A stretch of DNA of 35,614 bases, from positions 1 through 35,614 of IMG/VR virus record IMGVR_UViG_3300011115_000144; one strand, 5' to 3'. Positions 1-35,614 of this stretch are shown one piece after another. The translations under genes and the position numbers were made by a program. The number at the start of each line of letters is the position of its first letter. Positions within the stretch are counted from its first letter, which is position 1. This DNA is from a virus. Below the pieces are notes generated by a model that did not search any database, was not told the origin of the DNA, and worked only from the letters and a program-made list of their open reading frames with translations.

Positions 1-162
1 TATCTGTCTGACTCACAAGATGAACTGTGGGGTAGCTGGATATCAGATGTTGGGCAACTTCAGGCTTCCGTAGAAAACGATATGTGGAATCCGAAACCCA
101 ACTTTACGTGTCGTGGCTGGTGTCCAGTCACGTCTTGTGATCACAACCAAGGAGAGAAATGA
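1..162 (+). CDS. C-terminal end of a probable PD-(D/E)XK (RecB/Cas4-like) nuclease, partial
   Basis: The first reading frame is open from base 1 to the TGA at 160-162 and encodes the last 53 residues of a protein whose start lies outside the window. The tail carries a Trp-rich, Cys-containing ending (WNPKPNFTCRGWCPVTSC), which resembles the C-terminus of phage PD-(D/E)XK exonucleases that end in a small Cys cluster. The catalytic core is not visible, so the family call is an inference from this tail and from the replication/recombination neighbourhood. The stop codon overlaps the ATGATGG start of the next gene, which indicates one operon. It could instead be another Cys-tailed phage protein. 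Confidence 0.6.
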   Translation, partial: YLSDSQDELWGSWISDVGQLQASVENDMWNPKPNFTCRGWCPVTSCDHNQGEK

Positions 163-680
163 TGGCAAAAAAATTAACCAGAGCAGAGAAGATTCGCAGA
201 TATCTGACAAAAAACCCAAGCGCAAAAATTTCTGATGTTGCAAAAGAGTTTGGCACTACATATCAGATCGTGTATATGTGCAAAAGAAAGATGGAGGAAA
301 ACGCAGAGAAGGATGTAGCCGCTTTAAAAACTCCAAAGGCATCGAAGAAGAAATCGGTACCGATCCCGCACGACGGAGATGGGTATATTTACAGGTGGAT
401 AAACACCAATGCACTGAGTGAGGATGCTAAAGATGCGTTGGCCGAGCGTTTGAACCCCGAGACCATCACAATGGAAGAGCCGCAGTCCGACCCAGTAAAC
501 CACCCTGCTCATTACAAGACAGGTGGTATTGAAACGATTGACTTCATTGAAGCCAAGAATCTTAACTACAACATGGGTAACGCTGTGAAGTACATCAGCC
601 GCGCAGAACACAAGGGCAACAAGAAGCAAGACTTAGAAAAAGCTGTGTGGTATCTCAATCGCGAAATAGGAAGACTTTGA
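159..680 (+). CDS. DUF3310 domain protein with N-terminal helix-turn-helix
   Basis: This 173-residue protein has two recognisable parts. Residues about 8-46 read as a DNA-binding helix-turn-helix with a basic flank. Residues about 111-170 (DPVNHPAHYKTGGIETIDFI onward, ending in KAVWYLNREI) match the DUF3310/SaV-like domain, common in phage early regions and sometimes described as nucleotide-kinase-like although its activity is unproven. A Lys-rich linker joins them. An AAGGAG at 149-154 precedes two adjacent ATGs (159 and 162); the second has the better 7-base spacing, so the true protein may be one residue shorter. It overlaps the nuclease stop and is followed directly by a membrane miniprotein, placing it in the early operon. 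A role in regulation or nucleotide metabolism is inference. Confidence 0.8.
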   Translation: MMAKKLTRAEKIRRYLTKNPSAKISDVAKEFGTTYQIVYMCKRKMEENAEKDVAALKTPKASKKKSVPIPHDGDGYIYRWINTNALSEDAKDALAERLNPETITMEEPQSDPVNHPAHYKTGGIETIDFIEAKNLNYNMGNAVKYISRAEHKGNKKQDLEKAVWYLNREIGRL

Positions 681-681
681 T

Positions 682-801
682 ATGTGGGATGTACTGGTGA
701 CTTTATTGTTGATGGGCTTCGGTGCGCTGATGGTAATAGTCATCGGTGCGATGTTCATAGCAGCACTTTTTTATGTGCAGAACGGAGGGCGTGATGATTG
801 A
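682..801 (+). CDS. Single-span membrane miniprotein, unknown function
   Basis: A 39-residue reading frame begins one base after the previous stop and has an AGGAAG ribosome-binding site about ten bases upstream. Nearly all of residues 3-31 are hydrophobic (runs of Leu, Met, Ile, Val, Ala, Gly), giving one predicted transmembrane helix, followed by a short polar tail ending NGGRDD. It overlaps the start of the next gene by eight bases. Tight spacing, a plausible ribosome site and strong hydrophobicity support a real gene, although it is short. No function is recognised; small early membrane peptides of phages often act on the host envelope, but that is only an analogy. Confidence 0.6.
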   Translation: MWDVLVTLLLMGFGALMVIVIGAMFIAALFYVQNGGRDD

Positions 802-1018
802 ACCAACAACACCTGACGAAGACGAAGCGTTCAACGAGATTGAACGGCAAGCCAAACAACGCCAAGAGTCTGTGAAGGCTTCATTTGAAGCGATGTACCC
901 CCTTGTGGTACGCAACTTGGTGATTGAGGAAGTGGCACAGCACATTGAGAAGCTGACTGGCTTTGGTCAGGACACCATCAGCAGTTTTGCAATTTATATC
1001 AGGGGGATGAAGAAATGA
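794..1018 (+). CDS. Small acidic/charged early protein, unknown
   Basis: This 74-residue protein has an acidic N-terminus (PTTPDEDEAFNEIERQAKQ) and a mostly helical, charged body ending in a short basic tail. The start at 794 is chosen because a GGAGGG at 783-789 sits five bases upstream; an in-frame start at 773 lacks a ribosome site and would run further into the preceding gene. The stop overlaps the next ATG (ATGA at 1015-1018), so translation is probably coupled. No known domain is recognised. Confidence 0.65.
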   Translation: MIEPTTPDEDEAFNEIERQAKQRQESVKASFEAMYPLVVRNLVIEEVAQHIEKLTGFGQDTISSFAIYIRGMKK

Positions 1019-1179
1019 ACCTCAGCAACCAAGGAAAGCTGGCTGATGCCTTGCTGAAAGAACTGCTGGATATCATCCACAAATACGATGAGTCCATGTA
1101 TCTGGTGACTGCGCTGGGTGTTCTGCGTTTGGTGGAAGTCCAGTTGATTGCAGAACATTCAGAGGGGGATGAGGCATGA
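1015..1179 (+). CDS. Small helical early protein, unknown
   Basis: This 54-residue reading frame is linked to both neighbours by ATGA overlaps (1015-1018 and 1176-1179). The translated protein is Leu-rich and predicted helical (GKLADALLKELLDIIHKY, then LVTALGVLRLVEVQLIAE) with an acidic end. A purine-rich AGGGGG at 1001-1006 precedes the start. The regular overlaps and absence of any competing frame support it, but no function can be assigned. Confidence 0.6.
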   Translation: MNLSNQGKLADALLKELLDIIHKYDESMYLVTALGVLRLVEVQLIAEHSEGDEA

Positions 1180-1397
1180 GCTTCAGAGATTCAATGAGCA
1201 AATTTATTCGTGAAGTCACAAGGTCAAAGACCATCCACGAAACCATAGCCAAGGAACTGCGGGAGGCGCACTTGAAGAAACTTGAAGCCGAGTCAGGTGT
1301 TGAGTATGCCCAGTCAGTTGTCTTGTACAACGAGCAACGCATTGCACGACTGACCGCACGGTTGACGCAACACACAGAAGAAGGGTACTACACATGA
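1176..1397 (+). CDS. Small coiled-coil early protein, unknown
   Basis: This 73-residue basic, helical protein shows heptad-like Leu/Ile/Ala spacing through residues 20-66 (ETIAKELREAHLKKLEAESG, later RIARLTARLTQH), consistent with a short coiled coil. The ribosome site AGAGGGGG lies six to twelve bases before the ATG, and the start and stop both overlap neighbouring genes by four bases. No domain is recognised. It may oligomerise, and its place between other small early genes suggests a host-takeover or accessory role, but that is inference. Confidence 0.65.
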   Translation: MSFRDSMSKFIREVTRSKTIHETIAKELREAHLKKLEAESGVEYAQSVVLYNEQRIARLTARLTQHTEEGYYT

Positions 1398-1594
1398 ATG
1401 CAAAAAAACTGCAATGTTTAACCACCGCATCTTGGTTGCGGGGGTATGCGGGTTCGTTGGATGAGTTTAAACATTCGTCACTTATTCACAAGCTAAATCA
1501 AGCGTCCGATTTGTTGGCAGAAACATGGGATGAATACGCCAAGGCAAACGGATATGAAGACATCAAAGTACCTGTATTGGAGAAGCAACCATGA
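1394..1594 (+). CDS. Small early protein, unknown
   Basis: This 66-residue protein starts at an ATGA overlap with the previous gene. It is mixed polar/helical, with Trp residues (SWLRGYAG, LAETWDEYAKANGY) and no Cys pairs or hydrophobic span. It overlaps the following miniprotein start at 1591-1594. It belongs to the coupled early array, but nothing in it indicates a specific activity. Confidence 0.6.
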   Translation: MNAKKLQCLTTASWLRGYAGSLDEFKHSSLIHKLNQASDLLAETWDEYAKANGYEDIKVPVLEKQP

Positions 1595-1680
1595 GACAAA
1601 TTTACATCTGCGTCCGATGCAAACGCCATATTTTGACAATCATTACACGATGCCCTCATTGTGGAGGTAATCCGCAATGA
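1591..1680 (+). CDS. 29-residue zinc-ribbon miniprotein
   Basis: A 29-codon frame sits exactly between two genes and is joined to both by ATGA overlaps. It encodes CVRC near residues 7-10 and CPHC near residues 21-24, the two CxxC knuckles of a minimal zinc ribbon, separated by a basic/hydrophobic stretch. A GGAG lies about nine bases before its ATG. The paired knuckles in so short a frame, together with perfect coupling, make a real gene likely. Such mini-ribbons usually bind a protein or nucleic acid partner; the partner here is unknown. Confidence 0.65.
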   Translation: MRQIYICVRCKRHILTIITRCPHCGGNPQ

Positions 1681-1949
1681 CAAAAGATGAAGCATTGAAG
1701 CTGGCGCTTGAGGCGTTGGAAACAGAGTTGTCTATTGATTGGACAAACAATGATGAGTTCAACGCATCAGCGGAAAAAATGCACGAAGCCATCACCGCCA
1801 TCAAAGCAGCCTTGGCACAGTCAGTCGTATGGGTAGGGCTGACGGATGAGGAAAAATCAGAACTGTGGGAATTTAGTCGTGCGGCATTGCCCAGATATGC
1901 AACATATGCAAGCCTAATTGAAGCCAAACTCAAGGAAAAGAACACATGA
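1677..1949 (+). CDS. Mosaic paralogue 1: helical N-module plus WVGLT C-module
   Basis: This 90-residue protein is the first of three adjacent genes built from shared parts. Its N-module (MTKDEALKLALEALE, to about residue 46) is repeated in the next gene with 35 identical bases (1677-1711 against 1946-1980). Its C-module begins WVGLTDEEKSEL near residue 52 and ends IEAKLKEKNT, with an ending found again at 2288-2320 and 2686-2718. It lacks the middle section carried by paralogue 2. An ATGA overlap links it to the next gene. Similar proteins occur, from memory, in environmental phages without known function. Confidence 0.7.
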   Translation: MTKDEALKLALEALETELSIDWTNNDEFNASAEKMHEAITAIKAALAQSVVWVGLTDEEKSELWEFSRAALPRYATYASLIEAKLKEKNT

Positions 1950-2320
1950 CAAAAGATGAAGCATTGAAGCTGGCGCTTGAATTTATTGAGAATTCGGAGT
2001 GTGGAACCGCAGACCTTGAAGCTCGTATCAAAGAAGCCTTGGCACAGCCAGAGCAGAAGCCTATGGCGTGGAAACTTCCTGACAAGAATGTGGTGTTTTG
2101 GGAGGACACAAAAGAGGTGGACGAATATCATGGGTTTGAACCAACTATTCCTCTTTACCCACACCCACAGCGCACATGGGTAGGGCTGACGAGAGCAGAG
2201 CGTTTTGAAATTGAAAAGGCCATGTCGAAGTATTACGACTACCAACACGAGTGCAAAACTGTTTGCTTGCCTGAATTTGCCGCCGCTATTGAAGCCAAAC
2301 TCAAGGAGAAGAACACATGA
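1946..2320 (+). CDS. Mosaic paralogue 2: N-module, PMAW...PLYPHP middle module, WVGLT C-module
   Basis: This 124-residue protein has the same N-module as paralogue 1 (residues 1-12 identical) and the same IEAKLKEKNT end, with an extra middle segment (about residues 38-77) running from QPEQKPMAWKLP to IPLYPHPQRTW. A P-V/M-A-W start and P-L-Y-x-x-P end is a pattern also seen in Ead/Ea22-like proteins of lambdoid phages, so this segment may be a swappable module; that link is a remembered resemblance. Both ends overlap neighbours through ATGA. Function is unknown. Confidence 0.7.
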   Translation: MTKDEALKLALEFIENSECGTADLEARIKEALAQPEQKPMAWKLPDKNVVFWEDTKEVDEYHGFEPTIPLYPHPQRTWVGLTRAERFEIEKAMSKYYDYQHECKTVCLPEFAAAIEAKLKEKNT

Positions 2321-2718
2321 ACAGAACCACTTGCCCCAATGGAATGGTTGATACTTGTTGTGAAAATTATGACCACTGTTCCCTTAGTTATTACGACAAA
2401 GATGCTGAAATCAAACGCCTCAACGAAAAGATTGAATTCCTTGCCAGAGCCAATATGCTGTACAGCGATTGGGAGCATCGTGAGACTCAGGTTACAAGCG
2501 AGTTAATCCGCAAAGGCATTGAGGAACACAAAATCAATGCCGAGCTACGAGCAGAGATTAAACAGCTTAAACAACGCACATGGGTGGGGTTGACGGATGA
2601 GGAGATTGATGCAGTGACAGACTCGCAATGGGCAAAAGGTGTCAACAAGCCAATCTATGCAGCGCATCGTGCTTATGCCCGAGCCATTGAAGCCAAGTTA
2701 AAGGAACGCAACACATGA
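2317..2718 (+). CDS. Mosaic paralogue 3: Cys-rich coiled-coil N-terminus plus WVGLT C-module
   Basis: This 133-residue protein keeps the C-module (RTWVGLTDEEIDAV to AIEAKLKERNT) but replaces the N-module with a Cys-rich start (C at residues 5, 13, 14 and 20, in CPNG and DTCCENYDHC) and a charged coiled coil (about residues 28-86, KDAEIKRLNEKIEFLARAN onward). The Cys cluster may bind metal. It is coupled by ATGA overlaps on both sides. The shared C-module in all three proteins suggests a common partner or location, while the N-terminal parts vary. Confidence 0.7.
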   Translation: MNRTTCPNGMVDTCCENYDHCSLSYYDKDAEIKRLNEKIEFLARANMLYSDWEHRETQVTSELIRKGIEEHKINAELRAEIKQLKQRTWVGLTDEEIDAVTDSQWAKGVNKPIYAAHRAYARAIEAKLKERNT

Positions 2719-2927
2719 TTGATCGACTGATCCTAAGCGCAGTGCTAGGTACAGCGGGATGGAATGGTCTGTTCCCTGACCCGCCACCGCCACCAACGCC
2801 AATGACATTAAAAGCCAAAGCCAAAGAGCGTAGCCTGAGTCAGGTGTGTTCACGCAAAGGACACAAGAAGCAAAGTGAAACAGTCAAACGTATATGCAAA
2901 GAATGGAAGGAGCAACAACGTGCTTGA
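2715..2927 (+). CDS. Small protein with hydrophobic N-terminus, proline run and basic tail
   Basis: This 70-residue protein starts with a short hydrophobic segment (LILSAVLGTAGWNGLF), then a proline run (PDPPPPPTP), then a strongly basic Lys/Arg-rich half. The hydrophobic segment could be a membrane anchor or signal, but no lipobox Cys is present. It starts at an ATGA overlap and overlaps the next gene by eight bases. No family is recognised. Confidence 0.55.
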   Translation: MIDRLILSAVLGTAGWNGLFPDPPPPPTPMTLKAKAKERSLSQVCSRKGHKKQSETVKRICKEWKEQQRA

Positions 2928-3087
2928 AAAAATCAGAACATTTTTTGGTAGGTCGCGCGGTGAACATGGTAACCGCAGGACTGTTGTGCAAGAAGGTCTT
3001 GTATGGCGGTGTACGAATTGCTACCTTATCTTCTTAACCAAGTCAGCTGGAGATGACCACAAATGCCAAGACCCAAGACTGAATTGA
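2920..3087 (+). CDS. Small Cys/His zinc-finger-like protein, GTG start
   Basis: The preferred start is the GTG at 2920, which has AAGGAG at 2907-2912 with ideal 7-base spacing; a longer in-frame version from 2875 would lack a ribosome site and overlap the previous gene by more than 50 bases. The 55-residue product has a basic N-terminal half and a CTNC ... DHKC pattern, a likely zinc-binding Cys2-His-Cys finger. Such phage miniproteins usually bind nucleic acid or a host protein, which is inference here. It overlaps the next gene by 25 bases. Confidence 0.6.
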   Translation: MLEKIRTFFGRSRGEHGNRRTVVQEGLVWRCTNCYLIFLTKSAGDDHKCQDPRLN

Positions 3088-3257
3088 CAGGCAGCAAACG
3101 AATTATTGGAACAAGATTGACGGAAGAGCAATTCAAAGAATGGAGAAAACTAGGAGGATCACTATGGTTAAGAAAGTATTTGATGGAGCACAGAGAAAAA
3201 CGCCTAGCGTCAGAGAACTCATCGAGCAAAACAAATGGAACCCATTCGAACGAGTAG
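3063..3257 (+). CDS. Small RHH/HTH-like protein
   Basis: This 64-residue protein has a basic N-terminus followed by a short strand-helix-helix pattern (RIIGTRLTEEQFKEWRKLGG, then a helix SLWLRKYLMEHREK). This resembles small phage proteins of ribbon-helix-helix type beginning MPRPKTxLTG, recalled from other phages rather than checked. The C-terminus is a polar Ser/Asn tail. It lies in a different frame from both neighbours and overlaps the following gene by 94 bases, unusually long for this array; both proteins look like genuine coding sequence. A DNA-binding role is plausible. Confidence 0.55.
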   Translation: MPRPKTELTGSKRIIGTRLTEEQFKEWRKLGGSLWLRKYLMEHREKRLASENSSSKTNGTHSNE

Positions 3258-3340
3258 ACCCGAAGATTCTTGAACAGATGCACCGCAAGATATGTAGCAA
3301 AAACAAACCCTTGGAAGAATATGAGGATGCCTTGATATGA
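3164..3340 (+). CDS. Small protein of unknown function
   Basis: The start at 3164 is set by a strong AGGAGG (3152-3157) six bases upstream; a longer frame from 3140 has no ribosome site. The 58-residue product is charged and polar, with KTPSVRELIEQNKWNPFERV in the middle and an acidic C-terminus. It overlaps the previous gene out of frame by 94 bases and the next one by four (ATGA). No domain is recognised. Confidence 0.6.
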   Translation: MVKKVFDGAQRKTPSVRELIEQNKWNPFERVDPKILEQMHRKICSKNKPLEEYEDALI

Positions 3341-3543
3341 CTGAACTTATTGACTACGCTCACCCCATGATGATGGCAGAGCGGGCGATGAAAACAGCGC
3401 ACGATTTACTACTAAAAGAGGATTTCAATTCTTCGATGGATCACATAAACTTGGCTATTACAGAGCTTCGTATAGCCCGTTCTTCAATCCTTCACATCAT
3501 GGAGACAAAAGATGCCCTACGTAAACAAACCCAGACCATATAA
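3337..3543 (+). CDS. Small helical protein of unknown function
   Basis: This 68-residue protein reads as two or three amphipathic helices (AERAMKTAHDLLLKEDFN; DHINLAITELRIARSSILH). It starts at an ATGA overlap and ends 32 bases inside the following gene. The composition suggests a small helical bundle, possibly a protein-protein interaction module. No family is recognised. Confidence 0.6.
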   Translation: MTELIDYAHPMMMAERAMKTAHDLLLKEDFNSSMDHINLAITELRIARSSILHIMETKDALRKQTQTI

Positions 3544-3766
3544 GAAAGAATATGAACAACAAAAGCAAAGAGGTGAGCTGCCTGACCGGATGGAGCGCCA
3601 GCGAGCCAGAAGAAAACTTGACGCTAAAGGTGTCGACCGCAGTGGAAAAGATGTTGCACACGTCAAGGCTTTATCTAAAGGTGGATCAAATAAAGACGGG
3701 GTCAGACTTGAACCGCCCAGTAAAAACCGATCCTTCAAACGCAACCCTGATTCATCAATGAAGTAA
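3512..3766 (+). CDS. HNH-like small basic protein
   Basis: This 84-residue, strongly basic protein has an Arg/Lys-rich N-terminus followed by DVAHVKALSKGGSNKDGVRL and a KNRS motif. The D-x-x-H ... GGS-N ... N-x-x-L/V ... K-N-x-S order is that of compact HNH-type zinc-less folds found in marine phages; the conserved His is residue 50 and the Asn residues are 60 and 72. The paired Cys residues of classical HNH enzymes are absent, so nuclease activity is uncertain. A GGAG ten bases before the ATG fits. It could nick DNA during replication or packaging, or be a non-catalytic relative. Confidence 0.6.
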   Translation: MPYVNKPRPYKKEYEQQKQRGELPDRMERQRARRKLDAKGVDRSGKDVAHVKALSKGGSNKDGVRLEPPSKNRSFKRNPDSSMK

Positions 3767-3769
3767 CCA

Positions 3770-5149
3770 ATGCAGACTTATTCGTGGCCGCGCCCTATGG
3801 GGTTCGAACCTTTTGACCACCAAAAGAAAACAGCGTCTTTTCTTGTAGCCAACCATCGAGCGTTTTGCTTCAATGAACAGGGCACTGGAAAGACTGCATC
3901 TGTTATATGGGCTGCTGATCAGCTTATGAATGCGGGCATAGTCAAGCGTGTATTGGTTGTGTGCCCGTTGTCCATCATGCAATCCGCATGGCAGGCTGAT
4001 CTGTTCAAGTTTGCAGTACACAGGTCTGTAGATGTAGCGTACGGAGATGCCAAGAAGCGGGCGAAGATTGTTACAGGCAGCGCTCAATTTATTGTCATCA
4101 ACTACGATGGTCTAGCCACAATTGCTGACGAACTGCTGAACAACTCCAGTTTTGATTTGATCGTCATTGATGAGGCCAACGCCTACAAGAACGTGCAGAC
4201 CAAACGATGGAAGTTGATGAACAAGCTGGTCACCCCCAATACTCGGTTGTGGATGTTGACCGGAACGCCCGCTTCACAGTCACCACTTGATGCGTATGGG
4301 TTGGGCCGTTTGTGTGTACCGCAAAAAGCACCAAGGTTCTTTGGTGACTACCGTGAATCGGTCATGCAGCAGTTCAGTATGTTTCGCTGGATACCGCGCC
4401 CCAACGCTGAGCAGATTGTTTTTGACATGCTTCAGCCAGCGATTCGGTTCACCAAAGAGGAGTGCCTTGATCTTCCAGAAGTGATGCACATCAGTAGGTT
4501 TGCCCCTCTTACACCATCGCAGTCTAAGTATTACAAGATGCTCAAAGACCAGATGCTCATTGAGGCAGCGGGCGAGGAGATCAGTTCAGTCAACGCTGCG
4601 GCCAAGATGAACAAGCTGCTTCAGATTTCTTGCGGCTCGGTCTACACCGATGACGGGGCGGTTGTAGAGTTTGATGTAAACAACCGGCTGAGTGCTGTTA
4701 AAGAAGTGATTGAAGAAGCCAGCCATAAAGTATTGATTTTTGTTCCGTTCAAACACACCATAACAATGCTTAGTGAGTATCTCGTAAAAGAAGGTATTAC
4801 TTGCGAAGTCATCAATGGTGATGTGCCTGTTCATGCACGGACAAGAATATTCAAAAACTTTCAGGAAACAAAAGACCCAAGAGTATTGGTGATACAACCG
4901 CAAGCGGCGGCACACGGGGTAACCCTGACCGCTGCCAATGTTGTTATCTGGTACGCTCCGGTGACGTCCACAGAGACGTATCTGCAAGCGAACGCCCGCA
5001 TCAACAGGCCGGGACAACGCAACAACATGACCATAGTTCACATCGAAGGAAGCCCCATCGAGCGTAAGCTATACGCCATGTTGCAGAGCAACATAACAAA
5101 CCACGAAAAAGTGGTTGACCTCTACAAAAAAGAATTGGCAGATACTTGA
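3770..5149 (+). CDS. SNF2/DEAD-type superfamily 2 DNA helicase
   Basis: This 459-residue ATPase belongs to helicase superfamily 2, SNF2-like branch. Visible motifs: Walker A NEQGTGKT (residues 35-42), motif II DEAN (134-137), motif III TGTP (164-167), and a C-terminal RecA-like domain with motif VI QANARINRPGQ (406-416). Motif II ends in Asn rather than Asp or His. Length fits compact phage SNF2-like helicases, which use ATP to move on or remodel DNA in replication and recombination. It starts three bases after the upstream stop without a clear Shine-Dalgarno, so translation is probably coupled. Its stop codon lies within the -35 box of the downstream promoter. Confidence 0.92.
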   Translation: MQTYSWPRPMGFEPFDHQKKTASFLVANHRAFCFNEQGTGKTASVIWAADQLMNAGIVKRVLVVCPLSIMQSAWQADLFKFAVHRSVDVAYGDAKKRAKIVTGSAQFIVINYDGLATIADELLNNSSFDLIVIDEANAYKNVQTKRWKLMNKLVTPNTRLWMLTGTPASQSPLDAYGLGRLCVPQKAPRFFGDYRESVMQQFSMFRWIPRPNAEQIVFDMLQPAIRFTKEECLDLPEVMHISRFAPLTPSQSKYYKMLKDQMLIEAAGEEISSVNAAAKMNKLLQISCGSVYTDDGAVVEFDVNNRLSAVKEVIEEASHKVLIFVPFKHTITMLSEYLVKEGITCEVINGDVPVHARTRIFKNFQETKDPRVLVIQPQAAAHGVTLTAANVVIWYAPVTSTETYLQANARINRPGQRNNMTIVHIEGSPIERKLYAMLQSNITNHEKVVDLYKKELADT

Positions 5150-5174
5150 CAAAGTCTAGTACAAGCCATATAAT
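5146..5174 (+). promoter_or_regulatory. Perfect consensus sigma-70 promoter
   Basis: TTGACA at 5146-5151 and TATAAT at 5169-5174 are separated by exactly 17 bases, matching the bacterial housekeeping promoter consensus at all twelve positions. Transcription should begin near 5181, just ahead of the ribosome site AAGGA (5191-5195) and the ATG at 5203. It lies mostly in the gap after the helicase stop. It should give host-polymerase transcription of the coiled-coil, ssDNA-binding and HTH genes and perhaps the primase. Confidence 0.85.
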
Positions 5175-5202
5175 AACTCCCACAACAACAAAGGAACTTC
5201 AA

Positions 5203-5622
5203 ATGGAAGAGAGCGAAGCTACCACTGAATCTGTAGATGAACTGTCTACGGAGTACATCAGAATCCGGACAGAGCGAGAAGCGCTCAAAGAAAAGTTTGA
5301 GGATGCAGACAAAGTCTTTGAGAATCAACTCGCAGAAATTGAACATAAGTTGATTCAGATCATGCTTGCTGGCAACACCACAAGTATGTCAACTGAAAAG
5401 ACGGTTGTCATCAAACGGGTTATGAAGCGGTACAACCCCACCAACTGGGAAGCCGTCTACCGGTTGGTCGACAAATACAAAGCGTATGGCCTTCTGCACA
5501 AACGCATTCACGACACGAACATGAAAGATTTTCTGGAGGAACATCCAGACGAGTACCCCGAGGGTCTCAACGTCGACAGCCGTTACGCTGTTACTGTCAA
5601 ACGCAAACCATCGTCATTCTAA
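5203..5622 (+). CDS. Coiled-coil Gam/Gp157-like recombination accessory protein (putative)
   Basis: The start at 5203 is chosen because it follows the promoter and the AAGGA site; an in-frame TTG at 5146 would lie inside the -35 box, upstream of the transcript start. The 139-residue protein is acidic at its start, then a coiled coil (about residues 20-55, RIRTEREALKEKFEDADKVF onward), then a compact domain with conserved-looking W and Y residues and a basic end. This plan (coil followed by a short strand-rich part) resembles phage Gp157- or Gam-like proteins that accompany recombination functions; the match is by shape only. It sits between a helicase and a ssDNA-binding candidate. Confidence 0.55.
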   Translation: MEESEATTESVDELSTEYIRIRTEREALKEKFEDADKVFENQLAEIEHKLIQIMLAGNTTSMSTEKTVVIKRVMKRYNPTNWEAVYRLVDKYKAYGLLHKRIHDTNMKDFLEEHPDEYPEGLNVDSRYAVTVKRKPSSF

Positions 5623-5632
5623 GGAGAGAAAA

Positions 5633-6520
5633 TTGAGCAATGTAACCACATTCCGTGAGAACCTTCCCGCCCACCTGCAAAACGTAGCGTTGGACGACTT
5701 CACAAAAGCCTTCACTACATCAGGCGGTAGCGTCAAGCGCATCACACTGCGCGGGCGTGTCTTCCGTTTGGTTGATGGCGGCAAAGAGATTGCCAAGAAC
5801 ACCGACCCACACATGGATGTTGTGATTGTCAGCGGTAGCCGTAGTGTGCAGAAATCGTTCTACGCCTCGGAGTACAACCCAGACGAGACTTCTATCCCTG
5901 ACTGCTGGTCAAGCGATGGCGAGCGCCCTGACGCAGACGTTGAGAAGCCCCAAGCTTCTATCTGCAAAGATTGCCCACAAGCAATCAAAGGTGCAGGTGG
6001 CCCCGGTCGTGCAGCTTGCCGTTACTCATGGCGCTTGGGTGTTGTACTGCGTAACAATGTTGGCGGCGACATCTTCCAACTGATCCTCCCTCAGAAAAGC
6101 ATCTTTGGTACGGGCGATGTTGATCACATGCCGTTCCTGCAATACGCCAAGTATGTTGCAAGCTCAGGCTACAACCTGAACATGTTGGCAACCCGCCTGA
6201 CATTTGATACAGACAGCGACTTCCCTAAGCTGGTCTTCAGCAATGCGGAGTTCCTCGATAAGGAGACCTACCAAGTCGCCGTAGCCCAAGGGCAGACGCA
6301 GGTCGCCATCAATGCGGGCAAGATGAATTTCACCAAGAAACAGGAAGTCCCTGCGATTCCTAAGCTGGTTGCACCTGCCGGGTCTGCCGCAGCCGCAGTC
6401 AAGGCAGAGGAAGAAATACCAGAACCCACTGTGCGGGTTGAGAAGAAGAAAGCTGCTGAACCAAAACCCAAGCAGAATTTGTCTGCGTTGGTCGATGAGT
6501 GGGGGGACGACGACAAATGA
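5633..6520 (+). CDS. Putative single-stranded DNA-binding protein with acidic tail
   Basis: Translation appears to start at a TTG (5633), with AAGGAG at 5621-5626 giving a good 6-base gap; no in-frame ATG is near. The 295-residue product has a strand-rich core with a four-Cys cluster (the C of CWSSDG near residue 91, then CKDC and RAAC within residues 110-130), likely binding zinc. A flexible Ala/Glu/Lys/Pro linker follows from about residue 240, and the protein ends in an acidic tail (DEWGDDDK). A folded core plus a disordered linker and acidic tip is the layout of phage ssDNA-binding proteins such as T7 gp2.5. Its position before the primase supports that role; identity remains inferred. 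Confidence 0.6.
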   Translation: MSNVTTFRENLPAHLQNVALDDFTKAFTTSGGSVKRITLRGRVFRLVDGGKEIAKNTDPHMDVVIVSGSRSVQKSFYASEYNPDETSIPDCWSSDGERPDADVEKPQASICKDCPQAIKGAGGPGRAACRYSWRLGVVLRNNVGGDIFQLILPQKSIFGTGDVDHMPFLQYAKYVASSGYNLNMLATRLTFDTDSDFPKLVFSNAEFLDKETYQVAVAQGQTQVAINAGKMNFTKKQEVPAIPKLVAPAGSAAAAVKAEEEIPEPTVRVEKKKAAEPKPKQNLSALVDEWGDDDK

Positions 6521-6741
6521 TTGGATACAGCCAGAGAGTTGCTCAGCTCAATAAAGAGGCAAGCATAAAGAACTTGGGCGTTCGTTTGGGGAGATACTGC
6601 ATCTCCCACAACGTCCCTGTTACTGATGTCATGGTGCTTTTCAATGTGACTAGGCAGACGGTATACAACTGGTTCTCCGGAACCCACATACCCAGCAAAG
6701 ATCACCAGAAACACATCTCCACTTTCTTGAACTTGAAGTAA
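6517..6741 (+). CDS. Small helix-turn-helix DNA-binding protein
   Basis: The start at 6517 forms an ATGA overlap with the ssDNA-binding gene; an in-frame ATG at 6499 would overlap it further. The 74-residue protein has one helix-turn-helix in its second half: VTDVMVLFNVTRQTVYNWFS, with the V-T-R-Q-T-V-Y-N-W recognition helix typical of XRE/Cro-like proteins, followed by a short helix. It probably binds a phage operator. Its own operator is not identified; the palindrome-rich element just downstream is a candidate neighbour to test. Confidence 0.75.
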   Translation: MIGYSQRVAQLNKEASIKNLGVRLGRYCISHNVPVTDVMVLFNVTRQTVYNWFSGTHIPSKDHQKHISTFLNLK

Positions 6742-6748
6742 TCGTTTC

Positions 6749-6808
6749 GGGGGGCGACTAGCTCGACGGAGCGAACGGGGTAACCGTCAGCCCCCGTTGC
6801 CCCCCTTT
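6749..6808 (+). ncRNA. Compact three-way-junction RNA element (possible terminator/attenuator)
   Basis: Between the HTH gene and the primase the sequence can fold into three stems. The outer stem pairs GGGGGGC (6749-6755) with GCCCCCC (6799-6805), seven base pairs. Inside it, GCTC (6761-6764) pairs with GAGC (6769-6772) around a GACG loop, and AACGGGG (6774-6780) pairs with CCCCGTT (6792-6798) around an 11-base loop. Outer and inner stems abut directly at 6798/6799. TTTCTCTT follows, a weak U-tract. An alternative small hairpin ACGG/CCGT (6775-6778 with 6784-6787) would compete. It could end or attenuate transcription before the primase, or act as a structured leader. It resembles a tRNA without a T-arm but is not called one. 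Confidence 0.55.
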
Positions 6809-6831
6809 CTCTTGACGTGCTTGGACACAAT

Positions 6832-9669
6832 ATGGCGGATGTTCGTTTGCTTGAGGCAGTCGTCCCTTCAGAAGAAGGGTTCTACTGCGTACTGGGGTTA
6901 AAGAATGGAACGCACCATTCACAGACCCACCACAAAACAATTGAAGAAGTAGAAGCCGAAGCTGACCGTTTGGTGGCCAACGGCGTAGATGTATTTTTTG
7001 GTTGCGGTAAGTTCATAACTGACGAAAACCGGGACGCCGCCAACTGCGGGTTCATGAAGTCGTTCTTCTTGGATATCGACTGCGGCGAAGACAAAGCCAA
7101 ACCGGACAAGCGTGGGCGCATCAAAGGGTATGTGAATCAGGCTACTGGGTTGGAAGCACTTAAATACCTGTGCAAGACCTTGAACCTGCCTCGACCGACC
7201 ATTGTGAATTCTGGTCGTGGTTGGCACGTTTACTGGCCGCTGACCGAAGCTGTTGCGAAAGACAAGTGGCTGCCTGTAGCCGAGACTTTCAAAGCCAAGT
7301 GCCTTGAATACAAGTTTATTGTTGACCCCGCTGTACCAGCAGATGCAGCGCGGGTGTTGCGGATTCCGGGGACAAAGAACTTCAAGGACAACCCACCGCA
7401 TGACGTTGTCCTGATGCACTTGTCTCAGCCCATGACGTTCGATGACTTTGCTCAGCGTATGGGGCCGTTGGTAGATGTGAAGAAGCCTTATGCCCCCAAG
7501 GAATTAGACGATTTCACAAAAGCCGTTATCGGCAATAAGCAATCACGGTTTCGCACCATCTTGAAGAAGACCGCCGATGGCCTTGGATGTGAGCAGATGC
7601 GGTTGATTGTCGAAGACCAACCCAACATCGAAGAGCCATTGTGGCGGGCGGGGCTGTCCGTCGCCCAGCATTGTATAGACCGGGACAAAGCGATTCACCT
7701 GATATCCAAGAATCACCCGAAGTACGACGCAGCTGCAACAGAACGCAAAGCCAGCCAGATCAAAGGCCCTTACACCTGCGACACATTCGATTCGTTTGCG
7801 CCGGGCCTATGCGACAAGTGTATTCACCGAGGCAAGATCAAGTCCCCCATCGTGCTGGGTCATGAGATCGCCAAATCCGAAGCTGGGGAAGTTATTGCGT
7901 ACCAGCCCACAAGCAGCGACGCTACGCCCGTTGAATTTGTAGTACCGAAGTTACCAAATAGGTATTTTCGTGGAAAAAACGGTGGTATCTACAAACACAT
8001 GAAAGAAGACAACGAAGAAGGCGATGGCCCTTCTGTTGCCCTTGTGTATGAGTACGACCTGTTCGTTACGAAGCGGATGTATGACCCCGCACTGGGCGAA
8101 ACAATCCTGATCCGTCGGGTGCTTCCAAGAGATGGGGCCAAGGAATTTTCTGTGCCGTTGGTAGATGCACTGAGTAAAGATGAGTTGAGGAAAACCGTTT
8201 CTTTTCACGGTGTCATTGCGGGCGTGGCCCAGATGGCCTTGATTTTGGATTACCTGATGCAATGTGCAAAAGAACTACAAATAACACAAGAGGTGGAGAT
8301 GATGAGGCTGCAATTTGGTTGGGCAGATGATGACGAGAAGTTCATATTGGGTAACAGGGAGATCGGGGCGAGCTATGTTAAATACAGCCCCCCGTCCAAG
8401 GCTACACGGGAAATTGCCCACGCCCTGCGCCCGGTTGGGTCGTTGGAAGAGTGGAAGGACATCATCAATGTCTACGACATGCCAAACTTTGAACCGCATG
8501 CCTTCGCGGTTTTCTCAGCGTTTGGCGCACCGCTCATCAAGTTCATGGGCATCAAAGGCGGCATCATCAACCTTATAAATAATAAATCTGGTACAGGCAA
8601 GTCAACCATACTTCAGGTTATGAACAGCGTGTGGGGACACCCAGATGAGCTGATGCTGCAATGGAAAGATACCCTAAACGTAAAGCTTCATCGTATGGCG
8701 GTCATGTGCAACCTCCCGCTGGGCGTGGACGAGATTACAAAAATGAGCGGGGATGACTTCTCCGATTTGGCCTACAGCGTGACGCAAGGCGCTCCGCGCC
8801 GTAGGATGAAGGCGGCTTCCAACGAGGAGCGTGAGTCACAAGGATTCTGGGCAACCATGATGGTGGCTACCTCCAACGCCAGTATGACCGACAAACTGGA
8901 GTCCTTGAAGTCAACGTCAGAAGGCGAGTTGATGCGTCTGATGCAGTACAAGATTGATCCCACCAACAACCTTGACAAGGCCACAGCCAAGCATATCTTT
9001 GGTCGGTTGCACAGTAACTACGGGTTGGCTGGCTTGCCATACGCCCAGTACCTTGTGCAGAATCTTGAGGAAGTTACTGAAACCGCGCTGAAAGTACAAG
9101 ATCGGTTTGACAAGGCTGTAAATATAGACGCCCGGGAACGATTTTGGTCAGGCATGGCGGCTGCAAATCTGACAGGCGGGCTGATCGCCCACAAACTTGG
9201 GCTGCACAACATAAACCACAAACGGGTATTTGACTGGGCGGTGGCTGAGATTTCTGACATGCAGACGGCCACGAAACTGTCGTTCAACGATTACGCCACC
9301 GTAGTTGGTGAGTTCTTGTTGAAGCACAACCTGAACATTTTGGTGGTCAACAAGTACAGCAGCTCCAAGTCAGGGATTGCCGCTGCCCCGCTGCTGTTAC
9401 CCCGTGGGGCGCTGGTTGTCCGGTACGAGCCGGATACACGCCGTATATACATAATCCGTCAATCTCTCAAAGACTTCTGCGTGCTTAAACAGGTCACCTT
9501 CACCGACTTGCTGACCGCCTTAAACAAGACGGGCGCGTTCATCTCCGAGGTTCGTACCCGACTGGATATCGGTACAGACATCAGCGCCCCGCCGGTGGTG
9601 GCGTTGGAGTTTGATTCCGACCTGTTGGGCGTTGCACCCAGTGTTGACCTGCAAGGCGATGAGGATTGA
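6832..9669 (+). CDS. Primase-helicase fusion (archaeo-eukaryotic-type primase plus DUF927-like ATPase)
   Basis: This 945-residue enzyme joins two replication functions. The N-terminal part reads as an archaeo-eukaryotic-type primase: FFLDIDCG with the metal-binding D81-x-D83, NSGRGWH (126-132) and DAARVLRIPGTKN (171-183). Cys residues (CDTF, CDKC) lie near the domain border. The C-terminal part is an ATPase of the DUF927/helicase type with Walker A SGTGKST (586-592) and Walker B LGVDE (D633, E634). It should synthesise primers and unwind DNA at the fork. The ATG at 6832 is preferred over an in-frame GTG at 6817; neither has a strong ribosome site, which may mean control by the upstream RNA structure. 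It overlaps the next gene by 11 bases. Confidence 0.85.
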   Translation: MADVRLLEAVVPSEEGFYCVLGLKNGTHHSQTHHKTIEEVEAEADRLVANGVDVFFGCGKFITDENRDAANCGFMKSFFLDIDCGEDKAKPDKRGRIKGYVNQATGLEALKYLCKTLNLPRPTIVNSGRGWHVYWPLTEAVAKDKWLPVAETFKAKCLEYKFIVDPAVPADAARVLRIPGTKNFKDNPPHDVVLMHLSQPMTFDDFAQRMGPLVDVKKPYAPKELDDFTKAVIGNKQSRFRTILKKTADGLGCEQMRLIVEDQPNIEEPLWRAGLSVAQHCIDRDKAIHLISKNHPKYDAAATERKASQIKGPYTCDTFDSFAPGLCDKCIHRGKIKSPIVLGHEIAKSEAGEVIAYQPTSSDATPVEFVVPKLPNRYFRGKNGGIYKHMKEDNEEGDGPSVALVYEYDLFVTKRMYDPALGETILIRRVLPRDGAKEFSVPLVDALSKDELRKTVSFHGVIAGVAQMALILDYLMQCAKELQITQEVEMMRLQFGWADDDEKFILGNREIGASYVKYSPPSKATREIAHALRPVGSLEEWKDIINVYDMPNFEPHAFAVFSAFGAPLIKFMGIKGGIINLINNKSGTGKSTILQVMNSVWGHPDELMLQWKDTLNVKLHRMAVMCNLPLGVDEITKMSGDDFSDLAYSVTQGAPRRRMKAASNEERESQGFWATMMVATSNASMTDKLESLKSTSEGELMRLMQYKIDPTNNLDKATAKHIFGRLHSNYGLAGLPYAQYLVQNLEEVTETALKVQDRFDKAVNIDARERFWSGMAAANLTGGLIAHKLGLHNINHKRVFDWAVAEISDMQTATKLSFNDYATVVGEFLLKHNLNILVVNKYSSSKSGIAAAPLLLPRGALVVRYEPDTRRIYIIRQSLKDFCVLKQVTFTDLLTALNKTGAFISEVRTRLDIGTDISAPPVVALEFDSDLLGVAPSVDLQGDED

Positions 9670-9880
9670 TGGCGTAACGTACCAACTTAACTGGGAAGAA
9701 TTTACAGTTGGTAGCTCTTTCTTTGTGCCATGTCTCAATGACGTAGAAGCACGAGATCGCATAGAACGTAAGATGCGGCGTCTTGGCTACGCCACAATCA
9801 ATAAGTTAGTAATAGAAGATGGAGTAAGGGGATTGCGCGTGTGGCGGGTCAAGCGCGTACAATTAAAGCGCAACTTGTAG
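9659..9880 (+). CDS. Small basic protein, unknown, last gene of the early arm
   Basis: The start at 9659 overlaps the primase stop by 11 bases and has AAGG at 9652-9655 upstream; a longer frame from 9611 would lie deeper in the primase gene. The 73-residue product is basic and strand/helix mixed (TYQLNWEEFTVGSSFFVPCL, then an Arg-rich helix and a VRGLRVWRVKRVQ strand). Its compact charged fold suggests nucleic-acid binding, but no family is recognised. A strong terminator follows. Confidence 0.65.
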   Translation: MRIDGVTYQLNWEEFTVGSSFFVPCLNDVEARDRIERKMRRLGYATINKLVIEDGVRGLRVWRVKRVQLKRNL

Positions 9881-9901
9881 TTGCTCTCTCCTTTGATCTT
9901 A

Positions 9902-9930
9902 GCCCCGCCGTAAAAAGCGGGGCGTTTTTT
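9902..9930 (+). terminator. Intrinsic terminator between convergent arms
   Basis: GCCCCGC (9902-9908) pairs perfectly with GCGGGGC (9917-9923) around an eight-base CGTAAAAA loop, followed by G and six T (9925-9930). This is a classical rho-independent terminator for plus-strand transcription, ending the early arm. On the minus strand the hairpin is not followed by a U-tract, so it should act mainly in one direction. It overlaps the last two bases of the late-arm stop codon. Confidence 0.9.
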
Positions 9931-12900
9931 ATTGTTCGGCCTTATATTTATCCCAAGGCCCTGCTGACGTTGATGCTGGCGCTGCTGGTTGTTCCTTGCG
10001 CGTGATCTTGTCTATGTATGTTTCGCTGAACAAGTACCGCAGCTTGGGGTCAATATACAAACCATGATCAGTTTGCGCGGACTTCTCGTACTTACCTTCT
10101 ATAGATTTAAAGATGGTGTCGATTTCTATCGCAATTGTGGGGTACTTCTTGTTGAACTTTATTACCTTCTCGATTGCTTTCTGTATTCCCTTTTCGTCGT
10201 TGGTCATCACAGTCAACCCGATAATGTTCAACAGGTTTTCCCGTTTCATTTTGATTTCTTCAGCCATGCCTTTTATCTTGATGTTGCGGAATTGAATCTC
10301 CGCAAGATCAGCAGACCGTATACCCAATGACTGCATCATCAACTCAAAAGGAGTGAACTCTTTCTTCATAATGTCACCCTGCAAAGTCCGCGCACCTTCA
10401 GTTGCGTACCGCGCAGTGACCAACGGTTGTTTTGCAAAACCCGGGAGAAGAGTTTCAAGGGCGCGATCACCGTGCCCTGTGTTGTAAAGCTTAACCGCCC
10501 GAGCAGCGGTTGGAAAAAGGCCAACAGTTGGCCCCAGTATGCCCACCAAAAAAGCCTCTACCTGAGCTTCTGCGTCTAGATTATTCCGGCCTTCTCTAAG
10601 CCACATACCGTCTAGTTTCAAACGACTATGCAGATCAACACCGGCTGCGTTGCCAATACCACGCGACACCATCGTGCCCATGTTTACACCAAACGTATTG
10701 ACCGCCCAGTCTGCAAACGCAAGCTCAAAATCAAATGGTGGATCATCATCGTCATCGTCGCCAAAAGCTGCGCAAGCCTCAACGATAAACGCCACGGTTG
10801 AAAAGCCCCAGAGACCAGTGACTCCAGAGAAGATAGCTGCCATACCCATCGTGCCGACAAAGCGGGCGCGGGCTTCACGTTTTTCTTCCTCGGGCAAGTT
10901 ACCAAACGAGTTCCAAGCGTTGCGGGCCAAGAACCAAGTCATCTGCTGGGGGAACTGCTTAAATTGAAGAACAATTCTGGCCAAAGAACTTTGTAAGAAA
11001 CGAGGTTTGTTGGTTGACGAGTAATCAAACATGGCCCGTTGGGTCAAGTCTTTGGCCTCAGCAATAGATTCCGCAAATGCCTGTTGCTTGTTGGGATAGT
11101 TTGCTCGCTTTTCCATAGCTGACCTGAAAGCAGACATGGCCATCACTTCGCGGTTGAATCGTTCGGCGTGATGGAAAGCGTAGGCGACAACCTGCATGGC
11201 CCGGTTGGGTATGCTGGAGTATTCAGACGTTGGGTTTGCAGCCAAACCAGATTGGTCATAAGCTGCGGTTATATCAATGATGCCATCGGCAACAAAACGG
11301 TTATAAGCTGCTTTGTCTACAGCGGACAAACTTGTAGACCTATCGAGCGATGGTGACAAAAGTTTTGAGTCTATAACCCGCCCGCCAGATTCAATCCCAA
11401 AACCAGTAGCCATGATTTCAGCTACAGTTTTGCTCATATTGAATAGCACGCGCCCTGTGGCCCTTGTGTAACTCATGCCCGGGTTCGCACGAACTTGCTG
11501 GCCAATCAGTGTAGGTGCGCCGATCATCACGCCACCCATCACGTTAACAAGCGCAGAACCAATTGAGGTCAAGTAGTAAACAAACCCAATGTTAGAGAAG
11601 TACGACGTCCACTTGCCGGTGTCAGTTGGGTTGAGCATTGCAACGAGACGGTTATCAATCTCTCGAACGTAACTGCGCAACTCGTCATTCTCAGCAGTCA
11701 GTGTTTCATCGTATTTTGCGCCGGGGGTGAAGCGACCTTTGATCTGTGACCGGGCTGCATCCAACTGAGAGAACATTTCTGGGGAATACTCCAGACGGGC
11801 CATCTGATAGGCCATACTGAATGATGATGATGCAAAGCTGCGCAGCGCATCTTCAGAATACCCCGCAATACTTTTGCGGTGAATGAAAGCGTTACGGATA
11901 CTGCGATCTGGTTGGTTGGCCAAGTATGTCTGGTACAGGTTGTCTTTCAATTCAGATTTGCGCTTATCAGCTTCTGCCGGTGTAAGACCTTTTATGTCCA
12001 TACCGTCAATAGCGGCAAACGAGTTTTTCAAAAACTCAGACTGCCGAGCATGCAAATCCATTTGCTTCTGGTAGTCATCACCTATGTTTGTGCCTATTGT
12101 TTGTTCCAAAGCATCACGGGCAGCTTGATTGGGTTCTTGATCCAGACGAGCTTGCAAGTGCGCTTCTCTTGCGGCTTGGGATTCAAACATATAGTATTCG
12201 CGGTTTGCCCCCTTACCAATCTGATACCAGAATTGGCCAAAGCGCATTAGCGGGAAGTAAGGCCCTGCCCGCTTACCTTTTTCGAACTCGTTACGAATCT
12301 CTGTGATTGATGCCTCAGACACGCCCATCTTCCGCATGAATATAATGCGTTGGTTCATTAGGCGTTTGTAATTACTGTACCGGCGCTCGTAGAAATCACG
12401 AACCTCTCTATAGATAGTTCGGGCTTCTGGGTTGAGTTTCCTCCAGTCAGTAATCAACTGCTGGTTTTTAGCAATTTGAGCAGGCGTGGCTTTGTCTGGA
12501 TCAATCTCCAAAATTGTGGCGCTGTGCATAACAACACCAAGCTGTCTAGACATATCTGGGTCAGCAGCTTGCAGGCGCTCCCATTTACGAGATATATCAC
12601 CAGACTCTTTAAGTATTTGTGACTTGCGGGCCAGAAACTTCTCTGTCACGTTAATGAAGTTACCAATTTGCGGGATACGGCCATCAACCAAATCATTGAT
12701 CTGGCGCAATGTCAGCAGGCCAAGATATGCGTTACGAGCAGACCAGTCCATACTGCGTATCTCGCGCATCTTTCCTTTCGTCCAAGTACTGGCCATCATC
12801 CACCGCTTAATGGTGGATGGCTGGTTTGGCATGCCCTTGGGTACAACCTTGGCTCTGCCCGGCCTTTGGGTGGCCATAGCTTTTGGCCCCGTAGTCACCT

Positions 12901-15900
12901 GCATGCCTTCCAAGGACATTGTGCCCGCCATCATTGCATCAACAGCAAGCATGGCTTCAACCATCACGTTGCTTGGCGCTCCGGGCTTTACGTTGAACAG
13001 TTTACGTATGGCATCAGTAAACCGGTTGTATAAGGAGAATGGTGCAGCCTTGTATCGGATAGAACGCAACAACGCTTGGAATTCCGGATTCGTAAGCGCT
13101 TCAGACAAAAACTCATGGATGTCTTGCAAACCGTAGACGGTAGACAAGTCCACGCCCTTTTGCGAGAACATGTTTTTGGAATACTCATACAACTCATTGA
13201 GTCGTTCGTAACCTTGGCGCTGTATACCAACGAGTCGGTCGTTGTTGTCTATCAAATGCGACGCAGCTGCGTGCAAGGTTTCGTGTAACAACAGGTGGTT
13301 TGTAAGATGGCCCGCGCCTTGACGCATAACAACGGTATCGGTTGCTGGGTCATACTTACCATTCCACGAAAATTGTTTGTTAAGTAACTCAGACACACTG
13401 TTGAGCAACTGCTGATTAGATTCAGTCGCGCCATTTTTATCCAGCGTGTCTTGAATTGTTTCAACAGCGTAAACCACATTACGCAACTTACCGGACTTGA
13501 GTGCATCAATGATGGTTGCCTGCTCTTCCTGTGGATACAGCGATACAACCAAATCACGCAACGAATTAAGCCGTTCCTCCAACGACTCCTTAACTTTCGG
13601 GTCGTTTGATAACGACTCCATAGTGTCAGGATCAATCAGACGAGTCTTAGCGGTAAAGTCGGTGTCTAATATGCGTTGAGCCAATTCAGCATAGTACTTG
13701 TTGTTCTTTGCTTGTGCCAGTAATTCAAGAGCTTCGCGGGTCTTACCTTCAATCAACAGGCGACGAATAGCCGGATGCACTTCAGTGAGCATCTCAACGG
13801 TTGGCAGATTCTTTGTTTCTACTGCGGTGAACGGTTCTAAAGTCTCTTCGCCTTCGCCTATTTCAGTTTCTGCTTCCTCCTGCATCTGGGAGAGGCGTTC
13901 TTTAGCGGGCCTCTTTCTACGAGGAGCTTTGGGTAACTTGGCCCCGTTCTTTTCGGCGGCCTCACGTTTCTTTTCTGCTTCGTATTCCAACCTACTGTTG
14001 TAATCAGATATGGCTTTCTCAAACTTTTTGGCTTCTGCTGCGTTTTGTTTGTGTTCCTCCACCAATTCGTTGAGCAACTCAACTGTATTGGGGTCAAGGT
14101 TGGCTTCAATCCATGCGCGGAAATCCTGCGCGTATTTGCCACCTTCTTTGTAAAACGTGGAATTAGCGCCGTAATGTTTTGGGTCAATCTCAAAGTACGC
14201 AAGGTCAAACGCCAAATCCCTGAGTGCATCACCAAATGTGCTGCGATTCAGGTTTGTTAAGTATGTGATGGCAGCTTGCGCTTGTGGGGAAATTTTTCCC
14301 GTCATCTGCTTGAGGATCAAAGCAGCCGCACGCAGTTTGTTGTCGTTGATATCACGCACCACTTCTTTGGTGGCCTGATTTGGGCGTCGAGGTTTGACAC
14401 CTATCGGTGTCTCAAACGCTTGTGTCACTGTGGATGTGGTGGTAATAGTCTCTTGGTACGGCAGCTTTGTACCGGTAACTTGAGATGGGCGCATCTTGCT
14501 TGTTCGTATATTGGCAAGTGGCCCTTCCCCTGTAGCCACCATCTGGTCTACATAAGATTGAACCTGTGCGCTGAACTCATCCATACCTCGACGAGTGGTT
14601 AGGTCTGGTAGCCCTGCTTTTTGCAGCAGTGCTGATTGTGTTTCTGGAGTTGCGCCTTGAAGCGCGCTCAATAGTTTGTCTAACTGATCTTGTCCTCCTA
14701 CACGGCGGGCAAGATAGTCAAGCATCTGCTGTGAACCAGCGCTGGTGGTCTCGCCCGGCTGGGCAATATCAAACTCCAGCATGGTGTCAGCAGCGGTGTT
14801 CTTTGAGTTACCGTGACGTTCTTGCTCCGCAGGAGAATCAGATGCAGACTGAATGGCATCAAAGAAGCTTTTGATCTTGCCACCTTCTTTTGTCTGTACA
14901 ACGTGTTCTGTGTCTACGAGCGGGGCTTTTTCAAATCTTTCTCTGGCAGGGACACCTTGACGTGCGGGTTCTGTTACTTGTTCACGCGCTGTTTCATCAA
15001 CTTCTTCTACGGTTTCAGTTGGTTTTAATTGTTCAGTAGTTTCTTTTTCTGCTGCTCTACGCTCTCGCATAGCATCAGCATTTTCCTGTTGGATTTTTTC
15101 GTTGTTAAACAAATCACCCTGCATTGCACGGGGCTGGCCAACGCCTCTGCGCAGCATATCAATCGCCTGATCAATCTCAGCATTTGATCGTTGCGAAAAG
15201 TTTTGAATGATGGAGTCCCGGCTTTTGAGGGCTTGGCCAGCCGACATGCCAGCAAGGCGCATGCTGATGATCGTTGCATCATCAAACCCACCAGAGTCAA
15301 TCTTCTCTTGGATGCGGGCGCGATTGTCTTCCAACTCTGCAATTGCCCCATCTACGCTTTGCCCAGACAGCGCCATAGCATTTTTCATGCGGCGTGCAGC
15401 GCCTTGGAACACACCAAACAAGTTGCCTTGCATCCCGCGTGGTTGGCCAACATTTGGTTCAAGTCTGGCCAAAGCTGCTGAGCCATCAAACACAGGGTTC
15501 TTAAGTTGATTGGCCAACCCTTTGCTGCGGATAAAGCCCATGTTGGAATCAACAACTTCAGCTAAATCCTTCAGAATTAGCGCACGCTGATTCATGCCCG
15601 CTTGATCTATGCGGCCTTGAGGAAGAGAGTTGTACTCATCCCGCAACTGCGTGTACTGCCGTACAAAATCGCCATAGGCTTCAAGAGATTGCGCAGGTGC
15701 AGTGGCGGCAGGTGTAGCAGGTGCGCTTGGGGCTGCTGTAGTTGTAGCACCAGTATCTACATCTTCAAACAGACCGGGCGGTTCGGTCGATGACGGCAAG
15801 GTTTGATCGGCCTCACCATATTTTGCAGATACGGTGCTTGTTCCCGCATTGAGATTTGTTGCATCCATCGCATCTGCTGCCCGCTGCGCGTAGAGATCAA

Positions 15901-16867
15901 CTTGTGACTGTTGCCCAGAAGGCTGTGTAACGGGTCGCCCGCCTTCTTGGTCTGCAAACAAGCCAGCAGGTTCTTGGATGTCTTGAGTAAGAGAGTCCAA
16001 AATTGTTTGGCGCTGCTCTTCAGTTGTTTTGGGTTTTTTAGGGGCAAATATTTCTTTTGCACCTTGTACCCCAGCACCTAAACCACCGCCCACTATTGCA
16101 GCCTCTGCCCCACGGGTAAGCGCTTCTTCTGCGCTTAAACCTTTTTTGGTTCCTGCGGCTTCACCAAGATACGATGCTTCTTCTTCAGCGGCTTCAGTGC
16201 CCGCTTGAATACCTGTTTCTTTCGCAATTCGCCCGGTTATAGAAATACCCTGAGTAGGTTTAAACAAACCTTTAGTGGCAAACGCTTCAAGTTTGCTTTC
16301 AATAATAGCGGCAGTAGCTGCTGCGGTTACATCACCAACAGTAGCGTCGTCAAGAGTTTTTTCGTCGTTCTTAACACGCTCATCCAAAATTTCTTTTGTA
16401 CGCGCCATAATGTAGGCGGTAGGGACTCTTACTGCGGCAACCATATCAGGCATGGACGTTATTACCCGTTCGGTAATAAAAGGAACAGCTTTAAGCGGGT
16501 TGCTTCCCAGTTCTTTAAGTTGCGTACTTGGTTGGTAACCCAAGCTCTCATCAAAGCCTTTCAACGATTTAGCCCAGTCAAACAGAGGCTGAAGCTGCTT
16601 TTTGTTTTTAATATCTTCTTCTGGTATGCCTGACAAAGGCACAGCAAGTTCTAATTTATCCCCAACCCGTTCGGCAACTTCAGCTACCGAATCCACAAAA
16701 GCGCCGGTTAAAGAAGCCGTGCGACCAACCAACCCAATAAGTGGGTTTGACGTAGTTTCTTGTGGTTGTTGCGGTGGTAAGGTTGGTTCGGATGACGCAA
16801 CGGCGTACTTATCCCAAGGCCCCGAAGTTGGGCCTGCTTGATATTTATCCCAAGGCCCAGTAGCCAT
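9929..16867 (-). CDS. Giant polyvalent virion protein (zincin, PLxRFG) of 2312 residues
   Basis: This is the largest gene and the last of the late arm. The motif GPWDKY occurs at residues 4-9, 16-21 and again at 2303-2308, framing the whole protein. A metallopeptidase (zincin) site HETLH spans 1195-1199, with a downstream HEFLSEAL segment that could supply the third ligand. PLMRFG lies at 1539-1544, the signature of PLxRFG-domain polyvalent proteins. Hydrophobic stretches lie near residues 1755-1785 and 2005-2035, followed by a run of six Asp. Long Gln/Ala/Glu-rich helical segments fill the rest. Polyvalent proteins of this kind are carried in virions and delivered with DNA; the peptidase may act on peptidoglycan, on virion proteins or in the host. 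It lies four bases after the 763-residue protein. Confidence 0.85.
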   Translation of the reverse strand: MATGPWDKYQAGPTSGPWDKYAVASSEPTLPPQQPQETTSNPLIGLVGRTASLTGAFVDSVAEVAERVGDKLELAVPLSGIPEEDIKNKKQLQPLFDWAKSLKGFDESLGYQPSTQLKELGSNPLKAVPFITERVITSMPDMVAAVRVPTAYIMARTKEILDERVKNDEKTLDDATVGDVTAAATAAIIESKLEAFATKGLFKPTQGISITGRIAKETGIQAGTEAAEEEASYLGEAAGTKKGLSAEEALTRGAEAAIVGGGLGAGVQGAKEIFAPKKPKTTEEQRQTILDSLTQDIQEPAGLFADQEGGRPVTQPSGQQSQVDLYAQRAADAMDATNLNAGTSTVSAKYGEADQTLPSSTEPPGLFEDVDTGATTTAAPSAPATPAATAPAQSLEAYGDFVRQYTQLRDEYNSLPQGRIDQAGMNQRALILKDLAEVVDSNMGFIRSKGLANQLKNPVFDGSAALARLEPNVGQPRGMQGNLFGVFQGAARRMKNAMALSGQSVDGAIAELEDNRARIQEKIDSGGFDDATIISMRLAGMSAGQALKSRDSIIQNFSQRSNAEIDQAIDMLRRGVGQPRAMQGDLFNNEKIQQENADAMRERRAAEKETTEQLKPTETVEEVDETAREQVTEPARQGVPARERFEKAPLVDTEHVVQTKEGGKIKSFFDAIQSASDSPAEQERHGNSKNTAADTMLEFDIAQPGETTSAGSQQMLDYLARRVGGQDQLDKLLSALQGATPETQSALLQKAGLPDLTTRRGMDEFSAQVQSYVDQMVATGEGPLANIRTSKMRPSQVTGTKLPYQETITTTSTVTQAFETPIGVKPRRPNQATKEVVRDINDNKLRAAALILKQMTGKISPQAQAAITYLTNLNRSTFGDALRDLAFDLAYFEIDPKHYGANSTFYKEGGKYAQDFRAWIEANLDPNTVELLNELVEEHKQNAAEAKKFEKAISDYNSRLEYEAEKKREAAEKNGAKLPKAPRRKRPAKERLSQMQEEAETEIGEGEETLEPFTAVETKNLPTVEMLTEVHPAIRRLLIEGKTREALELLAQAKNNKYYAELAQRILDTDFTAKTRLIDPDTMESLSNDPKVKESLEERLNSLRDLVVSLYPQEEQATIIDALKSGKLRNVVYAVETIQDTLDKNGATESNQQLLNSVSELLNKQFSWNGKYDPATDTVVMRQGAGHLTNHLLLHETLHAAASHLIDNNDRLVGIQRQGYERLNELYEYSKNMFSQKGVDLSTVYGLQDIHEFLSEALTNPEFQALLRSIRYKAAPFSLYNRFTDAIRKLFNVKPGAPSNVMVEAMLAVDAMMAGTMSLEGMQVTTGPKAMATQRPGRAKVVPKGMPNQPSTIKRWMMASTWTKGKMREIRSMDWSARNAYLGLLTLRQINDLVDGRIPQIGNFINVTEKFLARKSQILKESGDISRKWERLQAADPDMSRQLGVVMHSATILEIDPDKATPAQIAKNQQLITDWRKLNPEARTIYREVRDFYERRYSNYKRLMNQRIIFMRKMGVSEASITEIRNEFEKGKRAGPYFPLMRFGQFWYQIGKGANREYYMFESQAAREAHLQARLDQEPNQAARDALEQTIGTNIGDDYQKQMDLHARQSEFLKNSFAAIDGMDIKGLTPAEADKRKSELKDNLYQTYLANQPDRSIRNAFIHRKSIAGYSEDALRSFASSSFSMAYQMARLEYSPEMFSQLDAARSQIKGRFTPGAKYDETLTAENDELRSYVREIDNRLVAMLNPTDTGKWTSYFSNIGFVYYLTSIGSALVNVMGGVMIGAPTLIGQQVRANPGMSYTRATGRVLFNMSKTVAEIMATGFGIESGGRVIDSKLLSPSLDRSTSLSAVDKAAYNRFVADGIIDITAAYDQSGLAANPTSEYSSIPNRAMQVVAYAFHHAERFNREVMAMSAFRSAMEKRANYPNKQQAFAESIAEAKDLTQRAMFDYSSTNKPRFLQSSLARIVLQFKQFPQQMTWFLARNAWNSFGNLPEEEKREARARFVGTMGMAAIFSGVTGLWGFSTVAFIVEACAAFGDDDDDDPPFDFELAFADWAVNTFGVNMGTMVSRGIGNAAGVDLHSRLKLDGMWLREGRNNLDAEAQVEAFLVGILGPTVGLFPTAARAVKLYNTGHGDRALETLLPGFAKQPLVTARYATEGARTLQGDIMKKEFTPFELMMQSLGIRSADLAEIQFRNIKIKGMAEEIKMKRENLLNIIGLTVMTNDEKGIQKAIEKVIKFNKKYPTIAIEIDTIFKSIEGKYEKSAQTDHGLYIDPKLRYLFSETYIDKITRKEQPAAPASTSAGPWDKYKAEQ

Positions 16868-16870
16868 ACG

Positions 16871-19162
16871 CTATACCACCTTTTCCCAGTTCTTTGGATT
16901 TGATGGGTCTCCGCCTTTGAAGCGATGCCCGTCTTCTATAGTACCTACGCGAGGGGTTATAGTGCCAAGTTTATCTCTGTTCTTGGCCGATATAGCTTGT
17001 TTTTGAGCATCGGTCATTCCAGCATCTGATGCGGCGGGAGCACGTTTTTGCTCTTGGTTTGCTCTTGCTTGGTCAATGATTTCTTGCTTAACTTGTTGCA
17101 AAATGCGGTTGTAATTATCCTGCGCTTCTTGCAATTTAACTGGGTCACTTCCTGCTTTTAGGATTTCCCATTTGGCTGTTTCTACGCGCCCGTCTTTCAT
17201 GGCTTTGTCTGTGATAACCGCAGATTGTTCCAATGATTTATCTGGCCCAGCGTATTTAACACCATAACGTGCTGCACCGATTTCAGTCATAGCCTGTTTA
17301 TATTCTTCGGGTGTAAGTTTTCTACCCATACGTTTTTCATAATCGCTGAGCATACGTTCAAACTCACCGGGTTTATTTAAGGCTTCGCGTTGAACAGCAG
17401 CGTGCATAGCCGCAACTTCTTTTGCGTTTTTGCCTTGCAACTCGGTTTGAGCCATACCGCTTTGCAACTGAGCAACTTTCTCTTGGATGCCAATCTTTGT
17501 CTTGTAGGCTTCTTGTGCTTGTGCTTGTGCTTTGTCTTCCAAGCCCATAGCCAGTTTGGCGTTTCCTTCTTTGCGTGCTTGTTGAGCGGTAGCCAACAAG
17601 ATTTCAGACTGACGCAGCTTGTCGTCAACTTCTCTATGTTCTTTCTTGAGACGTCCAACTTCGCCAATGAATGCTTCGCCCGCTTGACCAAGACCAGAAA
17701 CAAGTTGTTCGGTTTGACTGCGACCCCTCATTTCTTTAGGAGTCGACAACAACTTCAAACTTGCCATAGCAATGGCAAGACCCTTGTCTTTTTCCATTTG
17801 ATCCGCCAGCGCCGCTCTTTTGGATTTTGTTTCTTCCAAATACGGCTTTGTAACGTCTTCTCCCATGAGTCTTTCAACCATAGGTTGGCGGCTCATAACT
17901 CCTTGCTCATACTGTTCTGCTGTTTGCACTGGAGGTTGTTGCTGAGACATAGCTTGTAAATCAGACAAACTTTGCTCAAACCTGTTTCCATAGGTGTCAC
18001 CGCCTTTGGCAAACGCCACAATACCGCCACCAGCCATCATCGCTTCTTGTTGTTCAGCTGGGATTTGATCAAAGGCTGAACCAAGCCCGTAGTTTAAAGA
18101 AGCCGATTGCGCTTGAATTGCATTTAATTCTGCGATGCGCTCATCAATGGCTTGTGCTGTATCTACGTCTCGACGTGCAAGAGCGGCTTGTTTGGCTTTT
18201 TGTAAAGCTTGAATGCTGTACATGTCATCAACAATAGCGTCTTTATTGTCTTGGCTTGTGACTGAACTTTCGTTGCCAGCATATCTTTTTATTTCTCCGC
18301 CTTCAGCGTATCTGATAACAGGTTCGCTCTCATCTACAAGTTCACCCATAGCCATACCACCATCAGCGTATGACTTCATCAAACCACCTTCAGCACCGAA
18401 CAAACCAGACTTACCAAAGCCATAAGCCGCGCCACCCAAGCCCGCCAAAGTCTGCACCATACCGGGGCCTGAGCCTTGATAAACCGAGCTGGTTGACTGC
18501 TGGCCCAACGGCAAACCACGCACCAAGTCAGACATGAAGCCCAACTGCTTGTACGGGTAGTTTTGCTGGTTCAGGAAGTCTTGATACGCCACATCCAAAG
18601 GACGTTGCGCTTGCTGTTGCTGTTGTGCGCCCATTTGTCCTTGCATCTGCGCAAGGCCGGATTGCTGTTGGATGCCTTGGCGGAACTGATTGGCAGCTTG
18701 TTCGTATGCAGCTTGCGAACCTCTGGCTTGAATATCACCCATTTGCTGGGCAAGGTTACGCTCACGTTCTGCCCGCATGATTGCATCACGGCCACCGCCA
18801 AACGCACCTGCTTGGGTTGCTTGGGCTTGTTGCTGAGTACCTGCTATGCCAGCTTGACGACCAGCCTCACGTTTCTCAATGTCCACCACATTCTGCATGT
18901 AAGGAGACATGTATTCACCAATACCGGCTTTAAACCCAGCCGGGCCAGCATCCATACCACCAACTGTTTTAAATGCCTGCTCTTGGAGTGGCTGAAACCC
19001 AGCGATGCGTTGCCCGCCGTATTGCCGGTACGGGTTCTGATTGATGTCGGTAAGGGCCGCGCCCTTGGCCATAACATCTTTGGCATACGGCTTCGCCCAC
19101 TCAGGTAACTCAGATACCTGAGTTGTTTTTTCTGGCATTGATGGTTGTGACGGACTGCACAT
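16871..19162 (-). CDS. Internal virion / ejection protein, 763 residues (putative)
   Basis: The N-terminal third is Gln/Ala/Gly-rich and helical (QQQAQATQAGAFGGGRDAI; later MGAQQQQQAQRPL), the middle holds Gly-rich repeats (EGGLMKSYADGGMAM, RYAEGGEIKRYAGNE, AGGGIVAFAKGGD), and the last third is a long charged coiled coil. Y-A-x-G-G motifs of this type are common in internal core or ejection proteins of aquatic podovirus-like phages, recalled but not checked. Its position between another Gly-rich internal protein and the giant polyvalent protein supports an ejectosome role. No enzymatic motif is visible. Confidence 0.6.
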   Translation of the reverse strand: MCSPSQPSMPEKTTQVSELPEWAKPYAKDVMAKGAALTDINQNPYRQYGGQRIAGFQPLQEQAFKTVGGMDAGPAGFKAGIGEYMSPYMQNVVDIEKREAGRQAGIAGTQQQAQATQAGAFGGGRDAIMRAERERNLAQQMGDIQARGSQAAYEQAANQFRQGIQQQSGLAQMQGQMGAQQQQQAQRPLDVAYQDFLNQQNYPYKQLGFMSDLVRGLPLGQQSTSSVYQGSGPGMVQTLAGLGGAAYGFGKSGLFGAEGGLMKSYADGGMAMGELVDESEPVIRYAEGGEIKRYAGNESSVTSQDNKDAIVDDMYSIQALQKAKQAALARRDVDTAQAIDERIAELNAIQAQSASLNYGLGSAFDQIPAEQQEAMMAGGGIVAFAKGGDTYGNRFEQSLSDLQAMSQQQPPVQTAEQYEQGVMSRQPMVERLMGEDVTKPYLEETKSKRAALADQMEKDKGLAIAMASLKLLSTPKEMRGRSQTEQLVSGLGQAGEAFIGEVGRLKKEHREVDDKLRQSEILLATAQQARKEGNAKLAMGLEDKAQAQAQEAYKTKIGIQEKVAQLQSGMAQTELQGKNAKEVAAMHAAVQREALNKPGEFERMLSDYEKRMGRKLTPEEYKQAMTEIGAARYGVKYAGPDKSLEQSAVITDKAMKDGRVETAKWEILKAGSDPVKLQEAQDNYNRILQQVKQEIIDQARANQEQKRAPAASDAGMTDAQKQAISAKNRDKLGTITPRVGTIEDGHRFKGGDPSNPKNWEKVV

Positions 19163-19171
19163 TTTTGTACC

Positions 19172-19633
19172 TCAAAATCTATAAATCATTTGTGTAGCTG
19201 CCTCTTTAAAACCCATTCGGCCCCAAAGCTTCGCCACTCTCAAATCTGTCATTGCTGATACGTGCAACCGTTTCACACCACGGCGTTTCAATTCTTCTAA
19301 ACCAAATTGAACAAGTTTTTTACCGACCCCATTTCTGTGTTCTTTGACAACAAAAATAGTATCCTCCTGTGCAATTAAGTCCTGATTATGCATATCGTTT
19401 GTAAGATACACGTTAATGTACCCGCACGCAATACCCTCGTGCCTAAGCACAAAAGTCAACAAGCTACCGTTTTCACACGCTTTCCCGTATTCATTCAGTC
19501 TTGGGTTGTACGGTGAGTAATCAAACCCCTCAGCGTTCAAACGGTCTGTCATTTCGGAATAGTGCTGCCGGTACAAGGGTTCAAGTTCCAAGTACGTATC
19601 AGTGAACTTTTCCAGAGTAATGACATAACTCAT
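19172..19633 (-). CDS. GNAT-family N-acetyltransferase
   Basis: This 153-residue protein matches the GNAT fold in length and order: strand/helix start, then motif A IFVVKEHRNGVGKKL with the acetyl-CoA pyrophosphate-binding R-N-G-V-G-K at 100-105, then motif B near RVAKLWGRMGF (132-142). It should transfer an acetyl group from acetyl-CoA to an amine. It sits inside the virion gene block, overlapping the upstream gene by four bases, so it is expressed with late genes. The substrate (virion protein, host protein or small molecule) cannot be told from sequence. Confidence 0.88.
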   Translation of the reverse strand: MSYVITLEKFTDTYLELEPLYRQHYSEMTDRLNAEGFDYSPYNPRLNEYGKACENGSLLTFVLRHEGIACGYINVYLTNDMHNQDLIAQEDTIFVVKEHRNGVGKKLVQFGLEELKRRGVKRLHVSAMTDLRVAKLWGRMGFKEAATQMIYRF

Positions 19634-20961
19634 GCTGGCAAATATTTTTCAGCCCGGCTGTTCTTGGCGACCTTGCCCTTACCCACAGTTGAACTGCGAG
19701 CCTTCTGAATCCTGTCCATCATGGCGTACAGCTTGCGTGCGCCAGCCTCGGTTGAGCCGTTGCCTAACTCAGAAACGATACGCGCAGGTACGACAAACTC
19801 GCCGTCGGCTAAACGTGCAGGTTGCTTTTTGCCTATCACAGCAGGGATAGAGTCGGACACGCCATCGCCCGGGCCACGAAGCAGTCGGCCACCATCAGAG
19901 TACCCACCAAGGTTGTATTGAGCATCTGACAAGCCGCCCTGCGCAAACCGTGGCGTGGTTCTCTTGACATACTGCGGGTTGAAATACTTTTGCTCCGCAC
20001 CAATCGGGCTGTTAGCTGGCATTGGAGTGGTGGGGTTAGCCATGAAGTCGTACTGCTGACCCGGGTCGCTATCAACTGGAGTTGGTGCAGGGGGTTTTGG
20101 TTTTGAGTCCTCGTACAGGCTATAGGCTGTCGGCGCAGCGGCAGCGGCAAGAGTAGTTTTGGGGCCGTAAGTGTACGGAGTGTTTTCGAGGTTCTCCATA
20201 AAAGCAGAACGTCCAGACTCAGAGCCAAGGCTTGAAATACCTTTGCCCATAGTGTTCAAGTTTTCCCCAAAAGTTCCAGTTTTGAACGCTGCTTGTTGGT
20301 TAGCCAAAGAACTTTCATAGGCCGCATTTGCCGCTGGTGTGGTCACCATATTTGGCGCGGGAGTCAGGGGTTTGTAGCCGATTGCTTCTGGCGTAATAGT
20401 TGACCCTCCCATCCCCGTAGGTGTTGGTGGCCCAAATCCGGAAGTTGTCCGGTTAAACATTTGCGTCATATTAGGATCGCCAACATCCGCAAATGACGTG
20501 GTCGGAGGGGGCTGGGTCATTATGCTTTCTACCGGGGGTGCGGTAGGCACAGGGGGCGTAGGTGGTGTAAAGGAGGAAGGAACCGCAGCGGCTTGCGCCC
20601 CAGATTGCGCCAATGCACTACCAATACCAGCACCGCCATAAGCGCCCAGACCAGCCATCAAACCTTTACCCAAACTGCCAGTAGCCACACCGGTCGCACC
20701 ACCGACCAATAGTCCAGCGGTCAACGGGTTGATCGCCCCACCCGAAATTGCGGTCAAACCAATGCCAGCAACCATCGGCAGCAGGGATGACAAAAATCCA
20801 GCTTCGGGCAGGCCAGTGTGAGGATTGGTGGTGAGATGCCCGCCATGAGCCATAGCAATGTCGTTTAGACTTTTGACCTCGCCCGGGGTCATGTGGACGA
20901 GCATTGTGTCCGGGCCTCTGCCGTGGGCAGCAAGGTGTTTTGCAGCGTGCTGTAGGCTCAT
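19630..20961 (-). CDS. Glycine-zipper internal/tail protein, 443 residues
   Basis: The N-terminus (GRGPDTMLVHMTPGEVKSLN) is followed by a Gly/Ala-rich hydrophobic zone at about residues 57-120 (repeated GGA, GLGAYGGAGIGSAL), typical of glycine zippers that insert in membranes. A Pro/Thr-rich linker fills the middle. The C-terminal part has RGPGDGVSDSIPAVIG and ARLADGEFVVPARIVSELG, a conserved module recalled from internal virion proteins of aquatic podoviruses. It probably helps form the DNA-ejection channel across the envelope. The stop is coupled to the acetyltransferase start by four overlapping bases. Confidence 0.65.
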   Translation of the reverse strand: MSLQHAAKHLAAHGRGPDTMLVHMTPGEVKSLNDIAMAHGGHLTTNPHTGLPEAGFLSSLLPMVAGIGLTAISGGAINPLTAGLLVGGATGVATGSLGKGLMAGLGAYGGAGIGSALAQSGAQAAAVPSSFTPPTPPVPTAPPVESIMTQPPPTTSFADVGDPNMTQMFNRTTSGFGPPTPTGMGGSTITPEAIGYKPLTPAPNMVTTPAANAAYESSLANQQAAFKTGTFGENLNTMGKGISSLGSESGRSAFMENLENTPYTYGPKTTLAAAAAPTAYSLYEDSKPKPPAPTPVDSDPGQQYDFMANPTTPMPANSPIGAEQKYFNPQYVKRTTPRFAQGGLSDAQYNLGGYSDGGRLLRGPGDGVSDSIPAVIGKKQPARLADGEFVVPARIVSELGNGSTEAGARKLYAMMDRIQKARSSTVGKGKVAKNSRAEKYLPA

Positions 20962-20995
20962 TTTTGCCTCTTAAATAGGGGGTTGGTGGATCGTA

Positions 20996-21667
20996 TCATG
21001 TTGGGAGTCTGGAGACAAACGAAAGTGTGGCTACCACAGACTGGGTAGACGGCTTGGTTGGGGTTCCTGAAGCTGCGTAATATTGAATTGACACGTTGGC
21101 GCTGGTGGTTGACCAGTAAATTTGAACATAGTCATCTTTATTCATGGACAGGAAATAGTTCCAACCAATGATGCTGTGAAACGGGTCTGCTGGAGATTTT
21201 CTAGCGGGTAGACCAACCTTGCCAGTTGACCCAGTTATGTCTGCGGACGAACCCCCGTCATTACCTTGCCTGAGCCAAATAAATATATCTTGCGGAGCAA
21301 CATCCGTGGATTGCACCTGCGCACTGAACTGGAGGTTGTATATGCCAGCGTTCTCAACAGTAATCTTGGACGAGCTGATTGACACACCGTTGGCAAAGTC
21401 CGTGGTGTTGAGCGTCATCAACGTGGCGGTGTTAGCCGTCGTTGTCTGGCTTTGGTTGCTGGAGAATGCGCCGTACGGAAACTTGATGTACTTGCCGCCT
21501 GTTGGCCCAAGCAATGAGCCAAACGCATTGTCAAGTTGGTTGAAATACAACCGCAGCACGTTTGAAAATTGGTCTTGATACTGGCGCTCATACAGCGAAG
21601 TCGCCAACGGCAAGTTAGGCGCAACAGGGTTTAAGAAGTCAAGCGTTTTGGGGTCAAACGTAGCCAT
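20996..21667 (-). CDS. Jelly-roll/C1q-like virion protein (putative)
   Basis: This 223-residue protein has a helical N-terminus (about residues 20-50, LYERQYQDQFSNVLRLYFNQ) followed by a strand-rich domain (about 60-223) with alternating hydrophobic/Thr-Ser segments: NAGIYNLQFSAQVQS, DIFIWLRQGNDGG and DDYVQIYWSTTSANVSIQYY. This order of strands, with a GIYNLQFSAQ segment, is typical of C1q/TNF-like jelly rolls found in phage fibres and tail appendages. It abuts the tail stabilisation gene with a one-base overlap. Trimeric receptor-facing or tail-attachment roles are inferred. Confidence 0.6.
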   Translation of the reverse strand: MATFDPKTLDFLNPVAPNLPLATSLYERQYQDQFSNVLRLYFNQLDNAFGSLLGPTGGKYIKFPYGAFSSNQSQTTTANTATLMTLNTTDFANGVSISSSKITVENAGIYNLQFSAQVQSTDVAPQDIFIWLRQGNDGGSSADITGSTGKVGLPARKSPADPFHSIIGWNYFLSMNKDDYVQIYWSTTSANVSIQYYAASGTPTKPSTQSVVATLSFVSRLPT

Positions 21668-24042
21668 TAAGCGCCTCTGCGTCCGTCGGGTTTGATGTCA
21701 ATACGGGGTGCGCCAAGCTGCCACTGAAGCCCCAACTGATTACCGTCAACCCTGAAAGACATCTGCCGTCCACGAACACGGATGTAAACATACTGTGTAA
21801 ACGCCTCAATCGGAACAGTTGCCGTTCTGGTCACCGTGCCGTAGTCAACCCCACCTTCTGAGGCTGGGTTGTTGTATCCTGAGCCGGAGCTTTGCAACGG
21901 CAGCAAGCTCATAGTGACTTGAGGACTTGCCGCACTTGAGCCACGGAATGTGATATCGGGAATCAAACGCCAGACAAACCCAAAGTTGTGTCCATCACCA
22001 ATGTCAAATTCAGACGAAGTGATGTACGACTCGATGGCCTGTGGCGTTCCGCTGGTGTTGTCGTCTTCGCCGTACTCATGGTAGACCAGATTGTTGCTGT
22101 ACGTTGCAGCAATTGGATAGTCATTCAACCCAGAATCCAGCCATGCTGTTCTTGGCATGGAACCGTAGTACCAGATATCCTCGGCGTAGTTGTACACAAC
22201 ATACCGATCAATCACAGTTGAGCCGGAAGTGCAATAGAACCACCAGACTTCATTGAAGCCCTCACTTGTTCCCGCAAAAAACTGATTCTGCTGCTCAAGG
22301 TTGATGTCGCTGTAGATAAACTGACGCAAGTCACAACGTAAAGTCTGCACCCGACCATCGTATTTGTAAAACTTGTCTACGCCCATCCAGTAAACAACGC
22401 CAGATGCAATGATGGCTGTGTTGTAGCCAGCCAAGGAAATGTTGTCCCCAAGGAGCTGCGTACTCCAAATGTACGGTGGGCCAAGATACTGCATAGAGTA
22501 CAAGGAGGTGTCCGTGAACACCACGATCTCTTGGCGAGCCTGTACTGCGGTCAGTATTTCTGAGCCGTGAGAGAGGCGAATAAACCCCGCTTGGTTTGTG
22601 ACTGCGGGTGTCCAGTTGGTTACCGACTCCTGATCTGACCAGCGAATCAACATGGGGTCTATGGTTGTGTCGGTTGAGGCGTAAGCTGAACAGCCAAACG
22701 CAATCGTGAAGCGGCTGGCATCAGAGACCATCGCAAAGTTAACCAACGCCGGTACATCAGACGCGCCGCCTAAAGACGTGACTGGGATGCCATAAGGCGA
22801 TACGTACTGCGTACCTGACTGAGTGCCGGACGTATTAATATACGTACCCGCAATTGCGTTGGCAAATGTTGTTGCCAACCTAAAAGTCGAGCCTGATGCC
22901 CCACCAACGTAGTACACCGTACCGGAAGTCAAGCCCGTCGGCAGAGCGCCAGAAGTCAATAAGACAACGGCTTGACCTGTTATTAAGCCGCCGTTTGCTA
23001 ACGTAAACACACCGGGCGAAGCAATGGTGATTGTGACTGCGTTTGGTGCTGCGCCAACAGATGCGTTCCAGTAATACATCGGGCCACCACGATAACCAAA
23101 CACCAAGTCCTGCCCAAAGTTGTTCTGCCACCATAACCGCAATGGCGTTGTACTTGGAAGGCCAATACCCCAAGCACCGTACCCCCAAGCGCCAGCGCCC
23201 CATCCTGTGATTGGCTGAGCAACATCTCTACCAACAGGTATTTCATAGTAAGCATTGACGGGGTTACCGCCTTTACTGCTACCAGCGTCATAGGTTCCTG
23301 CGGCAACTGGAGTTTGGATGGTGTACGTATTGGTATCCACCACCGTGATGGCAAAACTCTGATTCATCACTGCGGCAGTCAAGCCACTGTTGACATACAC
23401 GGACTGCGTACCTGACTGCGTACCGGATGTATTGATGGGCGCACCGTTTGGCACGTTGGCGAGTTGAAATGTTGAGCCTGTTGCGCCTACAACGTAGTAC
23501 TGCACCCCTGAAGTCAAGCCAGTTGGCAATGCTCCGGTTGTCAAAAGCACCACAGGTGTGCCGTTTGCTGGTACGTAAGTGGCGGGTGTAAACACAGCAG
23601 GGCTGGCAATCGTGACGGTGAAAGTCTGTTGACTCAGAGCCGTTGCACCGAAAAAAGTCACGTAGTCGCCGTCACCCGCGCCGTGAGCGGTGTCTGCCAC
23701 AGTCACAGTGGTTGAGCCAGCAGTTGCTGTAAACGGCCCGTTTAAACCTGTTTGTACAGCACGCAGCGGTGTGATGTCGTTGTACGCGCCGCCTTCTTCA
23801 ATGTAAAACTTCAAGTTTGTGCCAACACCTACATAAACAACACCGCCCAGTGAAGACCATGACCACAATGAGCGGCATGTACCGACGTAGGTGTAGTTGG
23901 ATATCTGTTGCCACCCGCCAATCTTCTCTGGCGTGCCTTGACGAAAACGAACCTTGTCACAGTCGTACCAACCACCTTCAGTGGTGTACCGTGTATTTTC
24001 TCGGTTCAGCCCGGGTTTAAACAGAATCTTTTGTAATGGCAT
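21667..24042 (-). CDS. Tail stabilisation / tubular protein with inserted repeat modules
   Basis: This 791-residue protein begins with a basic N-terminus rich in Y/W (FKPGLNRENTRYTTEGGWYD), which resembles tail accessory or DNA-stabilisation proteins of podoviruses. A Gly/Trp section (GWGAGAWGYGAWGIG, 280-294) and a propeller-like body follow, with repeated YVG, WFY and WYYG segments. Two homologous modules of about 75 residues occur at roughly 142-217 and 336-414; each has TIASP, VVLLT-GALPTGLTSG and INTSGTQSGTQ. The first seems inserted within another small domain. It probably forms part of the tail tube or closes the portal channel. Assignment to a precise P22 gp10 or T7 gp12 class is uncertain. 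Confidence 0.7.
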   Translation of the reverse strand: MPLQKILFKPGLNRENTRYTTEGGWYDCDKVRFRQGTPEKIGGWQQISNYTYVGTCRSLWSWSSLGGVVYVGVGTNLKFYIEEGGAYNDITPLRAVQTGLNGPFTATAGSTTVTVADTAHGAGDGDYVTFFGATALSQQTFTVTIASPAVFTPATYVPANGTPVVLLTTGALPTGLTSGVQYYVVGATGSTFQLANVPNGAPINTSGTQSGTQSVYVNSGLTAAVMNQSFAITVVDTNTYTIQTPVAAGTYDAGSSKGGNPVNAYYEIPVGRDVAQPITGWGAGAWGYGAWGIGLPSTTPLRLWWQNNFGQDLVFGYRGGPMYYWNASVGAAPNAVTITIASPGVFTLANGGLITGQAVVLLTSGALPTGLTSGTVYYVGGASGSTFRLATTFANAIAGTYINTSGTQSGTQYVSPYGIPVTSLGGASDVPALVNFAMVSDASRFTIAFGCSAYASTDTTIDPMLIRWSDQESVTNWTPAVTNQAGFIRLSHGSEILTAVQARQEIVVFTDTSLYSMQYLGPPYIWSTQLLGDNISLAGYNTAIIASGVVYWMGVDKFYKYDGRVQTLRCDLRQFIYSDINLEQQNQFFAGTSEGFNEVWWFYCTSGSTVIDRYVVYNYAEDIWYYGSMPRTAWLDSGLNDYPIAATYSNNLVYHEYGEDDNTSGTPQAIESYITSSEFDIGDGHNFGFVWRLIPDITFRGSSAASPQVTMSLLPLQSSGSGYNNPASEGGVDYGTVTRTATVPIEAFTQYVYIRVRGRQMSFRVDGNQLGLQWQLGAPRIDIKPDGRRGA

Positions 24043-24046
24043 GGCT

Positions 24047-24514
24047 TCAAGCTACAAGTCCGGGGACATATTGGGTTTTGCCAGCAACTTTCATAGCGGT
24101 CAACTCTTGCTTCTTCAGGTTGTCCGGATCGTAACTGACATGCACCCAGCCGCTGTCGGGAATGCCGGGGGTATAGAACCCCAGAATCAACTGGGTGTAG
24201 TCCAGATTATCCATGCTCCACTGCGCAAACTCAGCGTTGGGTACGCCGGGAATCTCTATATCGGCTGCTTGGCCCTTGCAATGGTCTGAAGTACGACTTC
24301 CGCCCACCGCTGCATTACTCTCAGGACTGCGATAGCCTGAGTTCACCTTAACTCCTTTGCCGTAGTGATCGCGGATAGGCTGGAGAACCCGCTCAGCCAA
24401 GATTTTGAGGTACTCGGTTTCCACTGGGCCGGGCGTGTTGTCCAGACCCATGCGCAGGGCTGTCTCGGATTTAGTCAGTTCGTGCAAGGAGAAGTTGGCG
24501 GTCAACTGTGTCAT
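24047..24514 (-). CDS. M15-family peptidase endolysin
   Basis: This 155-residue enzyme has the signature of peptidase family M15A (D-Ala-D-Ala or related peptidoglycan carboxy/endopeptidase): SGYRSP (59-64), SDHCKGQAAD (76-85) with zinc ligands H78 and D85, and WVHVS (123-127) with H125 as third ligand. Length is right for a single-domain endolysin; no signal peptide is seen, so a holin should release it. It overlaps the Rz gene by four bases (24511-24514) and lies beside spanin and holin candidates, which confirms a lysis role. Confidence 0.92.
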   Translation of the reverse strand: MTQLTANFSLHELTKSETALRMGLDNTPGPVETEYLKILAERVLQPIRDHYGKGVKVNSGYRSPESNAAVGGSRTSDHCKGQAADIEIPGVPNAEFAQWSMDNLDYTQLILGFYTPGIPDSGWVHVSYDPDNLKKQELTAMKVAGKTQYVPGLVA

Positions 24515-24981
24515 TTCATACCCCTTACTTGGTTGTACTGCTCGATGCAGGTGTTGAGCTTGCGGATGGCTGCGTCACCTTCGGCTGCGATGGCGATAAG
24601 AGTTTCAGCAGCCTGTCGGTCAAGTTCGGCTGATGCGGCTCCGCTGTCACTTCCGCTGGCAGGGGCGGAGGGTTCGGACACTGATACGGGGCAGTTGGCT
24701 TTGACAGGAATGCGCAGCTTGAGACTGCCATCGGCAAGATCATTACGCAGCTTAGTCTCTTTAATCCGTGCAACATCGTTGGCTTTCCTCAAAGTCTGGG
24801 CGTAGGTTTGTGCCACCTGCGCCATGCGCTGTTCTGTCTCCCGTGCCTTCTCGTTTAAGGCGGCAATCTCTAATTGCTGACGGGTGTATTCTGCATCTTT
24901 TCCGCGCCAATATCCAGTGCCAAAGCTTGCCAAAACAGCCAAGACGACACCGAGAATGACGTAGGGGTTAAGGATGCTCAT
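24511..24981 (-). CDS. Rz: Inner-membrane spanin (Rz-like)
   Basis: This 156-residue protein has an N-terminal membrane anchor (about residues 7-25, YVILGVVLAVLASFGTGYW), followed by a charged coiled coil (QQLEIAALNEKARETEQRMA onward), a Pro/Ser/Ala segment and a final helix. This is the i-spanin layout: the periplasmic coil links to an outer-membrane lipoprotein and fuses the membranes at the end of lysis. The second gene, Rz1, lies wholly inside it in another frame. It overlaps the holin candidate stop and the endolysin start by four bases each. Confidence 0.9.
   Translation of the reverse strand: MSILNPYVILGVVLAVLASFGTGYWRGKDAEYTRQQLEIAALNEKARETEQRMAQVAQTYAQTLRKANDVARIKETKLRNDLADGSLKLRIPVKANCPVSVSEPSAPASGSDSGAASAELDRQAAETLIAIAAEGDAAIRKLNTCIEQYNQVRGMK
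24525..24776 (-). CDS. Rz1: Outer-membrane spanin lipoprotein (Rz1-like), embedded in Rz
   Basis: A second frame on the same strand, entirely within the Rz gene, encodes 83 residues. It starts with a basic n-region (MLHGLKR), a hydrophobic stretch (LSCVMILPMAV) and a lipobox V-S-S-C with the modified Cys at 21. A proline-rich section (CPNPPPLP) and a Ser/Pro/Thr-rich tail follow. Basic start, lipobox, proline richness and embedding in Rz are the known marks of Rz1. At 83 residues it is longer than the shortest Rz1 proteins but in the usual range. The product should sit in the outer membrane and pair with Rz across the periplasm. Confidence 0.85.
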   Translation of the reverse strand: MLHGLKRLSCVMILPMAVSSCAFLSKPTAPYQCPNPPPLPAEVTAEPHQPNLTDRLLKLLSPSQPKVTQPSASSTPASSSTTK

Positions 24982-25301
24982 GGCTTGGGCGGCTCGTCAG
25001 CGTCGTTGGCTTCGGCGTTTGCCACTGCGTTAGCAACAGCTTTGATTCCTGAGCGTCCGGCTACACCACCAAGCACTCCGGTGATGAACACCATGATGGT
25101 GGAAATCTGGCTTGTGTAAACCTTATCAATAGCCGCCATCTGTCCGTTCATTGGCTGGGTGACATAGGTAACTGAGTACAAAAACATTGCCATTGCGCCA
25201 AGAAGGATAGTGACCAAGATCACGATCACAAAAGCCCAAACGCGAATCTCAATCTCTTCTGCGGTCAGGCGGTTGGAGTTGTTACGAACGATGGTCGGCA
25301 T
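24978..25301 (-). CDS. Holin candidate with two membrane segments
   Basis: This 107-residue protein has two hydrophobic spans: about residues 21-44 (VWAFVIVILVTILLGAMAMF) and about 66-83 (ISTIMVFITGVLGGVAG), with an acidic N-terminal segment and a polar Ala/Asn/Asp-rich C-tail. Size, two spans and position directly before Rz/Rz1 and the endolysin fit a holin, which opens the inner membrane at a set time. A GGAG precedes the ATG. It overlaps neighbours by one and four bases. It could instead be an antiholin or structural membrane protein. Confidence 0.75.
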   Translation of the reverse strand: MPTIVRNNSNRLTAEEIEIRVWAFVIVILVTILLGAMAMFLYSVTYVTQPMNGQMAAIDKVYTSQISTIMVFITGVLGGVAGRSGIKAVANAVANAEANDADEPPKP

Positions 25302-25474
25302 TATTTTTTCTCCGGTGCGATGAGTTGTTCAGGGCAAGTTCCTGTCGCAGTGCAAATTGGTGGCTTGCACTCAGGGTTCTCCCAGTTCTTTGGATTTTGG
25401 CAAGGGTAGCGAAAACGGTCTTCGCACCCGATCAAACACAGGGTTATCAGCAAAGGTATCAGGAGTTTTGTCAC
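25301..25474 (-). CDS. Small Cys-rich lipoprotein
   Basis: The GTG at 25474 is preferred, with AGAGGA at 25481-25486 six bases upstream; a longer TTG-started frame from 25489 would use the ribosome site itself as coding sequence. The 57-residue product has a short basic start, a Leu/Ile-rich signal and a lipobox L-I-G-C (Cys at 17), then CEDRFRYPC, NPECKPPIC and TATGTC, giving four further Cys residues likely to form disulfides in the periplasm. It overlaps the upstream membrane protein out of frame by 104 bases. Small lipoproteins of this pattern occur, from memory, in aquatic phage lysis regions. Confidence 0.75.
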   Translation of the reverse strand: MTKLLIPLLITLCLIGCEDRFRYPCQNPKNWENPECKPPICTATGTCPEQLIAPEKK

Positions 25475-25754
25475 GATTCTTCCTCTCAATTTCCCGTCGT
25501 AGTTTCTCTACCTTCTCAATCTGCGCCTTGCTCTCATGCTTGGTCTCCAGTATGTCCAAATACAGAAACGCCAGCAAGGGCAACATCAGCGCAACCAACA
25601 CCACCGCCACAATCCAACCCAGCATCCCCATCAAACGCTCCTCAGTTGTTTCAACCACAGGAACCACGTCCACAGGTATGCGATAAGGATCAAGGTTAGG
25701 ACGGCTGCTCCTGCTCGCAGGTTTTGGCTTCTTTCCCTTTGGTGTCGTTGCCAT
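25371..25754 (-). CDS. Single-span membrane protein with charged coiled coil
   Basis: This 127-residue protein has a basic N-terminal tail (KGKKPKPASRSSR), one strong membrane span at about 46-66 (GWIVAVVLVALMLPLLAFLY), then a charged coiled coil (ETKHESKAQIEKVEKLRREI) and a basic end. By the positive-inside rule the N-terminus is likely cytoplasmic and the coil periplasmic, like an inner-membrane spanin. It overlaps the small lipoprotein by 104 bases and the preceding gene by 124 bases, both out of frame. Function is unproven. Confidence 0.7.
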   Translation of the reverse strand: MATTPKGKKPKPASRSSRPNLDPYRIPVDVVPVVETTEERLMGMLGWIVAVVLVALMLPLLAFLYLDILETKHESKAQIEKVEKLRREIERKNRDKTPDTFADNPVFDRVRRPFSLPLPKSKELGEP

Positions 25755-26329
25755 CTCAATCTACGCTCCCGCTGTTCTTGGGCCAGCCTTGCGGCTTCTT
25801 GTTCAGCGGCGATGATGTCCCGCATCTCAAACACCTTGGAATACAGCGCCCCCATCTCTGGTGGACTCTGATAAACCATCGTCTCCCTGATCGTCTTCTC
25901 CAGCTCCGCCATCTGATCCATCGCCATCACCCGCTTCAGTGCGGCTTCCATCTGGTTTTGGTCAGGCTCATAGACGTTTCTGGACTTCTCTTCTTCCTCC
26001 CGAATGTGTGCGGCTAACTGCTCTTGAATCCTGAAGAACTCGGTGAGTTGCTTGACAACATCGACCATGACTTGGGTTTCGTCAACGGCAACGAACTTCT
26101 CCTTCTTTTTCGCCATAGGCTTCGACGCTGGTCGAGCTTTAGGCTTCGCGCCAAAGAAAGCAGAAATCTTTCCCCAAAATCCATAGAGTTCTTTTCCGAT
26201 GTCAACAGCTTCGTCAACTGTGGCCTTGACCTCCATGAAAGAAGTCTTCGCCTGCTTGTATAACTCACAACCTTCTTTGATTGCGGCGACACAAGCGTTT
26301 GCAGCAAAGAGGAGGGAGATCGGATCAAT
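25631..26329 (-). CDS. Coiled-coil protein with C-terminal membrane anchor, probable AUU start
   Basis: An ATG-started frame begins at 26236 (201 residues) but has no ribosome site. The same frame stays open 31 codons further upstream to an ATT at 26327-26329, immediately after the upstream gene's TAA and one AAA codon. The added segment reads as protein (DPISLLFAANACVAAIKEGC) and resembles the D-P-x-T/S ... A-x-K-K/E-G start recalled from a family of phage proteins with this overall shape. No canonical start exists in the extension. The 232-residue product has charged helices and a C-terminal hydrophobic anchor at about 205-227 (AGAAVLTLILIAYLWTWFLW). It probably sits in the inner membrane with its bulk in the cytoplasm. 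Confidence in the gene is high, in the start moderate. Confidence 0.75.
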   Translation of the reverse strand: MDPISLLFAANACVAAIKEGCELYKQAKTSFMEVKATVDEAVDIGKELYGFWGKISAFFGAKPKARPASKPMAKKKEKFVAVDETQVMVDVVKQLTEFFRIQEQLAAHIREEEEKSRNVYEPDQNQMEAALKRVMAMDQMAELEKTIRETMVYQSPPEMGALYSKVFEMRDIIAAEQEAARLAQEQRERRLRWQRHQRERSQNLRAGAAVLTLILIAYLWTWFLWLKQLRSV

Positions 26330-26332
26330 TTT

Positions 26333-26602
26333 TTACTCTTTGGGGTATTTGGCTTTGACTGCAAGACAAGCGGCAATGTACGCATCAATCTGTGCTTGGT
26401 CACCTTTCACTACACCATCGAGATAATCAGCCATCGGCGGATACTCTGCCGCACGTTTTTGCGCGTAGGTGAGTTCTGGTGATTTGGGACGAAGTGCATC
26501 TGCTTCTTCATCACTGATTGGCACTGAGCCAGCAGGAAGCATATGAACGAATGAATCGTCGTCAAGGAAGTGCAGGGAGTTGTCAGGTGCTTTGTAGTGC
26601 AT
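26333..26602 (-). CDS. Small tail-fibre-associated protein (chaperone-like)
   Basis: This 89-residue protein starts MHYKAPDNSLHFLDD and ends in a helical part with YPPMADYLDGVVKGDQAQID and AVKAKYPKE. A Y-P-x-x-x-x-x-L-D-x-x ... V-K-x-x-Y-P-K pattern is common at the ends of phage tail-fibre assembly or tail-associated proteins. It lies directly after a fibre-like gene. An assembly-helper role is inferred. Its stop is followed at once by the ATT start candidate of the next gene, suggesting reinitiation. Confidence 0.6.
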   Translation of the reverse strand: MHYKAPDNSLHFLDDDSFVHMLPAGSVPISDEEADALRPKSPELTYAQKRAAEYPPMADYLDGVVKGDQAQIDAYIAACLAVKAKYPKE

Positions 26603-26611
26603 TTTTAATCC

Positions 26612-27463
26612 TTAACGAAGTTCACACCAAGCCGTTAAGCTTGAACCATTGTGAGTAAACGAGTACGACTGCCCCGGAGGAACAATTGCTACCGCCGTTA
26701 ATTGAGTTCCAGAACCAAGATTGCCGGTAGGTAGTGCAACCCCAGCGACTGTAAAGAACGCAGTAAGGCCGCCACCACCAGCACCTTGGGCATACGCCAT
26801 AATTGGTTTGCCAGTAGTGTTGTAGTATGTTGTTGCGTTTGCTCGGCTTCCTGTTACGTTCTGCCAAGTCTGTCCATACCCCAACGAACTCATCGCACTT
26901 AAAGCCTGACCGCCATATCCTTGAATAGTCGATGGTGCAGTAGCCCATGTGCCTGCTGTAGCCTGTGTGGATTCAACATACCCAACAACACGGAAAGGCA
27001 CGGATGATCTGCCGGTAGTTGAATAGATTGTGCTTGCGGAGTTTGATGCCGCCGCAATCGTTGTGGTGTTGATTAAAGTTGTTTCATCAAGGTTGTTGCC
27101 ACCTGAAATATTCACCACAGCCAATTCAACTGTACCTGCGTTGTCGATTGCAATCACAATAATACGAGACTGAACAGCGTTAACTGTACCCAGCGTTGCA
27201 GTCGCTGGAACAACAACTGATATTGGTGAAGACACAGTGCGTGTGTTGGTCGCCCCACTGGTCAATGATGAACTACGGAAAACCAAAGCACACTGGTTCA
27301 AAGTCACAGTCATTGCACTTGATGCAACGGACGCTGTGATGGGAAAGACAGGACTGAATGTTGCTGATGGGAGCGTGGTTGAGTCAGCAAACGTGATTGA
27401 CCCAGAGCTTAAGGCGGCTCCCGGCGTTGTGATCCCGCTTGTCCCGCTAATTGTTACTGGCAT
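26612..27463 (-). CDS. Fibre-like virion protein, 283 residues
   Basis: The start at 27463 is fixed by AAGGAG (27471-27476) seven bases upstream; a longer frame from 27514 would overlap the previous gene and has no such site. The product is Thr/Ser/Ala/Gly-rich and strand-predicted, opening PVTISGTSGITTPGAALSSG, a common opening of short phage fibre or appendage proteins. The C-terminus (GTQLTAVAIVPPGQSYSFTH, then WCELR) resembles a surface-exposed cap. It belongs to the tandem fibre array. Receptor binding or decoration is inferred. Confidence 0.65.
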   Translation of the reverse strand: MPVTISGTSGITTPGAALSSGSITFADSTTLPSATFSPVFPITASVASSAMTVTLNQCALVFRSSSLTSGATNTRTVSSPISVVVPATATLGTVNAVQSRIIVIAIDNAGTVELAVVNISGGNNLDETTLINTTTIAAASNSASTIYSTTGRSSVPFRVVGYVESTQATAGTWATAPSTIQGYGGQALSAMSSLGYGQTWQNVTGSRANATTYYNTTGKPIMAYAQGAGGGGLTAFFTVAGVALPTGNLGSGTQLTAVAIVPPGQSYSFTHNGSSLTAWCELR

Positions 27464-27474
27464 GTTTATGCTCC

Positions 27475-27507
27475 TTATTCGTAGAGGATGTTGATTGTTA
27501 TGGTCAT
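27475..27507 (-). pseudogene. Ten-codon remnant of a fibre C-terminal cap
   Basis: Between two fibre genes a mini-frame overlaps the upstream stop by ATGA and encodes MTITINILYE followed by TAA. Its last half matches the ending VNILYEG or VNIMYEG of the two fibre paralogues at 29660-30250 and 28504-29034. The simplest reading is a leftover C-terminus from a deleted or recombined fibre gene; it may also help couple translation to the gene at 27463. The match covers only five to eight residues. Confidence 0.45.
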
Positions 27508-28304
27508 TGTGCAATCTCCATCAAAGTAATTGAGCAAAGAGTGCTAACCATGTCTGTGGTGTCAGTATTTGATGGCGATCTATTTATATAGGTAGTACCA
27601 TTTGTAGAAGTTTGAATTTTGTAAGTTGTTGCAGAAGTTGTTGCTGGAGAATCTAAAAATTCACCAGAAGTTGTCCAATAAGGATTGGCATCCGAAAATT
27701 GACCTCGAACAGCACTATGTCCTTTAATTCTGTTTGTGCCTTGTGCGCCATTTCCAACTGCTGTTGAATTTCTTACTATTTGAAACGCATGATATGTTGT
27801 TCCTCCAGCAGTAGACCCATTGATTCTGTATTGAATCAGTATTTTGCTGGTAGAAAATGTTGGTGTTATTGATGCAGACAAACCAGTTATATCAGCATAA
27901 GTTGCACCTGTTATTGTTAATTGGGAATCTGTAGTAGCTTGTACAACCTGCAACACAGTACCTGCTGTTGCGTAGTTTGTCATTGGATACCAAGTTGTAT
28001 TTGACAAACGATAAACAAATGTCACAGCAGAACCCGCACCAAAAGAAGTTGGTGGGCGCACAATACTCTGCCCAGTGTTGGCGTTCACAGTCAATGCTGT
28101 GATTGTCTGAGTTGAACTGAATGTAATGGTCATACCATCCGCAGGGGATGCTGGCATTGTGATTGTGCCTGTTGCCAGCGTACCAGCAGGATTCATCACC
28201 AGTACATTTACACCAGCGGCAAATGTGTAGGAGAACCCAGTTGTTGGGACTTGGTAGTTGTACTGCTGGAGCAGTCCGTTTGTTCCGTCAAGTTTGGCTG
28301 TCAT
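27504..28304 (-). CDS. Fibre-like virion protein, 266 residues
   Basis: The N-terminus (TAKLDGTNGLLQQYNYQVPT) and next segment (NPAGTLATGTITMPASPADG, then ITALTVNANTGQSI) are typical openings of phage tail-fibre or appendage proteins. The middle is strand-rich, and the C-terminal half (ILIQYRINGSTAGGTTYHAF onward) has the alternating pattern of a beta-sandwich head. It is Thr/Ser/Gly/Asn-rich, and the DNA looks more AT-rich than the neighbouring tail genes. It overlaps the small Ala-rich gene by 17 bases. Confidence 0.65.
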   Translation of the reverse strand: MTAKLDGTNGLLQQYNYQVPTTGFSYTFAAGVNVLVMNPAGTLATGTITMPASPADGMTITFSSTQTITALTVNANTGQSIVRPPTSFGAGSAVTFVYRLSNTTWYPMTNYATAGTVLQVVQATTDSQLTITGATYADITGLSASITPTFSTSKILIQYRINGSTAGGTTYHAFQIVRNSTAVGNGAQGTNRIKGHSAVRGQFSDANPYWTTSGEFLDSPATTSATTYKIQTSTNGTTYINRSPSNTDTTDMVSTLCSITLMEIAQ

Positions 28305-28500
28305 TGGTTACTCCTTGTTCGGGCGCTGGTTGTGCCGCCTGTGCTTCAGCCAAAGCCTGTGCTTCAGCAAGTGCCTTAGCTTCTGCCTCAGCCGCTGCTT
28401 GTGCCGCTACTGCTGCGTCATGGATTGCTTGTTCTTCAGGTGTGTATTGAACGATTGTGGTTACGCCTGTTTCACAATTGACTACGATTCTGTGTGTCAT
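28288..28500 (-). CDS. Small Ala/Glu-rich helical protein of the fibre block
   Basis: This 70-residue protein begins MTHRIVVNCETGVTTIVQYT and continues as an Ala/Glu/Gln-rich helix (AQAAAEAEAKALAEAQALAE). The start resembles small fibre-associated proteins of aquatic phages in which a short strand pair precedes an alanine-rich coiled coil. It overlaps the fibre gene after it by 17 bases and lies three bases after the previous stop. It may act as an assembly helper or as a spacer; function is unknown. Confidence 0.6.
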   Translation of the reverse strand: MTHRIVVNCETGVTTIVQYTPEEQAIHDAAVAAQAAAEAEAKALAEAQALAEAQAAQPAPEQGVTNDSQT

Positions 28501-28503
28501 TTC

Positions 28504-29034
28504 TTATCCTTCATACATGATGTTTACTGTGCCAGCGTCAAAGGTATCAGTGCCGTTAACTGTGGTGAGACGAATAGCAGTTAGAGGCGCGGCAAGAGCA
28601 ATAGAGCTTCCACTTAAACAACCTGATGCATTACCATCAAATATAGTTGCTGAAGCCACCCAAGTGTTGCCTGTGATATTTGCGATAGTCATTGTTCCGT
28701 AAAGAGTCCTTGCACTAGCACCTGCGCCAGACGCAATAACAGGTATTCCCGTTGTTACGTTAGTATTTGTTGTGTTTGCAAACCAACCCCCGCCAAGATA
28801 CCCAGATGTTGTGTAACTTGTTGACCCAGTTCCTAATTGAACTTGAATAATTGAAGATAAATTTACACTTACACCATTAAACATAACGGTGATCCGCTTC
28901 ACCCAACTTGGTAACGCTGTGAAGTCATAAGCTACTGCGCTTGTGTTTGTTGCTTGAGCAGGGGCAGAGGTAATCCCCAGTACCGTACCGTTGTTGATCG
29001 TGACGCTTGCTGATCCGTCGATTACTGTGCTCAT
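28504..29034 (-). CDS. Fibre-like paralogue A, 176 residues
   Basis: The start at 29034 follows TAGGAG with a 7-base gap and overlaps the previous stop as ATGA; an ATG six bases earlier is too close to the ribosome site. The protein is a strand-rich Thr/Gly-rich unit with LPSWVKRITVMFNGVS, QLGTGSTSYTTSGY and the ending VNGTDTFDAGTVNIMYEG. The same landmarks occur in the paralogue at 29660-30250, so the two arose by duplication. The I/L-P-x-W-V-K-R-I-T-V core is recalled from many environmental phage appendage proteins. Confidence 0.7.
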   Translation of the reverse strand: MSTVIDGSASVTINNGTVLGITSAPAQATNTSAVAYDFTALPSWVKRITVMFNGVSVNLSSIIQVQLGTGSTSYTTSGYLGGGWFANTTNTNVTTGIPVIASGAGASARTLYGTMTIANITGNTWVASATIFDGNASGCLSGSSIALAAPLTAIRLTTVNGTDTFDAGTVNIMYEG

Positions 29035-29657
29035 GCCCATGCTCCTACTGAAGTGTTAGAACCGGATGCGCCAACTGGTGCAATGCGAATAAAACTACCA
29101 GCTAGTGTTGAATAAGCACCACCCGGTGCGGCTGATAGCGTGTATTGCGGAATGAATGTACCGCCAGCATTGACTGATACTGTGCCTTTTAAAATTACAA
29201 ACCAAGTTACAGCCGCACTTATAGTTACCATATTTGTATTGACATTTGATGCTGTTATTGCAAATGACCCATAAGATGAACCTATAGAGGCGGCAGATGT
29301 GACAGAAGTTGCCGCACTTGCACTCGAAAGATAATAAATGTTATTTAATGTTGCTGTTCCAGCAAAGCCAAAACCTACGGTATTTGATGTTGTACCAGCA
29401 GATTTGCTTAACGCAAAAATCATCTCAAACTCATACGCAGTGCTTGCGGACAAAGTGCAACCCACACCAAATATGTTTTGCGCTGTGTTGACATTTGCCC
29501 CTGCAAGGTCAGCGTTCAGTCTGTAATACTGCTGAGTTGGAACAATGCCTCGCTGTGTGCCAATCGGTGTTGCGGCAAAGATTGGGCTGGAATATTCAAT
29601 ATTCCCTACGGCTGGTGTACCAATCAGCGTGTCGGATGTTAGAACGAGTATTGACAT
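29031..29657 (-). CDS. Fibre-like virion protein, 208 residues
   Basis: This protein starts MSILVLTSDTLIGTPAVGNI and continues as a strand-rich domain with YYRLNADLAGANVNTAQNIF, AYEFEMIFALSKSAG and FIPQYTLSAAPGG. The series suggests a beta-sandwich appendage or receptor-binding domain. It lies between the two related paralogues but does not share their landmarks. ATGA overlap links it to paralogue A. Confidence 0.6.
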   Translation of the reverse strand: MSILVLTSDTLIGTPAVGNIEYSSPIFAATPIGTQRGIVPTQQYYRLNADLAGANVNTAQNIFGVGCTLSASTAYEFEMIFALSKSAGTTSNTVGFGFAGTATLNNIYYLSSASAATSVTSAASIGSSYGSFAITASNVNTNMVTISAAVTWFVILKGTVSVNAGGTFIPQYTLSAAPGGAYSTLAGSFIRIAPVGASGSNTSVGAWA

Positions 29658-29659
29658 TT

Positions 29660-30250
29660 TTATCCTTCGTACAGAATGTTGACTGTGCCAGCATCAAAGG
29701 TGTCTGTGCCGTTAACAGTGGTGATGCGAACAGCAGTTAATACTGCCCCAAGTGTGACAATGCCACCAGTAGTTAAAGTTAAACCTGAAGTATGGTATCC
29801 AGCTCCAGAAAAAACCCACGCATTTCCAGAAACATTTGTGATTGTTATATTTCCACTTACTGCCGCCGCCGCCGTACCATTAGCAAAGAATATACATCCG
29901 TTTGTAGCAGTTGCCCCCAAACTATTATTTGCGCTATTGTTTGTATAAGTTGATGCGCTTGAATATCCAGAAGTTGTAAAAGTAGTCGAACCTGTACCTA
30001 GTTGAATAAGAGGATTTGAAGTTCCACTCAACGAAACACCAGATAAAATTACAGTGATTCGTTTAATCCACGCTGGCAAGCCTGTGAAATCAATAGAAGT
30101 GCCTGATGTGGATGCAACAGCCGTTGCCAGTGTATTGACAGACATTGTCCCCGTAGCCGCTTGAACAGTGATGGTGTTTGTCCCTGCAACTGCGGCGGCG
30201 GCAAGTGTGACTTGTCCGCTGGTGTCTCCTGTTAAAACAAGTGATGCCAT
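29660..30250 (-). CDS. Fibre-like paralogue B, 196 residues
   Basis: It opens LVLTGDTSGQVTLAAAAVAG and TNTITVQAATGTMSVNTLAT, a module widely recalled in aquatic phage appendage proteins, followed by the shared core GLPAWIKRITVILSGVS, QLGTGSTTFTTSGY and the shared ending VNGTDTFDAGTVNILYEG. Compared with paralogue A it has an extra 30-40 residues at the N-terminus. The shared landmarks run in the same order, showing duplication with divergence. It is part of the fibre array. Confidence 0.7.
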   Translation of the reverse strand: MASLVLTGDTSGQVTLAAAAVAGTNTITVQAATGTMSVNTLATAVASTSGTSIDFTGLPAWIKRITVILSGVSLSGTSNPLIQLGTGSTTFTTSGYSSASTYTNNSANNSLGATATNGCIFFANGTAAAAVSGNITITNVSGNAWVFSGAGYHTSGLTLTTGGIVTLGAVLTAVRITTVNGTDTFDAGTVNILYEG

Positions 30251-30259
30251 ATCAATCCT

Positions 30260-30553
30260 TTATAAAACAACCCAGCGTGAACCCGCCGGAAGAGTTACCG
30301 TTACACCGGCATTCAGCGTGATGGGGCCGGTAGACATTGCACACGATCCCGATGTCACTGAGTATGTGGTTGTCACGGTCTTGGTGTTTTCATAAATGGG
30401 AACGCCTGTCACCAACGCAGTGTTGGATTGCGCTACAGGGATTGTTCCGCTGACTGCCGACAGCGTTTGTGTGTAGTTGCTACTTGTGTTCGGGGATGTG
30501 ACGGTAATCGTTCCCGACCCGCTCGCATTTCCCGCAATTGATACTTGAGACAT
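30260..30553 (-). CDS. Short fibre-like protein with shared C-terminal cap, 97 residues
   Basis: This short protein has an N-terminal Ser/Thr/Gly part (VSIAGNASGSGTITVTSPNT) and a C-terminal cap with YSVTSGSCAMSTGPITLNAG and VTLPAGSRWVVL. The cap is also the ending of the genes at 30563-31363 and 31396-31854. It may be a reduced appendage subunit. AGGAGA-like purines precede the start. Confidence 0.6.
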   Translation of the reverse strand: MSQVSIAGNASGSGTITVTSPNTSSNYTQTLSAVSGTIPVAQSNTALVTGVPIYENTKTVTTTYSVTSGSCAMSTGPITLNAGVTVTLPAGSRWVVL

Positions 30554-30562
30554 GTTTTCTCC

Positions 30563-31363
30563 TTAAACCACAGTCCACACAGAACCAGTCGGAACCGTTA
30601 CTGTGATACCAGAATTGATGGAAACCGGCCCGAACGTACCAGCGTTTTTGTTTGTGGTGATTGTGTAGCTTGCGGTGACGGTCTGTCCGTTTTGGAAGAA
30701 TATCTCATCGTTGCCACCGCCTGTCGCTCCACCGCCACCCCCCGCGACTTTCACAAAGTCGGCTGAAGTCATGGTTGTCGAAGAGACCGTCTGAGATGTG
30801 CTGACAGTGTAAGTTCCTGCCCCGCCTGTGCCAGTCAAGAACTCTGTGACGTATGTGCCTGCGGTCACGCCTGTGCCGGTCAAGAACTGCCCAACCTGAA
30901 TACCACCCGCAGCAATCGCAGACACCGTCATGGTCGTGCCGGATATGGCGGCTGTGTACTCCGCAGTTTTGTTGTTCCACACCACCAGCGCAGAACTGTT
31001 TGGGCCAATCAGTACGCCAGCAGAGTATGAGCTGGATGTGCCACCACGAATATAAATATTGCTGCCGTCAGTGCAGTTGTTGACCACCACGTAGGTTTTG
31101 CTCTGCTGTGGGGCGTAAATGTATCGAGATGTACCCGGTGCGCCTGTGGCGATCAGTATGGCTGTTCGCGCTTGGTTTTGTGCGCCAGCGCCGGTTGTGG
31201 TCAGTGTCCAGTCACCAGAGGTTACGCTGACTGTAGAGTATTGGGCGATAGCATCCTCAACCAGTTGAGTCAACTGGGAGTTAACCGTGGAACCCCACGT
31301 GTTGGTGAGTTCCCCAGTTACGGGTTGTACAAACCCTAGCAGTGATGTATATGAGGATGGCAC
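30563..31363 (-). CDS. Fibre-like virion protein with shared C-terminal cap, 266 residues
   Basis: The N-terminus ([20 protein letters not shown], then [18 protein letters not shown]) is a well-known opening of short phage fibres in aquatic phages, an attachment segment joining the fibre to the virion. The middle contains a Gly-rich domain with repeated FLTGTG segments (two copies, near [20 protein letters not shown]). The C-terminal cap ([15 protein letters not shown] to [11 protein letters not shown]) is shared with two neighbours. It is probably a main appendage in this array. Confidence 0.7.
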
Positions 31364-31395
31364 GTTTAAACTCCTTCTTGCATTCTATTGGTTTA

Positions 31396-31854
31396 TCAGA
31401 CAACAGTCCATACTGAACCCGTCGGGACTGTGATCGTGACCCCCGTGTTAACCGTGAGTGGCCCTGCGCTCAAAGCGTTTCTTCCGCTGTTGATGGTGTA
31501 GTTTGCCGCAATGGTGGTGTCGTTCTCCATCATGCCCGTTGAGCCGGTAACTGATCTGCCTGCGGGGTAGGTGACAAACACATCTTTTGTACCCGCACTG
31601 AAATTCACCAAGCTGCCTGAGTTGCTGGAAGCCAGCACCGTGTCTCGGCTCAGGGTTGTACCGGAAGACGTATACGTACCCACACCCACTTCCCACTCAG
31701 AAGTGCCTTGCCCAGCAATTGTGTAATACGTTATGTTGCCATTCCCAACAACAGCAAAAGACTGAAAGCCTGTTACGGCTCCGGCAAGCGTGACTGTGCC
31801 TGTACCAGCGGTGGTAGTAGTTTCCCGAACGCGATCAGCTAAAACCAATGCCAT
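31396..31854 (-). CDS. Fibre-like virion protein with shared C-terminal cap, 152 residues
   Basis: It opens MALVLADRVRETTTTAGTGT, a frequent start of small phage tail or appendage proteins, followed by strand-rich segments (GFQSFAVVGNGNITYYTIAG; DTVLASSNSGSLVNFSAGTK; DVFVTYPAGRSV). The C-terminal cap (SGRNALSAGPLTVNTGVTIT, ending [10 protein letters not shown]) is nearly the same as in 30563-31363. Its stop and start lie close to neighbours without large overlap. Function is inferred from module and place. Confidence 0.65.
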   Translation of the reverse strand: MALVLADRVRETTTTAGTGTVTLAGAVTGFQSFAVVGNGNITYYTIAGQGTSEWEVGVGTYTSSGTTLSRDTVLASSNSGSLVNFSAGTKDVFVTYPAGRSVTGSTGMMENDTTIAANYTINSGRNALSAGPLTVNTGVTITVPTGSVWTVV

Positions 31855-31863
31855 GTCTTACTC

Positions 31864-33495
31864 TCAGGTTGTCCCAATCTTTGTCCAAGTATTGGGGTTG
31901 CTGTCATTTATTTCTGCCCAGTCAGCGGACTCTGCGGTGTTTAGATTTGCCCAGCCCGCACTTTGGGCCGCGTTGATTGTCGCCCAAGTTGTGCCTTCTG
32001 AGGTGTCTATGTTTGACCAGTTTGCGGTTTGACTGTCGTTGATGAGTTCCCACAAGAATCGGGCAAAGAACGAGTCTGATGCCGTGATGGTTTCTTGGAT
32101 GGCGGCAATGAATATCTGAGACGCAGTGACCGCATCAATTACACCGCCAAACTCCTCAATCAGCGCCTCAAATGTGGCAAACGCTTCCATCGCATCCGTA
32201 GATACGGAGGATTCTGATATGTTTGTAAACCACAAGTTTGAGGCCACGTTTGTATCTGTCGCCGTGGCAGACTCACTGACTACGCCATCAAAGACAAATG
32301 AACTTGACGTTGAATCTGTGGCGGTGGCTGTTTCAGATACGGTTGAAATAAATGTCTGAGTTGCAGAATTCGTATCTGTTGCCGTTGCTGATTCTGCTAC
32401 GTTTGTAGCAAAAGTTTGTGCCGCAGAATTTGAATCTGTTGCTGTCACTGTCTCTGACACCGCTCCACCAAAACTTGCTGTAGATGCAATTGCATCTGAT
32501 GCGGATGCTGTCTCCACCACTGGGGCATTGAATGTGCTGGCTGCTACTGAATCAGAATCTGTGGCTGTAGCAGACTCAGAAATAGAAGAAACAAAAGACA
32601 TCACGCCAGACATAACATCTGTTGCTGTTGCTGACTCTGCTATTGTTGCTACAAAATTTTGTACCGCAGAATTTGAATCTGTTGCAGTTGCTGTTTCAGA
32701 AATACTTGTTACAAAAGTTTGAGCTGATGATATAGCGTCGGTTGCTGTTGAGGTTTCTGATACTGCACTTCGGAATGTAGTTGCGGACGAAATAGCGTCT
32801 GTTGCAGTGGCTGTTTCTGATACAGCAGAATTAAAAGTTGACTTAGACGAAACACTGTCTGTGGCTGTTGATGTTTCTGATACCGCAGATACAAATGTTT
32901 GTTTACTTGAGTCAGAGTCCGTTGCGGTTGATGTTTCTGATACCGAGCCAATAAATTTTGCTACCGCAGAATCTGAATCTGTTGCAGTAGATGTTTCAGA
33001 AACAGCCGAACGGAATGTTACTGCTGAAGAAATGGAATCTGTTGCAGTTGCTGTCTCAACCACCGGGGCATTAAACGTACTGGCTGCTACTGCGTCTGTA
33101 TCCGTAGCTGTAGCTGTTTCTGATACGGCGGATACAAAAGTTAAACGAGATGAGGCCGCATCTGTAGCTGTTGACGTTTCTGATATAGCAGAATTAAAAG
33201 TTGCTCTAGATGAAATACTATCTGTTGCAGTGGATGTTTCCGAAATGTTTGTTGCAAATGTTTGCGCAGAAGAAATGGAGTCTGTGGCTGTGGCAGTTTC
33301 AGAAACGGATGCGGGGTAACTTATTGTCGAAGATGTTGAATCCGTGGCAGTAGATGTCTCTGATACCGCCGATACAAAAGTTAAAAGCGAAGATATACTA
33401 TCCGTCGCTGTGGTTGATTCAGATACTGAGGCAGCAAATGTATTACCACTGAGCGACGAAAACGGGGCTTGAGAGAATGCGGTTAAACCAAACAC
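31864..33495 (-). CDS. Repeat-built fibre-like virion protein, 543 residues, GTG start
   Basis: After a short N-terminus (FGLTAFSQAPFSSLSGN) the protein is about 23 tandem repeats of about 20 residues with consensus F-x-x-x-V-S-E-T-A/S-T-A-T-D-S-x-S-S (residues 20-480; the last three are degenerate), followed by five tandem 11-residue repeats of pattern N/D-x-x-x-x-x-x-W-x-x-I (486-540). The Ser/Thr/Asp-rich repeats suggest an elongated strand-based rod; the Trp repeats may form a separate cap or attachment. The GTG at 33493-33495 is used as start because no in-frame ATG lies nearby. It lies among fibre and tail genes, so an elongated virion surface fibre is the likely role. Confidence 0.75.
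   Translation of the reverse strand: MFGLTAFSQAPFSSLSGNTFAASVSESTTATDSISSLLTFVSAVSETSTATDSTSSTISYPASVSETATATDSISSAQTFATNISETSTATDSISSRATFNSAISETSTATDAASSRLTFVSAVSETATATDTDAVAASTFNAPVVETATATDSISSAVTFRSAVSETSTATDSDSAVAKFIGSVSETSTATDSDSSKQTFVSAVSETSTATDSVSSKSTFNSAVSETATATDAISSATTFRSAVSETSTATDAISSAQTFVTSISETATATDSNSAVQNFVATIAESATATDVMSGVMSFVSSISESATATDSDSVAASTFNAPVVETASASDAIASTASFGGAVSETVTATDSNSAAQTFATNVAESATATDTNSATQTFISTVSETATATDSTSSSFVFDGVVSESATATDTNVASNLWFTNISESSVSTDAMEAFATFEALIEEFGGVIDAVTASQIFIAAIQETITASDSFFARFLWELINDSQTANWSNIDTSEGTTWATINAAQSAGWANLNTAESADWAEINDSNPNTWTKIGTT
31876..32040 (-). repeat. Five tandem 11-codon Trp repeats
   Basis: Five consecutive 33-base units encode 11-residue repeats ending W-S-N-I, W-A-T-I, W-A-N-L, W-A-E-I and W-T-K-I, each opening with Asn or Asp. 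They form the C-terminus of the 543-residue protein. Regular Trp and Ile spacing suggests a small solenoid or prism-like fold; that fold is inferred. Confidence 0.75.
32056..33438 (-). repeat. Coding tandem repeat array, about 23 units of about 60 bases
   Basis: The DNA of the residue 20-480 array repeats about every 60 bases but with many synonymous differences, so the protein pattern is conserved more strongly than the DNA. A larger repeat is visible: units 6-7 (33016-33138) and units 15-16 (32473-32595), both carrying STFNAPVVETA, lie 543 bases apart, that is nine units. This points to stepwise duplication of blocks. Confidence 0.8.
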
Positions 33496-33514
33496 TCGTC
33501 ATGCCCCGCTCATA

Positions 33515-33691
33515 TTAGACTGCTGCCAAATCAGACTCGGCAAACCAACGCTGTTGAGGATTACCATCAACATCAGTCCACTCAATTAGATATGACACGT
33601 TGCCGTCGTCGTCCATGCGCATTGCAATTACTGGGCCTTGGGGTACGACGCCAGCCAGCTTTACGACATCGCCTTTTTTGAATGTTGCCAT
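33515..33691 (-). CDS. Small SH3-like (DUF2158/YodC-like) protein
   Basis: This 58-residue frame has AGGAG (33697-33701) five bases before the ATG. It encodes MATFKKGDVVKLAGVVPQGP near the start, then YLIEWTDVDGNPQQRWFAES. The order K-G-D-V-V ... G-P-V ... W ... G ... F ... D-L is that of small SH3-like barrel proteins (DUF2158 type). It fills the gap between the 543-residue protein and the preceding virion gene. The function in the phage is unknown; a small structural or regulatory part is possible. Confidence 0.7.
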   Translation of the reverse strand: MATFKKGDVVKLAGVVPQGPVIAMRMDDDGNVSYLIEWTDVDGNPQQRWFAESDLAAV

Positions 33692-33702
33692 GTTTGCTCC
33701 TA

Positions 33703-34284
33703 TTAACCAGCCAAGCTGAGTGTGTATGTCACGTTCAATGTGTCACCTGACACAACAGAACGATCTCCGGGGGATGTGAAGTCAGAAGCTGAGTACAAAG
33801 TTCCGGTTGTACCGCTCTTGGTGTTGTTGCTGGTCAAGAATGCGCCACCAACAGTCGATGTAGCGTTGATGCTAAATACTGCCGGAGAAGCTGAGTTGGT
33901 CGCCACAGATGGGTTGGCTGTGGTTGGTGTGGCAAAAGAACATGCTGGGCGAGTAGCTTGGCTGTAAGGAACAACTTCAGTCCAACCAACGTGCGAAGAC
34001 ATGGTGTCTGTTGCTGCTGGGCTGTTTGTTGCGCCTGCGCCGTACAAACCAATGTACCAAGTGGCGGTGTAAGCACTGCCAAGGAAGTACTTGTTGTTCA
34101 TATCTTGCAGACCGCCATTGACGACCAAATTGGGACATACTGCCTCCCACTTCAGATTGCCGTCCTTGTCAAAGCACTGCATGGTGTAGACGCCTTTAGC
34201 GGATGCTGTTTCACCAGCCTCCAAGGTTTTGGTGAGTGCGCTACCGATGGTATCGGCGGCTTGGGCTTTTTCTATTGCTGACAT
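33703..34284 (-). CDS. Virion/tail protein of unknown class, 193 residues
   Basis: The start follows an AAGGAG site seven bases upstream. The protein has a helical N-terminus (AQAADTIGSALTKTLEAGET), a segment MQCFDKDGNLKWEAVCPNLV and a strand-rich C-terminal half with YFLGSAYTATWYIGLYGAGA. The phrase D-x-x-G-N-L-K-W-E-x-x-x-x-N is a recalled mark of a tail or appendage protein family in podovirus-like phages. It lies between adaptor-type genes and the fibre array. Role in the tail is inferred. Confidence 0.6.
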   Translation of the reverse strand: MSAIEKAQAADTIGSALTKTLEAGETASAKGVYTMQCFDKDGNLKWEAVCPNLVVNGGLQDMNNKYFLGSAYTATWYIGLYGAGATNSPAATDTMSSHVGWTEVVPYSQATRPACSFATPTTANPSVATNSASPAVFSINATSTVGGAFLTSNNTKSGTTGTLYSASDFTSPGDRSVVSGDTLNVTYTLSLAG

Positions 34285-34294
34285 TTTTTACTCC

Positions 34295-34726
34295 TTATGC
34301 GATACGAATGATTGCAGATGTGTTGGTGGCAGCAGGGAACTGCACCGTGAAAGTTGTGGTTGATGTCTTATTTGAACCGAAGTCCAACACACAAACCGCT
34401 GGGTTGCCTCCACCACTTTGATAAATCAAAGCTCCTCTGGCAGTGATTGCTCCTGTCCACTCCGCGTTTGCAAACGAAATGTACGCTGTCGTGTTTGGTG
34501 CGTTACCTGTGGTTGGTGTCTGAGTTATTGTAAGAACCTGCCCACCAGCGGTATACCCTGCATCCACAACTTCACCCGTAGTTGTATAAGCCGTGATAGT
34601 CGCATCAAGCGTGGCTTCATTGGTATAGAGCGCAATGTAAAACGTGCCTGATGTGAAGTTGAATGTACCGTTCATCAACCCGGTGCGAAACACATTGCAG
34701 GTGTAGTTGCCAGTAAAAGCCATCAA
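34295..34726 (-). CDS. Small virion/tail protein, 143 residues
   Basis: The protein begins FTGNYTCNVFRTGLMNGTFN and continues as strands (FYIALYTNEATLDATITAYT, YISFANAEWTGAITARGALI, CVLDFGSNKTSTTTFTVQFP). The F-Y-I-A-L-Y-T pattern is recalled from small tail or appendage proteins of aquatic podoviruses. Two start codons (34726 and 34723) overlap the preceding stop; either is possible. Function is otherwise unknown. Confidence 0.6.
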   Translation of the reverse strand: MMAFTGNYTCNVFRTGLMNGTFNFTSGTFYIALYTNEATLDATITAYTTTGEVVDAGYTAGGQVLTITQTPTTGNAPNTTAYISFANAEWTGAITARGALIYQSGGGNPAVCVLDFGSNKTSTTTFTVQFPAATNTSAIIRIA

Positions 34727-35412
34727 CGCACCCCATTATTTTGAGGTAACGGAGCAACCCGTGCTTGCCCACTGCGGTATGCGTCGCTACGTTCAAGCCC
34801 ATCACCCAGACGTTTGGCCAACGCAAGTGCTTCTTTGTACTTGGCGTCATACCCAAGCATTACGTCAGGCTCACCCTTCATGTAGGTATAAGCTTCAACA
34901 ATTGTTCCGTACAACAAAACAGAATCAAAGTTGTCGCCAAGCCAAGTTGTATTTGCTGTGGTGATTGACTCTGGGTAATAGTAGTAGTGCAGCTCAACGT
35001 CATACGCTGCATCAGGGGTCGGGCCAAGAATGAAACTCAACTCATTGGTCGTGACTGGGCTTGGTGCGTTTGTGGTGGTTGGGCCAAACAAAGCGTAGTA
35101 TTTTGGTATGGCTGTATCTGTAGGACTTGGGTATGCTTGACGGATGAAGTTCACATCCTTGTTCAATAAATACTCGTAGTTGCCATCTGCATCAATCACC
35201 GCCAATGAAAACGTTGACAAAAAATCACCGGGGCAAGATAGATATTTGTTGCTTGCGGCTGTCACACCTGTAACATTTTTACGAAGTGATGGAAACTGAA
35301 CTGAGTTGTAGATGCGTTGTTCTGCTTGCTGTATGAACGTGTTCATATTCACCGTGGGTACGGTGTTCTCAGTGTAGTCAGTAACAGCAGCTACAAGCTC
35401 AGAATAATTCAT
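34723..35412 (-). CDS. Head-tail adaptor (connector) protein
   Basis: This 229-residue protein begins MNYSELVAAVTDYTENTVPT, followed by a helix FIQQAEQRIYNSVQFPSLRK and a middle with YLSCPGDFLSTFSLAVIDAD and YYYYPESITT, ending in a helix with YKEALALAKRLGDGLERSDA. This order is that of the phage adaptor family that binds the portal and carries the tail, recalled from podovirus-like aquatic phages. Helical ends and a strand-rich middle fit such a ring protein. It overlaps the gene on each side. Confidence 0.85.
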   Translation of the reverse strand: MNYSELVAAVTDYTENTVPTVNMNTFIQQAEQRIYNSVQFPSLRKNVTGVTAASNKYLSCPGDFLSTFSLAVIDADGNYEYLLNKDVNFIRQAYPSPTDTAIPKYYALFGPTTTNAPSPVTTNELSFILGPTPDAAYDVELHYYYYPESITTANTTWLGDNFDSVLLYGTIVEAYTYMKGEPDVMLGYDAKYKEALALAKRLGDGLERSDAYRSGQARVAPLPQNNGVR

Positions 35413-35609
35413 GCCATCGGGCCTCTGGCCATCACGCCTTTAGTTGCTGCGCCAGTGCCACGGATTTTGATGCCGTCAGTCTTAGTGCCTTTGTAGTCAC
35501 CGCTGCGCACGTTGGCCACAGACACGTTTGCCTCACGCAGATACTCTTTGTTTGGCTGGTTGTACACATCCACAGTCGGGATGGTCTTGGGTTGTTTGTA
35601 TTCAGCCAT
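35409..35609 (-). CDS. Small conserved virion protein
   Basis: This 66-residue basic protein contains SVANVRSGDYKGTKTDGIKI and RGTGAATKGVMARGPMA. The G-T-K-T-D-G-I-K-I-R-G-T-G-A-A-T-K-G ending is recalled from small proteins next to capsid or adaptor genes in aquatic podovirus-like phages. It overlaps the adaptor start by four bases and lies at the window edge, so the next upstream genes are probably capsid and portal. Function is unknown. Confidence 0.65.
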   Translation of the reverse strand: MAEYKQPKTIPTVDVYNQPNKEYLREANVSVANVRSGDYKGTKTDGIKIRGTGAATKGVMARGPMA

Positions 35610-35614
35610 CTTAG

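Follow-up and report, generated by a model that had tools for sequence, protein, structure and literature searches.

The leader of a DUF927 primase gene in a whole IMG/VR virus record of 35,614 bases (the window, that is, the whole stretch of DNA analysed) contains a compact RNA element which is, by its score, a divergent int-alpA RNA (Rfam RF02996). On sequence comparison, the best explanation of this element is a cis-acting two-state translation switch in the 5′ leader of the primase gene, a reading to which we assign a probability of roughly 60%. What the comparison shows is membership of the family (judged by score), the fold of the junction, the complementarity of one loop to two downstream sites together with its covariation, and a fixed spacing to the start codon. 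The RNA itself is a known family in an unusual place; the new part would be the evidence for an anti-RBS loop with two partners. If true, a bioinformatically catalogued RNA motif gains a concrete, testable mechanism, and a simple, re-codable translation switch would add a new regulatory layer to cross-talk among phages, satellites and hosts.

Fold and family of the element

The element occupies 6749–6808 and, according to RNAfold and its relatives, forms a three-way junction of P1, P2 and P3 (Table 1); the whole window holds one copy. The initial annotation described three stems of 7, 4 and 7 bp, and all of its pairings are present (GGGGGGC/GCCCCCC at 6749–6755/6799–6805, GCUC/GAGC at 6761–6764/6769–6772 and AACGGGG/CCCCGUU at 6774–6780/6792–6798), but the lengths supported by covariation are 10 bp for P1, 4 bp for P2 and 4–5 bp for P3, with AAC/GUU belonging to the outer stem. 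Its placement of the element between a small HTH gene and the primase is borne out by a PHROG 8 regulator upstream and a PF06048 primase downstream. The folding control that it proposed gave a divided answer: the 60-nt element folds with −35.4 kcal/mol (RNAfold; z = −3.9, 0 of 200 shuffles equally low), but with its flanks (101 nt) z is only −1.4, because a sequence so rich in G and C folds stably in any case.

Table 1. Features of the element and of the adjoining genes, in window coordinates
Feature	Position	Strand	Basis
Small HTH gene upstream of the element; stop 7 nt before P1	6499..6741	+	PHROG 8 transcriptional regulator, E 4e-5
P1 outer stem, 5′ strand GGGGGGCGAC	6749..6758	+	RNAfold; covariation in A4/A5/A6
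J12, conserved UA of the CUAG core	6759..6760	+	Invariant in primase group; retained in members found by covariance model
P2 hairpin GCUC-GACG-GAGC	6761..6772	+	Fold; covariation of P2 among model-found members
J23, conserved GAA(C)	6773..6776	+	Comparison of relatives
P3 hairpin, GGGGU 6777–6781 with GCCCC 6790–6794	6777..6794	+	RNAfold; five P3 pairs change both sides family-wide
P3 loop AACCGUCA, variable, putative anti-RBS sequence	6782..6789	+	Complementary to two downstream sites
P1 outer stem, 3′ strand GUUGCCCCCC	6796..6805	+	RNAfold; covariation
7-nt pyrimidine linker UUUCUCU; length is the family mode	6806..6812	+	Sequence; family comparison
Proximal site UGACG, predicted pseudoknot with loop CGUCA 6785–6789	6813..6817	+	Sequence; family test
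Weak hairpin GUG-CUUGGA-CAC, GGA 6823–6825 in loop	6817..6828	+	Sequence; counterpart of family SD hairpin P4
Primase start codon AUG	6832..6834	+	Alignment of relatives
DUF927 primase/helicase gene, the leader's own gene	6832..9669	+	Pfam PF06048, E 2e-30; PHROG 8841 DNA primase/helicase
Distal site UGGCGG; overlaps the start codon and complements loop CCGUCA 6784–6789	6833..6838	+	Sequence; family test

A whole-window Rfam scan matched RF02996 to 6751–6817 on the plus strand with 37.2 bits (E 2.5e-4), just above the curated cut-off of 35.8 bits, and no other Rfam family came near this match; the earlier remark that the element resembles no family is thereby refuted. A reading as a self-cleaving ribozyme was dropped, as the window contains no Rfam ribozyme match. 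Relatives from the primase group score 32–41 bits, two of them below the cut-off (L015, 35.1; L132, 32.0), while better-conserved relatives reach 50–79 bits. The window copy shares with int-alpA the three-way junction with three covarying stems, the conserved CUAG ... CGAA(AA) core, a P3 loop with CC and a similar length. It differs in a shorter P2 loop, in its loop code CCGUCA, in a second target that is the start codon, and in its place: the context after which RF02996 is named (integrase and alpA) is replaced by the HTH gene and the DUF927 primase, and no integrase was recognised among the scanned window proteins. This context is not part of the Rfam model, however, and high-scoring members also precede HNH and other genes, so that it does not define the family.

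The Rfam consensus ends on uaAgGG, which is complementary to its own loop CCuUua and corresponds to the proximal site described below. Because it stops exactly there, the pseudoknot could well have been known to those who built the model, which includes neither the distal pairing with the Shine–Dalgarno (SD) sequence or start codon nor the SD hairpin. Our literature search, which did not extend to the 2017 motif paper of Weinberg et al., found no functional study of RF02996.

Compensating base changes, the test proposed for homologues, were found throughout the junction. In 68 diverse members selected by the exact core, 94.9% of the cells of P1, P2 and P3 pair, both partners change at 14 of the 18 pairs (387 such cells compared with 110 in shuffles), and pairing falls to about 42% when the partner is slid by one column. 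P2 could hardly vary in this set because its members were picked by the exact core; among 68 members found by a covariance model P2 covaries too (whole structure 247 cells compared with 64), and its loop is replaceable (GACG, GAUGGCC, GGCUGAUCCCC). The kept parts of the core are CUA ahead of P2 and GAAAA behind it. The covariance model, R1, was built from 68 clearer members including the window copy, whose 51 bits with R1 consequently carry no meaning. Within the primase group we used alignment A5 (20 sequences) instead of A3 (30 sequences), in which the 3′ strand of P1 is misaligned for the MAT subgroup. In A5 the P1 pairs 10–55 (UA:9, CG:7, UG:2) and 11–54 (AU:11, GC:4, GU:4) change on both sides.

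One loop and two downstream sites

The P3 loop is hypervariable, and across the family it is complementary to two downstream sites, with both predicted pairings covarying. They were tested in 131 non-redundant members and 44 further independent ones, about 175 relatives. For the proximal site, which most often begins 6–8 nt after P1, strong helices occur in 105 of 131 members, compared with 31 when loops are swapped between elements (maximum 43, 200 permutations), and in 39 of the 44 independent members against 15.3 expected (maximum 23, 500 permutations). For the distal site, at the SD or start of the next gene, the counts are 71/124 against 31 (maximum 43, 300 permutations) and 25/44 against 13.2 expected (maximum 21, 500 permutations). 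Individual elements illustrate the pairing: CCUCCAAACG/CGUUUGGAGG in L066; loop ACACUCG with CGAGUGU, plus GGAGUGU at the SD, in L112; loop CCUUUCA with UGAAAGG, twice, in L178; and loop GCCUUA with UAAGGC in E. coli strain D5, where the SD, AAAGGU, lies within GCGU-GAAAGGUG-ACGC. The SD variant also tracks the loop: AAGGG accompanies CCCUU loops in 14/23 cases compared with 11/101 otherwise, GAGA accompanies UCUC in 8/13 compared with 11/111, and UGGG accompanies CCCA in 7/11 compared with 10/113.

Distal complementarity is weaker overall (median −8.4 compared with −9.5 kcal/mol for the proximal site) and absent in the loop classes CCCUG and CCCUA. A static structured leader, in which the junction and pseudoknot stabilise the 5′ end or fix the level of translation without switching, would suit the stronger and more widespread proximal pairing and the lack of a known effector. 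However, it leaves unexplained why the SD or start covaries with the same loop above chance in two independent sets, and we regard it as rather improbable.

The median distance from the end of P1 to the start codon is 32 nt in both sets, the stems of the tail hairpin exceed those of shuffled sequence in strength (10.4 compared with 7.9 ± 0.17), and the SD tetramer lies entirely inside the hairpin loop (P4) in 80 of 124 members. In the window, P4 has 3 bp only, and its counterpart is weak throughout the primase group. The initial annotation saw no good ribosome site before the primase; GGA is indeed weak, but it is correctly placed, 6 nt ahead of the AUG at 6832. The weak U-tract that it reported proved to be a linker of 7 nt that is rich in pyrimidines and poor in G, as in the family at large. 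This bears on its suggestion that the element might be a terminator or attenuator. An intrinsic one at this place, separating the HTH gene from the primase, could draw on the very stable, GC-rich P1 and on its distance of 7 nt from the stop codon of the preceding gene, a placement shared with many relatives. The 8 nt after P1 in the 131 relatives contain on average only about 45% U, with a G-poor composition, the element is followed by no U-run, a terminator search found no terminator-like site there, and conservation extends downstream as far as the start codon; termination is thus a very remote prospect. The alternative suggestion of a regulated leader is strengthened by the loop complementary to two sites and its covariation in the family.

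In the window copy, the predicted duplexes amount to −5.7 kcal/mol at the proximal site and −8.6 kcal/mol at the start codon. Both pairings are nearly invariant within its own primase group, so that column-wise covariation of the pseudoknot there is uninformative and the pairings of the window copy rest on the wider family. L009 preserves the proximal pair through a G–U change, and in a related primase subgroup the loop, proximal site and start differ jointly (UGCCGAA; UUCGGUG; AUGGCA). The distal site in the primase group corresponds to Met-Ala-Asp codons, which protein conservation could preserve by itself, and distal evidence from this group alone is therefore thin; the site is poor in L018 and pairs over 4 bp only in the MAT subgroup.

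Two alternative states had been anticipated from an ACGG/CCGU hairpin that would exclude the third stem. The hairpin is present at 6775–6787 within P3, with a UCGG/CCGA equivalent in the MAT subgroup, and a two-state leader is supported, but the competing states are those of the loop with the site after P1 or with the translation start. A hairpin of the ACGG/CCGU type is possible in the primase group only, where it could keep the loop from both targets as a third state.

A candidate switch and known RNA systems

In the proposed mechanism, the int-alpA RNA would form the 5′ leader of the primase gene, folded as the P1/P2/P3 junction, and the P3 loop would serve as an anti-RBS sequence that acts within the molecule and has two possible partners in the same transcript. 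Pairing with a decoy just 3′ of P1 would give a pseudoknot and leave the ribosome site free, while pairing with the ribosome site would block translation; this site is the SD for most family members and the start codon for those of the primase group. We infer that the proximal pairing is the ON and the distal pairing the OFF state, that the action is in cis and that an effector exists. The choice would presumably be set by something that recognises the junction core (CUA...GAAAA), or by the ribosome, transcription or ion conditions. In the known classes of three-way junctions, a J23 longer than J31 lays P3 alongside P1. J23 is the longer here, which would place P3 beside P1 and bring its loop to where the tail exits.

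Pseudoknots with the SD in the expression platform are found in the SAM-II, preQ1 and glutamine riboswitches, where a hairpin loop pairs with the tail next to the SD as proposed for this element. The conserved junction could likewise be a receptor. In contrast to these riboswitches, the loop code is not conserved but hypervariable, there are two alternative downstream partners and no ligand is known.

A second known layout is that of the C4 RNA of phages P1 and P7 and the CI RNA of satellite P4, with a long closing stem, two hairpins and loop targets near the ribosome site. The window element resembles C4/CI RNA (RF01695, targets RF03163) in its closing stem with two hairpins and in a downstream target near the ribosome site on the same transcript. 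It differs in a shorter P1, in one antisense loop instead of two, in a target 6–8 nt from the stem, and in giving no match to RF01695 in the window at the gathering threshold, nor around the element up to E 10. The P4 CI RNA was itself considered as an int-alpA RNA and rejected; the P4 CI region matches RF01695.

By analogy, the junction could be cut from the leader or made apart from it as an antisense small RNA of the C4/P4-immunity type, whose P3 loop would repress the downstream RBS in trans, also in incoming relatives, and thereby create immunity groups by loop code. We consider this unlikely, yet clearly more plausible than a static leader. Rfam lists RF02996 as an orphan motif of type 'sRNA', the same satellites also carry C4 RNA, whose general layout is alike (a stem, two hairpins and a target a short way downstream on one transcript), and loop codes differ between elements as immunity specificities would. 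Across the family, a −10-like hexamer is enriched directly before P1 (33% compared with 4–9% at shifted positions), which also indicates that the RNA often lies at the 5′ end of the transcript; no sigma-70 promoter match was found for the window leader. However, the tight linker and the start spacing of about 32 nt fit one folded molecule and are not needed in trans, a U-run that could end an sRNA after P1 is lacking, and the proximal site would always capture the mRNA's own loop. Judged from sequence, spacing and linker argue for a leader over a separate small RNA, in keeping with the cis-acting switch.

Distribution among mobile elements

The primase is encoded in 22 viral loci; 20 of these include the DNA upstream of its start, and all 20 carry the element. 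The core pattern CTAGCNCGACGN{0,1}GNGCGAA occurs in more than 119 viral contigs, and the pattern CTAGCYCGACGGRGCGAA in more than 119 prokaryotic contigs. Copies were detected with R1 in 18/185 genomes of Gammaproteobacteria, 37/200 of Burkholderiales and 13/146 of the Stutzerimonas order. A distant BLAST search of the window locus against named phages gave no match, and the core search in named phages gave a single clear one, in Pseudomonas phage Phipami28 (PV029746.1, 36085–36108). ABC-transporter and dehydrogenase genes surround this match, as would be seen in a record comprising a prophage plus host flank.

BLAST of the consensus found a copy in 213 of 5426 E. coli genomes, which makes the mechanism testable in common laboratory E. 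coli. Inspection of five E. coli loci, of which four lie at yicC and one near yhdJ, showed the order integrase gene, int-alpA RNA, orphan gene and HTH gene. Both of the two elements scanned for RNAs carry C4 and isrK RNAs. Satellite-like elements with int-alpA at the integrase end and C4 further in include L279 and L283 (E. coli), L176, L178 and L259; with isrK additionally present in those of E. coli, two different loop-based RNA controls occur within one element.

The element occupies key positions: in satellite-like elements it precedes the first gene behind the integrase, in phages it precedes free-standing homing endonuclease genes, and here it precedes the gene of a replication primase. 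Integrases are the upstream genes in at least 28 of 60 scanned members. The downstream genes of 115 members are mostly orphans, HNH or endonuclease VII being the commonest annotated kind; they are diverse, and no common function was found among them. The leader thus accompanies a range of genes, and each of these has a matching loop code. On viral contigs it often precedes HNH, GIY-YIG and endonuclease VII genes (L054, L059, L064, L083, L106, L111, L112, L124 and others), suggesting that mobile nuclease genes may carry it as an expression cassette. More generally, and tentatively, int-alpA RNAs could, instead of being sRNAs, form a widespread class of programmable switches that control translation in cis and serve phages, satellites and mobile nuclease genes, with a shared junction receptor and an exchangeable loop code that co-evolves with the decoy and the SD or start, possibly sensing the state of the helper phage or host.

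Two contigs and the window itself offer further observations. L055 also carries a Proteo-phage-1 RNA (RF03044, 69 bits) at 2653–2735 on the minus strand. In the window, a 2312-aa protein with a C-terminal match to DarB-like antirestriction families (PHROG 10089, E 3e-83) is encoded at 9929–16867 on the minus strand. L106 (minus strand) has two tandem int-alpA leaders, with cores at 1790 and 2154 of the reversed locus, 364 nt apart; their loop codes differ, and each is matched by its own tail.
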